Source: Paractinoplanes tereljensis (GTDB lineage Bacteria; Actinomycetota; Actinomycetes; Mycobacteriales; Micromonosporaceae). Taken from it: a DNA stretch of 64,000 bases. The position numbers and the translations under genes were made by a program. Location of the stretch: contig NZ_BOMY01000031.1 in the NCBI RefSeq assembly GCF_016862435.1, positions 124,001 through 188,000 on the forward strand, written 5' to 3'. Positions 1 through 64,000 of the stretch are shown here, one piece after another; position 1 is the first letter of the stretch, and every line of letters starts with the position of its first letter. The notes under the pieces were generated by a model. The model was given only the letters and a program-made list of their open reading frames with translations. It did no database searches and was not told where the DNA came from.

Positions 1-76
1 CGGGGCTCCTCCAACGTGCGGTCGCGGTGACCCCTGGCTACCCTCCGGGCCGGGTCCGGAAACGTGGGTACGCTTT

Positions 77-811
77 GTGCCGATGCCTACCCCGATCGAA
101 CGCCCGCGGCTCCGCCTTGCCCTCCTTCTCGGCGCCGTGGTGCTGGTCCTGGCGGCCGTCAACGTCGCCGACAAGTTCGGCCCCCAGCACACCGGCCTGG
201 TCGCCGGCCCGGTGGTGGCGCTGCTGCTGGTGCTGATCGCCCGCCGGGCGGGCTTGAGCTGGCGTGACCTCGGCATGTCGCGGCACACCCTGCTGCCCGG
301 CCTGAAGTACGCGGTGGGCGCCGTGCTGACGGTGGCGGTCGTCTACGCGATCGGCATAGCGTTGCCGCTGACCCGCCCCGCCTTCCAGGACGTCCGCTAC
401 CACCTGCACCCCGGCGCGGCCCTGATGACCGCCTTCATCGTGGTCCCACTGGGCACGGTACTGCTGGAGGAGATCGCCTTCCGAGGCGTGCTGCTGGGCC
501 TGATAAACCGCCACCGAGGCGCCACCTGGGCCAGCATCACGTCATCGGTCCTGTTCGGCCTGTGGCACATCCTCCCGTCCCTACGCCTGAACAGCGCCAA
601 CCAGGCAGTAGGCGCAGCCTTCGGCCAAACCACAACCGGCCGCGTACTGGCGGTCCTAGGAGCGGTCGCCTTCACCGCGGTGGCCGGCCTACTGCTATGC
701 GAACTGCGCCGCCGAAGCGGCAGCCTGCTGGCCGCAGCCGCCCTGCACTGGGCCACCAACGGCCTAGGCCTGCTGGCCACCGCAGCCCTGGCCACAACCC
801 GCTTCGCCTAA
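77..811 (+). CDS. CPBP family intramembrane metalloprotease
   Basis: A 244-residue multi-pass membrane protein carrying the three signatures of CPBP (Abi/Rce1-type) intramembrane proteases: EExxxR at residues 131-136 (EEIAFR), FxxxH at 160-164 (FGLWH) and HxxxN at 224-228 (HWATN). The Glu and His residues are expected to bind the catalytic metal inside the membrane. Family members cleave prenylated or bacteriocin-type substrates or act in self-immunity; the substrate here is unknown. The ATG at 77 starts a protein with a short basic N-terminus followed at once by a membrane segment, as is normal for the family. It stands alone, upstream of a repeat array and convergent to the next gene. Bases 1-30 could be the tail of an upstream gene but are too short to judge. 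Confidence 0.85.
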   Translation: MPMPTPIERPRLRLALLLGAVVLVLAAVNVADKFGPQHTGLVAGPVVALLLVLIARRAGLSWRDLGMSRHTLLPGLKYAVGAVLTVAVVYAIGIALPLTRPAFQDVRYHLHPGAALMTAFIVVPLGTVLLEEIAFRGVLLGLINRHRGATWASITSSVLFGLWHILPSLRLNSANQAVGAAFGQTTTGRVLAVLGAVAFTAVAGLLLCELRRRSGSLLAAAALHWATNGLGLLATAALATTRFA

Positions 812-914
812 CCCCGCCGGCCTAGCCCACCCCACCTCCAGCACGGCCCCACCCCGAGCCCGATGCCTGCGGAGCCCCACCCCGAGCCCCTCGCCCGTGC
901 GGCCCCGGCTTGCG

Positions 915-1739
915 GCCGATCTTGCGGAGTTGCTGTTAGGAGCTGACGGGAACTCCGCAAGATCGGCGGCGCCCGGCCCGCGTCCTGGCCTGCGGCCTCG
1001 CTTGAGCGGTCTCGGCCCGTGCTCCTCGCTCGTGCGTTCCCGGCCCATGGCCGATCTTGCGGAGGTGCTGTCAGGAGCTGACGCGAACCCCGCAAGGTCG
1101 GCCGCGGCCCGGCCCCGCGGCCCGGTCTGCGGCTTGCTTAAGCGGTCTCGGCCCGTGCTCCTCGCTCGTGCGTTCCCGGCCCATGGCCGATCTTGCGGAG
1201 GTGCTGTCAGGAGCTGACGCGAGCCTCGCAAGGTCGGCCGCAGGCCTGGCCCGTGTCCTGGCCTGCGGCTTTGCTTGAGCGGTCTTGGCCCGTGCTCCTC
1301 GCTCGTGCGGCCCCGGCCTGCGGCCGATCTTGCGGAGTTGCTGTCAGGAGCTGACGGGAACTCCGCAAGATCGGCGGCGCCCGGCCCGTGTCCTGGCCTG
1401 CGGCCTCGCTTGAGCGGTCTCGGCACGTGCTCCTCGCTCGTGCGTTTCCGGCCCATGGCCGATCTTGCGGAGGTGCTGTCAGGAGCTGACGCGAACCCCG
1501 CAAGGTCGGCCGCAGGCCCGGCCCGGGGTCTTGCTTGAGCGGTCTTGGCCCGCGCTCCTCGCTCGTGTGGCGCCGGCCCATGGCCGATCTTGCGGAGGTG
1601 CTGTCAGGAGCTGACGGGAACTCCGCAAGATTGGCCGTGAGTCGGCCTGCGGCTGGCTTTGCGCCGGCTGAGGGTTTCGGGCTGCGGGCGATCTTGGGGG
1701 AATCCCGCTCGGAGCTGACCGGGACTCCGCAAGGTCGGC
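915..1739. repeat. Tandem array of ~136-bp units, each with a long imperfect palindrome
   Basis: Seven hairpin copies lie at 915-967, 1050-1102, 1186-1238, 1323-1375, 1458-1510, 1583-1635 and (degenerate) 1687-1739, so the period is 135-137 bp, then 125 and 104. Each 53-nt copy begins GCCGATCTTGCGGAG and, in the best copies, ends CTCCGCAAGATCGGC, giving a stem of about 17 bp; the loop contains a nested GTCAG/CTGAC stem. The spacers are also conserved (GCTTGAGCGGTCT, GTGCTCCTCGCTCGTG). Unit lengths that are not multiples of three break any reading frame, so the long frames across the array are not genes. The array fills nearly all of the gene-free stretch between two convergent genes (812-1804). 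It could act as a bidirectional terminator, a REP-like element or a DNA-structure site. Confidence 0.9.
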
Positions 1740-1804
1740 TGTGGGGCGGGTTGCTCTGGTCGCCGGGGAGGGGCCGGGTGCGTTTCTGGCGGCGGTGGAT
1801 TTGG

Positions 1805-3415
1805 CTACTTTGCGGCTTGGGTCTGGGGGCGGCGGGGCTGCAGGACGCCGGCCAGGAGGATTACCAGGATGCCGGCGATGGGGACTACCAGGAGGCCGGC
1901 TCGCAGGCTGGTGGCGTCGGCTACTGCGCCTACCACCGGTGGGGAGAGCAGGAAGCCTAGGCGCATCAGCCAGGAGACTACGGTCAGGCCGGTGCCGGGG
2001 CGTAGGCCGGGGAGTTCGTCGGCTTCGTGCATCGCGGCCGGGACCAGGGTGGCTACGCCGAAGCCGGCCGCGGCGAAACCTAGGATCGTGCCGGGGACGG
2101 TGGGTACCGCCAGGGCCAGGCCCATGCCGGCCGCGACGATCACGCCGCCGGCTCGGGCTACCGTGCGCTGGCCGAAGCGGTCTACCAGGCGGTCGCCGAT
2201 GAGCCGGCCCACGAACTGGGCGCCTACCAGGGCGATGTAGCCCCACGCGGCTACCGCGGCGGCCGCGTGCAGTGAGGACCCGGACAGGTAGACCGCTGCC
2301 CAGGAGTTGCCGGCGTCCTCCACGAGGGTGCCGCCAATGGCGATCAGCACCAGCGCGCCGACGATCAGCCAGATCCGCGGACCAACCGCCGCGCGGACGG
2401 CCGCCACGCGCCCCGGCCCAGGGACGCCCGCCCCCGCCGCTGCGAGCTCGCCCGCTCCCAGGTTGCCCGCTCCCAGGTTGCCCGCTCCCAGGTTGGCTGC
2501 TCCTAGGTTGGCCGCTCCCGGATTGGCCGCTCCGAGCTTGCCCGCTCCCAGGTTGGCCGGGCCCAGGTTGGCTGCGCCCAGGTTGCCCGCTCCCAGGTTG
2601 CCCGCTCCCGGGTTGGCTGCTCCTAGGTTGGCCGCTCCCGGATTGGCCGCTCCGAGCTCGCCCGCTCCTAGGTTGGCCGGGCCCAGGTTGGCCGCGCCCA
2701 GGTTGGCCGCGCCCAGGTTGGCCGCGCCCAGGTTGGCCGCGCCCAGGTTGGCCGGGCCCGGGTTGGCTGCTCCTGGGGTGGCGTGTTCCAGGCTGGTTTG
2801 GTTCTGATCGGGGGATTCCTGGTCGGTTGGTTCGGGGCCGGGTAGGCAGAAGCGGTGGGCTACGAAGGCTACGACTACGAACAGGGCGCCGGAGAAGCCC
2901 AGGTGCACGCTGCGCGGTAGGTCCAGGGCTATTGCGGCGGCGGCCATTGCGCCGCCCGTTACCGCTCCTATTGACCAGATCGCGTGGAAGGAATTGATGA
3001 TGGAGCGGCCGTAGCGGCGCTGCACCCGCAGGCCGTGGGCGTTCTGGGCCACATCCGTGATGGCGTCCATGGCGCCGGCCAGGAACAGGACCGCTGCGAA
3101 CAGCGCCACCGTGGGGGCCACCCCGGCGAACAGCACGCCCAGCGCGGTCAGCAGGGTGCCGGCGGTGGCGACCGTGGCTGAGCCGAAGCGGCGGACCAGG
3201 ACCCCGGCGGCCAGGCCGGCCACGATCGCGCCGGTGGGGAAAGCGGCCACCGACAGGCCGTAGACCGCGTTGCTGAGCCCCAGGTCGGCCTTGATCTGCG
3301 GGTAGCGCGGGATCAGGTTGGCGAACAACGCGCCGTTCGTGAAGAACAGGGCGGCGACCGCGAACCGGGCCTGCCTCAGCTGTAGCTCAGGCCGGGCGGG
3401 GGTCAGGAGGCTCAT
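1805..3415 (-). CDS. MFS transporter with a pentapeptide-repeat insertion
   Basis: A 536-residue major facilitator transporter. Residues 1-205 hold the first six membrane segments, beginning with a drug-efflux-like first half (FTNGALFANLIPRYPQIKADLG), and residues about 345-530 hold the last six. The cytoplasmic loop between segments 6 and 7 is replaced by 23 consecutive pentapeptides of the A(N/D)Lxx type (residues 212-326), an insertion not normal for the family. The substrate is unknown. The ATG at 3415 was chosen because the membrane domain starts right after it; the open frame continues upstream only as a shadow of rph. The 41-nt gap to rph carries nested GTAC palindromes that probably control this gene. 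Being next to rph makes a role in drug export possible but unproven. Confidence 0.85.
   Translation of the reverse strand: MSLLTPARPELQLRQARFAVAALFFTNGALFANLIPRYPQIKADLGLSNAVYGLSVAAFPTGAIVAGLAAGVLVRRFGSATVATAGTLLTALGVLFAGVAPTVALFAAVLFLAGAMDAITDVAQNAHGLRVQRRYGRSIINSFHAIWSIGAVTGGAMAAAAIALDLPRSVHLGFSGALFVVVAFVAHRFCLPGPEPTDQESPDQNQTSLEHATPGAANPGPANLGAANLGAANLGAANLGAANLGPANLGAGELGAANPGAANLGAANPGAGNLGAGNLGAANLGPANLGAGKLGAANPGAANLGAANLGAGNLGAGNLGAGELAAAGAGVPGPGRVAAVRAAVGPRIWLIVGALVLIAIGGTLVEDAGNSWAAVYLSGSSLHAAAAVAAWGYIALVGAQFVGRLIGDRLVDRFGQRTVARAGGVIVAAGMGLALAVPTVPGTILGFAAAGFGVATLVPAAMHEADELPGLRPGTGLTVVSWLMRLGFLLSPPVVGAVADATSLRAGLLVVPIAGILVILLAGVLQPRRPQTQAAK
2438..2782 (-). repeat. 15-bp coding repeat encoding 23 pentapeptides
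   Basis: The minus strand encodes 23 uninterrupted five-residue units with consensus A-N-L-G-A (variants ANPGA, GNLGA, GELGA, GKLGA, ANLGP). Units 7-14 and 15-22 form two nearly identical eight-unit blocks, a 120-bp higher-order duplication, so the tract has grown by recombination or slippage. The pattern matches the A(D/N)LXX pentapeptide-repeat consensus, which folds as a right-handed quadrilateral beta-helix in proteins such as MfpA and Qnr. The central Leu is kept in most units, while glycine at position 4 is nearly invariant, which is unusual for the fold. Confidence 0.9.
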
Positions 3416-3417
3416 GC

Positions 3418-3450
3418 GTACGATCGTACACATGGTGTGTACGGGCGTAC
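3418..3450. promoter_or_regulatory. Nested GTAC palindromes upstream of the MFS gene
   Basis: Four GTAC words lie at 3418, 3426, 3439 and 3447. They form GTAC-GATC-GTAC, GTACAC-ATGGT-GTGTAC (3426-3442) and GTAC-GGGC-GTAC within 33 bp. They sit just upstream of the ATG of the MFS gene, and a TATATG hexamer on the minus strand directly follows (plus-strand CATATA). This looks like a TetR- or MarR-type operator overlapping a promoter. No regulator gene is adjacent, so the cognate protein is unknown. Confidence 0.5.
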
Positions 3451-3456
3451 ATATAA

Positions 3457-5886
3457 CTAGAGGATCTCGATGTAGCCGTCGGTTCCGTGCACGCGGATCT
3501 GCGCGCCGTCGGGGATCAGGTGGGTGGCATTCGGGACGCCTACCACGGCGGGCAGGCCGTATTCGCGGGCGATCACCGCGCCGTGTGTCATCTGGCCGCC
3601 TACCTCGGTGACCAGGCCGGCCACGGTGACGAACACCGGGGTCCAGCTCGGGTCGGTGTGCGGGGTGACCAGGATGTCGCCCGGTTCCAGGTCGGTCTCG
3701 GCCATGTCCAGCAGGACCCTCGCCCGGCCCTCTACCGTGCCGGTTGAGACCGGCAGGCCTACCAGGGCGCCGGCGGGCACGTCGTCGCGGCGGTACGAGC
3801 CGGTGATCACCTCGCCGTCCGAGGTGTAGACCCGGGGCGGGGTGAGTGCCTCGTACGATCGGAATTCCTCGCGGCGCCGGTCGATCAGCCCGAGGTCGGC
3901 GAGTTGCGTGCGCGTGACCTCGCCGAGTTCGGGCAGCGTGAGGTAGAAGATGTCGGTCCGGTCGGGGAGCACGCCGTCGCGCACCAGCCGGTCGGCCTCG
4001 TCGAGCAGGGCCAGCTTCCAGATGAAGTAGCGGCGCATCATGAAGTACTTCGGGTATTCGCGATAACCGGCGAAGGTGCGCAGCCGGTCGATCATCGCGG
4101 CCACCTCGGTGGCCTTCGCCTCGCCGTCCGGCAGCTCGCGCAGCCGGGCCAGGAACCCGTCCTCGGCCGCTCGCGCCGCCGCGCGCCCCTCCTCGAAGAG
4201 CCGCCGGTTCGCGCCCGCCTCGAAATTGCGGATATTGCCGAGGATCAGCGGCAGCAGCGTCTCCGGCTGCTCGCTCCAGCGCGGCCGGGTGATGTCGATC
4301 TCCCCGACGCACCGCATGCCATGCCGATCAAGCCAGGCCCGCAGAGCCGCGCCCGCCTTGCGGGGAAGCTCATCAAGCAAAAGGCGCAGGCCGGCGGGGG
4401 ACGAAAGAGAAGAAGAAAGAGCAAGGAGCGATGGGTACGGGCGGAAAGCGTCCGCCACGTCGAGCAGTTCCAGGCCCATCTCTGAGGTGATGTTGTGTGG
4501 GACCGAGCGGGTCAGGACGTCGGCGGCGTTCTTCTCGCCCAGCCACTGTTCGAGATGGTCGTTGAGCCACCAGGTGGCCTCCATCCCGGCCATGATCGCC
4601 TGGTGGTTCCGCGGATCGAACAGCAGGCGCTTCAGCTCCTGCATGTCGGCCAGCACGAAGTCCACAAGATCCGCTCCCGACCGCCCCCGGATCGCCTCCT
4701 TCAGGGCGGCCACCGACGCCTCGCTCTGCGCGATCAGCTCGGCGGGGATGGCCGGATCGGTCGGCAGGGGAGCGGGCGGAGCCGGTGGGCTCACGCCCGG
4801 CGAGCCGTCCGCCACCGACGGGACGAAGTCGCGCTCGGCGATGATCCGCAGCGCGTCCCCGACCAGCGGATCGGACTTCCACATGGCTAACAGGCCCGCT
4901 CGCCGCGCGGGCGAGGCCAGCACCGCGGCGACGTCGACGAACAACCGCCCACCGGCCTCGACCGTCGACGGCGGCATGTTCAGCCGCCGCACGGAGAGCC
5001 CGAGCGGCATCATCGGCTCGGTCCACATCTGCTGGTGGCCGACCGACACGTAGACGTGATTCTCCTGGTCGCGCGGTTCGGGCACGGGGAAGAGAGTGGT
5101 GATCGGCCGGCTCTGCACGATCGCGAACTCGTCGCCGGCCAGACACCATTCGATGTCCTGCGGCCGCCCGAAGTGAAGCTCGATTCGCCGGCCGAGCGCT
5201 CCCAGCCGTACGGCCTGATCGTCGGTCAGGGTGGGCCGGTCGCGGGCGATCGTCTTCGCGACGACCTTGCCATCGCGCAGCGTGAAAAGGTCCGGGTTGG
5301 CCCGGCCGGAGACCAGGTCCTCGCCGAGGCCGGGCACGGCCTCCACCGCGGCGACCTTCCGATCCCCGGTGACCGGATCGGCGGTGAACAGCACCCCGGC
5401 GGCCTCCGCCGGGACCATCTGCTGCACGATCACGGCCATCCGGACGGTACGGTCGTCGATCCCGTGGTGCCGCCGGTAGGCCACCGCCCGCTCGGTGAAC
5501 AGCGAGGCCCAGCACCGGCTGACGTGCGCGAGGATCGCCGCCGTGCCCTCGATGTTCAGGTAGGAGTCCTGCTGCCCGGCGAACGACGCGCCCGGCAGGT
5601 CCTCGGCCGTCGCGCTGGACCGCACGGCATAAGCGCCCGGGCCGAGCGCGTCGGCGATCTCGGCCGCGAGATCGTCCGGGATGGCGATCCCCTCGATGGT
5701 CCCGCGAAGGTCGTCCACGTCCGGAAGAGACAACACCGGAAGCACAACCCGGCGGTACGCGTCGGTCGTCACGCAGAAGCCGGGCGGGACGCTGACCCCG
5801 TCCATCCGGGTCAGCGCCCCCAGGTTCGCGCCCTTACCGCCGACGAGCTCTAGCCGCTGTTCGCCGAGCACCCTGACATACCGCAC
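3457..5886 (-). CDS. rph: Rifamycin-inactivating phosphotransferase
   Basis: An 809-residue protein with the three-domain plan of rifampin phosphotransferase: an N-terminal PPDK-like ATP-binding domain (GGKGANLG; VRSSATAEDLPGASFAGQQDS), a central rifamycin-binding domain (starting near VSVGHQQMWTEPMMPLGLS) and a C-terminal swivelling domain with the phosphate-carrying His in GGQMTHGAVIAREYGLPA (about residue 768). The family transfers the beta-phosphate of ATP to rifamycins, releasing AMP and phosphate. The GTG at 5886 puts the conserved first strand (VRYVRVLGEQRLELVGGKG) at the N-terminus; an in-frame GTG at 5940 would add 18 unconserved residues and start three bases from the RAE. Phosphoenolpyruvate synthase is the main alternative, but the central domain and the RAE favour Rph. 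Confidence 0.85.
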   Translation of the reverse strand: MRYVRVLGEQRLELVGGKGANLGALTRMDGVSVPPGFCVTTDAYRRVVLPVLSLPDVDDLRGTIEGIAIPDDLAAEIADALGPGAYAVRSSATAEDLPGASFAGQQDSYLNIEGTAAILAHVSRCWASLFTERAVAYRRHHGIDDRTVRMAVIVQQMVPAEAAGVLFTADPVTGDRKVAAVEAVPGLGEDLVSGRANPDLFTLRDGKVVAKTIARDRPTLTDDQAVRLGALGRRIELHFGRPQDIEWCLAGDEFAIVQSRPITTLFPVPEPRDQENHVYVSVGHQQMWTEPMMPLGLSVRRLNMPPSTVEAGGRLFVDVAAVLASPARRAGLLAMWKSDPLVGDALRIIAERDFVPSVADGSPGVSPPAPPAPLPTDPAIPAELIAQSEASVAALKEAIRGRSGADLVDFVLADMQELKRLLFDPRNHQAIMAGMEATWWLNDHLEQWLGEKNAADVLTRSVPHNITSEMGLELLDVADAFRPYPSLLALSSSLSSPAGLRLLLDELPRKAGAALRAWLDRHGMRCVGEIDITRPRWSEQPETLLPLILGNIRNFEAGANRRLFEEGRAAARAAEDGFLARLRELPDGEAKATEVAAMIDRLRTFAGYREYPKYFMMRRYFIWKLALLDEADRLVRDGVLPDRTDIFYLTLPELGEVTRTQLADLGLIDRRREEFRSYEALTPPRVYTSDGEVITGSYRRDDVPAGALVGLPVSTGTVEGRARVLLDMAETDLEPGDILVTPHTDPSWTPVFVTVAGLVTEVGGQMTHGAVIAREYGLPAVVGVPNATHLIPDGAQIRVHGTDGYIEIL

Positions 5887-5942
5887 GCGTGCCCCGTTTC
5901 CGCAGGTGGTGGCCAACGGTCGACGATTCTGCGCCACCACCC

Positions 5943-5961
5943 GGGTCTTGCCGCAAGCCCC
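5943..5961 (-). promoter_or_regulatory. Rifamycin-associated element (RAE)
   Basis: The minus strand reads GGGGCTTGCGGCAAGACCC, two 9-bp arms with one mismatch around a central G. It matches, as I remember it, the 19-bp RAE published upstream of rifamycin-inactivation genes in actinomycetes. It lies 56 bp upstream of the chosen rph start, with a TATAGC hexamer just before it on the same strand, so it probably sits at or just after the transcription start and makes rph rifamycin-inducible. Confidence 0.8.
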
Positions 5962-5995
5962 CCGCTCCGCTATACGTTAAAGCTGGAGGGCGGCG

Positions 5996-7600
5996 TTATT
6001 TGACGAAACCCACCTCCGTGTACTGCCGATCGTCGCGCAGCCCATAGGCGCCGAAGTTGGCCAGCCCGTCCCGCACCGCCAGGATCTGCGGGGTCTGGAA
6101 CAGCGCGATCGAGTGTTCCTCCTGCCAGAGCAGCGCGTCGACCTGGTTGAGCAGGGTGGCCTGCTTGGCGTGGTCGGTCTCGACGGCGGCCCGGGCGATC
6201 AGCTTGTCGATCTCCGGTGAACCGATCTTGCCGTAATTCTGCTCGCCGTTGCTGAGGAAGGCCGGGTAGGACAGCGACGGGAAGACCTGGTCGACGTTGC
6301 GGAACGAGACGAGGTCGAAGGAGCCGCGGTTGACGTACTTCTCGAAGAAGTCGTTGCCGGGGACCTTGCGCAGTTCGACGTTGATGCCGGCCTGGGACAG
6401 CATGTTCTGGACCAGTTGCGGGACGGTCGAGGTGCTGCTCGCGCTGACCACGTAGACGAGCTTGGCGCCGGTGTAGCCGGCCTCCTTCAGCAGCGACTTG
6501 GCCCGGTCCAGGTCGAGCTTTCCGTACTCGCCGGCGTTGTCGGCGTACCCGTCCTGGCTCGGCATGTAGAAGTGGTTGCCGACGGTGTGCACCGCGAACG
6601 GCAGGCCGGACGACTGCGCCTTGGCGATCGCGTCCCGGTCGATCGCGGCGCCGATCGCCTGCCGCACCCGCACGTCGGCGAGCGGGCCCTTGCTGCCCAG
6701 GCTGAGGATGGTCTCGTCCCAGCGGCCACCGGTGCGGATCTTGGTGGTTGCGTCGCCGGCCACCCGCTTGTAGTCGTCGGGCTGGCGGGCCGGCGCCTGG
6801 TCGATCTCCTTGTTCAGGTAGGCGTCGGTGATCGCGGCCGAGTCCAGCGCCCGGAACACCACCTTGTCGAGCACCGGCTTGGTGCCCCAGTAGTCGGGGT
6901 TCGGGACCAGCGTGATGGTCTGCGCGGTCTTGTCGGCGGTGCCGATCTTCCACGGGCCGCCCCACACCGGGACCTTCTCGATCCACCCGGTGTTGAACTT
7001 CTCCGGCGTGTCCAGCGCACTGCCCGGCAGAAGGGGATCAAAAAGAGACTGCCAATCGGCGTACGGCTCCCGGAAAGTTACTTTGACCTCGCGGTCGTCG
7101 GCGCCCTTCTCGACACCGGTGATGCTGTCGTACCCGGTGCTGCCGGAGAGCTGGAACCGCTTGTCGGTGCCGTTGCGGGTCTTCCACTGGGTGGCGAAGT
7201 CCTGCCAGGTGATCGGCGTCTGATCCGACCATGTGGCGAGCGGGTTGAGCTTGTAGGTGACCACCGGCCCGGCCGCCTCGGCCGACACCAGCACGTCCGG
7301 GTTGACCGTCGCCTTCGCGCTCTCGTCCAGATGCCACAGCCGGGGCTGGGTCATCGCCAGGATCGCCTGGCCGTCGCCCTGGGTGCCGTCGACCTGCCCG
7401 ACGTTGTACTGGGTGATCCACTGCTGGATCGACAGGTTGAGCGTGCCGCCGGTCTTCAGCGCGTCCCGCGGCTGTGCGTTGATGTCGGTGCTGCCGGTCT
7501 TCGGCGCCGCCGATTGAGTGGTGGTCGCGGTGTCGCCGCTACCGCCGCTGCACGCGGCGAGCAGGGTCGCCGTCGCCAGGATGACTAATGCCCGTTTCAT
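5996..7600 (-). CDS. ABC transporter substrate-binding lipoprotein (peptide/opine family 5)
   Basis: A 534-residue extracellular solute receptor of the SBP_bac_5 family, used by dipeptide, oligopeptide and nickel importers. The N-terminus MKRALVILATATLLAAC is a lipoprotein signal with lipobox LAAC and lipidated Cys17. A Ser/Thr-rich linker follows and then the family-typical body (QPRLWHLDESAKATVNPDVL; VTYKLNPLATWSDQTPITWQDF). The ATG at 7600 was preferred over an upstream in-frame start because it begins the signal peptide. It is transcribed divergently from the permease genes of the same importer across a 91-bp gap containing a perfect 16-bp palindrome. It ends 35 bp before the RAE of rph. 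Ligand specificity cannot be read from the sequence. Confidence 0.88.
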   Translation of the reverse strand: MKRALVILATATLLAACSGGSGDTATTTQSAAPKTGSTDINAQPRDALKTGGTLNLSIQQWITQYNVGQVDGTQGDGQAILAMTQPRLWHLDESAKATVNPDVLVSAEAAGPVVTYKLNPLATWSDQTPITWQDFATQWKTRNGTDKRFQLSGSTGYDSITGVEKGADDREVKVTFREPYADWQSLFDPLLPGSALDTPEKFNTGWIEKVPVWGGPWKIGTADKTAQTITLVPNPDYWGTKPVLDKVVFRALDSAAITDAYLNKEIDQAPARQPDDYKRVAGDATTKIRTGGRWDETILSLGSKGPLADVRVRQAIGAAIDRDAIAKAQSSGLPFAVHTVGNHFYMPSQDGYADNAGEYGKLDLDRAKSLLKEAGYTGAKLVYVVSASSTSTVPQLVQNMLSQAGINVELRKVPGNDFFEKYVNRGSFDLVSFRNVDQVFPSLSYPAFLSNGEQNYGKIGSPEIDKLIARAAVETDHAKQATLLNQVDALLWQEEHSIALFQTPQILAVRDGLANFGAYGLRDDRQYTEVGFVK

Positions 7601-7653
7601 ACCGGCACACGTTATTCCTATTCCATCGACAGGCAAGAATCCTTAAGATCTTC

Positions 7654-7669
7654 GATACAAGCTTGTATC
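7654..7669. promoter_or_regulatory. Perfect 16-bp palindrome in a divergent promoter
   Basis: GATACAAGCTTGTATC is perfectly self-complementary and AT-rich against the local background. It lies 22 bp upstream of the permease start and 53 bp from the divergent binding-protein start, a classic operator position for co-regulating both arms of the importer. No regulator gene is adjacent. Confidence 0.6.
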
Positions 7670-7691
7670 AGGTCCTGGTTACGGTGATCGC

Positions 7692-8675
7692 GTGCTCGGC
7701 TACTTCGCAAGACGGCTGGGCTACTTCGCCGTGCTGATGGTGGTGGCCGCGTTCCTGTCCTACCTGCTCGCGGCGACCGCGCTGTCGCCCCGCGCCTACT
7801 TCCAGGCCCGCCAGCCGCCCCCGCCGGCCGCGCAGGTCGAGGCCCAGCTCGCGGTGCTCGGGCTCGACCCGGAACAGCCGGTGGTGGTGCGGTTCGGGCA
7901 CTGGGCCGTCGCGGCGGTGCACGGCGACCTCGGGCTCAGCATCAAGGGCGGCTCGGTCAACGACGAGTTCGGCCGCCGGGTCGGGGTCAGCCTGCGGCTG
8001 CTCGTGGTCGGCACGCTGCTCGGCACCGTGCTCGGCGTAGCCGTGGGCGTGTGGGGTGCGGTCCGGCAGTACCGGCTGTCCGACCGGGTCACCACGCTCG
8101 TCGCGTTCGTGCTGCTGTCCACGCCGACGTTCCTGCTCGCGCTGCTGCTGAAGATCGGCGCGCTCGCGCTCAATCAGGCCACCGGGCGGCAGCTGATCTC
8201 GTTCACCGGGGAGGGCACACCCGGCTTGCAGGGCTCGTTCGCGGCGATCGTCGCCGACCGGGGTATTCACCTGCTGCTGCCGACCCTGTCGATCGGGCTG
8301 GCCACGCTCGCCACCTACAGCCGCTATCAGCGCAGCGCGATGCTCGACGTACTCGGTTCCGACTACCTGCGTACCGCCGCCGCGAAAGGTCTCTCCCGGC
8401 GGACCGTGCTGGTCAAGCACGGGCTGCGGACCGCCCTCATTCCGATGTCGACGTTCTTCGCGTTCGGGTTCCTGGGCGTGCTGACCGGCGCCACCTTCAC
8501 CGAGAAGATCTTCGGCTGGCACGGCATGGGCGAGTGGTTCATCGACTCGATCAACAACAACGACGTCAACGCGGTGGTCGCGGTCAACCTGTTCGCGGCC
8601 GGCACCGTGCTGCTGGCCGGGCTGCTCGCCGACCTGCTGCACGCCGCCCTCGACCCCCGGGTGCGGCATGGCTGA
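7692..8675 (+). CDS. ABC transporter permease, DppB-like
   Basis: A 327-residue permease of the binding-protein-dependent peptide transporter type. The N-terminal segment and a periplasmic loop rich in proline and alanine (PEQPVVVRFGHWAVAAVHGDLGLS) are typical of DppB/OppB, and the coupling loop that docks on the ATPase is visible as YLRTAAAKGLSRRTVLVKHGLRTALIP. It starts at a GTG and overlaps the following gene by 8 nt, so translation is probably coupled. With the divergent lipoprotein and the downstream fusion protein it completes one importer for peptides or a related ligand. Confidence 0.9.
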   Translation: MLGYFARRLGYFAVLMVVAAFLSYLLAATALSPRAYFQARQPPPPAAQVEAQLAVLGLDPEQPVVVRFGHWAVAAVHGDLGLSIKGGSVNDEFGRRVGVSLRLLVVGTLLGTVLGVAVGVWGAVRQYRLSDRVTTLVAFVLLSTPTFLLALLLKIGALALNQATGRQLISFTGEGTPGLQGSFAAIVADRGIHLLLPTLSIGLATLATYSRYQRSAMLDVLGSDYLRTAAAKGLSRRTVLVKHGLRTALIPMSTFFAFGFLGVLTGATFTEKIFGWHGMGEWFIDSINNNDVNAVVAVNLFAAGTVLLAGLLADLLHAALDPRVRHG

Positions 8676-11601
8676 GCTGTCCGCCGAACTGCTGGCCGAG
8701 GCGGCCGACACCGCCGCGCGGGCCCCGGCCGGCCGGCTGCGGGTCACCGCCCGGCGATTCCTGCGGCATCGCGGCGCCTTGGTCGGCACGGTCGTGGTGG
8801 CGCTGCTGTTCGTGCTGGCCTTCGCCGGGCCGCTGTTCGCGCAGTGGTCCTACCACGACATCGATTACGCCGCCCTGCGGCAACCGCCGTCGCCCGCGCA
8901 CTGGTGGGGAACCAACGGCATCGGCCAGGACATCTTCGCCCAGACCGTACGGGGACTGCAGAAGTCCCTGCTCATCGGCCTGGCCGTGGCCGTCTCGGCG
9001 ACCGCCCTGGCCGCGCTGGTGGGCGCGGTCGCCGGTTACTTCGGCGGCCGGTCCGAGCGGCTCCTGCTGTTCGTGGTCGACCTGCTGCTGATCTTCCCGT
9101 CGTTCCTGATCATCTCGATCATCTCGCCTCGGCTGCGTACCGGCGGCTGGGTGGCGTTCATCGGCCTGCTCGCCATCTTCGGCTGGATGATCTCGGCCCG
9201 GGTGGTGCGCACGCTGACCATCTCGCTCAAGGAACGGCAGTTCGTGCGGGCCGCGCAGTTCATGGGCGTACGGCCGCTGACCATCATCGTCCGGCACATC
9301 CTGCCCAGCACCGCGTCCTTCCTGATCATCGACGCGACCATCGCGGTCGGCGGCGCGGTGATGACCGAGACGTCACTGTCCTACTTCGGCTTCGGCGTGC
9401 AGCCACCCGACGTCTCGCTGGGCACGCTTATCGCCGACGGCACCACCTCGGCCGTCACCTATCCCTGGATCTTCTTCTTCCCGGCCGTGCTGCTGGTGGT
9501 CTTCGTGGTCGCGGTCAACCTGGTCGGCGACGGCCTGCGCGACGCCATCGACCCCACCTCGGGCAGCGCCCGCACCATCGGCCGCCCGGTGGCGCGGGCC
9601 ACCCGGCGGCCCGGCGACGCCGTGCTCGACGTCAACGACCTGCACGTGAGCTTCGGTTCGGCGCCGGTCGTGCGCGGGGTCGACCTCACCGTGCGGCGCG
9701 GCGAGGTGCTCGGCATCGTCGGCGAGTCCGGCTCCGGCAAGTCGGTCACCGCGCTGGCCATCCTCGGCCTGCTGCCGGCCCAGGCCTCGGTCACCGGCTC
9801 GATCGGCGTGCTCGGCGAGCAGGTGATCGGCGCGAGCCGCCGCACCCTGGACCGGCTGCGCGGCAACCGGGTCGCCATCGTGTTCCAGGACTCGCTGTCC
9901 GCGCTGACCCCGGTCTACCGGGTCGGCGACCAGCTCGCCGAGGCGGTCCGCGCGCATCGCGACGTCGACCGGGCCACCGCCGCCCGCCGGGCCGTCGAGC
10001 TGCTCACCCTGGTCGGGATTCCGGACCCGGAGGTACGCGCGCAGGCGTTCCCCGAGGAGTTCTCCGGCGGCATGCGGCAGCGCGTGATGATCGCGATGGC
10101 CATCGCCAACGACCCGGACCTGATCATCGCGGACGAGCCGACCACCGCGCTCGACGTCACCGTGCAGGCGCAGATCCTCGACGTGCTGCGCACCGCCCAG
10201 CGCGAGACCGGTGCCGCGCTCGTGCTGATCAGCCACGACCTCGGCGTCATCGCCCGGATGGCCGACCGGGTGGCGGTCATGTACGCCGGCCGAGTGGTCG
10301 AGCAGGCCACCGCGGCCGAGCTGTTCGCGCGCCCGCTGATGCCGTACACCCTCGGGTTGATCGGCGCGCTGCCGCGCCTCGACGCCGGGCGGGACCGCCC
10401 GCTCGTACCCATTCCGGGCCGTCCACCAAGCCCGCAGCACCACACCGGATGCCCGTTCGCCGACCGCTGTCCCATGATGGAGGCGGCCTGCCGGACCGCC
10501 GAGCCGGCGTTGCTCGGCCCGGCCGGCCACCAGGTGGCCTGCCGTCGTGCCGACGAGATCCCATCAGACCCATTCGAGGTGTACGGGGTACACGCGCCGC
10601 CTTCCGCTCGAACTTCCGCCGGCCCGGTGGTGCTCGACGTCCGCGGCCTCGCCAAAACGTTTCCGCAGTTCCGGGGAAAGGTATTCAAACGGCGAATCGG
10701 CAGCGTCTTCGCGGTGGACGGCGTCGACCTGCACATTCGGCGCGGAGAAACGCTCGCGCTGGTCGGCGAGAGCGGCTGCGGTAAATCCACGACGCTTTTC
10801 GAGATACTCCGACTCGAGCCGCCCGAGGCCGGTTCGGTGGAGCTGCTCGGGCGCCGGATCGACGGCACCCTCGACCCGGCCGGGCGGGCCGCCCTGCGCG
10901 GTGACGTGCAGCTCGTCTTCCAGGACCCGATGGCCAGTCTCGACCCGCGCCTGCCGGTCGGTGACATCATCGCCGAGCCGATGCGGGCCCAGCACGCGCG
11001 TGAGGCCGCGATCGCCGCGCGGGTGCCCGAGGTGCTCCGGCTGGTCGGTCTCGAGGCCGGGCACGCCCAGCGGTTCCCGCACGAGTTCTCCGGCGGGCAG
11101 CGGCAGCGGATCGCCATCGCCCGCGCGCTCAGCGTCGAACCGGCCCTGCTGGTGCTGGACGAGCCGGTGTCCGCCCTGGACGTGTCGGTGCAGGCCGGCG
11201 TGCTCAACCTGCTGCGCGACCTGAAGGCGCGGCTCGGCCTGGCCTATCTGTTCGTCACCCACGACCTCGCGGTGGTGGCGACCATCGCCGACCGGGTCAG
11301 CGTGATGTACCTCGGCCGGATCGTCGAGACCGGTGATGTCGACTCGGTGTTCGGCGCGCCCCGGCACCCGTACACCCAGGCTCTGTTGTCGGCCGTGCCG
11401 GTCCCGGACCCGGCGGTGGAACGCGGCCGTGAGCGGATCCTGCTGATCGGCGAACCACCCGGCGCCGGGACCCGGACGCCCGGCTGCCGCTTCCGGGCGC
11501 GGTGCCCGCGTTACGCCGAGCTGGACCGTCCGGCGCTCTGCGCCGAGCGGGAACCGGCGCTGACCGAAGGCGTCGCCTGCCATTTCGCCGGGCAATTGTA
11601 A
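8668..11601 (+). CDS. Fused peptide ABC importer: DppC-like permease plus two ATPase domains
   Basis: A 977-residue protein that fuses what are usually three polypeptides. Residues 1-300 are a DppC/OppC permease (coupling loop FVRAAQFMGVRPLTIIVRHILP). Residues about 315-620 are a first ATPase with Walker A GESGSGKS (352-359), signature FSGGMRQR (465) and Walker B ending in DE (489-490), followed by the OppD-type tail with clustered Cys. Residues about 655-970 are a second ATPase with GESGCGKS (700-707), FSGGQRQR (807) and DE (831-832). No stop or frameshift interrupts the joins, and all nucleotide-binding motifs are intact, so the fusion looks functional. The start overlaps the DppB-like gene. 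Permease-ATPase fusions are known in actinobacteria; the triple form is less common. Confidence 0.92.
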   Translation: MAELSAELLAEAADTAARAPAGRLRVTARRFLRHRGALVGTVVVALLFVLAFAGPLFAQWSYHDIDYAALRQPPSPAHWWGTNGIGQDIFAQTVRGLQKSLLIGLAVAVSATALAALVGAVAGYFGGRSERLLLFVVDLLLIFPSFLIISIISPRLRTGGWVAFIGLLAIFGWMISARVVRTLTISLKERQFVRAAQFMGVRPLTIIVRHILPSTASFLIIDATIAVGGAVMTETSLSYFGFGVQPPDVSLGTLIADGTTSAVTYPWIFFFPAVLLVVFVVAVNLVGDGLRDAIDPTSGSARTIGRPVARATRRPGDAVLDVNDLHVSFGSAPVVRGVDLTVRRGEVLGIVGESGSGKSVTALAILGLLPAQASVTGSIGVLGEQVIGASRRTLDRLRGNRVAIVFQDSLSALTPVYRVGDQLAEAVRAHRDVDRATAARRAVELLTLVGIPDPEVRAQAFPEEFSGGMRQRVMIAMAIANDPDLIIADEPTTALDVTVQAQILDVLRTAQRETGAALVLISHDLGVIARMADRVAVMYAGRVVEQATAAELFARPLMPYTLGLIGALPRLDAGRDRPLVPIPGRPPSPQHHTGCPFADRCPMMEAACRTAEPALLGPAGHQVACRRADEIPSDPFEVYGVHAPPSARTSAGPVVLDVRGLAKTFPQFRGKVFKRRIGSVFAVDGVDLHIRRGETLALVGESGCGKSTTLFEILRLEPPEAGSVELLGRRIDGTLDPAGRAALRGDVQLVFQDPMASLDPRLPVGDIIAEPMRAQHAREAAIAARVPEVLRLVGLEAGHAQRFPHEFSGGQRQRIAIARALSVEPALLVLDEPVSALDVSVQAGVLNLLRDLKARLGLAYLFVTHDLAVVATIADRVSVMYLGRIVETGDVDSVFGAPRHPYTQALLSAVPVPDPAVERGRERILLIGEPPGAGTRTPGCRFRARCPRYAELDRPALCAEREPALTEGVACHFAGQL

Positions 11602-11698
11602 ATACGATTGTTGCGAGCTTTATACAGAACGACCGGAAAGCGGTGACGGTAGTTACACATCTGTCGAATCACCGAAATCTGCAATTACTGTTCGCGCG

Positions 11699-12667
11699 GT
11701 GATTCAAGTCAGCGGTCTGCACAAGACCTACCGTTCGCGCGGGCACGACGTCCGGGCCGTCGACGGTGTCGATCTGCACGTCCGCGAGGGCGAGATCTAC
11801 GGCGTCCTCGGTCAGAGCGGGGCCGGCAAGAGCACCCTGCTGCGCTGCGTGAACCTCCTCGAACGGCCGGACTCCGGCACCGTCGAGGTGGACGGCGTGG
11901 AGCTGACCGCACTGCCCGGCCGTGGGCTGCGCGCGGCCCGGCATCGGCTCTGCATGATCCACCAGCACTTCGCCCTGCTCTCCTCGCGGACCGCGGCCGG
12001 CAACGTGGCCTTCCCGCTCGAGGTCACCGGGGTGCCCCGGGCCGAGCGGCACCGCCGGGTCGCGGAACTGCTCGACCTGGTCGGGCTCACCGACCGGGCC
12101 GGCGCCTACCCGGCCCAGCTGTCCGGCGGGCAGAAGCAGCGGGTCGGCATCGCCCGCGCGCTCGCCGCCGGGCCCAAGGTGCTGCTCTCCGACGAGGCCA
12201 CCTCGGCCCTCGACCCGGACACCACCCGCTCGATCCTCGACCTGCTGCTCGACCTCAACCGCCGGCTCGGGCTGACCATCCTGCTCATCACCCACGAGAT
12301 GGACGTGGTCAAGACGATCTGCCAGTCGGCGGCGGTGATGCGCGACGGCCGGTTCACCGAGGCCGGCGCGCTGACCGACCTGCTCCGCGAACCCGGCTCC
12401 GAGCTGGCCCGGGGGTTGTTCCCGCTGGCCGCCGCCCAGGCCCGCGACGGGGAGTCGCTGCTCGACGTCACGGTCAGCGGCGACAGTGCGGACGAGCCGC
12501 TGCTGTCGGCGCTGGCCCGCACGCTCGACATCGACGTGCGGCTGCTCGACGGCGGGGTGCAGAGCCTGGCCGCGACCCGGGCCGGCCGGCTGCGCATCGG
12601 CGTGACCGGGGACCCGGCTCCGGCGGCCGCCTTCCTGCGCGACCGTGGCGCCCTGGTGGCGTCATGA
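11699..12667 (+). CDS. metN: Methionine ABC transporter ATP-binding protein
   Basis: A 322-residue ATPase with Walker A GQSGAGKS (residues 39-46), signature LSGGQKQR, Walker B LLSDEATSAL and a switch His in LLITHEMDVV. The C-terminal 75 residues (starting near ESLLDVTVSGDSADEPLL) match the NIL regulatory domain, which in MetN binds methionine and inhibits uptake when the cytoplasmic pool is high. The GTG at 11699 begins the ATPase fold directly. The stop overlaps the permease start by 4 nt (ATGA). The 97-bp leader between the peptide importer and this gene is locally AT-richer and probably contains a promoter, but I see no S-box-like structure. Confidence 0.9.
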   Translation: MIQVSGLHKTYRSRGHDVRAVDGVDLHVREGEIYGVLGQSGAGKSTLLRCVNLLERPDSGTVEVDGVELTALPGRGLRAARHRLCMIHQHFALLSSRTAAGNVAFPLEVTGVPRAERHRRVAELLDLVGLTDRAGAYPAQLSGGQKQRVGIARALAAGPKVLLSDEATSALDPDTTRSILDLLLDLNRRLGLTILLITHEMDVVKTICQSAAVMRDGRFTEAGALTDLLREPGSELARGLFPLAAAQARDGESLLDVTVSGDSADEPLLSALARTLDIDVRLLDGGVQSLAATRAGRLRIGVTGDPAPAAAFLRDRGALVAS

Positions 12668-13320
12668 GCTGGTCCGAGGTGGCCGAACTGCTCGGTCAGG
12701 GGCTGCAGGAGACGGCCTGGATGGTGGGCGTCTCGGCACTGCTCACCGCCGTGGGTGGGCTGCTGCTAGGCATCCTGCTGGTGCTCACCGCGCGCGGCGG
12801 CCTGCTCTCCGCGCCCGTGGTCAACAGCGTGCTCGGGCTGATCGTCAACATCGGGCGCTCGCTGCCGTTCATCATCCTGCTGGTCGCGGTCATCCCGTTC
12901 ACCCGGGCCGTCGTCGGCACCACGATCGGCACCACCGCGGCGATCGTGCCGCTCACCATCGGCGCCATCCCGTTCTACGCCCGGATCGTCGAGTCCGCGC
13001 TCCGCGAGGTGCCCGGCGACGTGATCGCCGCGGCCGTCGCGATGGGCGCCACCCGGCGGCAGATCGTCGGCAAGGTCCTGCTCCGCGAGGCCCGCCCCGG
13101 CCTGCTGGCCGGCCTCACCATCACCGTCATCGCGCTTGTCGGGTACTCCGCGATGGCCGGCGTGGTGGGCGGTGGCGGCCTCGGTGACATCGCCATCCGG
13201 TACGGCTACCAGCGCTTCGAGACCGAGGTGATGGTGGCGACGGTCGTCGTCCTAGTCGTTTTCGTCCAACTCATCCAGACGCTCGGCGACCTCGCCGTTC
13301 GGCGCCTGGCGCACCGCTGA
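12664..13320 (+). CDS. metI: Methionine ABC transporter permease
   Basis: A 218-residue five-helix permease of the MetI type. The coupling motif reads ALREVPGDVIAAAVAMGATRRQIVGKVLLREARPGL, with the conserved EAA-like Gly in AMGA. The C-terminal part GYSAMAGVVGGGGLGDIAIRYGYQRFETEVM is very characteristic of the family. It lies between metN (4-nt overlap) and metQ (11-nt gap), completing a three-gene uptake system for L- and D-methionine. Confidence 0.92.
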   Translation: MSWSEVAELLGQGLQETAWMVGVSALLTAVGGLLLGILLVLTARGGLLSAPVVNSVLGLIVNIGRSLPFIILLVAVIPFTRAVVGTTIGTTAAIVPLTIGAIPFYARIVESALREVPGDVIAAAVAMGATRRQIVGKVLLREARPGLLAGLTITVIALVGYSAMAGVVGGGGLGDIAIRYGYQRFETEVMVATVVVLVVFVQLIQTLGDLAVRRLAHR

Positions 13321-13331
13321 AAGGAAAATCA

Positions 13332-14150
13332 ATGCACCGCCGCTCCCTCACCGCCGTCCTGGCCGCCGCGACCCTCGTCCTGGGTCTCGCCGGCTGCGGC
13401 TCCGACTCCTCGGAAGAGACCGCCAGCGACACGCTCAAGGTCGGGGTCAGCCCGGTTCCGCACGGCGAGATCCTCAAGTACGTCAAGGACAACCTGGCCG
13501 CCGCGCAGGGTCTGAAGCTGGACATCGTCGAGTTCAACGACTACATCCAGCCCAACGTGGCCCTGCAGGAGAAGCAGCTCGACGCCAACTACTTCCAGCA
13601 CATTCCGTACCTGGAGGAGGAGGTCGCGGCCAAGGGCTACAAGTTCACCGCCCTCAAGCCGGTGCACATCGAGCCGCTCGGCATCTACTCCAAGACGGTC
13701 AAGAGCCTGGCCGACGTACCCTCCGGCGGGGTTGTCGCCATTCCCAACGACCCGTCCAACTCGGGCCGCGCGCTCAACTTGCTGGCCGCGAACGGCCTGC
13801 TGACGCTCAAGGACGGCGCCGGCGTCAAGGCCACCGAGAAGGACATCACGGCCAACCCGAAGAACCTGAAGATCAAGTCGCTGGAGGCCGCCCAGCTGCC
13901 GCGCAGCCTCGAGGACACCGCGGTCTCGGTGATCAACGGCAACTACGCGATCGAGACCGGCCTGACCCCGGCCAAGGACGCGCTAGCCCTGGAGAAGGGC
14001 GAGAACAACCCGTACGCGAACCTGGTCGTGGTGCGCACCGGCGACGAGAGCGACCCCCGAATCGTCAAGCTGGAGGCGCTGCTGCACTCGCCCGAGGTGA
14101 AGAAGTTCATCGAGGACAAGTACCAGGGCTCGGTCCTGCCGGCCTTCTGA
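13332..14150 (+). CDS. metQ: Methionine-binding lipoprotein
   Basis: A 272-residue NlpA/MetQ-family lipoprotein. The signal peptide ends in lipobox LAGC with lipidated Cys22, followed by a Ser/Glu-rich linker. The mature part has family hallmarks: KVGVSPVPHGEILKYV, DYIQPNVALQEKQLDANYFQHIPYL, and GVVAIPNDPSNSGRALNLL. A clear AAGGAAA ribosome-binding site precedes the ATG. It delivers methionine to MetNI. The substrate assignment rests on family similarity; some NlpA proteins bind other amino acids. Confidence 0.92.
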   Translation: MHRRSLTAVLAAATLVLGLAGCGSDSSEETASDTLKVGVSPVPHGEILKYVKDNLAAAQGLKLDIVEFNDYIQPNVALQEKQLDANYFQHIPYLEEEVAAKGYKFTALKPVHIEPLGIYSKTVKSLADVPSGGVVAIPNDPSNSGRALNLLAANGLLTLKDGAGVKATEKDITANPKNLKIKSLEAAQLPRSLEDTAVSVINGNYAIETGLTPAKDALALEKGENNPYANLVVVRTGDESDPRIVKLEALLHSPEVKKFIEDKYQGSVLPAF

Positions 14151-14169
14151 CCGCCGTACCTTTGATCGG

Positions 14170-14796
14170 GTGGGCGACGACGTGATGCTGGCGGTGGCCC
14201 ATCGGGCCGGCAACTCGGTTGCCGGCCTCCGGGCCGCCCTGGCGGCCGGCGTCGACCTCGTCGAGGCCGACGTCCATCTGCACCGCGGGCTCCTTGAGGT
14301 ACGCCATGGGCGTAAACCCTGGTGGCGCCGGGTGGTGGTGCCGGAGCTCGACGAGATCCTCGCCGTTGCGGACGGTGACCCGCGCCTGATGCTCGACCTG
14401 AAGGGCCGTTCGCTCGCCGTGGCGTCGCGGGTTGCCGCGACGCTGCGGGAGCGTGCGAAGGACGTACCCGTCGCGGTCTGCACCAAGGAGTGGGCCATGC
14501 TCGACGCGTTTGCGGGCGATCCCAGCGTGCGCCGGGTCTTTTCCGCGGCGAATGCCGCGCAGCTGGCGGGGCTGCTGGCCCGGATGCGCGGCGAGCGGGT
14601 GGACGGGGTTTCGATCCGGCTGCGGCTGCTCACCCCGGCCGTGGTGGCCGAGTTGCGGCGGGGGACCGACCTGATCCTGGCCTGGTCGGTGGACACCGAG
14701 GCCGAGCTGGCCCGGGCCCGGCAGCTCGGGGTGACCGGTGTGATCAGCAAGAGCCTGCCGCTGTTGCGGGGGCTGCGGGATCAGGCGACGCCGTAG
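14170..14796 (+). CDS. Glycerophosphodiester phosphodiesterase family protein
   Basis: A 208-residue, compact GDPD-type TIM barrel. The first active-site element AHRAGN and the second, LVEADVHLH with its metal-binding acidic residues, are present. The usual catalytic HD pair on the next strand appears as HG (EVRHGRK), so His is kept but the following Asp is not. Later elements LMLDLKG and ILAWSVDTEAELARARQLGVTGVISK fit the barrel. The likely role is hydrolysis of glycerophosphodiesters to glycerol 3-phosphate. The protein is shorter than typical enzymes (about 240-300 residues). The GTG start lies 19 nt after metQ, so it may be co-transcribed. Its 3' end overlaps the convergent PRC-barrel gene by 16 nt. 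Confidence 0.75.
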   Translation: MGDDVMLAVAHRAGNSVAGLRAALAAGVDLVEADVHLHRGLLEVRHGRKPWWRRVVVPELDEILAVADGDPRLMLDLKGRSLAVASRVAATLRERAKDVPVAVCTKEWAMLDAFAGDPSVRRVFSAANAAQLAGLLARMRGERVDGVSIRLRLLTPAVVAELRRGTDLILAWSVDTEAELARARQLGVTGVISKSLPLLRGLRDQATP

Positions 14797-15140
14797 TAGC
14801 CGTAGAGGCTCTCGCAGAATTCGCCCATCCTGCTCTTGTCGACGTGTGGGGCGTCGGCGACCTGGGCGCTGCTGCGGCCGATCCGGATCCGGCCGCCGGT
14901 CACGCCGTGTACGGCCTCGACCGGGATGAGCGATGGGGTCGCGCCGAAACCGGCCACCCCGCCGTGTTCCACGCTGATCAGCCGGAATCGGCGCTCGTCC
15001 GCGTCGACCAGCAGATCCTCCACGGTGCCGAGCATGTTGCCGTCAAAATCGGTGACCGGGCAGCCAAGGAGGCGGGCCGGCGGGGCGCTGCGGTGCGCGG
15101 ACTGGGTGAGTCTGATCATCGTGACGGGCCGGGTGTCCAT
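14781..15140 (-). CDS. PRC-barrel domain protein
   Basis: A 119-residue cytoplasmic protein with one PRC-barrel (residues about 22-90: ARLLGCPVTDFDGNMLGTVEDLLVD...RFRLISVEHGG...LIPVEAV), the small beta-barrel fold found in RimM and photosynthetic reaction centres. Stand-alone PRC-barrel proteins in actinobacteria have no firmly known function. An excellent AAGGAGG ribosome-binding site lies just before the ATG at 15140. The 3' end overlaps the convergent GDPD gene. The gap to the ClgR/PopR-like gene (15141-15264) is a divergent promoter region. Confidence 0.8.
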   Translation of the reverse strand: MDTRPVTMIRLTQSAHRSAPPARLLGCPVTDFDGNMLGTVEDLLVDADERRFRLISVEHGGVAGFGATPSLIPVEAVHGVTGGRIRIGRSSAQVADAPHVDKSRMGEFCESLYGYYGVA

Positions 15141-15264
15141 CGCGTCCTCCTTGTTGTATATCGAGAACTACCCATCGCCGGGGCGCCAAAACTGCTTCTA
15201 CGCTGCTGGCAGAACCGGGTCCGGCGGGTATCGCCGCCGCTGCCATCTGAATTAGCGTGAGCCC

Positions 15265-15630
15265 ATGGCGGACATCGCGCGGCACCCCCGGCCACTGCTT
15301 CGCGTCCTGGTCGGCGAGGTTCTGCGCCGCCACCGGCAGGAGCAGCGGCGCACCCTGGCCGAGGTGGCCCGGGCGGCCAACGTCTCGATTCAGTACCTCT
15401 CCGAGGTCGAGCGCGGCCGCAAGGAGCCGAGCTCCGAGATCCTGGCGTCGGTCTGCGATTCGCTGCGCATCGACCTGGCCGACCTGCTGGCCGAGGTGCG
15501 GCACGACCTCGAACTCGTCCGGGCCGCCACGCTGGCCCCGGTCCTCCGGCTGGCCACCACCCAGCTGCACCGCGCCGCGCCCCCGCAGGCCTCGCACGGG
15601 GGCGGCAGCGTCATGCTGCTGGCGGCCTAG
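15265..15630 (+). CDS. XRE-family regulator, ClgR/PopR-like, with C-terminal LAA
   Basis: A 121-residue protein with an N-terminal helix-turn-helix (residues about 25-70: [36 protein letters not shown]) very close in form to ClgR and PopR, actinobacterial activators of clp protease operons. It faces a pair of clpP genes; in Streptomyces PopR controls the clpP3-clpP4 operon. The protein ends in Leu-Leu-Ala-Ala. ClgR and PopR are themselves ClpP substrates recognised through C-terminal alanines, so this tail fits feedback by proteolysis. Its TAG stop shares a CTAG palindrome with the stop of the opposing clpP gene. Assignment to PopR rather than ClgR rests on position and is inference. Confidence 0.8.
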
Positions 15631-16250
15631 GCGGCGCTGTCCAGGCGATAAGCCCGCACCTCCGACCGGTGGGTGATCACCCGGTCGGCCAGGCCGTAAG
15701 CGACCGCCTCGGCCGCGGTCAGGGCCATGCTGCGGTCGGTGTCGGCCCGGATCTTGGCGACCGGCTGGCCGGTGTGCTCGGACAGGATCTGGTCCATCTC
15801 GGCCCGCACCTTGGCCACCTCCTTGGCCTCCACCGCCAGGTCGGGCAGGGTGCCCCGGGCCTGGCTGGAGTGCTGATGCAGGGTGACCTTGGCGTGTTTC
15901 AGCACCGAGCGCTTGCCCCGGGTGCCGGCCGCCAGCAGGGCCGCCGCCGCGGACGACGCCTGCCCCACGCAGATGGTGGCGATGTCGCAGCGGATGAAGT
16001 TCATCGTGTCGTAGATGGCGGTGAGCGCGCTGAACGAGCCGCCCGGCGAGTTGATGTAGAGGCCGATCTCCTGCTCGCCGGCCGACTCCAGGTGGATGAG
16101 CTGGGCGATCACCACGTTGGCGACGCCGTCGTCGATCTCGGTGCCGAGGAAGATGATGCGGTCGGACAGCAGCCGCGAGTAGATGTCGAAGGCCCGCTCG
16201 CCGCTCGGCGTCTTCTCGATGACGGTGGGAATTGTGTACTGGCCGGCCAT
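15627..16250 (-). CDS. clpP: ClpP protease subunit with altered catalytic triad
   Basis: A 207-residue ClpP-fold subunit. The nucleophile Ser100 ([11 protein letters not shown]) and catalytic His125 (VTLHQHSS) are present, 25 residues apart as in E. coli ClpP. The third residue should be the last Asp of the usual DTDRD motif; here the motif reads [10 protein letters not shown], putting Ser174 in its place. The downstream [12 protein letters not shown] is normal. This gene is second in the two-gene operon and its ATG overlaps the previous stop (TGATG). It probably forms mixed rings with the upstream ClpP and works with ClpX or ClpC. The longer open frame upstream is a shadow of the first clpP. 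Confidence 0.92.
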
Positions 16251-16852
16251 CAGACGCTCAACCCCATCGGCTGGCGGGTCATCGACGGACGCACGTCGTC
16301 GACGCTGTCCAGGATGTGGTCGATCAGGCCGTAGGCAAGTGCCTCGGGGGCGGTGAACCAGCGGTCGCGGCGGCTGTCCAGCTCCACCGTCTCCAGTGGC
16401 TGGCCGGTGTGCTCGGCGGTCAGCCGCAGCAGCAGCGAGCCGACCCGTTCCAGCTGTTCGGCGTAGATCTCCACGTCGGCGGCGGTCCCGCCGAACCCGG
16501 CCGAGCCCTGGTGCATCAGGACCTGCGCGTTCGGCAGGGCGAACCGCTTGCCCGGTGTGCCCGCGGTGAGCAGGAACTGGCCCATGCTGCCGGCCAGGCC
16601 CAGCGCGAGCGTGCTCACGTCGTTGGGGATCAGCCGCATCGTGTCGTAGATGGCCAGGCCGGCGCTGACCGACCCGCCCGGCGAGTTGATGTAAAGGCTG
16701 ATGTCGCCGCGCGGGTCCTCGGCCGACAGCAGGAGCAGTTGCCCGCACAGCCGGTTGGCGATCGGGTCGTCGACCTCGGTCCCGAGCACGATGATGCGTT
16801 GGTGCAGCAGCCGGGCGGCCAGCTGATCGTCGATAGAACTGAGGGTTTCCAT
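16250..16852 (-). CDS. clpP: ClpP protease subunit, intact triad
   Basis: A 200-residue ATP-dependent Clp protease proteolytic subunit with a complete triad: Ser89 in [12 protein letters not shown], His114 in VLMHQGSAG and Asp163 in SRRDRWFT, spaced 25 and 49 residues apart as in E. coli ClpP. It contains the handle-region strand [23 protein letters not shown]. The ATG at 16852 gives a short N-terminal axial loop normal for the family; a further in-frame start upstream would add unconserved residues. It is first in a two-gene operon whose second member lacks the catalytic Asp. The operon probably responds to the adjacent ClgR/PopR-like regulator. Confidence 0.92.
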
Positions 16853-16900
16853 GGCTCCACGATGGGTTCGGCCGGGGCCCGGTACCAAGCGGATCTGCCG

Positions 16901-17398
16901 TTAGCAGACGAGTAGCCTCCGGCGTACGTCCTGGGAGGTGACCGTAAGTTCGCAGCCGGTCCTCGTCCCGGTTTTCGCGGCCCGCACGACCGTCTTCCCG
17001 CGGCCCGGCGACGGGCAGGGCTGGCCGGCCGCCGGCGCCACCGAGGTGCCGGAGATGCCGGCGTTCGCCCCGGTGATCCGCCAGCCGGTCACCTTGCCGT
17101 AGCCACTGACCGCCTTGACGGTCAGCCAGTACCGCCCGAAGTCGCGGTGATGCGTCACCGGGAAGGTGCCGCGGCCGCAGCTGACCGTGTAGCTGTCGTC
17201 GGTCCAGAACTCCTGGTTGAAGGCGAGGCCGGGGGCCCGGGTGGCCAGCGTGGCCGCGGCCCAGCCGAAGGCGCGCCGCACGTCGCCCTGGCCGACGTAA
17301 CCGGTCATCGTGTGCGGGTCGTAGGTCATCGGGGCGGTCACCGGGGCGGTCACCGGGGCGGCGAGAACCGCACCGGCGACGGCGAGCTGCAGGATCAT
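16901..17398 (-). CDS. Secreted protein of unknown function
   Basis: A 165-residue protein with a short hydrophobic signal sequence ([15 protein letters not shown]) followed by three repeats of P-V/M-T-A ([10 protein letters not shown]). The mature part has a pattern of Cys residues ([17 protein letters not shown], final C) that could form disulfides, and beta-rich stretches such as [40 protein letters not shown]. No catalytic motif or family was recognised. Its ATG overlaps the MMPL stop (ATGA), so it is probably translated after, and functionally linked to, that transporter. The last residue is Cys, which is unusual. An exported partner or accessory protein of the transporter is a guess. 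Confidence 0.6.
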
Positions 17399-19335
17399 GC
17401 CCTGCTAACGATCAAGTCGGTGCCCTCGACGTCCACCGCCGGGACCACCCGATCCAGCCGCTTGGGAAGCCACCACGCGGCCCGCCCGAACAGCGAGATC
17501 AGCGCCGGAACGAGCACCAGCCGCACCACGAACGCGTCGGCGATGACCCCCGCCGCCAGCGCGAACGCGATCGGCCGGGTCACCGGGTCACCGCCGGCCA
17601 CCCCACCGCCGAACACCCCGATCATGATGAGCGCGGCCGCCACCACGACCTTGGCGCCCCGGGCGAAGCCGCTGACGACCGGCGCGGTCGCGCCCCGCCG
17701 GTGCTCCTCGTGCATGCCGGAGACCAGGAACATCTCGTAGTCCATGGACAGGCCGAACAGGACCCCGATCACGATGGTCGGCAGGAAGGCCAGCAGCGGC
17801 CCGAACACCAGAACCGTGCAGCCGAGCGCCGCACCCAGGCTGAGCAGGAAGCTGAGCACCGCCTTGGCGGCGATCAGCACCGACCGGAACACCACCAGGA
17901 GCAGCACGAACGCGAACCCCGCCACCAGCGCGAGGTAGAGCGGAAGGGCGCCGGCCAGGTGGTCGGAGATGTCGATGGCCACGGCAGTCTGCCCGGTTAC
18001 GCTCGTTTTGGGGGAGAGACCCCGCAGCTTGGCGACCAGGGTCGCGGTCGCCGCATCCTCCGGCCCGCTTGACGGTACGACGGTCAGAAGCGTGTCCTGG
18101 CCGTGGACCGCCGGTGGCAGCACCGTGGCGACGCCCGGCAGCGCGGCGATCTGCTCCCTCGTCACCGCGCCGTTCCGGACCAGCACCAGCAGCGGCCCGT
18201 TCGCACCCGGCCCGAAGCCCTCGGCGACCAGGTCGTAGGCCCGCCGGTCGGTGGTGCCGGCCGGGTCGTCGCCGTCGTCGGGCAGACCGAGCCGCATGCC
18301 CAGCACCGGCACGGCGAGGGCCCCGAGCAGCAGCACCGACAGCACCGCGGCGACCCCGCGATGCCTAACCACGAAGGCGGCCCAGCGCGGCGCGGTCCGG
18401 GCGGCCCGCGGCTTCCACCGGCCGACCACCCGGCGCCCGGCCAGGCTCAGCAGGGCCGGGGTAAGGGTGAGCGCCATCAGCATCGCGACCAGCACGGCTC
18501 CGGCGGCGGCCAGCCCCATCTGGGTGAGGAACCCGACCCGCGCCACGGCCAGCCCGGCCAGCGCGATGATCACGGTGAGGGCCGCGAAGAACACCGCCGA
18601 CCCGGCGGTCCCGGTGGCGAGAGCGATCGATGCCCGTACGTCCGGGGCGCCCTCGCGAAGCTGGCGGCGGTGCCGCTCGATGAGGAACAACGAGTAGTCG
18701 ATCCCGACCGCCAGCCCGAGCAGGATGGCCAGGGTCGGCGCGATCGAGTTGACCGGCACCAGCGCGGTGAGCGCGTAGAGCCCCGCGAGAGACACCCCGA
18801 GCCCGAGCACCGCGGTCAGCAGCGGCATCCCGGCCGCACTGAGCGACCCGAACGTGATCAGCAGGATGACCAGCGCGATCAGCAGCCCGATGCCGGGCGA
18901 ACTGCCGCCGCTCGGCGGCGGCGCCAGCTCGGACGACTCCTCGACCTGCAGCCCGGCCGCTCGGGCCTGATCGAGCGCGGCGTCCGTCTGCTTCTGCTCC
19001 GCTTTAACCGAGAAGTAGCCGATGCGCCCAGCGGGCGAGAGGGTCGGCTCGGCGTTGAGCGCTTTTTCGAGGGCCGTCAGCGCAGGCTGGTAGGCGGCGA
19101 GCGTCTGCCCCTCCGGCGCTGCGAACACCACCCGCCCCTCGTCCCCGCCGCTGCCGAACTCGGCGTCGACCTGGTCGAGCGTCTGCGTAGATTGCAGCCC
19201 CGAGACGGTCAGTTCGGTGTCGAGCGGCTTGGCGAACCGGGCCGCGAGACCCACCGCGAGCACCAGAACCAGAAGCCAGCCACCAAGCACCAGCCAGCGC
19301 CGCCGAGCACAGAACCCCCCGACCCGAGCAAGCAT
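17395..19335 (-). CDS. MMPL/RND family transporter
   Basis: A 646-residue member of the RND superfamily MMPL branch. The duplicated layout is visible: a first membrane helix after [26 protein letters not shown], a soluble porter domain, a block of helices with [15 protein letters not shown], a second soluble domain and a second block with [21 protein letters not shown]. The paired GxDY-like motifs are the proton-relay signature. Members export lipids, siderophores or drugs. The start at 19335 begins the first membrane helix; about 30 upstream residues in frame look non-coding. The total length is typical of the short actinobacterial MMPL proteins (about 700) rather than mycobacterial MmpL. 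Coupled to the secreted-protein gene by a 4-nt overlap. Confidence 0.9.
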
Positions 19336-19451
19336 CGCGGCCACGGCAAACCCCACTTCCCCCCGGCCGCGGCCCACCCGCGGCGTCACCGCCGATGCTC
19401 GGCGCGCTCCGCGAAAAGCAGCACCAACCACGGGTGGTACGACGGGTGGGA

Positions 19452-19562
19452 TTACCTGCGGCGGGCGAGCAGGTACGCCTGGGGGCAGGATTGGCCTTCG
19501 CCCGGCGGCCGGTTGGCCTGGAAGACCGTGGTGAAGCCGGCGCCGGTGGCGTGCTGTTCCAT
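19452..19562 (-). pseudogene. 3' remnant of a gene, possibly a methyltransferase tail
   Basis: An open stretch of 36 codons with strong G/C third-position bias ends at a TAA. It encodes a peptide beginning MEQHATGAGFTTVF and ending CPQAYLLARRR. The alternation GAGFTTVF...AYLLARR is like the last two strands of class I SAM methyltransferases, but it is too short to assign. Codon bias fades upstream of about 19590, so this looks like the surviving end of a truncated gene. It lies between the MMPL gene and the inverted repeat at 19600. Confidence 0.35.
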
Positions 19563-19599
19563 CTCCGCGGCCGCCCGCCGAGATGGGCCATCTTCTATT

Positions 19600-20019
19600 A
19601 ACCGGTTCAGGCGGCCTGGTCGGCCGACCAGTAGGTCGTGGCCGATGAGTGCCGGCCGAGGTGTCCGTCGAACAGGGTGCAATCGTTGTCGTTGCGGCTC
19701 TGGGTGCCGGGTGCCTGCTGGGCCGGGCACCAGGTGTACGGGTTGATCTCGGAGGCGCTGAGCGTCCACTGCAGCCACCACATGGTGGCTTCCACCTGCT
19801 GGCCGAGCGCGGCGTGCGAGCCTTCGTGGCCGTGTTCGAGTTCGCAGCCCAGCTCGGACTGCAGACTCGGCGCCGCGCTCGGGAGGCCGTCGAAGAAGGC
19901 CAGCTGGGACGCGTCGAGCGTGATGCGGGCGGGACAGGTCGTCAGTTCTTCGGTATCAATCGACATGCATCCATGTATTCCCTCGTTGGGCCGCCGCACA
20001 CGTACTAACTGAACCGGTT
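19600..20019. repeat. 11-bp inverted repeat flanking a single gene
   Basis: AACCGGTTCAG at 19600-19610 and its exact complement CTGAACCGGTT at 20009-20019 bracket the 119-residue Cys/His protein gene. The left copy overlaps that gene's stop codon and the right copy lies in its upstream region. Each contains the 8-bp palindrome AACCGGTT, so they could be paired operator sites or ends of a small mobile cassette. No target-site duplication is visible. Confidence 0.45.
19607..19966 (-). CDS. Small protein with two Cys-GHxGxH motifs
   Basis: A 119-residue cytoplasmic protein of unknown function. Its two halves each carry a matching motif: GCELEHGHEGSHAAL (about residues 43-57) and DCTLFDGHLGRHSSA (about 95-109), i.e. 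C-x5-GHxGxH and C-x4-GHxGxH. Such Cys/His knuckles recur in small actinobacterial and phage proteins and could bind zinc. Between them is a Trp-rich segment (MWWLQWTLSASEINPYTW). The ATG at 19966 was chosen over a more upstream start that adds 11 unconserved-looking residues. It is the last gene on this strand of the micropeptide cluster. No family assignment is possible from the sequence alone. Confidence 0.65.
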   Translation of the reverse strand: MSIDTEELTTCPARITLDASQLAFFDGLPSAAPSLQSELGCELEHGHEGSHAALGQQVEATMWWLQWTLSASEINPYTWCPAQQAPGTQSRNDNDCTLFDGHLGRHSSATTYWSADQAA

Positions 20020-20030
20020 CTGTTGGCGGC

Positions 20031-20120
20031 TCAGCCGCCGTGGTTGTAGGGGGCGCCGACGGTGTACAGCAGCAGCGCGAGCGTGGCCAATGTAGTCAGG
20101 GCGTAGGTGAAGCGGCGCAT
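20031..20120 (-). CDS. Single-span micropeptide 1 (GAPxxxGG tail)
   Basis: A 29-residue peptide. It starts MRRFTYAL, has one hydrophobic span (LATLALLLY) and ends TVGAPYNHGG. Basic residues at the N-terminus predict an inside-N, outside-C orientation. An AAGGAGG ribosome-binding site lies 8 nt before the ATG and is formed by the last codons of micropeptide 2. The C-terminal half is shared with its two neighbours (LALLLYTxGAPxxxGG), so they are recent tandem duplicates. Its stop lies inside a GGCGGC-TGA-GCCGCC hairpin. Function unknown; a signalling peptide or small membrane subunit is possible. Confidence 0.7.
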   Translation of the reverse strand: MRRFTYALTTLATLALLLYTVGAPYNHGG

Positions 20121-20124
20121 GGGA

Positions 20125-20214
20125 TCAGCCTCCTTGCCAGTGCGGAGCGCCGGCCGTGTAGAGCAGCAGCGCGAAAGCGGCCAGGGTCAGAGCGAGGTGC
20201 AGGGTGCCGGTCAT
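20125..20214 (-). CDS. Single-span micropeptide 2 (GAPxxxGG tail)
   Basis: A 29-residue peptide beginning MTGTLHLAL, with hydrophobic core LAAFALLLY and tail TAGAPHWQGG. Its ATG overlaps the stop of the DUF5317-like frame (ATGA), and it is separated from micropeptide 3 by only four bases. The junction GGCTGATCCCATG is identical to the one before micropeptide 1, direct evidence of tandem duplication. Third positions are almost all G or C, as in real genes here. Function unknown. Confidence 0.7.
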   Translation of the reverse strand: MTGTLHLALTLAAFALLLYTAGAPHWQGG

Positions 20215-20843
20215 GGGATCAGCCGCCCTGCTCGTGCGGAGCGCCGATCGTGTAGAGCAGCAGCGCCAGGGTGGCCAGGGTGCAGAGCGCCAGGAACAGC
20301 CGGCGCCGGGACAGCGTCATGCGGTCTCCGCTCGGGTCGGCGCATCGCGAGCAGGACGAACGCGCAGGCGCCGCCGCCGATCAGGATGTCGCCGGGACTG
20401 ATGAGGGCGTGCAGCGGTGCGAGCGGGATCGTGTCGCCGAGGATGGCGGCCCGGGTCTGCTCGTTCGCCGCGACGTTCTTGGGTGTTTCGCCGGTGGCGG
20501 CCCCGGCGTCGTACGGCATCCGGCCGTTGAGCGCGATGGGCAGCCCGTTGAGCAGCGCGCCGAGCACGATCAGCAGGCCGGCGACCCGGAGTGCCACCGG
20601 CCGGCGCGGCAGGTTGACGGCCAGCCAGGCCAGCACCGCGCCGAACACGACGACGAGGGTTACCGGGCCGTGCAGAATCGGCACCCGGTATTGGGCGAAT
20701 TGGGCGGCCGCGGCGAGCCAGACGAGCCACAGCGCCTTGACCTCAATGGTGCGCAGGCCGCCCAGGCGACCGCCGGAAAGGTATCCGAGTGCCACCCCCG
20801 CGAGCGGCGGGGCGGCCATGAGAATCGCAAATCGATAAGACAT
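20211..20843 (-). CDS. Membrane protein, DUF5317-like
   Basis: A 210-residue polytopic membrane protein. The core (about residues 1-165) resembles DUF5317 proteins: a conserved GLRTIEVKALWLVWLAAAAQF segment, LLIVLGALLNGLPIALNGRMPYDA, and LGDTIPLAPLHALISPGDILIGGG. The function of the family is unknown. The last 35 or so residues (after MRRPERRP) overlap micropeptide 3 in another frame and show poor third-position bias, so the functional protein probably ends near 20320 and the tail is carried along. Start at 20843 or 20852 cannot be decided. It heads the micropeptide run on the minus strand and is probably co-transcribed with it. Confidence 0.6.
   Translation of the reverse strand: MSYRFAILMAAPPLAGVALGYLSGGRLGGLRTIEVKALWLVWLAAAAQFAQYRVPILHGPVTLVVVFGAVLAWLAVNLPRRPVALRVAGLLIVLGALLNGLPIALNGRMPYDAGAATGETPKNVAANEQTRAAILGDTIPLAPLHALISPGDILIGGGACAFVLLAMRRPERRPHDAVPAPAVPGALHPGHPGAAALHDRRSARAGRLIP
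20219..20320 (-). CDS. Single-span micropeptide 3 (GAPxxxGG tail)
   Basis: A 33-residue peptide beginning MTLSRRRLFLALC, with core LATLALLLY and tail TIGAPHEQGG. A GGAG ribosome-binding site lies six bases before the ATG. The gene lies wholly inside the 3' end of the DUF5317-like frame, in a different frame on the same strand. In this stretch the micropeptide frame has nearly all G/C third positions while the longer frame does not, so the micropeptide is the better-supported product. Its arginine-rich start is longer than in its paralogues. Function unknown. Confidence 0.7.
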   Translation of the reverse strand: MTLSRRRLFLALCTLATLALLLYTIGAPHEQGG

Positions 20844-20918
20844 GGCAGCCATTTCCGCGATTGGCTCGGCCGCGCCCCGGTGACGGGGCGCAGCCTGCCT
20901 GTCCGCAGAAGGGTTGGC

Positions 20919-20981
20919 CTAGCGGGTCGGGCCCGCCCAGGTGCGGGTGGGTCCGGCCCAGGTGCGCTCGTTCTTGATCAT
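20919..20981 (-). CDS. 20-residue peptide with duplicated RTWAGPT
   Basis: A tiny reading frame encoding MIKNE followed by RTWAGPT, RTWAGPT and a final Arg. A GGGGGA ribosome-binding site sits five bases before the ATG. The two heptapeptide copies differ at three third codon positions (GCC/GCG, GGA/GGC, CCC/CCG) and at no amino acid, which suggests the peptide sequence is kept by selection. It lies upstream of the DUF5317-like gene on the same strand and divergent from the MFS exporter. Tandem core repeats with Trp recall precursors of ribosomally made peptides, but no modifying enzyme is adjacent. Function unknown. Confidence 0.5.
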   Translation of the reverse strand: MIKNERTWAGPTRTWAGPTR

Positions 20982-21144
20982 TTCATCCCCCGATGAGAAG
21001 TGGTCGGAATTGCGATGAGCACGACCATAGACCCGGCCGGCCGCGATCCGAAACAGCAATTGGTGGTCGCGAACCCGACACCGCTTTCCGGTCGATCCGG
21101 GGGGATCATGTCTTTGCGGGAAACTGCAATAACGGGGGCTATTC

Positions 21145-22335
21145 ATGACTACCGCATTCCATCGTTTCTGGGCGGCCCGGCTGATTTCGTACGCCGGTGA
21201 CCAGATCGCCCGTACCGCCTTGCTGGTCGCGGTCTTCGACCGGTACGGCGGCGTCGCCGTCGGCTGGTTCCTGCTCGCCGCCACCGTGCCGCGGCTGTTC
21301 GGCCCGGCGCTCGGCGCGCTCGCCGATCGCTTCGACCAGCGGCGCATCATCGTGACCTGCGACCTGACCCAGGCCCTGCTCTACACGGCGATCGCCCTGC
21401 TCAGCCCGTCGCTGCCGGTGCTGCTCGGGCTGGTCGCGGCCGCCTCGGTCGCCGCCACCACGTTCACCCCGGCCGGCCGCAGCCTGCTGCCCGAGCTGGT
21501 CGAGCCGGAGCGGCTCGGCGTGGCCAACGCGCGCCTCGCGGTCGGCGTCAACATCGGTTTCGCGGCCGGCCCGGCCCTGGGCGGCCTGTTGCTGGCCACC
21601 GCCGGCCTGACCCCGACGCTGCTGCTCGACGTCGCGACGTTCGGCGTCTCGGCGGCACTCGTGGCCGGGCTGCGGCCGCTGTCCCGGCGGGGTCCCTCGG
21701 CCCGCGAGCCGCTGTCGGCGGTGCTGCGCGACGGCCTCGGCGTGGTCCGCGGCAACCTGGTCGTCCGGGCGGTGGCCTGCGGTTTCCTGGTGCTTGTCAC
21801 GTTCGCGGCGCTGGACAACGTCGCCGTCGTGCCGCTCGTGCGGGACAGCCTCGGCGCCGGCCCGGTCGCGGTCGGCCTGCTCACCTCCGCCTACGGCGTC
21901 GGCATGGTCGCCGGCCCGCTGCTGATCGCCCGCGGCGCCGACCGCCTGCGAATAGACCTGATTCTGTACGCGTCACTGCTGATCATCGGCGCCGGAACGA
22001 TCCTGACCGGCCTGAGCTGGGCGGTCGCGATCGCGGTGGCGGGCCAGGCCGTCGCCGGTGCGGGCGCCGGCTGGCACAACGTCGCCGCCGACACCCTGGT
22101 GCAGCGGCACGTGCCGCCCGCCTGCCTGGGCACGGTCTTCGGAACGATCTACCTTTTCCCGTACGCCGCGGAAGCCCTCGCCTACCTGGCCGGCGCCGCC
22201 CTGCTCGGCGCGGTCGGCAGCCGCTGGCTGTTCGTCATCGCCGGCCTGGGCGCAGCCGCAACCCTCGCGGTGGTCGGCCCGCTGCTCTCCCGCGCGCTCA
22301 CCCCGGCCCGACGTGATCTCGTCGCGGTTGGCTAG
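21145..22335 (+). CDS. MFS transporter (enterobactin-exporter-like)
   Basis: A 396-residue twelve-span major facilitator of the EntS/MFS_3 type, with RLISYAGDQIARTALLVAVFDRYGG at the start, the loop 2-3 motif GALADRFDQRRII and a second half beginning near LVVRAVACGFLVLVTFAALDNVAVVPLV. Proteins of this branch export siderophores, peptides or drugs. It is transcribed away from the micropeptide cluster, and the divergent gap (20982-21144) is the likely shared control region. An in-frame-independent 61-codon frame starts at 21015 and overlaps its start, but I do not call it. Export of the neighbouring peptides is a hypothesis only. Confidence 0.85.
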   Translation: MTTAFHRFWAARLISYAGDQIARTALLVAVFDRYGGVAVGWFLLAATVPRLFGPALGALADRFDQRRIIVTCDLTQALLYTAIALLSPSLPVLLGLVAAASVAATTFTPAGRSLLPELVEPERLGVANARLAVGVNIGFAAGPALGGLLLATAGLTPTLLLDVATFGVSAALVAGLRPLSRRGPSAREPLSAVLRDGLGVVRGNLVVRAVACGFLVLVTFAALDNVAVVPLVRDSLGAGPVAVGLLTSAYGVGMVAGPLLIARGADRLRIDLILYASLLIIGAGTILTGLSWAVAIAVAGQAVAGAGAGWHNVAADTLVQRHVPPACLGTVFGTIYLFPYAAEALAYLAGAALLGAVGSRWLFVIAGLGAAATLAVVGPLLSRALTPARRDLVAVG

Positions 22336-22458
22336 AGGTCTAGTGTCGAAATGACGACCGGGCAGCGAAGAGTACCTTCCAACCGCCGCCTAAACGAACC
22401 GGGCTGGTCAGCGCTGTGTCCTCCGTCGAGACGGTTCATAGGCGCGGACTCACCGCAG

Positions 22459-23805
22459 CTACCACGTTGGGATCAGTTGGTTCTCGATTTGATGCTGGAC
22501 CAAGAGAGTCGACACTCGAAAGTGCCCAGCTAGTTCAACGAGCGCAGAATCCTCCAAGCCGCTATGCACACCATCATCGACCAGCCTTGAGGCTATGCCT
22601 TGCGCTGGCGCGAGAACCTCAGCGGCGAAAGCCCGTTCCGTCTTCTGGCGATCCGTATATGCAGAAGTCACCAGGAAAGTCGGGGTGTTGCGCCATAGGA
22701 CATGCCACAGCGCTCTCGCAAGAACGAACCGCTTGGAAGAATCTGGTTGGCGGTGACTCACGACCAGTAGGGGTAGGCCGCCGTCCTTCAACTGACCCAG
22801 GGCGTGAATCCCAAGAGTATTCGTTGGCCTGGTCACGTCCGTCAGGAGGCGTTCGATTTCGAATGTCTGCTCATGACCCAGACCCATCGAATTCCTAACT
22901 AGCTGCGCTTGAGCCCAGCCCAACTCCCAGGGACGCAAGCCATTCCACTTCGGGGATGGGCGCGCCAGCGATTTAAGCTCCGCAACGTCTCCGCTGGGAC
23001 GGGACGTCAAATTATCGATTTCGCCCTTGACGGCCGAAACCCAGCTAAGCGTAGCTGCAATCTTGTCAGGATCAACAACATCTAGGAAGTCACCCAGGAG
23101 ATCAGGATCGGAGAGTTGGTCCGAGGTCCTCACGATATCATCGGAATACTTAAGCGCCTCAGAGTACGGGTCGAGACCGAGCCTGGCTGCGGCCAAGCAA
23201 AAGTCGGCTTCATCCGTATCTGCACCCTGAATACTCGCCCACTCGGTGGCCAGGGGTGTTTCGCCAACTCCCTGTTCGCGAAGTCTATCTATTACTGACT
23301 CAACGAAGTTGGCGAGGCGTTGCGTCAGCAAACCGCCGTCGATAGAGACATTCCCGCTTGTCAGGAAACGGACCGGGCGCTCTTCAGCAACGCTACCCCT
23401 GTCCGCAGCCCAAATAATTCTTGCGGTATCCCCTTCAGGCATGATGAATAAGTCGGGCCAAAGGAATCCATCACCTACACCTCTCAGCCCGTGCCGCGCC
23501 CTGTACCTCTCGCCATAGCCGCTCCACAGCGCATCATAACGAGCAGGCAATCGAGACAATGCCGTCGCCGGCCGAGAGTCTGCCTTCAGGAACCACCAGT
23601 TGTACGCCACCCACTCGGCGAGAGGGTACAGAGAAGTGAAGATCGACCTGCGGGAACTTCCCGACTCTCTGTCTTCCACCAACGTGACACAGTCTGAGCC
23701 GGCGACGATGCTCAGGTGAGCCCACGTTGCCTTAAGCTCTGGCGCCCTAACTTCGGGAGCGGAAAGCCATTCCCATCTAATCTGAAGGTCCGCATCCCCG
23801 CTCAT
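22459..23805 (-). CDS. ImmA/IrrE-like protein with degenerate zinc site
   Basis: A 448-residue protein. The C-terminal 120 residues follow the ImmA/IrrE metallopeptidase pattern: a core strand GLPLLVVSHRQ, the helix RFVLARALWHVLW, then ERAFAAEVLAPAQGI (Glu at about 390) and a DNA-binding-like end FRVSTLLVQHQIENQL. The expected HExxH is RALWH (364-368): the first His and the Glu are lost and only the last His remains, so metalloprotease activity is doubtful. The N-terminal 300 residues are of unknown fold. The gene overlaps its upstream partner by 4 nt and has noticeably lower GC than its surroundings, suggesting acquisition by transfer. A sensor, antitoxin-like or defence role is possible. 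Confidence 0.6.
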   Translation of the reverse strand: MSGDADLQIRWEWLSAPEVRAPELKATWAHLSIVAGSDCVTLVEDRESGSSRRSIFTSLYPLAEWVAYNWWFLKADSRPATALSRLPARYDALWSGYGERYRARHGLRGVGDGFLWPDLFIMPEGDTARIIWAADRGSVAEERPVRFLTSGNVSIDGGLLTQRLANFVESVIDRLREQGVGETPLATEWASIQGADTDEADFCLAAARLGLDPYSEALKYSDDIVRTSDQLSDPDLLGDFLDVVDPDKIAATLSWVSAVKGEIDNLTSRPSGDVAELKSLARPSPKWNGLRPWELGWAQAQLVRNSMGLGHEQTFEIERLLTDVTRPTNTLGIHALGQLKDGGLPLLVVSHRQPDSSKRFVLARALWHVLWRNTPTFLVTSAYTDRQKTERAFAAEVLAPAQGIASRLVDDGVHSGLEDSALVELAGHFRVSTLLVQHQIENQLIPTW

Positions 23806-24188
23806 GAGAGCCCCTCCGGCAATTCGTCTACCGTCAGCGGATAGCCCTTGTAGTGACCCTGCGCTTGATTCACGAGCCTGCCCTCATACACAACATCGCC
23901 CTGCCGATGCCATACGTACCGAGGGTAGTCGCCTTCCCACGGGGCGCCGATGGCGCCGGCAGCCATCGCTTCACGAAGCCACCCTGTCAGTTCATCGGCG
24001 TCAGCGAGCTTCGGATCACACTTGCTCGCGTCCGCACGTGGTTTGGGCGGTCCGGCAAAAGACGGGTAAGTCTTGTGCTCGCAACTACCGACGTACCGCA
24101 CCGTCGCAGCAAGGCTTTGAAGGTCTGTGCCCTCCGGCGGCACACAACGAGTTCGCCTGAGGGGCCTGTGGCGGCGGGGAGCGCGCAT
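23802..24188 (-). CDS. Small partner protein of the ImmA/IrrE-like gene
   Basis: A 128-residue protein with a basic N-terminus (MRAPRRHRPLRRTR) and a conserved-looking body: YVGSCEHKTYPSFAGPPKP, RADASKCDPKL, LTGWLREAMAAG, WEGDYPRYVWHRQGDVVYEGRLVN and GHYKGYPL. It has many His, Lys, Arg and Trp residues that could form a catalytic or nucleic-acid-binding surface, but no family was recognised. Its TGA overlaps the ATG of the ImmA/IrrE-like gene, so the two form one translationally coupled module. I chose the ATG at 24188; an in-frame start at 24290 would add 34 residues. A perfect inverted repeat lies about 105 bp upstream. A toxin-antitoxin or defence pair is one reading. Confidence 0.55.
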   Translation of the reverse strand: MRAPRRHRPLRRTRCVPPEGTDLQSLAATVRYVGSCEHKTYPSFAGPPKPRADASKCDPKLADADELTGWLREAMAAGAIGAPWEGDYPRYVWHRQGDVVYEGRLVNQAQGHYKGYPLTVDELPEGLS

Positions 24189-24291
24189 GAGTTGAGTATC
24201 CGTCACAGGCAAGGATCGGCGCGATCCGCCTGCCACTACGTAGCTTGGAGTCGCTGGTTGCCTCTCTGCGCCCGACCAGGCAGAAGACACA

Positions 24292-24318
24292 GTTTAGGCC
24301 GAAGGAGTAGGCCTAAAC
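24292..24318. promoter_or_regulatory. 9-bp inverted repeat upstream of the ImmA/IrrE module
   Basis: GTTTAGGCC and GGCCTAAAC form perfect 9-bp arms around GAAGGAGTA. The element lies 104 bp upstream of the 128-residue gene, in an AT-richer gap with no gene on either strand (24189-24439). An operator is the likeliest role. A terminator is less likely since no T-run follows on either strand. Confidence 0.5.
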
Positions 24319-24439
24319 GAAATTTCGGAACAAATACATGATCTCTGAGAGCATGGGCGTGCATCGAAGCTGGGCGGGAGGCGACCGTCGATGATCTTGC
24401 AGCAGTGGTGCCTCCGTGACAGCATCACAAAAGGGGCAC

Positions 24440-24943
24440 CTAAGTCAGCTCGTCCGCCAGCAGATCCATCAGCAGACCGTCGTGCCACGTCCCGTCCGGC
24501 CCGCGCTCGTACCGGCGCATGACGCCCACCGGGCGGAAGCCGGCCTTGGCGTAGCAGCGGATCGCGGCGTGATTGTCGGCGGCCGGGTCGATCACCAGGC
24601 GGTGGTGGCCGAGGTCGTCGATCAGGTGCCGGGCCACCGTGCGCACGGCGTCGGTGCCCAGCCCCCGGCCGTGCACGGCCGGATCGAGGTAGATGTCGAT
24701 GCCGGCGTGCCGGTAGTCGGGATCGTCCTCCTCGCTGAACTGCACGGCGCCGACGACCCGGTCCTCGAACAGGATGACCAGCACCTGGGTCTCGGAATCG
24801 GCGAGCTCGTCGGCGACGGCGGAGGCCAGGTCGTCGCCGCCACCCCACCGCTGGTAGACCTCGGGCGCCGAGCGGATCACGGCCAGGGCCGCAACGTCGT
24901 CCGGAGTGGCCGGTCGGAGGCGCACCAGCGTGCCTGGTTCCAT
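24440..24943 (-). CDS. GNAT acetyltransferase, AAC(6')-like
   Basis: A 167-residue GCN5-related N-acetyltransferase. The acetyl-CoA-binding motif is AVHGRGLGTDAV (Q/RxxGxG/A type), flanked by AGIDIYLDP and followed by HRLVIDPAADNHAAIRCYAKAGFRPVGVMRRYERGPDGTWHDGLLMDLL. The order and wording of this C-terminal half closely follow the aminoglycoside 6'-N-acetyltransferase AAC(6')-Ib group, so acetylation of an aminoglycoside is plausible. Many actinobacterial relatives, however, have other or unknown substrates. It stands 9 bp downstream of the LysR gene and may be read from the same promoter. Confidence 0.75.
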   Translation of the reverse strand: MEPGTLVRLRPATPDDVAALAVIRSAPEVYQRWGGGDDLASAVADELADSETQVLVILFEDRVVGAVQFSEEDDPDYRHAGIDIYLDPAVHGRGLGTDAVRTVARHLIDDLGHHRLVIDPAADNHAAIRCYAKAGFRPVGVMRRYERGPDGTWHDGLLMDLLADELT

Positions 24944-24952
24944 TCCGGCAAC

Positions 24953-25831
24953 CTATAGCCGGGCGCCCGTGCGAACCAGGCCGGCGGCCGTGCGAACCAG
25001 GCCGGCGACCGCCCGCGACCGGCTGTGCGCCGCCCAGGCCAGCACGGTGGTGACGTGCGGCGCGTCGGTCAGCGGCACCGCGACGTGCGAACTCCACAGC
25101 CACGACCGGGACGAGGCGCAGATGACCGCCGAGGTGTGCCCGAGCGCGATCAGCTGGGCCAGCTGCGACAGGTCGTGGATCTCCGGGCCGGGCCCGGGTT
25201 CGTAAATGCCGTCCTGCCGGGGCCAGCGCGCGACCGGAAGGTCCGGCACGGCGGCGATGTCCGCCATGGTCAGCGACGTGCGGGCGGCGAGCGGGTGCCC
25301 GGCCGGCAGCACGGCGACCTGCTGCTCGGTCAGCAGGTCCTCAGTGTCGAACCCGGCCAGGGCGTCGAACGGCCGCTGCATCAGCGCCACATCGGCCCGG
25401 CCGTCACGCAGCATCCGCGCCTGGTCACCCATCCCGCACAGCAGAACCTCGATCTCGACCGCGCCGACCGCGCCGACCTCGGCGGTGTGCGCGTCGAGAA
25501 GCCTCTGCAGCAGCTCGTGATTCGCGCCGGCCTTGGTGGCGAGGACCAGCTTGGTCGTGGTGGACGCCGCCCGGCGGGTGCGGCGGGCGGCCGCGGCGGC
25601 ACCGTCGAGGATCGCGCGGGCCTCGTCGAGCAGCACCTGACCGGCGCCGGTGAGCGCGACGCCGCGCCGGTCGCGTTCGAGCAGGGTGACGCCGAGCCGG
25701 CGCTCGAGCTGCTGGATCGCCCGGGACAGCGGCGGCTGGGCGATGCCGAGACGCTCGGCCGCCCGGCTGAAATGCAGCTCCTCGGCGACCGCGACGAAGT
25801 ATCTGAGCTCGCGGGTCTCCAGCGTGTCCAC
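24953..25831 (-). CDS. LysR-family transcriptional regulator
   Basis: A 292-residue LysR-type regulator. The winged helix-turn-helix is at residues 1-65 (LRYFVAVAEELHFSRAAERLGIAQPPLSRAIQQLERRLGVTLLERDRRGVALTGAG), followed by a periplasmic-binding-protein-like effector domain from about residue 92. Its last residues repeat AGLVRT-A-AGLVRT-G, a small local duplication with no obvious role. It is transcribed away from the SDR gene across a 92-bp gap containing a T-N11-A inverted repeat, so that SDR is its most likely target. The effector is unknown. Confidence 0.9.
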   Translation of the reverse strand: MDTLETRELRYFVAVAEELHFSRAAERLGIAQPPLSRAIQQLERRLGVTLLERDRRGVALTGAGQVLLDEARAILDGAAAAARRTRRAASTTTKLVLATKAGANHELLQRLLDAHTAEVGAVGAVEIEVLLCGMGDQARMLRDGRADVALMQRPFDALAGFDTEDLLTEQQVAVLPAGHPLAARTSLTMADIAAVPDLPVARWPRQDGIYEPGPGPEIHDLSQLAQLIALGHTSAVICASSRSWLWSSHVAVPLTDAPHVTTVLAWAAHSRSRAVAGLVRTAAGLVRTGARL

Positions 25832-25852
25832 GGTCCGACGATACTGCGGTGA

Positions 25853-25867
25853 TACCGGCTCGGTATG
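25853..25867. promoter_or_regulatory. LysR-type operator (T-N11-A)
   Basis: ATACCG-GCT-CGGTAT is a perfect inverted repeat with the T-N11-A spacing (T25854, A25866) that LysR-type regulators bind. It lies 21 bp upstream of the LysR gene start and 56 bp upstream of the divergent SDR start, the standard arrangement for autoregulation and target activation. Confidence 0.65.
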
Positions 25868-25923
25868 ACGGCCGACCGAGACGGTGTAAGGACACCGCCG
25901 GGCGGCGAGCCAGCATCGGCGTC

Positions 25924-26646
25924 ATGAGCGACACGAAGACCGCGCTGGTGACCGGCGCGAACAAGGGACTCGGCTACGAGATCGCGGCCGGACTGGCCGC
26001 CCGGGGTTACCGGGTGGCGATCGGAGCCCGGGACCGCGCCCGGGGCGAGGCGGCCGTGAAGACGCTGCGGGCGGCCGGGGCCGACGCGTTCGCGGTCGCA
26101 CTGGACGTCACCGACGACCGGAGCGTCGCCGAGGCCGCCGGCCGGCTCGACCGCCTCGACGTCCTGGTCAACAACGCCGGTATCTCCGGCGAGATGGGAC
26201 CGGGCTGGGTGCAGGACCCGACCACCCTCGACCTGGACGTGGTGCGCCGGGTGGTGGACACCAACGTCTACGGCGTGATCCGGGTGACAAACGCGATGCT
26301 GCCGCTGCTGCGTCGCTCCCCGTCCCCGCGCATCGTCAACATCTCCAGCAGCGTCGGCTCGCTCACCTGGCAGGCCGACCCGGCCATCGAGGTAGGCCCG
26401 ATCATGGCGGCCTACTCACCCACGAAGTCCTACCTGAACGCCATCACCGTGCACTACGCCCGCCAGCTCACCGGCACCGGCATCCTGATCAACGCCGCCT
26501 GCCCCGGCCTGGTCGCCACGGACTTCACCGGCGGCCAGGGCCGCCCGGTCCAGGAAGCGGCCGCCACCCCGATCCGCCTGGCCACCCTCCCCGACAACGG
26601 CCCCACCGGCACCTTCGTCAACGACGACGGAACCATCCCCTGGTGA
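25924..26646 (+). CDS. Short-chain dehydrogenase/reductase
   Basis: A 240-residue classical SDR. The nucleotide-binding motif is TGANKGLG (residues about 10-17), NNAG follows at about 82, the catalytic Ser is in NISSSVGSL and the catalytic Tyr/Lys are in YSPTKSYLN. The TGxNKGLG variant is typical of carbonyl-reductase-like SDRs. The ATG at 25924 starts the fold directly. The substrate is unknown. It probably belongs to the regulon of the divergent LysR gene. It ends one base before the convergent response-regulator gene. Confidence 0.88.
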   Translation: MSDTKTALVTGANKGLGYEIAAGLAARGYRVAIGARDRARGEAAVKTLRAAGADAFAVALDVTDDRSVAEAAGRLDRLDVLVNNAGISGEMGPGWVQDPTTLDLDVVRRVVDTNVYGVIRVTNAMLPLLRRSPSPRIVNISSSVGSLTWQADPAIEVGPIMAAYSPTKSYLNAITVHYARQLTGTGILINAACPGLVATDFTGGQGRPVQEAAATPIRLATLPDNGPTGTFVNDDGTIPW

Positions 26647-26647
26647 G

Positions 26648-27289
26648 CTAATCGGAGCGGCCCATGGCGATCGCGGCGGCGTGGGCGCGGTCGCGGGCGC
26701 CGAGCTTGGCGAAGATCGCGTTGATGTAGCTCTTCACCGTGGCCACGCTCAGGAACAGGTCGGCGGCGATCTGGGCGTTGTTGTGGCCCAGGGTGATGGC
26801 TTCCAGCACGTCGGCCTCGCGGGCGGTCAGCGCCGGGAAACGCTCGCGCAGGCCGGGCTGGGGCGCGGGCGCGCTGGTGAAACCCTGGACCAGGCGGTCC
26901 GCGATCTCCTTGGCGAAGGTGGCTTGGCCGGACGCTACCGAGCGCACCGCGGCGGCCAGCTCGGCCCGGCCGGCGTCCTTGGTGAGGTAACCGCGGGCGC
27001 CGGCCCGCAGCGCCCCGGCCAGCGAGTCGTCGTCGGCGTACGTGGTCAGCACCAGCACCGCCGTGCCCGGCGTCTCGGCGGTGATCCGGGCGGTCGCGCC
27101 GGCTCCGTCCAGGTTGGGCATGCGCAGGTCCATCAGCACCACGTCGGGGTGCAGCTCGGCGGTCAGCCGCACGGCCTCGACCCCGTCGGCCGCCGCGCCG
27201 ACGACCTCGACCCCCTCGGTCAGGTCGAGCAGGGTGACCAGGCCGTCCCGCACGGTCGCCTGGTCGTCGGCGACAAGCACTCGGATCAT
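26648..27289 (-). CDS. NarL/FixJ-family response regulator
   Basis: A 213-residue response regulator. The receiver domain has the acidic pair in VADDQ, phospho-acceptor Asp in VVLMDLRMPN (about residue 54), the Thr in VLTTYAD and Lys in YLTKDAG. The C-terminal LuxR-type helix-turn-helix is LTAREADVLEAITLGHNNAQIAADLFLSVATVKSYINAIFAKLG. Its ATG overlaps the histidine-kinase stop (ATGA), so the pair is translationally coupled. The signal and targets are unknown. Confidence 0.93.
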   Translation of the reverse strand: MIRVLVADDQATVRDGLVTLLDLTEGVEVVGAAADGVEAVRLTAELHPDVVLMDLRMPNLDGAGATARITAETPGTAVLVLTTYADDDSLAGALRAGARGYLTKDAGRAELAAAVRSVASGQATFAKEIADRLVQGFTSAPAPQPGLRERFPALTAREADVLEAITLGHNNAQIAADLFLSVATVKSYINAIFAKLGARDRAHAAAIAMGRSD

Positions 27290-28416
27290 GAGCCCATCTT
27301 CCCGGGCACCCGAAGAACAACATCAAAGGCCGCCCCTGCGCGTACGTCCATAGCGCCCCCAACCTCAACAATCCGCTCCCGCATCCCCGCCAGACCGTGC
27401 CCCCCACCAGGTGAAACGTGGCCCGGAGCGTCGCCGGTGGGGGTCGAGGCGGTGATGGTCAGCAGGTTGTCGTCCCAGTCCAGGTCCAGCGTGGTGGGGG
27501 CGCCGGGGGCGTGCCGGCGGGCGTTGGTCAGCAGCTCCTGGACCGCTCGGTGCACGGCCGTGCGGGCGGCGGGGGAGAGCGCACCCCGGTCGGCGTCGCC
27601 GCGCACGGCGATCTGGCCGCCCAGCGAGCGGTGGGTGGCGGCCAGGGCGGCGACGATCGCGGAGAGCGGCTCGTCCGGTTCGCGCAGGGCGGTGACCGCG
27701 CGGCGGGCCTCGTCCAGGCCGGAGACCGCCAGCTTGCGGGCCGCCTGCACCCGGTCGCGGGCCTCGGCCGGGCGGTCCGACTCCAGCAGGGCGTCGACCG
27801 CCTCCAGCTGGATCACCAGGCCGCCCAGCGAGTGGGCGAGCACGTCGTGCAGGTCGCGGGCGATCCGGGAACGTTCGGTCAGGGCGGCGAGTTGGGCTCG
27901 CTCCTGCTCGACAAGCACCTTCTCCTCCAACAGGGCCCGGGACTGCTCCTCGGAGAGCCGGTACTGGCGGCGGGACAGGCCGCCCATCACGCCGAAGAGC
28001 AGCAGCGACACCACGCCGATGATGGCGCCGCGCGGTTCCGGGTCGATCAGCTGGCTGACCCCGATCAGGACCACTGAGCCGGTCGCGGCGCCGGCGCCGA
28101 CCCGGAGCGGGATGGTCGGCGTGCCGGTCAGGACCAGCAGGGCGACCAGGGCGGGGACGAAGGCCACCACGTCGGTGGAGGCTCCGGCCAGCGAGCCGCC
28201 CGCGATCATGCCTAGGTAAACGACTGCTCTACGGCGTACCCAGGGCTCCGGCAGAAAGATCGAAACCAGCCAGAGGGACCAGGCCGCCCAGGCCGCGACC
28301 GAGATCGGCGCCGGCGCGTCGCGCAGCGACCGCTGGGCCAGATCGAGGCCGACCAGGACGATGCCGATCAGGTTGAGCGTCGCCGCCCAGGCACGCCGGG
28401 CCGGAATGAGAAACAC
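27286..28416 (-). CDS. NarL-type sensor histidine kinase
   Basis: A 376-residue HisKA_3 sensor kinase. The N-terminal 150 residues are membrane helices without a large extracellular domain, suggesting it senses a membrane signal or uses a partner. A coiled linker leads to the dimerisation motif RSRIARDLHDVLAHSLGGLV with the phospho-acceptor His, then the ATP-binding domain (ELLTNARRHAPGA; GGGHGLAGMRERI). It sits 4 nt after a small membrane protein gene and overlaps the response-regulator start, giving a three-gene operon. Confidence 0.92.
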   Translation of the reverse strand: MFLIPARRAWAATLNLIGIVLVGLDLAQRSLRDAPAPISVAAWAAWSLWLVSIFLPEPWVRRRAVVYLGMIAGGSLAGASTDVVAFVPALVALLVLTGTPTIPLRVGAGAATGSVVLIGVSQLIDPEPRGAIIGVVSLLLFGVMGGLSRRQYRLSEEQSRALLEEKVLVEQERAQLAALTERSRIARDLHDVLAHSLGGLVIQLEAVDALLESDRPAEARDRVQAARKLAVSGLDEARRAVTALREPDEPLSAIVAALAATHRSLGGQIAVRGDADRGALSPAARTAVHRAVQELLTNARRHAPGAPTTLDLDWDDNLLTITASTPTGDAPGHVSPGGGHGLAGMRERIVEVGGAMDVRAGAAFDVVLRVPGKMGS

Positions 28417-28420
28417 GAGG

Positions 28421-28903
28421 CTATTTTCCGGCCATCGCGAGCGCGGCGTGGGGCTGGCGCGCCGAGATGACGAGCGCGCTGGTGGCCCGGTTGATCGCCA
28501 GGACCAGCAGGATGCTGCCGGTGGAGACGGCCAGGTCGGAGCCCATCCGGTGGCCGGCCACGTCGAGCACCACCCGGACCGCGATCAGGCCGATCCAGAT
28601 CGCGACGCCGAGGCCGCCGGTGCGGCTCTCGACCAGGCGCGGGTCGGCGGGCGACGGGCGGAACCGGGTGATCCGGCCCATCAGGGCGCCGGAGACCACC
28701 GCCATCACGGCGGACAGGCCGAGGATCACCGCGTCGATCGGGTGGATCGTGGTGGCCTGGTGCGACAGCGAGACGACGCCGATGACGCCGAGGATGAGCG
28801 GCAGCTTGAACATCTGCGCCGGGTTCACCGGGCGCCAGGTGAGCTGCTTGGAGCAGATGTAGACGACGAGGGCGAGGCCGAGGAGCAGGTTGATCGAGGT
28901 CAT
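28421..28903 (-). CDS. Membrane protein in the two-component operon
   Basis: A 160-residue protein with four to five predicted membrane segments (INLLLGLALVVYI; FKLPLILGVIGVVSL; DAVILGLSAVMAVVSG; VAIWIGLIAVRVVLDVAG; ILLVLAINRATSALVI). The N-terminal part, with a short basic linker after helix 1 and a KLP motif, has a loose likeness to CcdC/DUF1453 proteins, but that is weak. It lies directly upstream of the kinase with a 4-nt gap and may act as its accessory sensor or as an export component. The ATG at 28903 starts the first helix. Confidence 0.65.
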   Translation of the reverse strand: MTSINLLLGLALVVYICSKQLTWRPVNPAQMFKLPLILGVIGVVSLSHQATTIHPIDAVILGLSAVMAVVSGALMGRITRFRPSPADPRLVESRTGGLGVAIWIGLIAVRVVLDVAGHRMGSDLAVSTGSILLVLAINRATSALVISARQPHAALAMAGK

Positions 28904-28955
28904 GTATTGAGGATCGGATTTTCGGCGAGAAGCCGGTACCAACCCAGGGTGGTAA

Positions 28956-29924
28956 TCAGACCAGGCTGCGGGCCACCTGTAGGTCGGTGATCAGCACGTT
29001 TACCCAGCCCCCGCGCAGGGCGGCCCGGATTGCGGTGGTCTTGCGGGTGCCGCCGGCGACCGCGACCCGGCGGGGGATCGCGCGCAGGGTGTCGGGGGCG
29101 ATGCCGAGCACCCGGGCGTCGAAGGCCGACTCGACGTGCGTGCCGGTCTCGTCGAAGAAGCGCATGCACACGTCGCCGACCGCGCCGCCGCCGCGCAGGG
29201 CCGGCAGCTCGCTCTCGGCGAACGCGTTGCCGCTCTCCCGCAGCAGCGGCGACGGCTCGATGCTGCCCACCCCGACCAGGGCCATGGTCAGGCCCTGGTA
29301 TGCCTGCAGCACCGGTTCGATGTTGGGGTCGGTGACGAACATCTGCCGCATGTCGCCGGAGGCCAGCAGGCCGGGCGCGGGCAGGTAGACGGCCTGGGCA
29401 CCGGTCAGCGCGGCCAGCCGGCCGACGATCCGGGTCGCCTGGGTCTGCGCGGTCACGTTGCCGACGCCGCCGAGCATCTGCACCACCTGGTCGGCGACCG
29501 GGGTGGGCCGCGGGTGCATGGCCTCGACGGTGGCCAGGATGGTCGAGCTCCACGAGGAGACGCCGATCCGCTCGCCGCCCATCAGCGTGGTCTCCAGGTA
29601 GACCGCGGCGGCGGCGCCGAGCGCCCGCATGACGTGCGCCTCGTCGGCCTGGTCCTCGGTGTCGGCGACGATCACCTCGGTCAGTCCGTACGCCTGCTCG
29701 ATCTGCTCCTCCAGCTCGGCGTAGACGCCGCGCGGGGCGATCACCGTGGTGCGCACGATGCCGAGGTCGACGGCCCGCTTGAGCAGCCGGGACACCCGCG
29801 GCTGGGAGATGTGCAGCTGCGCGGCGATCTGCGGCTGGCGCATGCCGCGCTCGTGGTACATCCGGGCGACCTTGGTGAGCAGCCGGATCTGATCGGTCGC
29901 CAACTCGGGCGTATAGCTGTCCAC
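28956..29924 (-). CDS. SorC-family sugar-responsive transcriptional regulator
   Basis: A 322-residue regulator with an N-terminal helix-turn-helix (MYHERGMRQPQIAAQLHISQPRVSRLLKRAVDLGIVR) and a C-terminal sugar-phosphate-binding domain of the SorC/DeoR type (GERIGVSSWSSTI, ending GGTRKTTAIRAALRGGWVNVLITD). Proteins of this family bind a phosphorylated intermediate of the pathway they control. A GGAGG site precedes the GTG start. It is divergent from the sugar operon, and two inverse copies of GAATATCCATTC flank the promoters, so it most likely controls both itself and that operon. Confidence 0.92.
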   Translation of the reverse strand: MDSYTPELATDQIRLLTKVARMYHERGMRQPQIAAQLHISQPRVSRLLKRAVDLGIVRTTVIAPRGVYAELEEQIEQAYGLTEVIVADTEDQADEAHVMRALGAAAAVYLETTLMGGERIGVSSWSSTILATVEAMHPRPTPVADQVVQMLGGVGNVTAQTQATRIVGRLAALTGAQAVYLPAPGLLASGDMRQMFVTDPNIEPVLQAYQGLTMALVGVGSIEPSPLLRESGNAFAESELPALRGGGAVGDVCMRFFDETGTHVESAFDARVLGIAPDTLRAIPRRVAVAGGTRKTTAIRAALRGGWVNVLITDLQVARSLV

Positions 29925-29962
29925 CTGCGGTCCTCCGTGCCTCGATCACGTGCAGCGACCAA

Positions 29963-30065
29963 GAATATCCATTCACCTGCGGATATCGAAAAATCAGCCC
30001 GTTGACAACGACGACATCCAGCGTTCACAGTAGGCGCATGGCCAGTCGCCCATGAATGGATATTC
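29963..30065. promoter_or_regulatory. Pair of 12-bp operators, inverted, flanking the sugar-operon promoter
   Basis: GAATATCCATTC at 29963-29974 and its exact complement GAATGGATATTC at 30054-30065 are separated by 79 bp. One lies upstream of the -35 hexamer and the other lies in the leader, ending three bases before the lipoprotein ATG. The arrangement suggests repression by looping of a multimeric SorC protein. A partial third copy, GGATATCG, occurs at 29981. Confidence 0.7.
30002..30031 (+). promoter_or_regulatory. Promoter of the sugar operon
   Basis: A perfect -35 hexamer TTGACA at 30002-30007 is followed after 18 bp by CACAGT at 30026-30031, a fair -10. Transcription would start near 30038, inside the interval bounded by the two putative SorC operators. 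No strong Shine-Dalgarno precedes the lipoprotein ATG at 30069. Confidence 0.5.
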
Positions 30066-30068
30066 AGC

Positions 30069-30704
30069 ATGAAGGTGATCCCCCGAGCGGCCGCCCTCGT
30101 CCTCGTGGCAGCCCTCGTCACCGGCTGCGCGAAGGTGCCGGGCGTTTATGTGTACGAGAAGGACGGTTCGGTCGCGGCCGGGCCGTCGGCGACCGATCCG
30201 AAGACGTATGTCGCGGACAACTGGGCCGCGAAGATCGTGCCGACCGTGCACGACAAGGCGGTCGACGTGACCGCGGTGGCCGCGGCGATCGCCAAGGACC
30301 CGGAGGCTGCGGGTAAGGAGTACGGCCATCAGTCCGGCACCGGCAGCCCGTTCGCCTACCTGGTCAAGGGCTCGGGGACGGTCACCGAGGTCGACAAGTC
30401 GGTGCCGACCGGGCCGATGACGGTGCAGGTCGGGGACCTGAAGGTGACCATCGCGACCGGGCCGGTGATCGCCGGCACCGCGCTGCGGGACGGGGTCGGT
30501 TTCATCGCGTTCGGCGACTTCACCAACCAGATCGATTACGCCGAGGTGGCCAACCAGATCAACAGCCGGGTCAAGGCCGACGTGATCGCCAAGGTCGACC
30601 TGGCCGCGGTCAAGGGCAAGAAGATCGACTTCTACGGCGCCTTCTCCGCACTCGCGCCCGGCACGATCTTCCTGGTCCCGACCGAGCTGACGGTGACGCC
30701 GTGA
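30069..30704 (+). CDS. DUF2291-family lipoprotein
   Basis: A 211-residue lipoprotein. The signal MKVIPRAAALVLVAALVTGC ends in lipobox VTGC with Cys20. The body (KVPGVYVYEKDGSV...FDPKTYVADNW-like start; GPVIAGTALRDGVGFIAFGDFTNQIDYAEVANQIN; KGKKIDFYGAF) matches DUF2291, a family that occurs mainly beside ribose-type sugar importers and is probably a periplasmic accessory of transport. It is the first gene of the sugar operon and overlaps the ATPase gene by 4 nt. Its biochemical role is unknown. Confidence 0.8.
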   Translation: MKVIPRAAALVLVAALVTGCAKVPGVYVYEKDGSVAAGPSATDPKTYVADNWAAKIVPTVHDKAVDVTAVAAAIAKDPEAAGKEYGHQSGTGSPFAYLVKGSGTVTEVDKSVPTGPMTVQVGDLKVTIATGPVIAGTALRDGVGFIAFGDFTNQIDYAEVANQINSRVKADVIAKVDLAAVKGKKIDFYGAFSALAPGTIFLVPTELTVTP

Positions 30705-32206
30705 CCGGGGTTCTGGAAGCAATAGACATCAGCAAGAACTACGGCGGCGTACGGGCGCTCAAGGACGTCACCTTCACCGCCCACCAGGGCAAGGTCAACG
30801 TGCTGGTCGGCGAGAACGGCGCCGGCAAGTCGACGCTCATGAAGATCCTCTCCGGCTCCGAGCAGCCCACCAGCGGCGAGATCCGGCTGGACGGCGAGCC
30901 GGTGGTCCTCGGCAGCCCGCGCGCCGCGCAGGCACTGGGCATCGGGATCATCCACCAGGAGTTGTCGCTCTTCCCGAACCTGTCGATCGCCGAGAACATG
31001 TTCGCCGGTCGCGAATTGCGGCGCGGCGGCCTGTTCGTGGACACCGCGGAGCAGCGCCGGCGCGCGGTGGAGGTTCTCGCCCGGCTTGGCCAAGGCCATC
31101 TCAGCTTGGACACGGCGGTGGGTGACTTTCCGATCGGCCAGCAGCAGTTGGTCGAGATCGGCCGGGCGCTGCTCGAGGACGTCCGCGTGCTGATCATGGA
31201 CGAGCCCACCTCGGCGCTGTCCAACCACGAGGTCGACGTGCTGTTCGGGGTGATGGCCGACCTGCGCGCGCAGGACGTCACGGTCATCTACATCTCGCAC
31301 AAGCTCGACGAGTTCCGCCGGATCGGCGACTGGGTCACCGTTTTCCGGGACGGCAGCCTGGTCGCGCACGAGTCGATGGACAAGACCGACACCGGCTGGA
31401 TAGTCCGGCAGATGGTCGGCCGCGACCCCGACTCGCTCTACGTCCGCAACAGCTCCCCGGTCGGCGACCTGCTTCTGGAGGTACGGGAGCTGACCGCCCC
31501 CGGCTTCCACGACGTCTCGCTCAGCGTCCGGGCGGGCGAGGTGGTCGGCATCTACGGCCTGATGGGGGCCGGCCGCACTGAGCTCATGGAATGCCTGATG
31601 GGCATGCGTAAGGCGGAGGCCGGCTCGGTCGCCGTGCGGGGAAAGCCGGAAACCCGCGGGACGGTGCAGGCCCGGATGGCCGCCGGCCTGGCCCTGGTTC
31701 CGGAGGACCGGCAGCGTGACGGCCTGGTGCAGACCATGTCCGTCCGCGACAACATCCTGCTCGCCACCGTGGCCCGCTTCACCCGCGCCGGGCTTCTCTC
31801 CGGCGGTGCCGAGCAGAGGACCGCCGACGCCAAGGTGCGCGAACTGGCCATCAAGAGCCCCGGCCTGGCCGCCGCCGTGACCTCGCTGTCCGGTGGCAAC
31901 CAGCAGAAGGTGGTGCTGGCCCGGGCCCTGCTCACCGAACCGGTCGTGCTGCTGCTCGACGAGCCCACCCGGGGCATCGACGTCGGCGCCAAGTCGCAGA
32001 TCGCCGCGCTGATGGCCGACCTCGCCGCGCAGGGCTTCGGCGTGCTGTTCATCTCGTCCGAGCTGGCCGAGGTGATGGCGATGGCCGACCGGGTGCTGGT
32101 GATGGCCCGGGGCCGGATCACCGCCGAGTTCACCGCGCAGAACGTCACCGAGGAGGCCCTCGTCACCGCCTCCGCTTCCGAGAGTGTCCTGGAGGGCCAG
32201 CAATGA
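30701..32206 (+). CDS. Sugar ABC transporter ATPase, RbsA-like
   Basis: A 501-residue tandem ATPase of the ribose/galactose importer type. The first half has Walker A GENGAGKST, Walker B LIMDEPTSAL and a divergent signature (VGDFPIGQQQLVEI). The second half has a degenerate Walker A (GLMGAGRTEL) and the signature LSGGNQQKVVLAR with LLLDEPTRGID. This asymmetry of the nucleotide sites is normal for RbsA/MglA. It overlaps the neighbours on both sides by 4 nt. Substrate is inferred from the operon (probably apiose). Confidence 0.93.
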   Translation: MTGVLEAIDISKNYGGVRALKDVTFTAHQGKVNVLVGENGAGKSTLMKILSGSEQPTSGEIRLDGEPVVLGSPRAAQALGIGIIHQELSLFPNLSIAENMFAGRELRRGGLFVDTAEQRRRAVEVLARLGQGHLSLDTAVGDFPIGQQQLVEIGRALLEDVRVLIMDEPTSALSNHEVDVLFGVMADLRAQDVTVIYISHKLDEFRRIGDWVTVFRDGSLVAHESMDKTDTGWIVRQMVGRDPDSLYVRNSSPVGDLLLEVRELTAPGFHDVSLSVRAGEVVGIYGLMGAGRTELMECLMGMRKAEAGSVAVRGKPETRGTVQARMAAGLALVPEDRQRDGLVQTMSVRDNILLATVARFTRAGLLSGGAEQRTADAKVRELAIKSPGLAAAVTSLSGGNQQKVVLARALLTEPVVLLLDEPTRGIDVGAKSQIAALMADLAAQGFGVLFISSELAEVMAMADRVLVMARGRITAEFTAQNVTEEALVTASASESVLEGQQ

Positions 32207-33282
32207 CCGACACCCACGTCGCGGCGCCGGCAAAGACCGCTGCCCCACCACCGGACGCCCCGCGGAACCAAGCTCTCGCGAAGGCCGCGTTGCTGTTGCT
32301 CCGTGGCCGTACCCTCGTGGTCCTCGTCCTTTTGATCGTGATTTTCTCGGCCATCTCGGGCGAGTACCTGACGCAGAGCAACCTGATCCTGATGACCAAG
32401 CACGTGGCCATCAACGCGATCCTGGCCATCGGCGTCACGTTCGTCATCCTCACCGGCGGTATCGATCTGTCGGTCGGCTCGATCGCCGGGCTGGCCAGCA
32501 TGGTTTCCGGCGGGCTGCTGTTCAAGGGGCTGAACTTCCCGGGCGGCACGGTCTTCTTCTCGGTGGCCGTGGTCATCCTGATCGGCATCGTGGTGGGCGC
32601 GCTGGTCGGCGCGGTCAACGGCGTACTGATCACCCGGTTCAAGGTGGCGCCGTTCATCGCCACCCTCGGCATGCTGTACGTCGCTCGCGGCCTGGCCCAG
32701 CTGCACAGCAACGGCGGTACCTACCCGGATCTGGCCGGAACGGACGCCCGGGGCAACACCGGCTTCCACTTCATCGGGGTGGACAGCCTGCTCGGCATCC
32801 CGGTCGCGGTCTGGATCATGGTGCTGGTCGCGGTCGCGGCCATCGTGGTCACCACCAAGACGCCCTTCGGGCGCCGGATCTTCGCGGTGGGCGGCAACGA
32901 ACGCGCCGCGGTTCTCTCCGGCATCCGGGTCAATCGGGTCAAGATCGCGGTGTACGTCATTTCGGGTGCCTGCGCCGCCCTGGCCGGCCTGCTTCTCACC
33001 TCGGAGCTGGGCGCCGCCTACCCGGACACCGCCACCACGTACGAGCTGAACGCGATCGCCGCGGCGGTCCTCGGCGGCACCGCCCTGGCCGGTGGCCGCG
33101 GCACCATCATCGGCACCGTCATGGGTGCCTTCGTCATCGGCTTCCTCAGCGACGGCCTGGTCCTGGTGGGGGTCTCCACCTTCTGGCAGTCGGTCGTCAA
33201 GGGCGCCGTCATCGTCTTCGCCGTCATCACCGAGCAGGCGCAGCAGCGCCTGCAGTCAGGTCTCACCAAGCGCACGGCCTGA
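32203..33282 (+). CDS. Sugar ABC transporter permease, RbsC-like
   Basis: A 359-residue permease of the BPD_transp_2 family. Diagnostic parts are AILAIGVTFVILTGGIDLSVGSIAGL, the coupling loop TPFGRRIFAVGGNERAAVLSGIRV and the C-terminal AVLGGTALAGGRGTIIGTVMGAFVIG. The N-terminal 40 residues are an Ala/Pro-rich cytoplasmic extension before the first helix. It forms the channel of the importer with the RbsA-like ATPase, with which its start overlaps (ATGA). Confidence 0.93.
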   Translation: MTDTHVAAPAKTAAPPPDAPRNQALAKAALLLLRGRTLVVLVLLIVIFSAISGEYLTQSNLILMTKHVAINAILAIGVTFVILTGGIDLSVGSIAGLASMVSGGLLFKGLNFPGGTVFFSVAVVILIGIVVGALVGAVNGVLITRFKVAPFIATLGMLYVARGLAQLHSNGGTYPDLAGTDARGNTGFHFIGVDSLLGIPVAVWIMVLVAVAAIVVTTKTPFGRRIFAVGGNERAAVLSGIRVNRVKIAVYVISGACAALAGLLLTSELGAAYPDTATTYELNAIAAAVLGGTALAGGRGTIIGTVMGAFVIGFLSDGLVLVGVSTFWQSVVKGAVIVFAVITEQAQQRLQSGLTKRTA

Positions 33283-34272
<990 letters not shown>

Positions 34273-34298
34273 ACCCCGCACCAAACGAGAGGAACACC

Positions 34299-35180
34299 AT
34301 GCTGGTCGCCGACCCCCGTACCGCTGCCGCCTGGCGCCTGCTCCGGCAGGAGATCGCCGAGGCCGCACCGGAGCGACGCCGCGAGCTGTTGCGGCAGCGG
34401 GCCAACCAGTCCCGCGCCGCCGACCTGGAGATGATCGGCCGGGCCGGCCTGGGACACGTGGGCGGTGACATGTCCGTGCTCGACATCCTCACCACGCTGT
34501 TCTTCGGAGTGCTCCGGGTCGACCCGGAGCACCCCGAGTGGCCCGACCGCGACCGCCTCGTGCTGAGCAAGGGCCACACCGCCGGCGCGCTCTACTCGAC
34601 CCTGGCCGCGGCCGGCTTCTTCGCCCCGGCCGAGCTGGCGACGTTCGCCGCGCCGCTGTCCGCGCTCAACGGGCACCCCAACCGGGTCAAGGTGCCCGGG
34701 GTGGAGACCAACACCGGGCCGCTCGGCCACGGCCTGCCGGTCTCGGTCGGCATGGCGGTGGCCGGCCGGCTGGCCGCCTCCGAACGGCACGTGTACGTGG
34801 TGCTCGGCGACGGCGAACTGCAGGAGGGCAGCAACTGGGAGGCGGCGATGACGGCCGGGCACCGCCGCCTGGCCAACCTCACCGCGGTCGTCGACCGCAA
34901 CCGTCTCCAGCAGGGCGCCCGCACCGAGGAGACCAGCGCGCTCGACCCGCTCGACGACAAGTTCCGGGCATTCGGCTGGGACGTGCACGTGGTCGACGGA
35001 CATGATCATCTAGAGCTGCTGGATGTCTTCACCGCACCGCGCGGCGAGCGTCCGACCTGCGTCATCGCCAACACGATCAAGGGAAGGGGCGTCTCGTTCA
35101 TGGAGGACCGCGTCGAGTGGCACCACAAGGTGCCGTCCGCCGAGCAGATCGCCCTCGCCGCGGTGGAGCTGGCCCGATGA
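34299..35180 (+). CDS. Split transketolase, N-terminal (TPP-binding) subunit, AptA-like
   Basis: A 293-residue protein corresponding to the first third of transketolase. It carries the thiamine-diphosphate motif GDGELQEGSNWEAAMTAGHRRLANLTAVVDRN, the catalytic-site stretches GRAGLGHVGGDMS and LSKGHTAGALYSTLAAAGFF, and GHPNRVKVPGVETNTGPLGHGL. A GAGAGGAA site precedes the ATG. In a described D-apiose pathway a split transketolase transfers a glycolaldehyde unit from apulose 4-phosphate to glyceraldehyde 3-phosphate. Split transketolases also occur elsewhere, for example in DXS-like or amino-sugar contexts, so the substrate here rests on the operon. Confidence 0.85.
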   Translation: MLVADPRTAAAWRLLRQEIAEAAPERRRELLRQRANQSRAADLEMIGRAGLGHVGGDMSVLDILTTLFFGVLRVDPEHPEWPDRDRLVLSKGHTAGALYSTLAAAGFFAPAELATFAAPLSALNGHPNRVKVPGVETNTGPLGHGLPVSVGMAVAGRLAASERHVYVVLGDGELQEGSNWEAAMTAGHRRLANLTAVVDRNRLQQGARTEETSALDPLDDKFRAFGWDVHVVDGHDHLELLDVFTAPRGERPTCVIANTIKGRGVSFMEDRVEWHHKVPSAEQIALAAVELAR

Positions 35181-36118
35181 GCTTTTTGACCCAGGAAACC
35201 TTCGACTGCCGGGTCGCCTTCGCCGACGAGTTGATCGCGCTGGCCAAACAGGACGAGCGGATCGTGGCGGTCTGCAACGACTCGGTGGGTTCCAGCAATC
35301 TGGTCGGCTTCCAGCAGGAGTTCCCGGACCGGCTGATCAACGTGGGCATCGCCGAGCAGGACATGGTCGGCGTCGGCGCCGGTCTCGCCCTGTCCGGCTA
35401 CATCCCGTTCGTCTGCGGCGCGTCGCCGTTCCTGACCGGCCGGGCCCTCGAACAGATCAAGGCCGACGTCGCGTACAGCCAGTCGCCGGTCGTGCTGTGC
35501 GGGATGAGCCCCGGCATGGCCTACGGCGAACTCGGCCCGACCCACCACTCGATCGAGGACCTCTCCTGGCTGCGGGCGATCGCCGGGCTCGGCATCGTGG
35601 TGCCGGCCGACCCCGACGAGACCCGGGCCGCGGTGCGCTGGGCCGCGGCCGCCGCCACCCCGGTCTTCCTGCGGATCGGCCGGTTCAAGGTTCCCGCGGT
35701 GACCGACTCGTTCACCTTCGGCACCGCCGGCCTGCTGCGGGACGGCACCGACATCACCGTGGTGGCCACCGGCACGATGGTCTCGCGCGCGCTGGAGGCC
35801 GCCGCCGAGGCCGCCGACCAGGGCGTCTCGATCCGGGTGCTGAACATGTCGACCATCGCGCCGCTGGACGAGCAGGCGGTCCTCGCGGCCGCCCGGGAGA
35901 CCCGCGGCATCGTGACCGCCGAGGAGGCCACCACCACCGGCGGCCTGGGCGCCGCGGTCGCCGCCGTGGTCGTCTCGTCCCCGTCCCCGGTCAAGATGCG
36001 GATGCTGGGCGTGCACCGCGAGTTCGCCCCGACCGGCAACACCGACTTCCTCCTGGAGCACTTCGGCCTGACCGCCGCCGACATCCGCGCGGCCGCCGTG
36101 GAGCTCGCCCATGTCTGA
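35177..36118 (+). CDS. Split transketolase, C-terminal subunit, AptB-like
   Basis: A 313-residue protein with the pyrimidine-binding domain of transketolase (RLINVGIAEQDMVGVGAGLALSGYIPFVC, with the conserved cofactor-activating Glu in GIAEQDM) and the C-terminal domain (LLRDGTDITVVATGTMVSRALEAAAEAADQGVSIRVLNMSTIAPLD). Together with the preceding subunit it makes a complete enzyme. The ATG overlaps the previous stop (ATGA), consistent with 1:1 synthesis. The true start is at 35177, not at the earlier in-frame start inside the partner gene. Confidence 0.87.
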   Translation: MSFLTQETFDCRVAFADELIALAKQDERIVAVCNDSVGSSNLVGFQQEFPDRLINVGIAEQDMVGVGAGLALSGYIPFVCGASPFLTGRALEQIKADVAYSQSPVVLCGMSPGMAYGELGPTHHSIEDLSWLRAIAGLGIVVPADPDETRAAVRWAAAAATPVFLRIGRFKVPAVTDSFTFGTAGLLRDGTDITVVATGTMVSRALEAAAEAADQGVSIRVLNMSTIAPLDEQAVLAAARETRGIVTAEEATTTGGLGAAVAAVVVSSPSPVKMRMLGVHREFAPTGNTDFLLEHFGLTAADIRAAAVELAHV

Positions 36119-37475
36119 CCGGCTCGTCCTCGCGATCGACCAGGGCACCAGCTCGACCAAGTGCCTGCTGGTCGACGCGGCCGGCGCGGTCGTGCGGGAG
36201 GCGAGCGCGCCGGTGCCGATCCGCTATCCGCGGCCCGGCTGGGTCGAGCAGGACGCCGGCGAGATCCTGGACAGCGTCCTGGTCGCGGCCGCGCGATGCC
36301 TCGACGGGGTGCCGCGCGGGGCGGTCGCGGCGGTCGGCCTCAGCACCCAGCGCGAATCGGCGGTGGTCTGGGACCGGCACACCGGCCTTCCAGCCGGCCC
36401 GGTGCTGGGCTGGCAGGACCAGCGCGCGCTGGCCGTCTGCGAAGGCCTCCGAAAAGACGCCGAGGTGGTACGGGCGGTCAGCGGTCTCCCGCTCGACCCG
36501 ATGTTCAGCGCGGCCAAGTTCCGGTGGCTGCTCGACCGCACCCCGTCGGCGGCAGTCGGCACGGTCGACTCCTGGTTGCTGTTCGCGCTGACCGGCAACC
36601 ATCAGATCGAGGTCGGCAACGCCTCGCGCACCCAGTTGCTCGACGTGCGGGCCGGGCGGTGGAGCGAGGAGCTGCTCGACCTGTTCGGCATCCCGGCGGC
36701 GGCGTTGCCGGAGATCACCCCATCGAACGGCGAGCTGGGCCGGATCTCCGAGCGCGGGGGAGTGCTGGCCGGCCTGCCGATCACCGCCGTGCTCGGCGAT
36801 TCGCACGCGGCCCTCTACGCGCACGGCGCCGGCGAGGGCGACGTGAAGGCGACCTACGGCACCGGCTCCTCGGTCATGCGCCTCGGCGAGGTCGCCGGCG
36901 ACGCCGTCTGCCTCACCATCGCCTGGAACGACCGGCTCGCCGCCGAGGGCAACATCCGCTCGTCGGGCTCCACCGTTGCCTGGCTGGCCGACTTCCTCGG
37001 CGTCTCGGCGGCGCAGATCGGAGAAATGGCTCGGTCGGCGGCGAGCGACGGCGTCCATCTCGTGCCGGGCTTCGGTGGGCTGGCCGCGCCCTGGTGGGAC
37101 GACACCGCGGTCGGCCTGGTCAGCGGTCTCACCCTCGGCACCCGCCCGGAGCAGCTGGCCCGTGCCGCCATCGAGTCGATCGCCCACCAGGTCGCCGACG
37201 TCGTCGACGCGATGGGCGGTGCCGGCCGGATCCTCGCGGACGGGGGCGCCAGCGAGAACGACCAGCTCATGCAGATTCAGGCGGACCTGACCGGCGTACC
37301 CGTCAAGCGGGCCCGGACCGCAAGCCTCTCCGCGCTCGGCGCGGCCTTCCTGGCCGGCGGCATCGCCCGGCCCCTCGAGTACGACGACTTCGAACCCCGT
37401 CCCCGCGACCCGGCCGTCCGCCACGCCTGGCGCGACGCGGTGGCCCGGGCCCGCACCCCCGCAGCAAGGAGCTGA
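36111..37475 (+). CDS. FGGY-family carbohydrate kinase (probable apulose kinase)
   Basis: A 454-residue sugar kinase. The N-terminal phosphate motif is [15 protein letters not shown], followed by [11 protein letters not shown] and STQRES. The C-terminal ATP-binding half contains TYGTGSSVM and [23 protein letters not shown]. The length is a little below glycerol kinase (about 500). It overlaps the transketolase subunit by 8 nt. In the apiose scheme it phosphorylates D-apulose at C4; glycerol, erythritol or another pentulose is the alternative if the operon assignment is wrong. Confidence 0.85.
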
Positions 37476-37476
37476 C

Positions 37477-38463
37477 ATGACCGACTACCCCCGCTTCGGA
37501 GCCGGACTCTGGCACTTCGCCACCTACGTCGACCGGTACGCCAGCGACGGTTACGGCCCGGCCCGCACCACCCTGGACGCGATCGAGCTGGCCGGACAGG
37601 TCGAGGACCTGTCGGTGGTCGACCTCAACTATCCGTTCACCCCGGGCGTCGGCCTGTCCGAGGTCAAGGACGCGCTGGCCGCGCAAGGCCTGACCGCGAT
37701 CGGCATCACCCCCGAGATCTACTTGCGCAAATTTGCCAAGGGCGCATTCACCAACCCCGACCCGGGCGTACGCAAGCAGGCCCTCGACCTCATGCACGAG
37801 TCGGCCGGGATCGTCCGCGAGCTCGGCGCCGACTACGTGAAGATCTGGCCCGGCCAGGACGGCTGGGACTACCCGTTCCAGGTCGACCACCGCACCCTGT
37901 GGAAACTGGCCGTGGACGGGATGCGGGAGCTGGCCGGCGCGCACCCCGACCTTCGTTTCGCCATCGAGTACAAGCCGCGCGAGCCCCGGGTGAAGATGAC
38001 CTGGGACTCGGCCGCCCGCTCGATCCTCGGCATCCAGCAGATCGGCCTGGACAACGTCGGCGTGCTGCTCGACTTCGGGCACAGCCTCTACGGCGGCGAG
38101 TCGCCGGCCGACGCCGCCCAGCTGCTGATCGACCACGGCCTGCTCTACGGCATGGACGTCAACGACAACCTGCGCGGCTGGGACGACGACCTGGTCGTCG
38201 GCACCGTGCACCTGACCGAGATCTTCGAGTACTTCCACACCCTGCGGAAGAACAACTGGGAAGGGGTGTGGCAGCTCGACCAGTTCCCGTTCCGGGAGGA
38301 CTCGGTCGACGCCGCCCGCACCTCGATCGGCATCCTCAAGCGCCTCTACCGCGCCCTCGACCGCCTGGACACGACGGCGCTGGCCGAGGCCCAGGAACGC
38401 CAGGACGCGATGGCCGCCCAGCGCCTCGTCCAGAACGCGTTGTTCGGCGAGGTAGCGGACTGA
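37477..38463 (+). CDS. TIM-barrel sugar isomerase (probable D-apiose isomerase)
   Basis: A 328-residue xylose-isomerase-like TIM barrel (AP_endonuc_2 superfamily). Probable metal-binding acidic residues lie in [25 protein letters not shown] (Asp and His), [15 protein letters not shown] and VWQLDQFPF. An AAGGAG site lies seven bases before the ATG. It is the last gene of the operon, directly after the kinase. D-apiose isomerase, which makes D-apulose, belongs to this superfamily; the same fold also serves as other aldose-ketose isomerases and epimerases. Confidence 0.82.
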
Positions 38464-38560
38464 GGACGGTGGCGGCGGTAATCGTTCGGGTGATGTGAAG
38501 CTTTCTTCGGGTGCTGTTAACCCGACGGGACAACCAAGACCGTGAGCGTCCGTCCACCAT

Positions 38561-40264
38561 GTGTGCGTGAAATGGATCTCCGCTCGGTGGGCGGACGCCG
38601 CGGCTCTGACCAGTTACCTGCTCCTGGCCGTCTGGCTGGTGCGGGAACTCTGGGACGACCCGTCCCGGCGGCAGTTCCACAACCAGGACGACAGCGGGTT
38701 CTTCCTGGCGATGATGGCGCACGGCGAGCGGGTGGTCTTCCACGGCGAGTCGCCGTTCTTCACCACCCAGCTGAACTTCCCCGACGGCATCAACCTGATG
38801 GCCAACACCTCGATGCTGGCCGTCAGCATCCCGCTCGCCCCGCTCACCCACCTCAAGGGCCCGGCCTGGACCGTGGTGGCGCTGATCTTCCTGGGCCTGG
38901 CCGGCACCGCGACCGCCTGGTGGTGGCTGCTCTCCCGGCACCTGGTCGACAGCAAGGTCGCCGCGTGGATCGGCGGACTGTGGGCCGGCTTCGCCCCCGG
39001 GTTCGTGGCGCACGCCAACGGCCAGCCCAACTTCACCGCCGGCTTCGTGATCCCGTTCATCGTCTGGCAGGTGATCCGGCTCCGCGAACCGGGCCGGACG
39101 TGGCGCAGTGGGGCGCTTCTCGGCGTACTCGTCGCGGTCCAGGTTTTTGTGAATGAAGAGTTTTTGTTGCTGTTGGCGATCGCGCTGGCCCTGGTCGCGG
39201 TCGGGTTCATCTTCTCCTGGCGGCAGTGCCTGCCCGGGCTCGCGGTCGGGGCCGGCGTCGCCGTGGTCCTGCTGGCCTATCCGCTCTACTTCCAGTTCTT
39301 CGGCGCCGGCCACTACAGCGGGGTGCCGTTCCGGGTCGACCAGTACGCCACCCCGCTCGGGTCGATCGCCGCCTACCCCCGGCGGTCGATCGCCGGCAGT
39401 GAGGAGATCGCCCGGCAGGTCACCGGCGGCAGCGTGCTCGAGGACTCGATGTTCTGGGGGCCCGGCATCTGTCTCATGGTCATCGTGTCGGTGGCGGTGC
39501 TGTGGCGTTCGATGGCGGCGCGCGCCCTGGCGTTCGCCGGCTTCGTGCTGCTTGTCATGTCGTTCGGGCACGAGCTGCGGCTCACCCGCACCAGCACGCT
39601 CGGCCCGGCTCCGCTCGGCTGGACCCAGCACGTCCCGCTGGTGGACCTGGTGACCACACCTCGGTTCGGGCTGGCCACCACGACGATCGCCGGGGTGCTG
39701 CTCGCCCTGGCCGCCGACCGGGCCCGGCACTTCCCGCGCCTCGGCCGCGGCGCCTTCTGGGCCGGGATGGCGCTGGCCCTGATCCCGATGTTCCCGCTTC
39801 CGCTGCCGACCTCCCAGACCCGGTCGGTGCCGGCGTACTTCACCCAGGAGATGTGGCGGCCAGTTTTGAAGGACGGCCAGAGCGTGGTGCTGGTGCCGCT
39901 GCCGGCGATGGTCACCGGCCGGGACAGCATGCGCATCGCGGCACTGAGCAAACTGGCCTTCCCGACCCCGCGTGGGTATTTCCTGGGTCCGGTCGACCCG
40001 CCCCGGGACAACACCGGCACCTGGTTCGGCGAGCCGCGCTACACGGTCACCCTCATCGAGCAGATCCGCAAGACCGGCATCGCACCCGCGCTCGGCGCCG
40101 ACGAGCATCGGGCGATCCAGGCCGACCTGGACTACTGGCACGCCGGCGTCGTCGTCCTGCTGCCGAACTGGAACAAGCGGACCCAGGTACGGCTGGTGCT
40201 GACCTCGGTGCTCGGCGAGCCGTCGCCGATGGGCGGGGTCGAGGTGTGGCACACGAACCGCTGA
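38561..40264 (+). CDS. Polytopic membrane protein, GT-C glycosyltransferase-like
   Basis: A 567-residue protein with about ten membrane segments and a soluble C-terminal part (from about residue 430). The first extracellular loop contains NQDDSGFFLAMMAHGERV, with adjacent acidic residues (DD) placed like the catalytic Asp of polyprenyl-phosphate-sugar-dependent GT-C enzymes, and later NFPDGINLMANTSM and HANGQPNFTAGF. Similar actinobacterial proteins are annotated as membrane glycosyltransferases of unknown substrate. The start is uncertain: GTG at 38561 or GTG two codons later. It is monocistronic and unrelated to the preceding sugar operon as far as can be seen. Confidence 0.65.
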   Translation: MCVKWISARWADAAALTSYLLLAVWLVRELWDDPSRRQFHNQDDSGFFLAMMAHGERVVFHGESPFFTTQLNFPDGINLMANTSMLAVSIPLAPLTHLKGPAWTVVALIFLGLAGTATAWWWLLSRHLVDSKVAAWIGGLWAGFAPGFVAHANGQPNFTAGFVIPFIVWQVIRLREPGRTWRSGALLGVLVAVQVFVNEEFLLLLAIALALVAVGFIFSWRQCLPGLAVGAGVAVVLLAYPLYFQFFGAGHYSGVPFRVDQYATPLGSIAAYPRRSIAGSEEIARQVTGGSVLEDSMFWGPGICLMVIVSVAVLWRSMAARALAFAGFVLLVMSFGHELRLTRTSTLGPAPLGWTQHVPLVDLVTTPRFGLATTTIAGVLLALAADRARHFPRLGRGAFWAGMALALIPMFPLPLPTSQTRSVPAYFTQEMWRPVLKDGQSVVLVPLPAMVTGRDSMRIAALSKLAFPTPRGYFLGPVDPPRDNTGTWFGEPRYTVTLIEQIRKTGIAPALGADEHRAIQADLDYWHAGVVVLLPNWNKRTQVRLVLTSVLGEPSPMGGVEVWHTNR

Positions 40265-40337
40265 TCGGGTGTGTTCCACCCAACGCTGGGGGAGGGCGTT
40301 CGGGCGGCGGGGCTGGGCGGCGCGGAGGATGCCGGTC

Positions 40338-41504
40338 ATGTCTGACACCGCCACCTTCCGGCTGCGGTCGGTGGCCGTCTCGGCGTACGGTCCGTCGCTG
40401 CTCTCCGGGTTTTCCCAGGGTGTCATCGCGCCGGTGATCGTGATCAGCGCGATCGAGCGCGGCGCCACGGTCGCCGCGGCCGGGTTGATCGTCGCCCTGA
40501 TGGGCATCGGGGCGCTGGTGGCGAACATCCCGGCCGGCGCCCTGACCACCCGCTTCGGCGAGCGCCGGGCGATGGTCGCGGCGGCCGGCCTGAGCGTCGC
40601 CGCGATCGCGCTGTGCCTGTTCGACCTCGGGTTGTGGACGTTCGCGGCCGCGGTGTTCGCGATGGGCATCGGCTCGGCGGTGTTCCAGCTGGCCCGGCAG
40701 TCGTACCTGACCGACGTGGTACCACTCGAGATGCGGGCGCGGGCCATGTCCACGCTCGGCGGCGTGGCCCGGATCGGAGCGTTCGCAGGCCCGTTCGCCG
40801 GCGCCGGGGTGATCGCGCTGACCGGCCTGGCCGGTGCGTACGCGATATCGCTGGTAGCCATCGCGGGTGCCGGCGTAATCGCCTACACGGTGCCCGACCT
40901 GGCGTCGCCGGCCGCCGCGTCGTCCGGCATCTCCACCTGGACCATCGCCCGCGACCATCGGCGCACCCTGCTGACCCTCGGCATCGGGGTGCTGCTGCTC
41001 TCGGCCATCCGCCAGACCCGGCAGGTGGTGGTCCCGCTCTGGGCCCATCACCTGGGCCTGGACGCGAGCACGTCATCAATCCTGTTCGGCGTGGCGGGCG
41101 CGGTGGAGACCCTGGTCTTCTACCCGGCCGGCCTGGCCATGGACCGCTGGGGCCGCCGAGCCGTGGCGGTGCCGTGCACGCTGGTGATGGGCTTGTCTTT
41201 CCTGGCGCTCCCGCTGACCCACGGAGTGCTCACGCTGGCCGCGGTGGCCATGGTGATCGGCCTGGGCAACGGCATCGGCTCAGGCATCGTGAACACCCTC
41301 GGCGCCGACGCCGCCCCGGCCGTGGGCCGCCCCACGTTCCTAGGAGTGTGGCGAGAGCTGGCCGACGGCGGCGCAGCGCTGGGCCCGCTGCTGCTCTCCG
41401 CCGTAACCGGCCTAGCCGGCCTGGCCTGGGGCGTAAGCGTCTCCGGCCTGGTAGGCCTGGCCGCCGCAGTGACCTTGTTTCGCTATGTACCGCATCGACG
41501 CTGA
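40338..41504 (+). CDS. MFS transporter
   Basis: A 388-residue twelve-span major facilitator. The loop 2-3 motif is present as GALTTRFGERRAMVA, and the second half repeats it as GLAMDRWGRRAVAVP. The ATG at 40338 was chosen because a GGAGG site ends nine bases before it; starts further upstream leave non-coding-looking residues. The drug or metabolite exported is unknown. A hairpin terminator follows the gene. Confidence 0.82.
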   Translation: MSDTATFRLRSVAVSAYGPSLLSGFSQGVIAPVIVISAIERGATVAAAGLIVALMGIGALVANIPAGALTTRFGERRAMVAAAGLSVAAIALCLFDLGLWTFAAAVFAMGIGSAVFQLARQSYLTDVVPLEMRARAMSTLGGVARIGAFAGPFAGAGVIALTGLAGAYAISLVAIAGAGVIAYTVPDLASPAAASSGISTWTIARDHRRTLLTLGIGVLLLSAIRQTRQVVVPLWAHHLGLDASTSSILFGVAGAVETLVFYPAGLAMDRWGRRAVAVPCTLVMGLSFLALPLTHGVLTLAAVAMVIGLGNGIGSGIVNTLGADAAPAVGRPTFLGVWRELADGGAALGPLLLSAVTGLAGLAWGVSVSGLVGLAAAVTLFRYVPHRR

Positions 41505-41559
41505 TCCGTAAGAATGTGGCTCTTGGCCGCCGGGCCGTGTATAGTCGTCCTCAGATTCG

Positions 41560-41594
41560 CAAGGGCCTCCGCCATTTGGCTGGGGCCCTTTTGC
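41560..41594. terminator. Intrinsic terminator between convergent genes
   Basis: AAGGGCC and GGCCCTT form a 7-bp stem around TCCGCCATTTGGCTGG, which itself can pair weakly (GCC/GGC), followed by TTTTGC on the plus strand. It lies in the 109-bp gap between the MFS gene and the convergent HEPN-motif gene. The U-run favours the plus-strand gene. A TATAGT hexamer lies 15 bp upstream at 41540. Confidence 0.7.
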
Positions 41595-41613
41595 TTTCCC
41601 GGGAGTTTCGGCG

Positions 41614-43221
41614 TCAACTGCGGCGGTCAAGCAGGTCGACCACGGTCATGCCGGTCTCACCCCCGACTAATTTCAAGCCGTTCTCGGCCCTGGCTGCGAG
41701 GGCGAGCGGGCTGAGGTCGTTGACCAGCGTGGCGTAAGTAATCTTGTCGAGTCCGGCACCCACCAACGGCGCGGCGATCCGTAGGGCGGCTTTCAAGGCC
41801 ACGCCTTGCATGGAGCCGCCGTGCAGCACGATATTGCGAGTCCGATACAGGCGCCTCATCGCGATCCGGAAGACGGCGGCCGTCGTCGCTAGCTCTGCTC
41901 GAGGATTGGCCACAACTCGGCGCATCCGGTGCACCGCCGCGATGTCGGAGTCGCGTCGGAAGCGCTCGGTCGGTGCGAGCATCTCACCGGCCGCTAGGGC
42001 CTTTGCAACCGCAGCCGCTCGTTCGCGGCTGTTCGTGCACGCCGCCAGCGCGTATGCGAGAGCATCGGGAGTCTCTGGCTGATGTCTGTGGGCGAGAGCG
42101 GTCAGTTCGGCACGAGGCCATGAACAGGCGATTACAGCCGCCAGCCGGTCGGCTGCGACGGCCTTCCCGGATCGTTCCTCATCGCTGGGATCGTCCGGAT
42201 GCGACAGCAAGGACTCAATCGCGGCCCACACCCCCGCGACTGCCGGCCCAAGAGCACCGCGATTCAACGGCGCTGCCAGTTCCAAGGCGTCGTCGATCAA
42301 AGTGCGTTGCCCCTGGACCTGGTAAAGGCGACCTTCGTTCACCAGCGACAGCACGTGAGCTCCCCTGGACGGCGTGACGAAAGGGATCGGCTCCGGGTGT
42401 TCGTCTACCCAAAGTTTTGAGGCAGCTCTGACCCCACCCCTGTTGCCGCGTTCGAAGGACGATCGCACCACCATGTGCTCGACCAGTTCGCGGACCTGGC
42501 TTGCCGCGCTGAAGGGATCCCGCGCAACCATTCGATAGAGAAAGCCGCCGCCGGGGCGTAATCCGTTGGTGGAATGGCCGCGCTGTTTCAGCCAATCCAC
42601 GACCTCACGGCCCGAGAGCCACGCCTCGTGCCTCTGGGCTTGCTCACGTTCAGGCGCATTGTCCAGGACCGCGAGAACGGTGAACTCCTGCGGCGCGGCG
42701 GTGTCAAGGGCAACTGCGCCTTGCAGGACTTCGTCGATGATGGCCTGCCGCCGGGCTAGCTGCCCGATCCACGCAGCCAGGTGGTTCGCGTCGTAGCCGA
42801 GGTCGAGCAGATGCGCTGCAACGACGCGAGCGAGTCGTTCCGGCTGCGGCCGCTGTTCCTCAGGTCGGGCGGCCGCCGATGCCCAGCGGCTCAGGTATCC
42901 CTCACGGGCATGGTCAACGATGTCTTGTAGGCGGCGGTGAGCCGTGCTGGGGTATGGCAGCGGCTTACTCAGCAGCGAGGTCAGTTCGGCGCGCAATTCC
43001 TTGCTGCCCAGGCCGATGTCAGGGCCGATGACCTTCAGTAATTCGTGGCGCTGCCAGTCGACAGCGGCCGGAGACAGCACGCGTTGCCGAGCCCAGATGC
43101 TCGCCTCCAGCAACTCCTCCAGGGCGAGCAGCGAACCGATGTCCCACAGCCGCCGCGGCCATGGCATTCCTTCGAGGGTGAAGAAGTCGATCATTCGAGC
43201 ACGAACATGCCTGTCGTACAT
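41614..43221 (-). CDS. Large protein with C-terminal HEPN (RxxxxH) motif, ApeA-like
   Basis: A 535-residue soluble protein. Near the C-terminus it reads LYRTRNIVLHGGS, where RNIVLH (Arg462 to His467) fits the RxxxxH active site of HEPN ribonuclease domains, and the surrounding helix (FRIAMRRLYRTRN) resembles Apea-like HEPN domains. The N-terminal 400 residues are helical and unassigned (WDIGSLLALEELLEASIWARQRVLSP; GGFLYRMVARDPFSAASQVRELVEHMV). The ATG at 43221 has an AAGG site nine bases upstream. The gene is solitary, flanked by a terminator and by two broken genes, which suggests an insertion at a recombination-prone spot. Abortive-infection RNase is a plausible role. Confidence 0.6.
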   Translation of the reverse strand: MYDRHVRARMIDFFTLEGMPWPRRLWDIGSLLALEELLEASIWARQRVLSPAAVDWQRHELLKVIGPDIGLGSKELRAELTSLLSKPLPYPSTAHRRLQDIVDHAREGYLSRWASAAARPEEQRPQPERLARVVAAHLLDLGYDANHLAAWIGQLARRQAIIDEVLQGAVALDTAAPQEFTVLAVLDNAPEREQAQRHEAWLSGREVVDWLKQRGHSTNGLRPGGGFLYRMVARDPFSAASQVRELVEHMVVRSSFERGNRGGVRAASKLWVDEHPEPIPFVTPSRGAHVLSLVNEGRLYQVQGQRTLIDDALELAAPLNRGALGPAVAGVWAAIESLLSHPDDPSDEERSGKAVAADRLAAVIACSWPRAELTALAHRHQPETPDALAYALAACTNSRERAAAVAKALAAGEMLAPTERFRRDSDIAAVHRMRRVVANPRAELATTAAVFRIAMRRLYRTRNIVLHGGSMQGVALKAALRIAAPLVGAGLDKITYATLVNDLSPLALAARAENGLKLVGGETGMTVVDLLDRRS

Positions 43222-43251
43222 GGCTATCAACCTTCTGAGTGCACAGTGGAG

Positions 43252-43264
43252 AGACAACTTGTCT
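43252..43264. promoter_or_regulatory. 13-bp palindrome upstream of the HEPN-motif gene
   Basis: AGACAA-C-TTGTCT lies 30 bp upstream of the ATG at 43221. A TACAGT hexamer on the minus strand (43272-43277) sits just upstream of it, in the position of a -10 box. An operator overlapping the start of transcription is a reasonable reading. Confidence 0.4.
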
Positions 43265-43337
43265 AGCGCCTACTGTACATGCGACACGGCCGACCCGGGG
43301 TGCATGACGGATGTCATCGGGGGAACTGTGTTGGTAG

Positions 43338-43463
43338 GTCGAGGGCTTCCGCGTGTTCGGGGGCGTGCGGGTTGACTCGGGGCCGCGCACCAGCCCGGCC
43401 TCGCGGACCGTCAAGGTGCGTGAGTACAGCCTGGCCGGCGGCGTGCACGTGCACCGGGTCTGA
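43338..43463 (+). pseudogene. C-terminal remnant of a LiaF/YvqF-like protein
   Basis: A 41-codon fragment, preceded by an in-frame TAG and ending in TGA, reads VEGFRVFGGVRVDSGP and then TVKVREYSLAGGVHVHRV. The paired G-x-x-x-F/L-x-G-G-V-x-V pattern is characteristic of the C-terminal beta-helix of DUF1707/LiaF-type cell-wall-stress proteins. No N-terminal part is present upstream, so this is the surviving end of a disrupted gene. Confidence 0.5.
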
Positions 43464-43536
43464 GGCCCCGGACCTTCCGCACCACCAGGCCTCTGCCGCA
43501 ACCCCGGGCGCGGGCGGGAAGCCTGCCGCCCGTACC

Positions 43537-43701
43537 TCATCGCAGGAAGCTCTTCGCCAGGTCTCGGGCCTGGGCGTGGGCCAGGCTCCGGGCCTGCTCG
43601 GCGTCGGCGGTGACCAGGTTGGGGCGGAAGTGGACGGTGCGGATGTCGTCGACGCCGGCCCAGCGCAGCCAGTCCTCCAGGATGTGCAGAACCTTGGTCA
43701 T
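43537..43701 (-). pseudogene. Azoreductase with internal deletion
   Basis: A 54-codon frame begins MTKVLHI, like the first strand of FMN-dependent NADH-azoreductase (AzoR), and continues directly into LEDWLRWAGVDDIRTVHFRP and ADAEQARSLAHAQARDLAKS, which resembles the enzyme's C-terminal end. About 150 residues, including the FMN-binding loop, are missing with the frame kept, so it is either a clean internal deletion or a shrunken relic. It is divergent from a MarR gene, the usual partner of azoR, across a gap with two operator copies. Confidence 0.6.
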
Positions 43702-43724
43702 GGCGGACTCCAAAGCGAAGTAAT

Positions 43725-43767
43725 ATGCGTGCGCACACACATTGTTAGATCGATGCGTGCGCACGCA
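43725..43767. promoter_or_regulatory. Two MarR-type operators
   Basis: TGCGTGCGCACGCA at 43754-43767 is a perfect 14-bp palindrome, and TGCGTGCGCACACA at 43725-43738 is the same site with one change. Their start-to-start spacing is 29 bp, near three helical turns, so two dimers could bind one face. They fill the gap between the azoreductase remnant and the MarR gene. Confidence 0.7.
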
Positions 43768-43790
43768 CAGGAGTTGGGTACGCTCGGGTG

Positions 43791-44222
43791 ATGAGCGACA
43801 CCGATCCGGCCGCGTGGGCGGCGCTGCTGCGGGTGCACGCGGCCCTGGTTCCGCTGATCGACCGCGAGCTGCAGGCCGCCTGCCGCCTGCCGCTGACCTG
43901 GTACGACGTACTCCTGGAGTTGAATTCGGCGCCGGAGCGCAGACTCAGCATGGGTGAGCTGGGGCAGGTCGCGGTGGTCAGCCGCACCCGGGCCAGCCGG
44001 GTCGTCGACCAGCTGGAGGCGGCCGGCCTGGTCAGCCGGGAGAGCAACCCGGACGACCGCCGTTCGGCGTACGCATCGATCACCGAGGCCGGCCGGCAGC
44101 GCCTGCGCGACGCCGCCCCGGTCTACCTCGACGCCATCCGTCGGCATTTCACATCCCGGATGACGGCGGCCGAGTCGCGCGCGGTCGCGTCGGCGCTCGG
44201 CAAGGTACTGCGGACCGGTTAG
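43791..44222 (+). CDS. MarR-family transcriptional regulator
   Basis: A 143-residue MarR/HxlR-like winged-helix protein. The recognition region is RRLSMGELGQVAVVSRTRASRVVDQLEAAGLVSRESNPDDRRSAYASITEAGRQRL, with the typical DDRR wing. The start is ATG 43791 or the GTG just before it; neither has a strong ribosome-binding site. It probably represses itself and the divergent gene through the two palindromes upstream, but the divergent target is now a deleted azoreductase, so the regulator may be an orphan or control other genes. Confidence 0.88.
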   Translation: MSDTDPAAWAALLRVHAALVPLIDRELQAACRLPLTWYDVLLELNSAPERRLSMGELGQVAVVSRTRASRVVDQLEAAGLVSRESNPDDRRSAYASITEAGRQRLRDAAPVYLDAIRRHFTSRMTAAESRAVASALGKVLRTG

Positions 44223-44271
44223 GTCATCCGACAGATTCGATGACTCTGACTGGCGGGCCATGCTCGCGAGC

Positions 44272-45069
44272 ATGACGAACACGCCGGCCCTGTTCATCCA
44301 CGGCCTCTGGCTGCACGCCTCGTCCTGGCAGCCGTGGAGCGACCTCTTCGCCGCCCGTGGGTACGCCCCGGTCGCCCCGGGCTGGCCCGGTGAGCCGGAC
44401 ACCGTCGAGGCCGCCCGCCGCGACCCGCAAGCGGTCGCCGGTCACGGCATCGACGACGTCACCGAGCACTACGCCGCGGTCATCGCGACGCTGCCGGCCG
44501 CGCCGGTCATCATCGGGCACTCGTTCGGCGGTCTGATCACCCAGAAGCTGCTCGGGCGCGGGCTCGGCCGGGCCGGTATCGCGATCGACCCGGCGCAGAT
44601 CAAGGGCGTCAAACCGTTGCCGTTCGCGCAGTTGCGCTCCGGCTTCCCGGTTCTCGGCAACCCCGCGAACCGGCGCCGGGCCGTTTCCCTCACTCCGGCG
44701 CAATTCCGGTACGGGTTCGCGAACGCGCTCGGCGAGCGCGAGTCCGGTGACCTGTTCGACCGCTGGACGGTTCCGTCGCCGGGCCGGCCGCTGTTCGAGG
44801 CGGCGTTCGCGAACTTCACCAGGAACTCGCCGGCCGCGGTCGACACCGCCAACACCACCCGCGGCCCGCTGCTGCTGATCTCCGGCCAGCAGGACCACAC
44901 CGTGCCGGACGTGGTCACCCGGGCCACCTACAAGCTGTACGGCGACTCGGCCGCCACCACCGAGCTCAAGCAGTTCCCGGACCGGGGCCACTCGCTCACC
45001 ATCGACTCGGGCTGGCGCGCGGTCGCCGACCACACCCTGGCGTGGCTGGCCGCCCAGGGCATCAGCTGA
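44272..45069 (+). CDS. Alpha/beta hydrolase
   Basis: A 265-residue alpha/beta-fold hydrolase. The oxyanion region is LFIHGLWLHASSW, the nucleophile elbow is GHSFGG, the acid is probably Asp in SGQQDHTVP and the catalytic His lies in DRGHSLTID. The segment DPAQIKGVKPLPFAQLRSGFPVLGNPANRRR is the cap domain. The ATG at 44272 gives a normal N-terminus; an upstream ATG adds four residues. It follows the MarR gene on the same strand and overlaps the convergent aldo/keto reductase gene by 8 nt. The substrate is unknown. Confidence 0.85.
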   Translation: MTNTPALFIHGLWLHASSWQPWSDLFAARGYAPVAPGWPGEPDTVEAARRDPQAVAGHGIDDVTEHYAAVIATLPAAPVIIGHSFGGLITQKLLGRGLGRAGIAIDPAQIKGVKPLPFAQLRSGFPVLGNPANRRRAVSLTPAQFRYGFANALGERESGDLFDRWTVPSPGRPLFEAAFANFTRNSPAAVDTANTTRGPLLLISGQQDHTVPDVVTRATYKLYGDSAATTELKQFPDRGHSLTIDSGWRAVADHTLAWLAAQGIS

Positions 45070-45916
45070 GCGCGTCGAGAGCCGCGGTGGCCTCGGGGTC
45101 CAGCTCGATCCGGGCCACCGCGACGTTGTCGGCCAGGTGGCCGAGGTCGCGGGTGCCGGGGATCAGCAGCGTGTGCGGGCTGTGCCCGAGCAGCCAGGCC
45201 AGCCCGGCCTGGGCGGGGGTGATGCCGAGGCGCTCGGCCTGGTCGGCGACCACCGGGTGGCCGCCGACGCTGGGGAAGCCGTCGAAGGCCGAGCCGAGCG
45301 GGAAGAACGGCACCCAGGCGATGCCGTGCGCCGCGCACTCGGCCAGCACGTCCTCGTGGCCGCGGGTGAGCACGTTGTAGAGGTTCTGCACGCAGACGAT
45401 GCCGGCCGGAAGAGCCTGCCGCAGCTGGGCGAGGCTGACGTGGCTCAGGCCGATGCCGCCGATCTTGCCGGCGTCGCGCAGGGTGATCAGCTCGGCCAGC
45501 TGGCTGTCCAGGTCGACGGCCTGCTCGCCGGTGGCGACGATGCCCGGTGTCATGTCGGCCCGGCGCAGGTTGACCACCGCGAGGTGGTCGGTGCCGAGGG
45601 CCCGCAGATTTTCCTCGACCTGGGCCCGCAACTCGGCCGGCTTCTGGGCGGCGACGAGGCGCTCGGTCGGGTGGGTGACGGCGCCGACCTTGGTGACCAG
45701 CCGAAGGCTATCGGCGTACGGATGGAGGGCGGTTTTGATCAGGCTGTTGACCGTGCCCGGACCGTAGAACTGGGCGGTGTCGAGGTGGTCGACGCCGAGT
45801 TCGACGGCTCGCTGCAGGACCTTGACGGCGTCGGCGGGGTCGCCGTGTTCCAGCTGCATGGCGCCGAAGCCGACCCGGAGGACGTCGTGTTCGCCGAGCT
45901 TCCCGTACGTGGTCAT
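45062..45916 (-). CDS. Aldo/keto reductase
   Basis: A 284-residue NADPH-dependent aldo/keto reductase TIM barrel. The active-site residues are visible as Asp and Tyr in HLDTAQFYG and Lys in LVTKVG. The cofactor region includes IGLSHVSLAQL, VQNLYNVLTRG and LLIPGTRDLGHLADNVA. A GGGAGGG site precedes the ATG. It is divergent from a TetR gene across 53 bp, so the two are probably coregulated. Physiological substrate is unknown. Confidence 0.9.
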   Translation of the reverse strand: MTTYGKLGEHDVLRVGFGAMQLEHGDPADAVKVLQRAVELGVDHLDTAQFYGPGTVNSLIKTALHPYADSLRLVTKVGAVTHPTERLVAAQKPAELRAQVEENLRALGTDHLAVVNLRRADMTPGIVATGEQAVDLDSQLAELITLRDAGKIGGIGLSHVSLAQLRQALPAGIVCVQNLYNVLTRGHEDVLAECAAHGIAWVPFFPLGSAFDGFPSVGGHPVVADQAERLGITPAQAGLAWLLGHSPHTLLIPGTRDLGHLADNVAVARIELDPEATAALDALS

Positions 45917-45969
45917 GGGGTAGGCCCTCCCGATACGATTCCGCTTGACTTCGTCCGAGGCTAGCAGAA

Positions 45970-46545
45970 GTGGAGGCGATTCCGTTTTCCGATTCGGAGC
46001 GGCGCCCCGGCGCCCGTAAGGACGCCCAGCGCAACCGGCAGCGCATCATCGACGCGGCCACCCGGGTCCTCACCGCGGCCGGCCCCGACCCGGTCAAGAT
46101 CGAGGACATCGCGCGCGAGGCGGGGGTCGGCGTCGGCACGCTGTACCGCAACTTCCCGTCCCGCGAGGCCCTGGTCGAGGAGGTCTACCGCAGCGAGCTG
46201 ACCCGGCTGTGCGCGCTGGCCGGGCAGCTGCTGGCCGACCGGTCGCCGGCCGACGCCCTGCGCGAGTGGATGCACCGCTATCAGGACTTCGTGGCCACCA
46301 AGCACGGGATGGCCGAGGCCCTGCGCGCGGTGATCGCCAGCGGCGCGATCAGCTCCGGCCAGACCCGCGCGCACCTCGACGGCGCGATCGCCACCATCCT
46401 CGAGGCCGGCCGGGCCGACGGCAGCCTTCGGGCCGACGTCCAACCGGCCGACGTCTCGGCCAGCATGGCCGGCATCATGCTGGCCGCCGCCGATGTCGCC
46501 CAGGCCACTCGTATGTTGCAATTGCTCGTCGACGGCTTACGGTGA
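45970..46545 (+). CDS. TetR-family transcriptional regulator
   Basis: A 191-residue TetR-type repressor. The helix-turn-helix is at residues about 20-65 (RQRIIDAATRVLTAAGPDPVKIEDIAREAGVGVGTLYRNFPSREALVEEVY), followed by a helical ligand-binding domain of the type found in SbtR-like regulators. A GTG start gives a short N-terminal arm. The divergent aldo/keto reductase is the probable target. No clear palindrome was found in the 53-bp gap, although GGGTAGGCCCTCCC is partly symmetrical. Confidence 0.88.
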   Translation: MEAIPFSDSERRPGARKDAQRNRQRIIDAATRVLTAAGPDPVKIEDIAREAGVGVGTLYRNFPSREALVEEVYRSELTRLCALAGQLLADRSPADALREWMHRYQDFVATKHGMAEALRAVIASGAISSGQTRAHLDGAIATILEAGRADGSLRADVQPADVSASMAGIMLAAADVAQATRMLQLLVDGLR

Positions 46546-46562
46546 TGCATTTCGAACCAAGG

Positions 46563-46578
46563 AACTTCACAGGAAGTT
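46563..46578. promoter_or_regulatory. Short inverted repeat upstream of the penicillin-binding protein
   Basis: AACTTC-ACAG-GAAGTT, 6-bp arms with a 4-nt spacer, lies 29 bp before the GTG start. It could be an operator or a small leader hairpin. The 61-bp gap holds no other recognisable signal. Confidence 0.3.
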
Positions 46579-46606
46579 TCACGAATTGGTCCCGTAACCT
46601 GCCGGG

Positions 46607-48736
46607 GTGAATTCCAGGTTCCGGCGGCGCGACCACAACGTTTTTGCTAATGCGGGAAGCCTGCTGCTGTGCGGGCTGCTGACCGGCGTGGTGGCGGCGG
46701 CCGCGGCCTTTCCGGCCGCCGCGTTGTCCGGGCTCACCGTCAAGGCGGGCCAGAGTGCGTACGAGGCCCTGCCCAGCGAGTTGACCGACTTCAGCTCGCC
46801 GCAGATCACCCGGATCTACGCGTCCGACGGCAAGACGCAGATTGCGGTCATGTATGACGAGTTCCGCAGCGACGTACCGTTGTCGCAGATTTCGGTAAAC
46901 GTGCAGAACGCGATCGTCGCCGCCGAGGACCGCGATTTCTACCACCACAACGGCGTCGATCTCAAAGGCACCCTGCGGGCCCTGGTGAGCGATTCGAGCG
47001 GCGGCAGCAAACAGGGCGCCTCCACGCTCACCATGCAATATGTACGGCTGTCGCTGGAATACTCGGCGACCGACCCGAAGGACGTCGTCGCCGCGTCCCA
47101 GGACACCCCGAAACGCAAGATCACCGAGATGAAGTACGCGTTGCAGCTCGAGAAGGAGCTCAGCAAGAAGGAGATCCTCGAGCGTTACCTGAACATCGCC
47201 CCGTTCGGTAACGGCGCGTACGGGATCTACGCGGCCAGCCAGATCTACTTCAACAAGAGCCCGAAAGACCTGGACGTCGCGCAGGCGGCTCTGCTGGCCG
47301 GCCTGGTGAAGGCGCCGACCAGCTTCAACCCGGCCACCACCAGCGGTTACCCGCAGGCGGTCGCCCGCCGGACGTACGTGCTGGACGGCATGGTCACCAC
47401 CGGCGCGATCACCGCGGTGCAGGAGAAGGCGGCGCTCAAGGAGAAGGTCCCGCAGACGGTCAAGAAGGTCGGCAACGGCTGCGTCTCGGTCAGCAAGAAC
47501 CAGTGGGGCTTCTTCTGCGACTACTTCACCCGCTGGTGGCTGCAGCAGGAGGCGTTCGGCTCGACGACGTACGACCGGCAGCGGCGGCTCAACGACGGCG
47601 GCTACCGCATCGTCACCAGCATGGACCTGGACGCCACCGCGGCCGCGTACAAGCGGATCGGCCAGCAGATCTCCAAGAAGAGCAAGGACGCCCTGATGCT
47701 GGCGGCGGTGCAACCCGGCACCGGCCAGGTGCTGGCCCTCGCGGCCAACCGCACCTACAGCCTGGACGAGTCGAAGAACCACCTCTCCTCGAACCCGAAG
47801 AAGGCCGCCCAGAACCTCAAGGGCACCTACCCCAACACCACCAACCCGATCATCAGCGGTGGCGGCGACGTCGACGGTTACCAGGCCGGCTCGACCTTCA
47901 AGATGTTCACCATGGTGACCGCCCTGAAGCAGGGCCTCCCGCTGACCAAGACGATCAAGGCGGAGAAGGTCGCGAAGACCCACTACATCGTCCAGTCGGG
48001 CAGCCCGGCCGCCTGCCCCGGCACGCACTTCTACTGCCCCGGCAACGCGGGCGAGAGCGAGGCCGGCACCTACAACATGTGGTCGGCGTTCGGGCACTCG
48101 GTGAACACCTACTTCGTGCCCCTCGAAGAGGAGGTCGGGGCGCAGAACGTGGTCGCGACCGCGCAGGACTTCGGCATCCAGTTCCGCGCCTCCAACGACG
48201 CGACGCTGGCCCAGCCGGAGAACGCCGAGCAGTGGGGCGCGTTCACCCTGGGCGTCTCCGAGTCCACCCCGCTCGACCTGGCCAACGCGTACGCCACCCT
48301 GGCCGCCGACGGCAACTACTGCACCCCGACGCCGGTCACCCAGATCCTCGACCGGGACGGCGGGAAGATCGACGTCGGCGCGCCCAGCTGCCGGCAGGTG
48401 GTCACCGCCGAGGTGGCCCGGCAGGCGGTCGACGCGGCCCGCTGCCCGGTCGGCGACTCGGCCCAGACCGGCAGCTGCGGCGGTTCCGGCACCGCGCCCC
48501 AGGCCCGCGGCGTGGTCGGGCACCCGGTCTTCGGCAAGACCGGCACCACCGACAGCTCCAAGACCGCCGCCCTGATCCTGGGCACCACGTCGATCGTGGT
48601 GGCCGGCTACCTGGCCGACACCGACTGGCCGCAGACCACCCAGCACATGGACCACGGCACGGTGAACCCGGCGGTCTGGAACACGGTCGCCGACTACATG
48701 CGCGACAAGCCGTACGTCCAGTTCACCAGACCCTGA
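46607..48736 (+). CDS. Class A penicillin-binding protein (bifunctional peptidoglycan synthase)
   Basis: A 709-residue membrane-anchored enzyme with one N-terminal helix (residues about 15-45). The GT51 glycosyltransferase domain has the catalytic AAEDRDFYHHNG (Glu107) and GASTLTMQYVR. The transpeptidase domain has all three motifs: STFK (Ser429), SVN (Ser498) and KTGTT (Lys644). It polymerises and crosslinks peptidoglycan outside the cell membrane. The GTG start is directly followed by a basic cytoplasmic tail. Its end overlaps the convergent histidine-kinase gene by 14 nt. No PASTA domain is visible. Confidence 0.93.
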   Translation: MNSRFRRRDHNVFANAGSLLLCGLLTGVVAAAAAFPAAALSGLTVKAGQSAYEALPSELTDFSSPQITRIYASDGKTQIAVMYDEFRSDVPLSQISVNVQNAIVAAEDRDFYHHNGVDLKGTLRALVSDSSGGSKQGASTLTMQYVRLSLEYSATDPKDVVAASQDTPKRKITEMKYALQLEKELSKKEILERYLNIAPFGNGAYGIYAASQIYFNKSPKDLDVAQAALLAGLVKAPTSFNPATTSGYPQAVARRTYVLDGMVTTGAITAVQEKAALKEKVPQTVKKVGNGCVSVSKNQWGFFCDYFTRWWLQQEAFGSTTYDRQRRLNDGGYRIVTSMDLDATAAAYKRIGQQISKKSKDALMLAAVQPGTGQVLALAANRTYSLDESKNHLSSNPKKAAQNLKGTYPNTTNPIISGGGDVDGYQAGSTFKMFTMVTALKQGLPLTKTIKAEKVAKTHYIVQSGSPAACPGTHFYCPGNAGESEAGTYNMWSAFGHSVNTYFVPLEEEVGAQNVVATAQDFGIQFRASNDATLAQPENAEQWGAFTLGVSESTPLDLANAYATLAADGNYCTPTPVTQILDRDGGKIDVGAPSCRQVVTAEVARQAVDAARCPVGDSAQTGSCGGSGTAPQARGVVGHPVFGKTGTTDSSKTAALILGTTSIVVAGYLADTDWPQTTQHMDHGTVNPAVWNTVADYMRDKPYVQFTRP

Positions 48737-49826
48737 CGGCGGTCCGGGGGAACCGGACCGTGACCAGCAGGCCACCGTCGGGACGGGGGACCAGGTCAAG
48801 GGTGCCGTGGTGGGCGCGGACGATGCTGTGCACGATGGCCAGGCCGAGCCCGGCACCCGCGTGCTCGCCGGTGCGCACCCGTTCGGTGCCGCGCTGGAAC
48901 GGCTCGGTCAGGGTCGGCACCAGGTCGAGCGGGAGCCGGCGACCGGTGTTCTCGACCCGCAGCACGCTGATGTCGCCGTCCGACTCGGTGTGGACGGTCA
49001 CCGTGCCGCCGCCGGGGAGGTTGTGGACGACGGCGTTCTGCACGAGGTTCGTCACCATCCGGGCCAGGAGCTCGGCGGAACCCCTGGCCCGGGCCGCGCC
49101 ACCGGTCACCTCCAGGGTGATCCGGCGCTGCTCGGCCAGCGGGAGCAGGGTTTCCGCGGCCTCCTCGGCGACCAGCGAGAGGTCGACGCTCTCGGTGCCG
49201 ACGTTGCCCCGGCTGAGCAGCAACAGGGCCTCGGTGAGGTCGATCGCCCGCTGGTTGACCGTGTGCAGGCGGTCGATGAGCTCGTCCGGGCCCCGGGCCG
49301 GGTCCTTGCGGGCGAGGTCGAGCAGCGCCCGCGAGATGGCCAGCGGCGTGCGCAGTTCGTGCGAGGCGTTGGCGGCGAACCGCTGCTGCTCGGCCACGTG
49401 CGCCTCGAGCCGGGCGAGCATGGCGTCGAACGCGTCCGCGAGCTCGCGGAACTCGTCCCGGCGGCCGGGCAGCCGGATCCGGTGGGCGAGCGCGCCGGCC
49501 GTGGCGGTGCGGGTGGCGTCGGTGATCCGGGCCAGCGGGGCGAGCATCCGGCCGGCCAGCAGCCACCCGCCCGCCAGACCCAGGACCAGCAGGAGTGCCA
49601 GCACCACGGCGGCCCGCGGCGCGAAGAACCGCAGCAGGCTGGACCGGACCGGGAAGATCCCGGTCATCTCGTTGTTGCCGGGCACGATGAGCGTGGCCTG
49701 GTCGGGGACGTACCGCAGGAGGAACAGCCAGACCGCGGTGAGCAGCAGGGCACCGGCGACCATCAGGAACCCGGCGTAGCTGAGGGTGAGCTTGAGGCGG
49801 ACGCTCAGGCCGGAGGCTCTATCCAC
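48723..49826 (-). CDS. Sensor histidine kinase (OmpR-type partner)
   Basis: A 367-residue kinase: two membrane helices with a short extracellular loop (about residues 10-110), a HAMP domain, the phospho-acceptor helix NASHELRTPLAISRALLDL, and the ATP-binding domain ending RPDGGLLVTVRFP. The GTG start at 49826 overlaps the response-regulator stop by 8 nt (GTGGATAG). The small sensor loop suggests sensing within or close to the membrane. It lies next to a penicillin-binding protein and a VanZ-like gene, so an envelope signal is likely. Confidence 0.9.
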   Translation of the reverse strand: MDRASGLSVRLKLTLSYAGFLMVAGALLLTAVWLFLLRYVPDQATLIVPGNNEMTGIFPVRSSLLRFFAPRAAVVLALLLVLGLAGGWLLAGRMLAPLARITDATRTATAGALAHRIRLPGRRDEFRELADAFDAMLARLEAHVAEQQRFAANASHELRTPLAISRALLDLARKDPARGPDELIDRLHTVNQRAIDLTEALLLLSRGNVGTESVDLSLVAEEAAETLLPLAEQRRITLEVTGGAARARGSAELLARMVTNLVQNAVVHNLPGGGTVTVHTESDGDISVLRVENTGRRLPLDLVPTLTEPFQRGTERVRTGEHAGAGLGLAIVHSIVRAHHGTLDLVPRPDGGLLVTVRFPRTAVRVW

Positions 49827-50481
49827 GGTCGATCCGGTAGCCGACGCCGGGCACGGTCGCGATGATCCACGGCTCGCCGAGGCGTTTACGCAGGGCCGAG
49901 ACCGTGATCCGGACGGCGTTGGTGAGCGGGTCGGCGTTCTCGTCCCAGGCCCGTTCCAGCAGCTCCTCGGCGCTGACCAGGCCACCCTCGGCGGCGACCA
50001 GCACCTCCAGCACGGCGAACTGCTTGCGGGTCAGCGCGACGTACCGGTCGTCCCGGAAGACCTCCCGGCGGAACGGGTCGAGCCGCAGCCCGGCGATCTG
50101 GAGCACCGGCGGCCGGGTGTACCCGCGCCGGCGGTCCAGCGCCCGCAGCCGCAGCACGAGTTCCCGCAGCTCGAACGGCTTGGTGAGGTAGTCGTCGGCG
50201 CCCAGCTCGAACCCGGACGCCTTGTCGTCGATCCGGTCGGCCGCGGTGAGCATCAGGATCGGGATCCCGTCGCCGGACGCGACGATCCGGCGGGCCACCT
50301 CGTCGCCGGACGGCCCGGGAATGTCCCGGTCGAGCACCGCCAGGTCGTACGAGTTGACGCTCAGCAGCTCCAGGGCGGTGTCGCCGTCACCGGCGATGTC
50401 GGCCGCGATCGCCTCCAGCCGCAGACCGTCCCGGACGGCCTCGGCCAGGTACGGCTCGTCCTCCACGATCAGTACGCGCAT
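49819..50481 (-). CDS. OmpR/PhoB-family response regulator
   Basis: A 220-residue regulator. The receiver has the acidic pair in VEDEP, Asp in AVLDRDIPG (about residue 51; Arg follows where Leu or Met is more common), Thr in MLTAAD and Lys in LTKPF. The winged helix covers LTRKQFAVLEVLVAAEGGLVSAEELLERAW and ALRKRLGEPWIIATVPGVGYRI. It is translationally coupled to the kinase after it and overlaps the VanZ-like gene before it by 13 nt. Confidence 0.93.
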   Translation of the reverse strand: MRVLIVEDEPYLAEAVRDGLRLEAIAADIAGDGDTALELLSVNSYDLAVLDRDIPGPSGDEVARRIVASGDGIPILMLTAADRIDDKASGFELGADDYLTKPFELRELVLRLRALDRRRGYTRPPVLQIAGLRLDPFRREVFRDDRYVALTRKQFAVLEVLVAAEGGLVSAEELLERAWDENADPLTNAVRITVSALRKRLGEPWIIATVPGVGYRIDRG

Positions 50482-51098
50482 GCCTGAACCCTATGATCGG
50501 CGGTCCGCCACCAGCGGCGCGACGCCAGCCCGGCCAGCATCGCGCCGACCGCGTTGACCAGCACGTCGTCCACCGACGACACCCGGTCCAGCTGGAAGAC
50601 GTACTGGGCGGTCTCGATCAGGATCGAGCAGCCGGCCCCGAGCACCAGGATCCGCGGCAGCGACGCCAGCGCCGCGAACCGGATCGGCCCGAAGAACCCC
50701 AGCGCCGCGAAGACCAGCAGGTTCCCGCCGATCCCGAACGCACCCATCGAGACCAGGTCGCGCAGCGGGATCAGGCTCACCCGCCCGGGCACGACACCGG
50801 CTCCCGGCCCGGGCATCAGGGTCAGCCACAGCCACGGCACGGTCCCGTAGACCAGGCCCACCAGCGCCGCGCCGCCGGTGTCCCGCCGGAAGAAGATCAA
50901 AGCCCAGGCCACGAGTACGGCCACCGGCAGCCCGACCAGCGTCATCAGAACCACGCCGTTCTCGGTGTCGTAGCAGCCGTGCCAGTGCCCGGTCAGGCAC
51001 CGCGGAGCGGCCATCGTGAGCGGCCGCCGCACCGCGAACAGCGCGCCGGCCAGGCCGAGGACAGCCAGGCCGGCGAAGGCGATCCTGCGCAGATTCAT
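50469..51098 (-). CDS. VanZ-like membrane protein
   Basis: A 209-residue protein with about five membrane segments. The VanZ-type signature is NLLVFAALGFFGPIRF followed by SILIETAQYVFQLDRVSSVDDVLVNAVGAMLAGL, where the conserved Glu-Gln and DD/N residues of the family are visible. VanZ confers low-level teicoplanin resistance in enterococci by an unknown mechanism. The 13-nt overlap with the response-regulator gene makes it the first gene of an envelope-stress-like operon. The ATG at 51098 starts the first helix. Confidence 0.8.
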   Translation of the reverse strand: MNLRRIAFAGLAVLGLAGALFAVRRPLTMAAPRCLTGHWHGCYDTENGVVLMTLVGLPVAVLVAWALIFFRRDTGGAALVGLVYGTVPWLWLTLMPGPGAGVVPGRVSLIPLRDLVSMGAFGIGGNLLVFAALGFFGPIRFAALASLPRILVLGAGCSILIETAQYVFQLDRVSSVDDVLVNAVGAMLAGLASRRWWRTADHRVQACAY

Positions 51099-51143
51099 CC
51101 GCCCAGTGAAGACCACCGGTTGTTGCGGGAGCGTATCGAAAAA

Positions 51144-52817
51144 CTAGCGGACGAAGCGCTCCCGGCGCACCGTCGGGCGGCGGCCCCGGATGGTGCTGCG
51201 CTGCATCGCGGCGATGACCATGTCGGCGGCCGGCTCCGGCACCTCGACCAGCGAGAACCGGTCGGTGATCTGGATCGCGCCGATGTCCCGGGCACTCAGC
51301 CCCGACTCGCCGGCGATCGCGCCCACCAGGTCCTGCGGGCGCAGCCCGGCCCGCCGCCCGATGCCGAAGAACAACCGGGCCACGCTCGAGTCGGACGGCC
51401 GGTCCCGCCGGCCACCGCCCGCACGGTCCCGGCCGCTCGGAGCACGGTCGCCGGCCGCGGGCGACGGCGAGGGGATCTCTTCCTCCTCGACGTCACCGCC
51501 GGCCGCCTCGTGCAGCAGCTTCACCGCGGCCAGCGCGATGTTCTCCACGTCGAACTCGTCGGTCAGCGAGTCGAGGACGACCCGGAACCGCTCGAGGTCG
51601 TCGGTCTCCAGGCTGGCCTGCAACGCCGTACGCGTAAGTTCCAGCCGCCGGGCCCGCAGGTCGGTGACCGTCGGCAGTTTTTCCAGGGTGATCCGCTGGC
51701 CGGTGAGCCGCTCGATGGCCTTGAGCATCCGCTGCTCGCGCGGCTCGGCCAGGGTGATCGCCGAGCCCTCGCGGCCGGCCCGGCCGACCCGGCCGATCCG
51801 GTGCACGTACGCCTCGGGGGCGGCCGGCACATTGAAGTTGATCACGTGGGTCAGCTGTTCCACGTCCAGGCCGCGGGCCGCCACGTCGGTCGCGACAAGC
51901 AGCTCGGTGCTCCCGGCGCGCAGCCGGTTCATCACCCGGTCGCGCTGGTCCTGGCTCATCCCGCCGTGCAGTGCCTCGGCCCGATACCCGCGGCCGTTCA
52001 GCGTCTCGGTGACCTGGTCGACCTCTTCCCGGGTGCGGCAGAAGACGATCGCCGAGGTCGGCGCCTCCACGTCCAGGATCCGGCCGAGGGCGGCCGTCTT
52101 GTGCGCGCGGGCGACGATGTAGGCGCTCTGCCGCACCAGCGGGAGCTCGCCCGGCTCGACACCCTTGCGGCCCATCGTGATCCGCACCGGGTTGCGCAGG
52201 TGGCGCCGGGCGATGCCGTCGATCCGGGGCGGCATGGTGGCCGAGAAGAGCACGGTCTGCCGGGTCTCCGGCGTCTCGGCCAGGATCGCCTCGATGTCCT
52301 CGGCGAAGCCCATGTCGAGCATCTCGTCGGCCTCGTCGAGCACGACGGTGCGCACGTCGCCGAGCTTCAGCGTGCCCCGTTCGATGTGGTCGAGCACCCG
52401 GCCCGGCGTGCCGACGACGACGTCCACGCCACGGGCCAGCGCCTGCAGCTGCCGGCCGATCGGCTGTCCGCCGTACACCGGCAGCACCCGGACGCCCAGC
52501 TCCCGGCCGTACCGGTGGACGGCCTGGGACACCTGCTCGGCCAGCTCGCGGGTCGGCACCAGGACGAGCGCGCCCGGCCCGGCGTCGCGCCGGCCGGCGG
52601 CCAGCGCCTGCAGCACCGGCAGCGCGAACGCGGCGGTCTTGCCGGTGCCGGTCGCGGCCTGGCCGACCAGGTCGTTGCCGGCCACCAGCGGCGGGATCGC
52701 TTCCTGCTGGATCGGGGTCGGTTCTTCGTAGCCGAGGCTGGTCAGTGCACGGAGCAGTTCCGCCCGCAAACCCAGCCCGGCGAAGCCCGCCACGGACTCG
52801 AACGGATCATTTTCCAT
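51144..52817 (-). CDS. DEAD-box ATP-dependent RNA helicase
   Basis: A 557-residue DEAD-box helicase of the CsdA/DbpA group. The motifs appear in order: Q motif (GYEEPTPIQQEAIPPL), motif I ATGTGKTAAF, Ia PTRELAEQV, Ib TPGRVLDH, II DEAD, III SATMP, V ARGLDVEQ and VI HRIGRVGRAGREG. A C-terminal DbpA-type RNA-binding domain (VARLFFGIGRRAGLRPQDLVGAIAGESGL) and an Arg-rich end follow. It unwinds structured RNA in ribosome assembly or cold adaptation. Two in-frame ATGs (52829 and 52817) compete and neither has a good ribosome-binding site. Confidence 0.92.
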   Translation of the reverse strand: MENDPFESVAGFAGLGLRAELLRALTSLGYEEPTPIQQEAIPPLVAGNDLVGQAATGTGKTAAFALPVLQALAAGRRDAGPGALVLVPTRELAEQVSQAVHRYGRELGVRVLPVYGGQPIGRQLQALARGVDVVVGTPGRVLDHIERGTLKLGDVRTVVLDEADEMLDMGFAEDIEAILAETPETRQTVLFSATMPPRIDGIARRHLRNPVRITMGRKGVEPGELPLVRQSAYIVARAHKTAALGRILDVEAPTSAIVFCRTREEVDQVTETLNGRGYRAEALHGGMSQDQRDRVMNRLRAGSTELLVATDVAARGLDVEQLTHVINFNVPAAPEAYVHRIGRVGRAGREGSAITLAEPREQRMLKAIERLTGQRITLEKLPTVTDLRARRLELTRTALQASLETDDLERFRVVLDSLTDEFDVENIALAAVKLLHEAAGGDVEEEEIPSPSPAAGDRAPSGRDRAGGGRRDRPSDSSVARLFFGIGRRAGLRPQDLVGAIAGESGLSARDIGAIQITDRFSLVEVPEPAADMVIAAMQRSTIRGRRPTVRRERFVR

Positions 52818-52873
52818 GGTGACAACCATAGGTTCACTTGGTTGTCCGCTCGGAACGGGGTATTCCAGGCGGT

Positions 52874-53404
52874 ATGAAGCGTGGCTTTGTCGTCCAGCGG
52901 CACCGGGCCAGCCGGCTGCACTACGATCTGCGGCTCGAGCTCGATGGTGTGCTGGTCAGCTGGGCGGTGCCGAAGGGTCCGACGCTCGATCCGGCGGTCC
53001 GCCGCGGCGCCTACCACGTCGAGGACCACGCGCTTTCGCACGCCGATTTCGAGGGCAAACTCGGCACCGGCGACGTGATCGTCTGGGACAACGGCAGCTG
53101 GGTGCCACGCGAGGCGGACGATCCGGCGGCGGCTCTGGCCGCCGGCGAGCTTCATTTCGATCTGTACGGCGTGAAGCTGCACGGCCGATTCGTCCTGATC
53201 CACACCCGCGGCAAGGACTGGCTGCTGCTGCACAAACGGGATGAGCACGCGGTCGAGGGCTGGAACCCCGAGGACCATCCGCGCTCGGTGGTGTCCGGTC
53301 GCACGAACGATGACGTGCAGGCGGGTTTGAGCTTTTCCCCCTCGGGCATCCCATTTTCGGCCGATCGAGAGAACACGGAGTGGATATCTGATGAAGGTGC
53401 TTAA
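52874..53404 (+). CDS. LigD-type DNA 3'-phosphoesterase domain protein
   Basis: A 176-residue stand-alone version of the phosphoesterase domain of bacterial non-homologous end-joining ligase LigD. The core is FVVQRHRASRLHYDLRLELDGVLVSWAVPKGPTLDP, whose His, Asp and Arg residues form the active site, followed by VEDHALSHADFEG, DVIVWDNGSW and FVLIHTRGKDWLLLHKRDEHA. It trims 3'-phosphates or ribonucleotides at DNA ends. No ligase or polymerase domain or ku gene is in the window. It overlaps the next gene by 14 nt. Confidence 0.88.
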   Translation: MKRGFVVQRHRASRLHYDLRLELDGVLVSWAVPKGPTLDPAVRRGAYHVEDHALSHADFEGKLGTGDVIVWDNGSWVPREADDPAAALAAGELHFDLYGVKLHGRFVLIHTRGKDWLLLHKRDEHAVEGWNPEDHPRSVVSGRTNDDVQAGLSFSPSGIPFSADRENTEWISDEGA

Positions 53405-53669
53405 GCTGGCCACCGGGTTCGCGGTGGGTTACGTGCTGGGTTCCCGCGCCGGCCGGGAGAAGTTCGAGCAGATCGCGGCGACCGCGCGCAAGGTGCGGGA
53501 GAGCCCGACGGTGATTCAGGCGCAGGAAAAGGCCAAGACCCTGCTGGGTACGGGTACGAGCACCAGCACCACCGTGCCCGTGGTCGAGGCGACCCCCCGC
53601 CCCCGCCCGCCGAAGACCGAGCCGGTGAGCGTCACCACACCGGTGACGAACGGCAGCCCGCTGGTCTGA
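53391..53669 (+). CDS. Small YtxH-like protein
   Basis: A 92-residue protein with an N-terminal glycine-rich amphipathic or membrane-associating segment (LATGFAVGYVLGSRAGREKFEQI), the standard opening of small YtxH-like stress proteins in actinobacteria, and a disordered Thr/Pro-rich tail. The function is unknown. It starts inside the 3' end of the phosphoesterase gene (14-nt overlap), so the two are co-translated. A strong hairpin terminator follows 16 bp after its stop. Confidence 0.75.
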   Translation: MKVLKLATGFAVGYVLGSRAGREKFEQIAATARKVRESPTVIQAQEKAKTLLGTGTSTSTTVPVVEATPRPRPPKTEPVSVTTPVTNGSPLV

Positions 53670-53685
53670 CCCGGGCTCACGACCG

Positions 53686-53722
53686 ATCGGCAGCGCCACC
53701 CGTTCGCGGTGGCGCTGCCGAT
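53686..53722. terminator. 15-bp perfect hairpin between convergent genes
   Basis: ATCGGCAGCGCCACC and GGTGGCGCTGCCGAT pair perfectly over 15 bp around a 7-nt loop (CGTTCGC). It fills the 65-bp gap between the convergent YtxH-like and SDR genes. No long U-run follows, as is common for actinobacterial terminators. Confidence 0.85.
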
Positions 53723-53734
53723 GTCGTTCCGGGG

Positions 53735-54484
53735 TCAGACCTGGCTGGCGCCGCCGTCGACGTAGATCTCGGCGCCGGTCATGTAACTGCTGTTGCCGGA
53801 AGCCAGGAAGAGCACCGCGTCGGCGATCTCCTCGGGCCGGCCCAGGCGGTTCATCGGTACGCCCGAGGCAAGGCCCTTGAACAGCTGCTCGGCCGACTCC
53901 GGGTCGGGCGCCAGGCCGCTGAGGCCCGGGGTGGCGATCGGGCCCGGGGCGATGCTGTTGACCCGGATGCCCTTCTCCACCAGCTCCGCCGCCCAGCTGC
54001 GGGTGAACGAGCGCAGCGCGGCCTTGGTGGCGGCGTAGACGCTGAACGACGCGGCGCCCTTGGTGTCGATGTTGGAGCTGGTCAGGATCACCGAGGAGCC
54101 GGGGTTGAGCAGCGGCAGCGCCTTCTGCACGGTGAACACGGTGCCGCCGACGTTGGTGTTGAACGTGTCGGCGTAGTGCTGCCAGGTGACGTCGGCGAGC
54201 GCGGCGAACTCGCCGCCACCGGCGTTCGCGAACAGCACGTCGAGCCCCTGACCGCGCTCCCGGATCGCTGCGAAGACCCGGTCGAGGTCCTCGAGGTTGG
54301 CCACGTCGGCGCGCACGCCGGTGGCGTTCTCCCCGATCGCGGCGACGGCCGCGTCGAGGGCGTCCTGACGCCGGCCGGTCAGGAAGACGTGCGCACCCTC
54401 GGCGGCCAGCCGGTGGGCGGCGGCCAGGCCGATGCCCGAGGTGGCGCCGGTGACGAGGGCGGTCTTGCCGGTGAGCTGTCCCAT
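53735..54484 (-). CDS. Short-chain dehydrogenase/reductase
   Basis: A 249-residue classical SDR: TGATSGIG cofactor motif (residues about 12-19), NAGG, catalytic Ser in ILTSSNID, Tyr/Lys in YAATKAAL, and the C-terminal YVDGGASQV typical of the family. The preceding RADVANLEDL suggests NADP use because of the Arg/Asp context after strand 2 (GRRQDAL). It is divergent from a TetR gene whose operators lie in the gap, so it is probably repressed by that regulator. Substrate unknown. Confidence 0.92.
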   Translation of the reverse strand: MGQLTGKTALVTGATSGIGLAAAHRLAAEGAHVFLTGRRQDALDAAVAAIGENATGVRADVANLEDLDRVFAAIRERGQGLDVLFANAGGGEFAALADVTWQHYADTFNTNVGGTVFTVQKALPLLNPGSSVILTSSNIDTKGAASFSVYAATKAALRSFTRSWAAELVEKGIRVNSIAPGPIATPGLSGLAPDPESAEQLFKGLASGVPMNRLGRPEEIADAVLFLASGNSSYMTGAEIYVDGGASQV

Positions 54485-54505
54485 GATCTTCCATCCTTAG
54501 TTCTG

Positions 54506-54553
54506 TACCGCTTGGTATGGAAGTGACCGTAGCACTTCTGTACCGATCGGTTA
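54506..54553. promoter_or_regulatory. Two TetR-type operators
   Basis: TTCTGTACCG-CTTGGTATGG (from 54501) and TTCTGTACCG-ATCGGTTAGG (from 54536) are 35 bp apart and match at 15 of 20 positions. Each is centred on TACCGxxxGGT (cores 54506-54517 and 54541-54553), with ACCGATCGGT a perfect palindrome in the second. They fill the divergent gap between the SDR and TetR genes. Confidence 0.7.
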
Positions 54554-54562
54554 GGATGAGCT

Positions 54563-55129
54563 ATGCCACAGGGAAGACCACGCGGATTCGATGCGGAGGC
54601 GACACTCGACCGGGCCGTGGAGGTGTTCTGGCGGCTGGGCTACGACGGCGCCTCGCTGAGCGACCTGACCGACGCGATGGGCATCAACCGCCCGAGCCTG
54701 TACGCCGCGTACGGCAACAAGGAGGAGCTCTTCCACCGCGCGGTGGCCCGCTACGCCGAGGCCGACATGGCGTACGCCCGGGAGGCGCTGGCCGAGCCCA
54801 CGGCGTACACGGTGATTGAGAAATTCCTGCGGTCCAACGCCGACGCGCTGACCCGGACCGACCGCCCAGCCGGGTGTTTGTCGATCCAGGGCGGCTTGGC
54901 CGGCGGCACCGCGGCCGAATTCCTGGCCGCGAGCCGGCTGGCCGGCGAGGCCGCGCTGGCCGACCGCCTGGCCCAGGCCCCCGATCTCCCGGCCGGCACC
55001 GACCCGGTGGCGCTGGCCCGCTACGTCATGGTGGTGAGCGAGGGCAACGCCGTACACGCGGCGGCCGGCGTAGACCGAGCCAGCCTGCACGCCACGGTCG
55101 ACATCGCCCTGCAAGCGATCCCGCGCTAG
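54563..55129 (+). CDS. TetR-family transcriptional regulator
   Basis: A 188-residue TetR-type repressor. The helix-turn-helix region is LDRAVEVFWRLGYDGASLSDLTDAMGINRPSLYAAYGNKEELFHRAVARY. The C-terminal part (GCLSIQGGLAGGTAAEFLAASR) matches the TetR_C subfamily often paired with SDR genes, where the conserved Cys in CL has been linked to sensing of reactive compounds. It is divergent from the SDR gene with two clear operator copies between them. Confidence 0.92.
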   Translation: MPQGRPRGFDAEATLDRAVEVFWRLGYDGASLSDLTDAMGINRPSLYAAYGNKEELFHRAVARYAEADMAYAREALAEPTAYTVIEKFLRSNADALTRTDRPAGCLSIQGGLAGGTAAEFLAASRLAGEAALADRLAQAPDLPAGTDPVALARYVMVVSEGNAVHAAAGVDRASLHATVDIALQAIPR

Positions 55130-55511
55130 AGCTTCGCGAGGGGCGGGCTTCCGGAAAGAGCAAATCCATATTCCGTACGCGCCACCCCGGTCCCGTGGCG
55201 CTCGGTCCCGGCAGGCGCGACTCACCCTCCGCGCGCCCGCCACGGGCGGTTTCGGCCCAAGACCCCGACCCAACCCGCCGGCAGGCGGCGGTCCGCCCCG
55301 CAGACCAGGACAAACACCAGCCTGAAGATCGCGCGCTTACCGTAGGTGAGCAGAGCAGCGCGTATGGGTGAGCAGAGCAAAGCGCTCGGGGTGGGTGTGC
55401 GGTTGCGCGAGCGTCGCGGCACGTGCCGGTGTCGCACGCCGGTCGCGCGGTGGCGGCGGCCGGGGGTAGTTGCGGTTGTCGACGGCGTCGGCCGTACCGG
55501 AAAGGTCCGGT
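55130..55511. other. Gene-free stretch with a short direct repeat
   Basis: This 382-bp stretch contains no convincing gene in any frame. It holds a 13-bp direct repeat, GGTGAGCAGAGCA, at 55345-55357 and 55367-55379, each followed by a G/C-rich AGCGC-like run, and GGTCCGGT next to TACCGGA near its end (55494-55513). It lies downstream of the TetR gene and of the convergent oxidoreductase. No hairpin terminator was recognised. Confidence 0.5.
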
Positions 55512-56426
55512 CTAGATCTTGAGTACGACCTTCGTGCGCAGGTCGCCGCTCTCCAGGCGGGCGTGCACCGCGGCGGCGTCGGCCAGCGGGGCCACCGTTT
55601 GCGGCTGCAGGGTCAGCCGGCCCGCCGCGAGTTCGGACATCACCAGGTTCAGGGCGGCGGGCACGCCCTCGGGGACCACGTTGGACAGCGTTACGCCCAG
55701 GTCGTGGGCTCGGTGATCGGCCAGCGTGATGACCCGTTGCGGGCCGCCGGCCAGGGCGATCGCGGCCGGCAGGTCGCTGCGGCCGGACGCGTCGAACACC
55801 GCGTCGACCTTCCGGTCGCCGAGCGCGGCGTCGGCCGGGGTGGCGCCGAGGGTGGCGTAGTCGACCGGGGTGGCGCCCAGCTCCCGGGCGGCGGCGAAGT
55901 CGCCCGGCCGGACCGCCGCGATCACGGTGACCCCGCGGGCCACCGCGAGCTGGGTGGCGATCCGGCCGACCGAGCCGGCCGCACCTAGCAGTAGCAACGT
56001 CTCTCCGGCGCCGACCGCGAGCTGGTCCAGCACCCGCGCGGCGGCCTCGCCGGACGCGGGCAGCGCGGCCGCGTCGGTCCAGGTCACCGAGGCCGGCTTG
56101 CGGACCCAGAAGTCGGCGACGGCCAGCTCCGCGTAGCCGCCGAGACCGGGCAGGAAGACCGCCACCTCGTCGCCGGTGGTCACGTCGGTCACGTCCGGGC
56201 CGGCGCTCTCGACGACACCGGCCGCCTCGAAGCCCAGGACCGCGCCGGGGCCGGCCGGGAATACCGCCGCCAGGTGCCCGGCCCGGATCGCCAGGTCGGT
56301 GGGGCCGACGCCGGCGAAACGCACCGCGACCCGGATCTGGCCCGGGCCGGGCGGACCGACCTCGGTCTCGCCGATCTGCAGGACTTCTGGCGGCCCGTAG
56401 CCGCTGATCACCACCGCTCTGGTCAT
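55512..56426 (-). CDS. Zinc-independent medium-chain oxidoreductase (quinone-oxidoreductase-like)
   Basis: A 304-residue MDR-superfamily protein. The N-terminal GroES-like domain reads GYGPPEVLQIGETEVGPPGPGQIRVAVRFAGVGPTDLAIRAG, without the zinc-binding Cys of alcohol dehydrogenases. The Rossmann motif is LLLGAAGSVGRIATQLA (AAGSVG). It ends ARLESGDLRTKVVLKI, as in NADPH:quinone reductases. It probably reduces quinones or enones with NADPH. It is monocistronic; the 200-bp gap upstream is shared with the divergent ACT-domain gene and shows no clear operator. Confidence 0.9.
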   Translation of the reverse strand: MTRAVVISGYGPPEVLQIGETEVGPPGPGQIRVAVRFAGVGPTDLAIRAGHLAAVFPAGPGAVLGFEAAGVVESAGPDVTDVTTGDEVAVFLPGLGGYAELAVADFWVRKPASVTWTDAAALPASGEAAARVLDQLAVGAGETLLLLGAAGSVGRIATQLAVARGVTVIAAVRPGDFAAARELGATPVDYATLGATPADAALGDRKVDAVFDASGRSDLPAAIALAGGPQRVITLADHRAHDLGVTLSNVVPEGVPAALNLVMSELAAGRLTLQPQTVAPLADAAAVHARLESGDLRTKVVLKI

Positions 56427-56626
56427 GGACCGACTCTATGTCGATCTTGGAGGGCCGCCGGCATGACCGGCATCACTGCGCCGCGCGCCGCATGATGAGG
56501 CACACAGACCGGTAGTTAGACGCCTTCCGGAATGATTAATGGCGATTTCACAAAAGGCCGGACAGTTTCCCTCCCCGATACAGCGAGTAATCGGCCGGGA
56601 CACGCGGGCCGCCCAGGATCGTCGTC

Positions 56627-57421
56627 ATGAAGACCTTCGACCGCTCCCGGGCGACCCACTGGGCCGCCGACCTGATCGACGTGGCCGCAGTGTTCTTCGC
56701 GGTCGGCACCGCGCACCTGTTCGTCACCCTGCTCGGCGAGCGCACCCACGGCGCGGCGATGCTCGTCGCCAGCGGGGCCATCCTGGTCGCCGGGGCGCTG
56801 CTGCGCCGGCGATGGAGCCGGCGGCGGCAACCCACCGGCCGTTCCCGGCACGCCACCCTGCCCGACATGCTGGCCACCATGCCGGCCGGCGAGTGCGCGC
56901 TGATGCGGCTGCGCACCACCCTGCCGGACCGCCCCGGCACGCTGGCCCGGCTCAGCGCCGGGCTGGCCGGACGCGGCGTCAACATCCTGGCCATCCAGAT
57001 ACACCCCGCCGAGGACGGGGCCGTGGACGAGTTGCTGGTCGCGGTGCCCCGGCAGATGACGGCCGACGACCTGGTCGCCGCGGTCGCGGCCGGCGGCGGC
57101 CGGCACACCGAGGTCAGCCACGCCGACGCCCACGACCTGGTCGACCCGGCCACTCGGGCGCTGAGCGTCGCCCGGCAGGCGGTGGCCGGCACCACCACTC
57201 CCGACGAGGCGATCCACCGCCTGCTCGACGCCGATCTGACCAGCGCGCCGCCGCCCGGCGCCGGGCACGTGGCCGCGCTGCACGGCACCGACGGCCGGCC
57301 GCAGTTCCTGGCCCGCCCGGCACCGGCCTTCACCCCGACCGAGGTCTCCCGCGCCCAGTCCCTGATCGACCTGTGCGAGGCGGTCAGATCGGCGTCGACT
57401 GCAGCTCGCGGCGGGAGGTGA
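56627..57421 (+). CDS. ACT-domain membrane-associated protein
   Basis: A 264-residue protein with two N-terminal membrane segments (about residues 12-60: LIDVAAVFFAVGTAHLFVTLL and AAMLVASGAILVAGALL), a basic linker, an ACT domain at about 90-145 (MRLRTTLPDRPGTLARLSAGLAGRGVNILAIQIHPAEDGAVDELLVAVP) and a C-terminal tail of unknown fold. The ACT domain probably binds an amino acid, so it may be a membrane-linked sensor. The membrane-ACT combination is not one I recognise as a named family. Its 3' end overlaps the convergent LuxR gene by 38 nt, the largest such overlap in the window. Confidence 0.7.
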   Translation: MKTFDRSRATHWAADLIDVAAVFFAVGTAHLFVTLLGERTHGAAMLVASGAILVAGALLRRRWSRRRQPTGRSRHATLPDMLATMPAGECALMRLRTTLPDRPGTLARLSAGLAGRGVNILAIQIHPAEDGAVDELLVAVPRQMTADDLVAAVAAGGGRHTEVSHADAHDLVDPATRALSVARQAVAGTTTPDEAIHRLLDADLTSAPPPGAGHVAALHGTDGRPQFLARPAPAFTPTEVSRAQSLIDLCEAVRSASTAARGGR

Positions 57422-60209
57422 CGCCGAGCTTCCCGAAGACCTTGCGCAGGTGCCACTCGACGGTCCGCGGGCTGAGAAACAAAACCGCGCCGATCTCCGG
57501 GTTGGTCCGGCCCGCTGCCGCGAGCCGCGCGATCTGCCCTTCCTGCGGGGTCAATTCCACGCGTACGCCGGGGGAGCTCCGCTTCCGCACGGTCTCCCCG
57601 GTAGCCAGCAGCTCCCGCCCGGCCCGATCGGCGAAGCCCTCGGCCCCCATCGTGGCGAGCGCGTCGTGCGCCGGCCGAAGCTGCTCCCGGGCGTCGGCCC
57701 GGCGGTCGTGCCGGCGCAGCCATTCCCCATAGAGCAGCCGGGCCCGGGCCAGCGGCAGATCGAGCCGGGTGGCGGCAAACTCGGCGACCGCCCGGCGGTA
57801 GCTGTCCTCAACCGTCGCCGCCGCCGGGCTTGCCGCGTCGGCCGGGCTTGCGGCGTCGGCCGGGCTTGCGGCGTCGGCCGGGTTCACCGTGGAAGTCGCG
57901 GTCGTGGCTGCCGGGCCGGCGAGTGCGTCGGCGAGGGCCTGGGTGCCGCGCGCCCAGGGGGTGTCGGCCGGGGCGGTTCGTTCGGCGAGCCGATCGCGGG
58001 CCTTGGCCGCCGCGGCCAGATCGCCGGAGCGGGCGGCGGCCTCGACCAGCTCGGCGAGTCCCCACTGGACCACGGCGAGATCCTCGTGCTCGGTGGCGGC
58101 AGTAGCCGCCGCCAGCGCGGCCTGGTAGTCGCCGAGCCCGTTGAACAGCACCGCCCGGCTGTAGCCGGCGACGCCGAGCAGCCAGCCCATCCCGCCGGCC
58201 CCGGCGTCGGCGGTGAGCGCGTCGATCAGCTCCAGCGCCGGTTCGCGACGGCCCCGATAGGCGGCGAGGATGGCCGCGGCGGCCGGGTGCGGCGACGGGC
58301 CGGTGGCGCGGGCGAGCGCCTCGGCCTCGTCGAGCAGGTCCGACGAGTCGGCGAACCGGCCCGCGTAGATCAGTGCACTGCCGCGGAAGGTCAGCGCGGT
58401 CGGCAGCAGCGACAGCGTGCGGCCGGCCCGGGCGAAGGCAACGGCCCGTTCGGTGAGGTCGAGGAACCGCTCGTCGTCCCACACCTCGTGGACGAACAGC
58501 CCGGCCATCCAGAGCAGGTCGAGGTCCTGATCCGGCGTGATCGCGTCGAGCGCCGCCCGAAACAGCGGCACGGCGGCCGCCTGCCCACACCCGTGCCACG
58601 CGATCAGCGCGGCCAGCACCCGCCCGGCCGGATCGTCACCGGCCGCTGCCGCGCCGGCAGCCTGGCGCAGGTTGTCGCCTGAGGTTGCGGTGGTGGCGGC
58701 GTCGATGGCCAGGCGTAGGTCGTCGCCGGCGAAGCGGCCGGCGTTCAGGGCCGCGCCGATCGCGGACACGAACGTCTCGCGGGCTGCCGCCGGGTCCAGT
58801 TCCGCCAGCCGGGCGGCGGTCGCCAGCAGCGGCGGGACCGCGGCCCGGCCGGTGTTGACCGCGAACGCGACCCGGGCGCGCAGCCGTTCGACCGCGGCCT
58901 GCCCGGCCGGGTCGAGCGGGCCCAGTTCGGCGGCGGCGAGCAGGGCGGGGACCTGGGCGAAGGCGCCGGAGGCGAAGCGGGCTTGGGCGGCGGCCAGGGT
59001 GCGGGCGGAGCGGGTGCCGGAGTCGAGGGTGAGTTCGGCGGCGCGTTCCAGGAAGGCCGCGGCTGCCGCCCGGCCGCCGCGGGCGAGGGCCCGGTCGGCC
59101 GAGCGTTCCAGTTCGGCGGCGACCTCCTCGTTCGGGCCGACGGCGGCGTGCGCGCGGTGCCAGGCCCGCCGGTCGGGGTCCTGGTCGGCGTCGGTGACCT
59201 CAGCCAGCGCGGCGTGCACGGCGCGCAGCTCGGCCGGGTCGGCCGCGTGCCAGGCGGCCGCGCGGACCAGCGGGTGCCGGAACCGTACTCGGGCACCCAG
59301 CTCGACCAGGCCGGCGGTTTCGGCCGGTACCGCCGCCTCCGGGGCGATGCCGAGCACCGCGGCCGCCCGCCAGAGCAGCGGCACGTCGCCGGTCGGCTCG
59401 ACCGCGGCGGCCAGCAGCAGCCTCCGGGTGTCGGCGGGCAGGGCCGCGATGCGCCGCTGGAAGCCCTCCTCGACCCGGTCCTGCAGCGGGGTCGCGGTGG
59501 GCGTGCCGAACCCGAACGCCAGCTCGGCCGGAGTGCGGTCGCGGGGGAGTTCGAGCAGGGCCAGGGGGTTGCCGCGGGTCTCGGCCAGGATCCGGTCGCG
59601 GACCCGGGCGTCGACCAGACCGGGCAGCACCGAGTCGAGCAGGGCGCGGGCGTCCGCGTCCGGCAACCCGGCTACCGGAAGCTCCGGCAGGCCGTTGAAG
59701 GCCTCCCGGGCGGCGAAGACCAGGGCTACCGACTCGGCGTCGAGGCGGCGGGCTACGAAGGTCAGGACTACCTCGGACATGCGGTCGAGCCACTGGGCGT
59801 CGTCGACCACGCAGAGCAACGGGCGGTCGGCGGCGGCCTCGGCCAGCAGGCCGAGCACGGCCAGGCCGACGATCAGGGCGTCCGGTGGGCGGCCGGCGCT
59901 CAGGCCGAACGCGGTGGCCAGGGCGTCGCGCTGCGGGTCGGGCAGCCGGTCGAGGTGGCCCAGCAGCGGGGCGCACACCTGCTGGAGTGCGGAATAGGCC
60001 AGCTCGGTCTCCGGCTCGACGCCGGCGGCGGTGACCACCCGGCCGGTCCGGGCCTGATCCACCAGGTAGTCGAGCAGCGCGGTCTTGCCGGCGCCGGCCT
60101 CGCCGCGCAGCACCAGGACCCGGCTGCGGCCGTCCTGGATGTCGCGCAGCAGGCGGTCGAGCGTCTCGAGTTCGCGCCGCCGCCCGCGCAACTGATGATC
60201 CTTGGCCAC
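57384..60209 (-). CDS. Large ATP-binding LuxR-family regulator (LAL/MalT-like)
   Basis: A 941-residue regulator: an AAA-type ATPase domain with Walker A GEAGAGKT (residues 36-43) and Walker B-like [12 protein letters not shown], a long helical TPR-like middle, and a C-terminal LuxR helix-turn-helix ([45 protein letters not shown]). LAL proteins are typically activators of secondary-metabolite or sugar genes. The GTG at 60209 is chosen because the domain begins at once ([14 protein letters not shown]). An ADAASP repeat interrupts the TPR-like region. Its target is not evident; the divergent SRPBCC gene is the nearest candidate. Confidence 0.9.
   Translation of the reverse strand: [941 protein letters not shown]
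57823..57888 (-). repeat. 18-bp coding tandem repeat (ADAASP)
   Basis: Three 18-bp units (57823-57840, 57841-57858, 57859-57876), consensus GCCGGGCTTGCGGCGTCG on the plus strand, plus a partial fourth, encode repeated Ala-Asp-Ala-Ala-Ser-Pro in the LAL regulator. The first unit differs by one base. The repeat makes a flexible linker and is a likely length-variable tract between strains. Confidence 0.8.
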
Positions 60210-60248
60210 GGGCCGGAGCCTACCGAGGCGTCCTCCGCACCCTGGCCC

Positions 60249-60279
60249 CCTCGCCCCAGGGACGCACCCTGGGGCGAGG
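60249..60279. promoter_or_regulatory. 13-bp perfect stem-loop in a divergent promoter
   Basis: CCTCGCCCCAGGG and CCCTGGGGCGAGG pair perfectly around ACGCA. The 31-bp element lies 39 bp upstream of the LAL regulator start and 29 bp upstream of the SRPBCC gene. Located between two divergent starts, it is more likely an operator or leader hairpin than a terminator. Confidence 0.55.
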
Positions 60280-60308
60280 CCCGGGCCGGTGGCGGTGAAG
60301 TAGTGGGC

Positions 60309-60752
60309 ATGACGACGATCCATTTCACCGAGACCACCACCGCCACCCCGGAGCAGTTCCTCGCCGGTCTCACCGACTTCGGGCCGGGGCGGGAGAAGCT
60401 GTTCGGCAACAGCGCCGCCGCCTACCTGAAGGTGCACGCCCAGGGGCCGGACTGGGCCGACGTCACCGAGGGGTCGGGCGGCGTCTGGGAGCGGCTGCAC
60501 TACGACTGGTCGGACCCGCGCAAGATCGTGATGACCACCACCGACTCGAACATCTGGGGTGGCCGGTCGGGGCACACCTACACGCTGACCCCGCAGGGTG
60601 GCGGCGTCACCCGGCTGGACGCGGTGGTGGTGCGCGACGGCAAGAACTTCAAGGGCCGGGTGACCGGTCTGCTGCTCGGCACGGTCGCCAAGGGCGCGCT
60701 GGGCAAGGCTCTGGCGAATACCGTCAAGGCCATCGAAAGTACGCCCTTGTGA
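60309..60752 (+). CDS. SRPBCC-family protein
   Basis: A 147-residue START/Bet v1-like protein: HFTETTTATPEQFLAGLTDFGPGREKLF at the start, a beta-rich middle (WERLHYDWSDPRKIVMTTTDSNIWGG; HTYTLTPQGGGVTRLDAVVV) and the long C-terminal helix (GALGKALANTVKAIES). Such proteins bind hydrophobic ligands or act as cyclases or carriers; no ligand can be inferred. It is divergent from the LAL regulator and followed 41 bp later by a universal stress gene. Confidence 0.8.
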   Translation: MTTIHFTETTTATPEQFLAGLTDFGPGREKLFGNSAAAYLKVHAQGPDWADVTEGSGGVWERLHYDWSDPRKIVMTTTDSNIWGGRSGHTYTLTPQGGGVTRLDAVVVRDGKNFKGRVTGLLLGTVAKGALGKALANTVKAIESTPL

Positions 60753-60793
60753 TCTTTCCGGGACGGGACGACTCTGGACCCGAGGAGGCGGCC

Positions 60794-61570
60794 ATGAACG
60801 TCACTCGGATAGTGGTCGGGGCCAACGGATCTTCCGGCTCAACCGCGGCGGTGCGCTGGGCCGCGGTCGAGGCCCAATTGCGCGGCAGCGAGCTGCGGGT
60901 GGTGATCGCCCACCCGCGCCGGCCGTCCGGCCACGCGGAAACCGCCGAGGTCCTGCACAAGGCGGTCGGTGCGGCCCGGGCGGTCGCGCCCGGCCTGGAG
61001 GTCCGCGGGGTGGCGATGCCGGGCTACGCGGTTCCGGTCCTGCTGCACGCGGCCGAGGACGCGGTGCTGCTGGTGGTGGGGGAGCACAGTGGCGGCCGGA
61101 TGCTGGGCGCGCCGGACGACTCGGTCGGCAACCAGGTGGCCACCCAGGCGCGCTGTTCGGTCGCGGTGGTGCGCGGCCGGCCCGACTGCGACTCCGGGCC
61201 GGTGGTGGTCGAGGTCGCCGACGAGCCGGGCAGCGACGCGGTGATCGGCCGGGCCTTCGAGGAGGCCGCCCTGCACGGCACCGAGGTGCTGGCGGTCACG
61301 GCCGGCCCTGACCGGCGGGGCGTGGCGGCCGAGGTGCTGGGCACCGAGATGGACAGCCGCCTCGACCCGTGGCGGGCGAAGTTCCGCAGCGTGCCGGCCC
61401 AGCGGGCGTACGTGAACGGCCGCCCCGACCGGGTGATGGTGGACAGTTGCCGGCAGGCCCGGCTCGCGGTCGTCGGCCCGCACCGGCAGGGCTACCCGGG
61501 TGCGCTGCTCGGTGCGGTCGGCACCCGGCTGCTGCGCCGGGCCGACTGCCCGGTGCTCATCGTCCGATGA
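60794..61570 (+). CDS. Universal stress protein, two-domain
   Basis: A 258-residue protein with two UspA-like domains. The first begins RIVVGANGSSGSTAAVRWAAVEAQLRGSELRVVIAH, with the usual Asp replaced by Asn in GANGS, and the second ends LAVVGPHRQGYPGALLGAVGTRLLRRADCPVLIVR, holding the ATP-binding G-x9-G(S/T) pattern in altered form. A GAGGAGG site precedes the ATG at 60794. It is probably a stress or dormancy protein. Its end overlaps the convergent immunity-gene candidate by 14 nt. Confidence 0.87.
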   Translation: MNVTRIVVGANGSSGSTAAVRWAAVEAQLRGSELRVVIAHPRRPSGHAETAEVLHKAVGAARAVAPGLEVRGVAMPGYAVPVLLHAAEDAVLLVVGEHSGGRMLGAPDDSVGNQVATQARCSVAVVRGRPDCDSGPVVVEVADEPGSDAVIGRAFEEAALHGTEVLAVTAGPDRRGVAAEVLGTEMDSRLDPWRAKFRSVPAQRAYVNGRPDRVMVDSCRQARLAVVGPHRQGYPGALLGAVGTRLLRRADCPVLIVR

Positions 61571-62213
61571 TCACGTCGCCGAGGTCCACCCCGGAGACCT
61601 TGGCGTAATCCTTGGCGAAGTGGCTCACCGCTTCGCGGAACGGGTCGCCCTCGCGGTCGAGCACGTCGAGGGCGCGGCGTTCCAGGGCGGTGTCACCGGT
61701 CAGCCGGGCGTAGGTCAGGGCCTTGGCGGTGCGGCCGGGCAGGCCGTTCGGCCAGAGGCTGGCCCAGAGTTCGCCGCGGTGGATGTGGTCGCCGGCCAGC
61801 AGCAGGCGGCCCAGGTCGGCCCGGTCGACGACGAACCGCACCGAGCCGGGCGCGTACTGCCGGACGTCGGCCATGAACACGCTGGCCGGCAGCTCGGCCC
61901 GGGTGGCCGGCCACGGATATTCGTAGAGCGCCGGGACGCCCGGGATGCCGGCCCGCACGGTGGTGCGGTCGGGCCGCCAGATCTCCACCCGCACCCCGCC
62001 CAGCTCGGCCAGCAGCGGGTCGAACTCCTGGTCGACGGCGTCGACGCTCCAGCCGAGCATGCCGCCGCCGCCGCCGCTGCCGATGCTCAGCTCGTGGCGG
62101 ATCGGGCCATGCCCGTACACAAGCGTTTGTTTGCGGGTTTCGACCGGCCCGGGGCCGTCGCCGAGAAGTTCGGCGACGGCCTCGAGCAGTTGTCGTTTGG
62201 TTGGTTTGGCCAT
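61557..62213 (-). CDS. Candidate immunity protein for the adjacent RHS toxin
   Basis: A 218-residue cytoplasmic protein with no recognised family: MAKPTKRQLLEAVAELLGDGPGPVETRKQTLVYGHGPIRHELSIG, then a beta-rich middle (EFDPLLAELGGVRVEIWRPD; VRFVVDRADLGRLLLAGDHIHRGELW). The ATG lies 13 nt after the stop of the RHS toxin gene, on the same strand, with an AGGAAGG site between. This position is where the immunity gene of a polymorphic toxin is expected. Position is the only evidence for the role. Confidence 0.55.
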   Translation of the reverse strand: MAKPTKRQLLEAVAELLGDGPGPVETRKQTLVYGHGPIRHELSIGSGGGGGMLGWSVDAVDQEFDPLLAELGGVRVEIWRPDRTTVRAGIPGVPALYEYPWPATRAELPASVFMADVRQYAPGSVRFVVDRADLGRLLLAGDHIHRGELWASLWPNGLPGRTAKALTYARLTGDTALERRALDVLDREGDPFREAVSHFAKDYAKVSGVDLGDVIIGR

Positions 62214-62226
62214 GACCTTCCTGGGG

Positions 62227-64000
62227 TTAAGGCTTGTCGAGCCAGTTCCAGAAGCGGGTGCCGGGCTTGGGCGGGGTGGCCATGAGCCGCAGGGTCAGCA
62301 GACCGTTCGACTCGTAGTTGTAACCCCACAGCTCGCCGTTGGACTTGCCGCTTCTTCGGAGGTACTTGCCCAGCTGGCGGGTTCCCTTGCGGGCGCCCGA
62401 CTTGGTGTAGGGCTTGAGCTCGACCGGGTCACCGTTAGGGGCCAGGAAGTCGGGCAGGCCGCTTCCCTTGCGGCCCCAGCCCGGGCCCCGGCGGTAACCG
62501 AGGGCCTGGAACGCGGACACCACGGCCGGGCTGGTGTGGGTGGCCTGACCGAGCGCCGCCGCCGGGCTGTTGCCGGACGACAGGTTAGCGCAGGTACAGG
62601 TGCGGCCACTGCCGGGCGGACAGTTGTGGACCAGGACCGACTGGTCGCCGGCCAGCGCGTAGTAGGTGTGGATCTCGTCGACCGTCAGGTCGTAGGTGGG
62701 CTGGTGACCCTGGTAGACCTTGACCGCACCGAGCTGCACGAACGTGCCGGCCGCCGTACGCAGCAGGTCGCCTTGATGAAGATCGCCGGCCTGGACCCAT
62801 TCGCCCTTGCTCGCGACCCAGAACGGGTGGGTGTCGGTGGTGGTGATCTGGTCGGTGCCGATCGACAGGTCGACGAACACCTTGTCGTGGTCGGTGCGGA
62901 TGGTGTGGGTGACCTGCTTGGCCACCGTCTCGCCGGTGATCGGGTCGGTGGCCAGCACGGTGTCGCCCGGCTGGACCTCGTCGATCGCCTTGCTCTTACC
63001 GGCATTGTTGCCGTCGGCGTCGGTGTCACCGAGCAGCACCCGGGTGCCGGCCACGAAGCTGTGGCAGCCGGTCGGCTCGGCCTTGCCGCGCGGAATGTCG
63101 TCCGACGCCGCACCACGCTTCGTCTTGGCCTTGGCCCTCGCGGCCAGGGCTCTAGCGCGTTCCTGGGCCTCGGCCGCGGCCTTCTTCGCCGCCGCCTCGG
63201 CCAGCGCCTTCGCTCTGGCCGCCTTCTCGGCCGCAGCCTTGGCCGCTGCCGCTGCTGCCGCCTTGGCTGCCTCGGCCGCCTTCTCCGCACCGGAGATGAT
63301 CGCCTTGGCCCACTTCAGTTCCGAGAAGAACGTGATGACGGCCTTGCCGGCCCGGTAGATGGCCTCGGCGATCTTCTTGGCCTTGAAGATCTTGCCCCAG
63401 GGCAGTGCGCCGATGATCATCATGGCGCAGGCGCCCAGGTCACCCTTGAGGCAGTTGATGATGTCGTTGATCCCGAGGAACTCCATCAGGATCTGGCCAC
63501 CGGCCTCCAGGATCACGTCGAGCGTGCTCTTGGACTGCAGCTGGTTGGCCTTGGCCAGGTCCTCCGGCGACGGTCCCGGGTCGACGACCGTGGTGGCGTC
63601 GGTCGGGGCCGCCCCGCCGGTGGTGCCGCCCCCGTCGAGCAGGGCGCCGGTCGGGTCCGAGTAGGCGAGCGGGTTGTTCGCCGCGTACACGTAGGAGGAG
63701 GTCGCCTCGGTGCCGGTCGGCAGCGGGTCGCGGGACGGGAACCGCCCGGTGGACGGGTTGTAGTTGCGGGCCCGCATGAAGTAGTTGCCGCTGCCGGTGC
63801 TGGAGTCCTGGTAGGCCCCGTGGAACTGCATCGGGTTTTCCAGGCCTTCGCCGGGAAGCGGCTGGGCGGCGAGCGATTCGCCGATCCGCGGGTTGCCGAA
63901 CGGGTCGTAGTCGTAGCCCTTCTCCAGCGTGCCGGCCGGGGTCAGCATGTTGGCCACGCCGCCGAGCCAGTCGTGCGTGTAGGAGTGGGCGCCGGTCTGC
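62227..64000 (-). CDS. RHS-repeat/Hint polymorphic toxin, C-terminal part (5' end outside window)
   Basis: The visible 590 residues are the 3' end of a larger gene that stays open to the right edge. In order: RHS core (YDYDPFGNPRIG; YFMRARNYNPSTGRFPSRDPLPTG; YVYAANNPLAYSDPTG), a membrane-like segment, an Ala/Lys-rich coiled coil, and a Hint domain (CHSFVAGTRVLLGDTDADG to YYALAGDQSVLVHNC). A toxin tip of about 130 residues follows. The tip contains LPDFLAPNGDPVELKPYT and GTRQLGKYLRRSG, fitting a PD-(D/E)XK nuclease (Asp, then ELK). The Hint domain probably cleaves off the toxin. Contact-dependent competition is the likely role. Confidence 0.88.
   Translation of the reverse strand, partial: QTGAHSYTHDWLGGVANMLTPAGTLEKGYDYDPFGNPRIGESLAAQPLPGEGLENPMQFHGAYQDSSTGSGNYFMRARNYNPSTGRFPSRDPLPTGTEATSSYVYAANNPLAYSDPTGALLDGGGTTGGAAPTDATTVVDPGPSPEDLAKANQLQSKSTLDVILEAGGQILMEFLGINDIINCLKGDLGACAMMIIGALPWGKIFKAKKIAEAIYRAGKAVITFFSELKWAKAIISGAEKAAEAAKAAAAAAAKAAAEKAARAKALAEAAAKKAAAEAQERARALAARAKAKTKRGAASDDIPRGKAEPTGCHSFVAGTRVLLGDTDADGNNAGKSKAIDEVQPGDTVLATDPITGETVAKQVTHTIRTDHDKVFVDLSIGTDQITTTDTHPFWVASKGEWVQAGDLHQGDLLRTAAGTFVQLGAVKVYQGHQPTYDLTVDEIHTYYALAGDQSVLVHNCPPGSGRTCTCANLSSGNSPAAALGQATHTSPAVVSAFQALGYRRGPGWGRKGSGLPDFLAPNGDPVELKPYTKSGARKGTRQLGKYLRRSGKSNGELWGYNYESNGLLTLRLMATPPKPGTRFWNWLDKP

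Follow-up and report, generated by a model that had tools for sequence, protein, structure and literature searches.

In one group of actinomycetes, the DUF5317 gene is almost always accompanied by genes for one to fifteen micropeptides. The explanation preferred here, to which we give about even chances from the comparison of sequences, is that the DUF5317 protein would bind the body of interchangeable one-pass subunits, and that these would display a specificity tail outside the cell. The locus from which the study started lies in the window, i.e., the whole stretch of 64,000 nucleotides of Paractinoplanes tereljensis DNA that was analyzed, and comprises the following features:

20211..20852, minus strand: DUF5317 gene (PF17248 match over residues 36-166, 8.7e-15)
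20219..20320, minus strand: micropeptide 1, MTLSRRRLFLALCTLATLALLLYTIGAPHEQGG, 33 aa (profile match 7.5e-18)
20125..20214, minus strand: micropeptide 2, MTGTLHLALTLAAFALLLYTAGAPHWQGG, 29 aa (profile match 7.8e-9)
20031..20120, minus strand: micropeptide 3, MRRFTYALTTLATLALLLYTVGAPYNHGG, 29 aa (profile match 1.7e-14)

The three tandem minus-strand frames described in the initial annotation were recovered with their 4-nt gaps, directly 3′ of the DUF5317 gene and, in transcription order, with lengths of 33, 29 and 29 aa. The junction said to occur twice in identical form, GGCTGATCCCATG, is indeed present two times. Other details required adjustment. The LALLLYT segment attributed to all the copies is FALLLYT in copy 2. 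The good ribosome-binding sites proposed for the three frames hold for copy 3, which has a perfect Shine-Dalgarno sequence, AAGGAGG (20135-20129), formed by the CAA GGA GGC (Gln-Gly-Gly) codons that close micropeptide 2, but copies 1 and 2 display only GGAG (20329-20326 for micropeptide 1) and GGGCGG, respectively. The third-position G/C content, 91.2% over 91 codons, is high rather than nearly total. The stop codon of the DUF5317 ORF lies within the ATGA at the start of micropeptide 2, and micropeptide 1 is contained, in a different frame, in the run-on end of that ORF.

When the complete genome (10.8 Mb) was searched in six frames with the micropeptide profile, 26 of 67 first-look candidates being scored, the three window sites were the only ones found at E ≤ 0.001. 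Since they are the sole matches in their own genome, and since members of the family are found next to DUF5317 in genera other than this one, the window micropeptides are not chance open frames, and their proposed nature as real coding sequences is supported. An RNA element or DNA repeat was considered in place of genes and rejected: an Rfam search of positions 19500-21400 gave no match, the 94-nt tandem repeat is the gene unit itself, and all changes in the codons of the GAP motif were synonymous in the three groups for which they were counted. Concerning the flanks, an MFS transporter gene (21145-22335, plus strand) is divergent to the DUF5317 gene on its upstream side, and a small ORF with no Pfam match followed by an MMPL gene is found downstream. 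Separately, the G+C content falls to about 56-61% at 22250-24000, against about 70% elsewhere; this region surrounds a gene (22459-23805) with a weak match to IrrE-like peptidases and is possibly foreign DNA.

The distribution of both partners was determined at several taxonomic depths. A DNA pattern for the micropeptide core was found in 7 of 100 genomes, all of them among the 60 of the same genus and none among the 40 others, while the reversed pattern, used as a control, gave 2 matches in all. DUF5317 occurred in 10 of 67 genomes of the genus, 29 of 300 of the family (37 loci), 100 of 394 sampled from the class and 108 of 396 sampled from the phylum. A micropeptide profile built from 34 peptides matched 28 of 300 genomes of the family (Actinoplanes and relatives; apparently the same sample as for DUF5317) when all six frames were searched. 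The profile matched 26 of the 29 genomes with DUF5317 and 2 of the 271 genomes without it (Fisher p = 6.5e-32, uncorrected for relatedness and with the two genome lists compared by hand). The three DUF5317 genomes with no profile match (G147, G233 and G252) all have divergent peptides. As to the two opposite exceptions, the match in G306 (E = 3.9e-4) falls inside an open frame of 4616 aa and is probably due to chance, while G333 contains a real-looking, intact orphan micropeptide and a PF17248 search of its genome found no match. Order-wide, 5 of 298 genomes matched the profile, corresponding to three DUF5317 genomes plus two weak matches. The pair is found also in another order, in Nonomuraea gerenzanensis, where DUF5317 is directly followed by ...LATLLYTVGAPWDSH. 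The largest number of copies was that of Paractinoplanes durhamensis, with 15 in one tandem array and a further 2 next to another DUF5317 gene. An association with phages or plasmids was discarded, as no phage DUF5317 match was found and the sole "plasmid" record of DUF5317 is an 11.85-Mb Nonomuraea replicon.

The 37 family loci were scanned with a uniform rule (ORF of 24-48 aa, hydrophobic, with a [GA]AP tail), which takes in open frames and may therefore pass over broken copies. The scan gave one or more sense ORFs near DUF5317 in 34 loci (81 over 96.5 kb in all); the second ORF of G242 looks like chance and, while counted among the 81 in the scan and in the charge analysis, was dropped from the distance and ATGA counts. 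Inspection added diverged forms in G252 and G044b, which end in VAVAPYTQGL and VAVAPYNSPH. The initial annotation had asked whether copies recur beside DUF5317 genes; at least one does so at 36 of the 37 loci. Far from DUF5317, 6 sense ORFs were found in 359.8 kb, 5 of them being family members from the second arrays of G190 and G230, and there were no antisense ORFs in 543.8 kb. These second arrays (L221 in G190, L135 in G230) have no DUF5317 of their own and lie about 3-4 kb from the first ones; in G190 an ABC transporter pair is located between the two arrays.

In 60 DUF5317 loci from other lineages (387.8 kb counting both strands), the same scan gave only one possible peptide. It is a 27-aa ORF in L079 (2058-2141, plus strand), MRKWTLLRWLLAVAAIVVAGGAPTKWA, with a good Shine-Dalgarno sequence and a start 5 nt after DUF5317, and is possibly an older or independent micropeptide. 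As the DUF5317 genes of other lineages are thus mostly without peptide, the peptides are not needed for a general role of DUF5317. Conversely, orphan copies with no adjacent DUF5317 were found in G156, G207, G328 and G242, in addition to G333. In G242, an intact micropeptide is followed by a decayed DUF5317 remnant (L109, about 1686-1900; L220, about 2204-2347), of which 48 aa could be aligned with 87.5% identity to the intact DUF5317 that the genome has elsewhere. In the genus g31 (G242 and G328; L122, L124 and L109), the first micropeptide has little Shine-Dalgarno sequence and shows TAGCAT about 8 nt before the ATG, as in leaderless transcripts.

The 62 DUF5317 rows placed in a tree (midpoint-rooted for drawing only) are divided by a branch with 98/95 support, which has all the 37 peptide-associated rows, i.e., 36 loci plus Nonomuraea, on the same side, together with P0070 and P0072, whose context is unknown; the locus without peptide, G044c, falls outside the peptide-bearing branch. 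The peptides are encoded on the same strand as DUF5317, downstream in 25 rows and upstream in 12, which requires two changes on the tree, with adjacency kept. Of the 22 loci in which downstream copies were scanned, 16 have a copy whose ATG overlaps the stop of DUF5317 in the form ATGA; in the case of the window, G004 and G050 this is copy 2. Neighbors were clustered using ORFs of at least 70 aa in stretches of about 6-16 kb, with family names assigned by eye and DUF5317 itself clustering in 35 loci. Apart from DUF5317, each neighbor was limited to 8 loci of the 37 at most; the most frequent were ABC ATPases (8), large NB-ARC-type regulators (7, at scattered distances) and a reductase-like protein (5), in varied positions, while response regulators were present in 4, also at scattered distances.

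Searches for known families gave little. The window micropeptides matched no model of Pfam, NCBIfam, PADLOC or PHROGs, and the 34 peptides of the profile gave only scattered Pfam matches (best E = 0.0065, with at most 3 of 34 members per family). At least 453 relatives are present in the protein database at E ≤ 0.01, and the 120 listed are mostly of 33-35 aa. The family is therefore unannotated only in a restricted sense: its members do exist as database entries, but the named ones among the 120 listed are called "hypothetical protein" and neither Pfam nor NCBIfam has a model that the window copies match. No paper on DUF5317 (PF17248) or on the micropeptides was found in the open-licence PMC literature, judged from titles.

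The micropeptides share a layout with a basic start, one hydrophobic helix usually closing in LYTxGAP, and a tail of 4-9 residues. Lys and Arg residues before the hydrophobic stretch outnumber those of the tail in 76 of the 81 ORFs (151 versus 5 residues in all), an excess from which an N-in/C-out orientation is predicted, in support of the earlier placement of the tail outside the cell. The core LLYT[IV]GAP appears in 111 of the 120 database members listed. The GAPxxxGG ending earlier taken as shared identifies a common tail-bearing family, but the tail is better described as GAP plus one of several discrete words. These are of 4-6 residues, mostly 5, in the 120 listed database peptides and 77 genome peptides, and reach 9 in diverged scan forms. 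Five residues follow GAP in 104 of the 120, where the commonest words are HEHGG (20), YEHGG (17), FEHGG (11), MTEGS (10) and HEQGG (5); HLSxG/HISxG and SxMS are further types. The same vocabulary (HEHGG, MTEGS, HLSIG, HISTG, SEMS) recurs between distant loci and differs between near-identical bodies. For instance, copies 4 and 12 of P. durhamensis are 97% identical over the 60 nt up to GAP (92% over 84 nt), with 53% nucleotide identity in their tails, YEHGG and HLSTG. The succession HLSIG then HISTG occurs in three loci (G004, G045 and G049), with different codons in G004. The idea of the GG ending as a by-product of the next Shine-Dalgarno sequence is partly true, as GGAGGC is present in 12 of 17 GG-ending copies with the next copy within 10 nt versus 5 of 29 without it, yet GG is kept where no copy follows.

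The selection estimates rest on small counts, without a significance test. The GAP codons gave pN 0.000 versus pS 0.27-0.51, and the helix pN 0.04-0.12 versus pS 0.16-0.33. Tails are conserved between orthologues (pN 0.047 versus pS 0.661, and 0.024 versus 0.354), whereas within the P. durhamensis array (13 copies, leaving out copy 1 and copy 11, the latter with an uncertain start) they gave pN 0.461 and pS 0.400, and the N-terminus also gave pN about equal to pS. The fast tail change within the array could reflect relaxed constraint. The three window copies, when pooled, gave a pN/pS of 0.73. Across 37 rows (36 loci plus Nonomuraea), and uncorrected for phylogeny, the distances between bodies correlated with those between DUF5317 proteins with rho 0.80, and the distances between tails with rho 0.47. 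Among 466 locus pairs with DUF5317 less than 50% identical, 33 had an identical tail word and none an identical body. Taken together, these correlations and the sharing of tails indicate that the body is tied to DUF5317 and the tail largely to something else.

Concerning DUF5317 itself, the window gene scored 55.5 bits with PF17248, against a curated cut-off of 25, and is thus a member of the family. An AlphaFold2 model of the stretch 20843-20316 (pLDDT 91.2, pTM 0.84) predicts five transmembrane helices, of which helices 4 and 5 are separated by short strands. The invariant residues in an 88-row alignment include N77, N99, N106, M109, P110, D137, S149, G151 and D152, and the most conserved polar ones (N99, N106, D137, S149 and D152) are predicted on or near the outer face. 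By the positive-inside rule, the C-terminus would be inside and the N106-D152 stretch outside, on the same side as the micropeptide tails. The residues past about 20320 are read as a run-on across micropeptide 1. Their alternative interpretation as a selected part of the protein was rejected, because over the copy 1 region of six run-on loci pN/pS was 1.54 in the DUF5317 frame and 0.83 in the micropeptide frame; the test sets apart the DUF5317 frame only, as the third frame gave 0.84, similar to the micropeptide frame, with stops in 4 of 6 loci. Two database proteins with the DUF5317 Pfam label (P0020 and P0022) have at their C-terminal end an in-frame hydrophobic stretch plus GAPHEHGG, and these ends may likewise represent run-on of the frame; a GAP tail is also seen at the end of P0028 and P0039, where no clear helix accompanies it.

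Among solved structures, neither a sequence search nor Foldseek gave a sequence match or a close fold for DUF5317 (no Foldseek row at E ≤ 0.001), and LspA was not among the Foldseek rows. An hhalign comparison with LspA/Peptidase_A8 gave a probability of 9.8% over 25 columns (DUF5317 residues 16-40), which lie away from D137 and D152, so these residues are not aligned as catalytic aspartates. Four distant actinobacterial loci (L080, L085, L096 and L097) encode a fusion protein in which DUF5317 is joined N-terminally to an MFS transporter, and the micropeptide scan found no peptide in these loci. An MFS gene adjoins DUF5317 in the window, and a homologous one is likewise divergent in P. durhamensis; in the neighbor clustering, no MFS cluster was present in 3 or more of the 37 loci. 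The fusions and the adjacent genes may hint at a transport role for DUF5317.

Under the preferred explanation, DUF5317 and the micropeptides would form a self-contained, two-part membrane system. DUF5317 would be a five-helix inner-membrane protein, and each micropeptide a one-pass subunit, N-in/C-out, with its helix and LYTxGAP cap docked on DUF5317 and its tail of 4-9 residues left at the outer surface. Tandem duplication would provide several subunits that share a docking body but differ in tail word, and one DUF5317 would thereby be armed with alternative specificities, the tails presumably selecting an outside partner or ligand. Of the roles for which the initial annotation had considered the peptides suited, that of a small membrane subunit is thus preferred, a signal is the main rival and a bacteriocin-like peptide is disfavored.

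As a signal, the micropeptide would be a membrane-borne precursor, cut or exported near LYTxGAP by DUF5317 or a general protease, and the released tail would be a pheromone with several dialects. This accounts for a conserved body with an exchangeable C-terminal end of nearly fixed length as well as the anchored subunit does. It fits also the N-in/C-out charge pattern and the fact that the tail and the N-terminus are the most variable parts among tandem paralogues, and the lack of a solved structure closely like DUF5317 leaves room for an enzyme activity. It is nevertheless considered rather unlikely, because no regulator recurs widely near the module (the largest group being the 7 loci with NB-ARC-type proteins), tail words are common to several genera, and no profile relation of DUF5317 to LspA was found. 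Tiny precursors with a basic start, a hydrophobic stretch and a short active C-terminus are known from the streptococcal SHP/Rgg systems, and the micropeptides resemble them in these traits; here, however, the partner is a polytopic membrane protein, the tails are common to genera, and across the 37 loci no cognate cytoplasmic regulator of the Rgg type recurs with the peptides.

A toxin/immunity pair, with the micropeptides as membrane-active bacteriocins or toxins and DUF5317 protecting the producer, would agree with small hydrophobic tandem peptides beside one membrane protein and with the patchy spread of DUF5317 in the family. It seems improbable given that tails are common to several genera and conserved between orthologues, that PADLOC gave no match, and that orphan copies exist, an intact one being apparently tolerated in G333 and another beside the decayed remnant in G242, which has another DUF5317. 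The type I toxin-antitoxin peptides of the Ibs/Ldr type are also tiny, hydrophobic and sometimes tandem, but here there is no Rfam match in the window stretch, the partner protein is conserved and a copy is retained in a genome in which the search found no DUF5317. A purely structural subunit, which would only stabilize DUF5317, with neutral tails and a copy number set by drift, is given an equally small chance: the body tracks DUF5317, and pN is about equal to pS in the N-terminus and tail of the P. durhamensis array, but tail words are retained by orthologues and reappear at distant loci. KdpF, CydX and AcrZ, of about 30-50 aa and one helix, are encoded with or act on a larger membrane protein, and the micropeptides resemble them as small single-helix partners of such a protein. 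Those are single fixed subunits, however, in contrast to the 1-15 tandem variants with exchangeable, predicted extracytoplasmic tails found here.

These results define a conserved micropeptide family for which there is no profile model, and offer a first handle on DUF5317, a membrane family for which no paper was found. With exchangeable tail words set apart from a putative docking body, specificity becomes concretely testable. More tentatively, and with a confidence that falls well short of even, the module may be a peptide-display or signaling system of actinomycetes, in which DUF5317 would handle interchangeable one-pass peptides, with a tail vocabulary common to genera and arrays of up to 15 copies.
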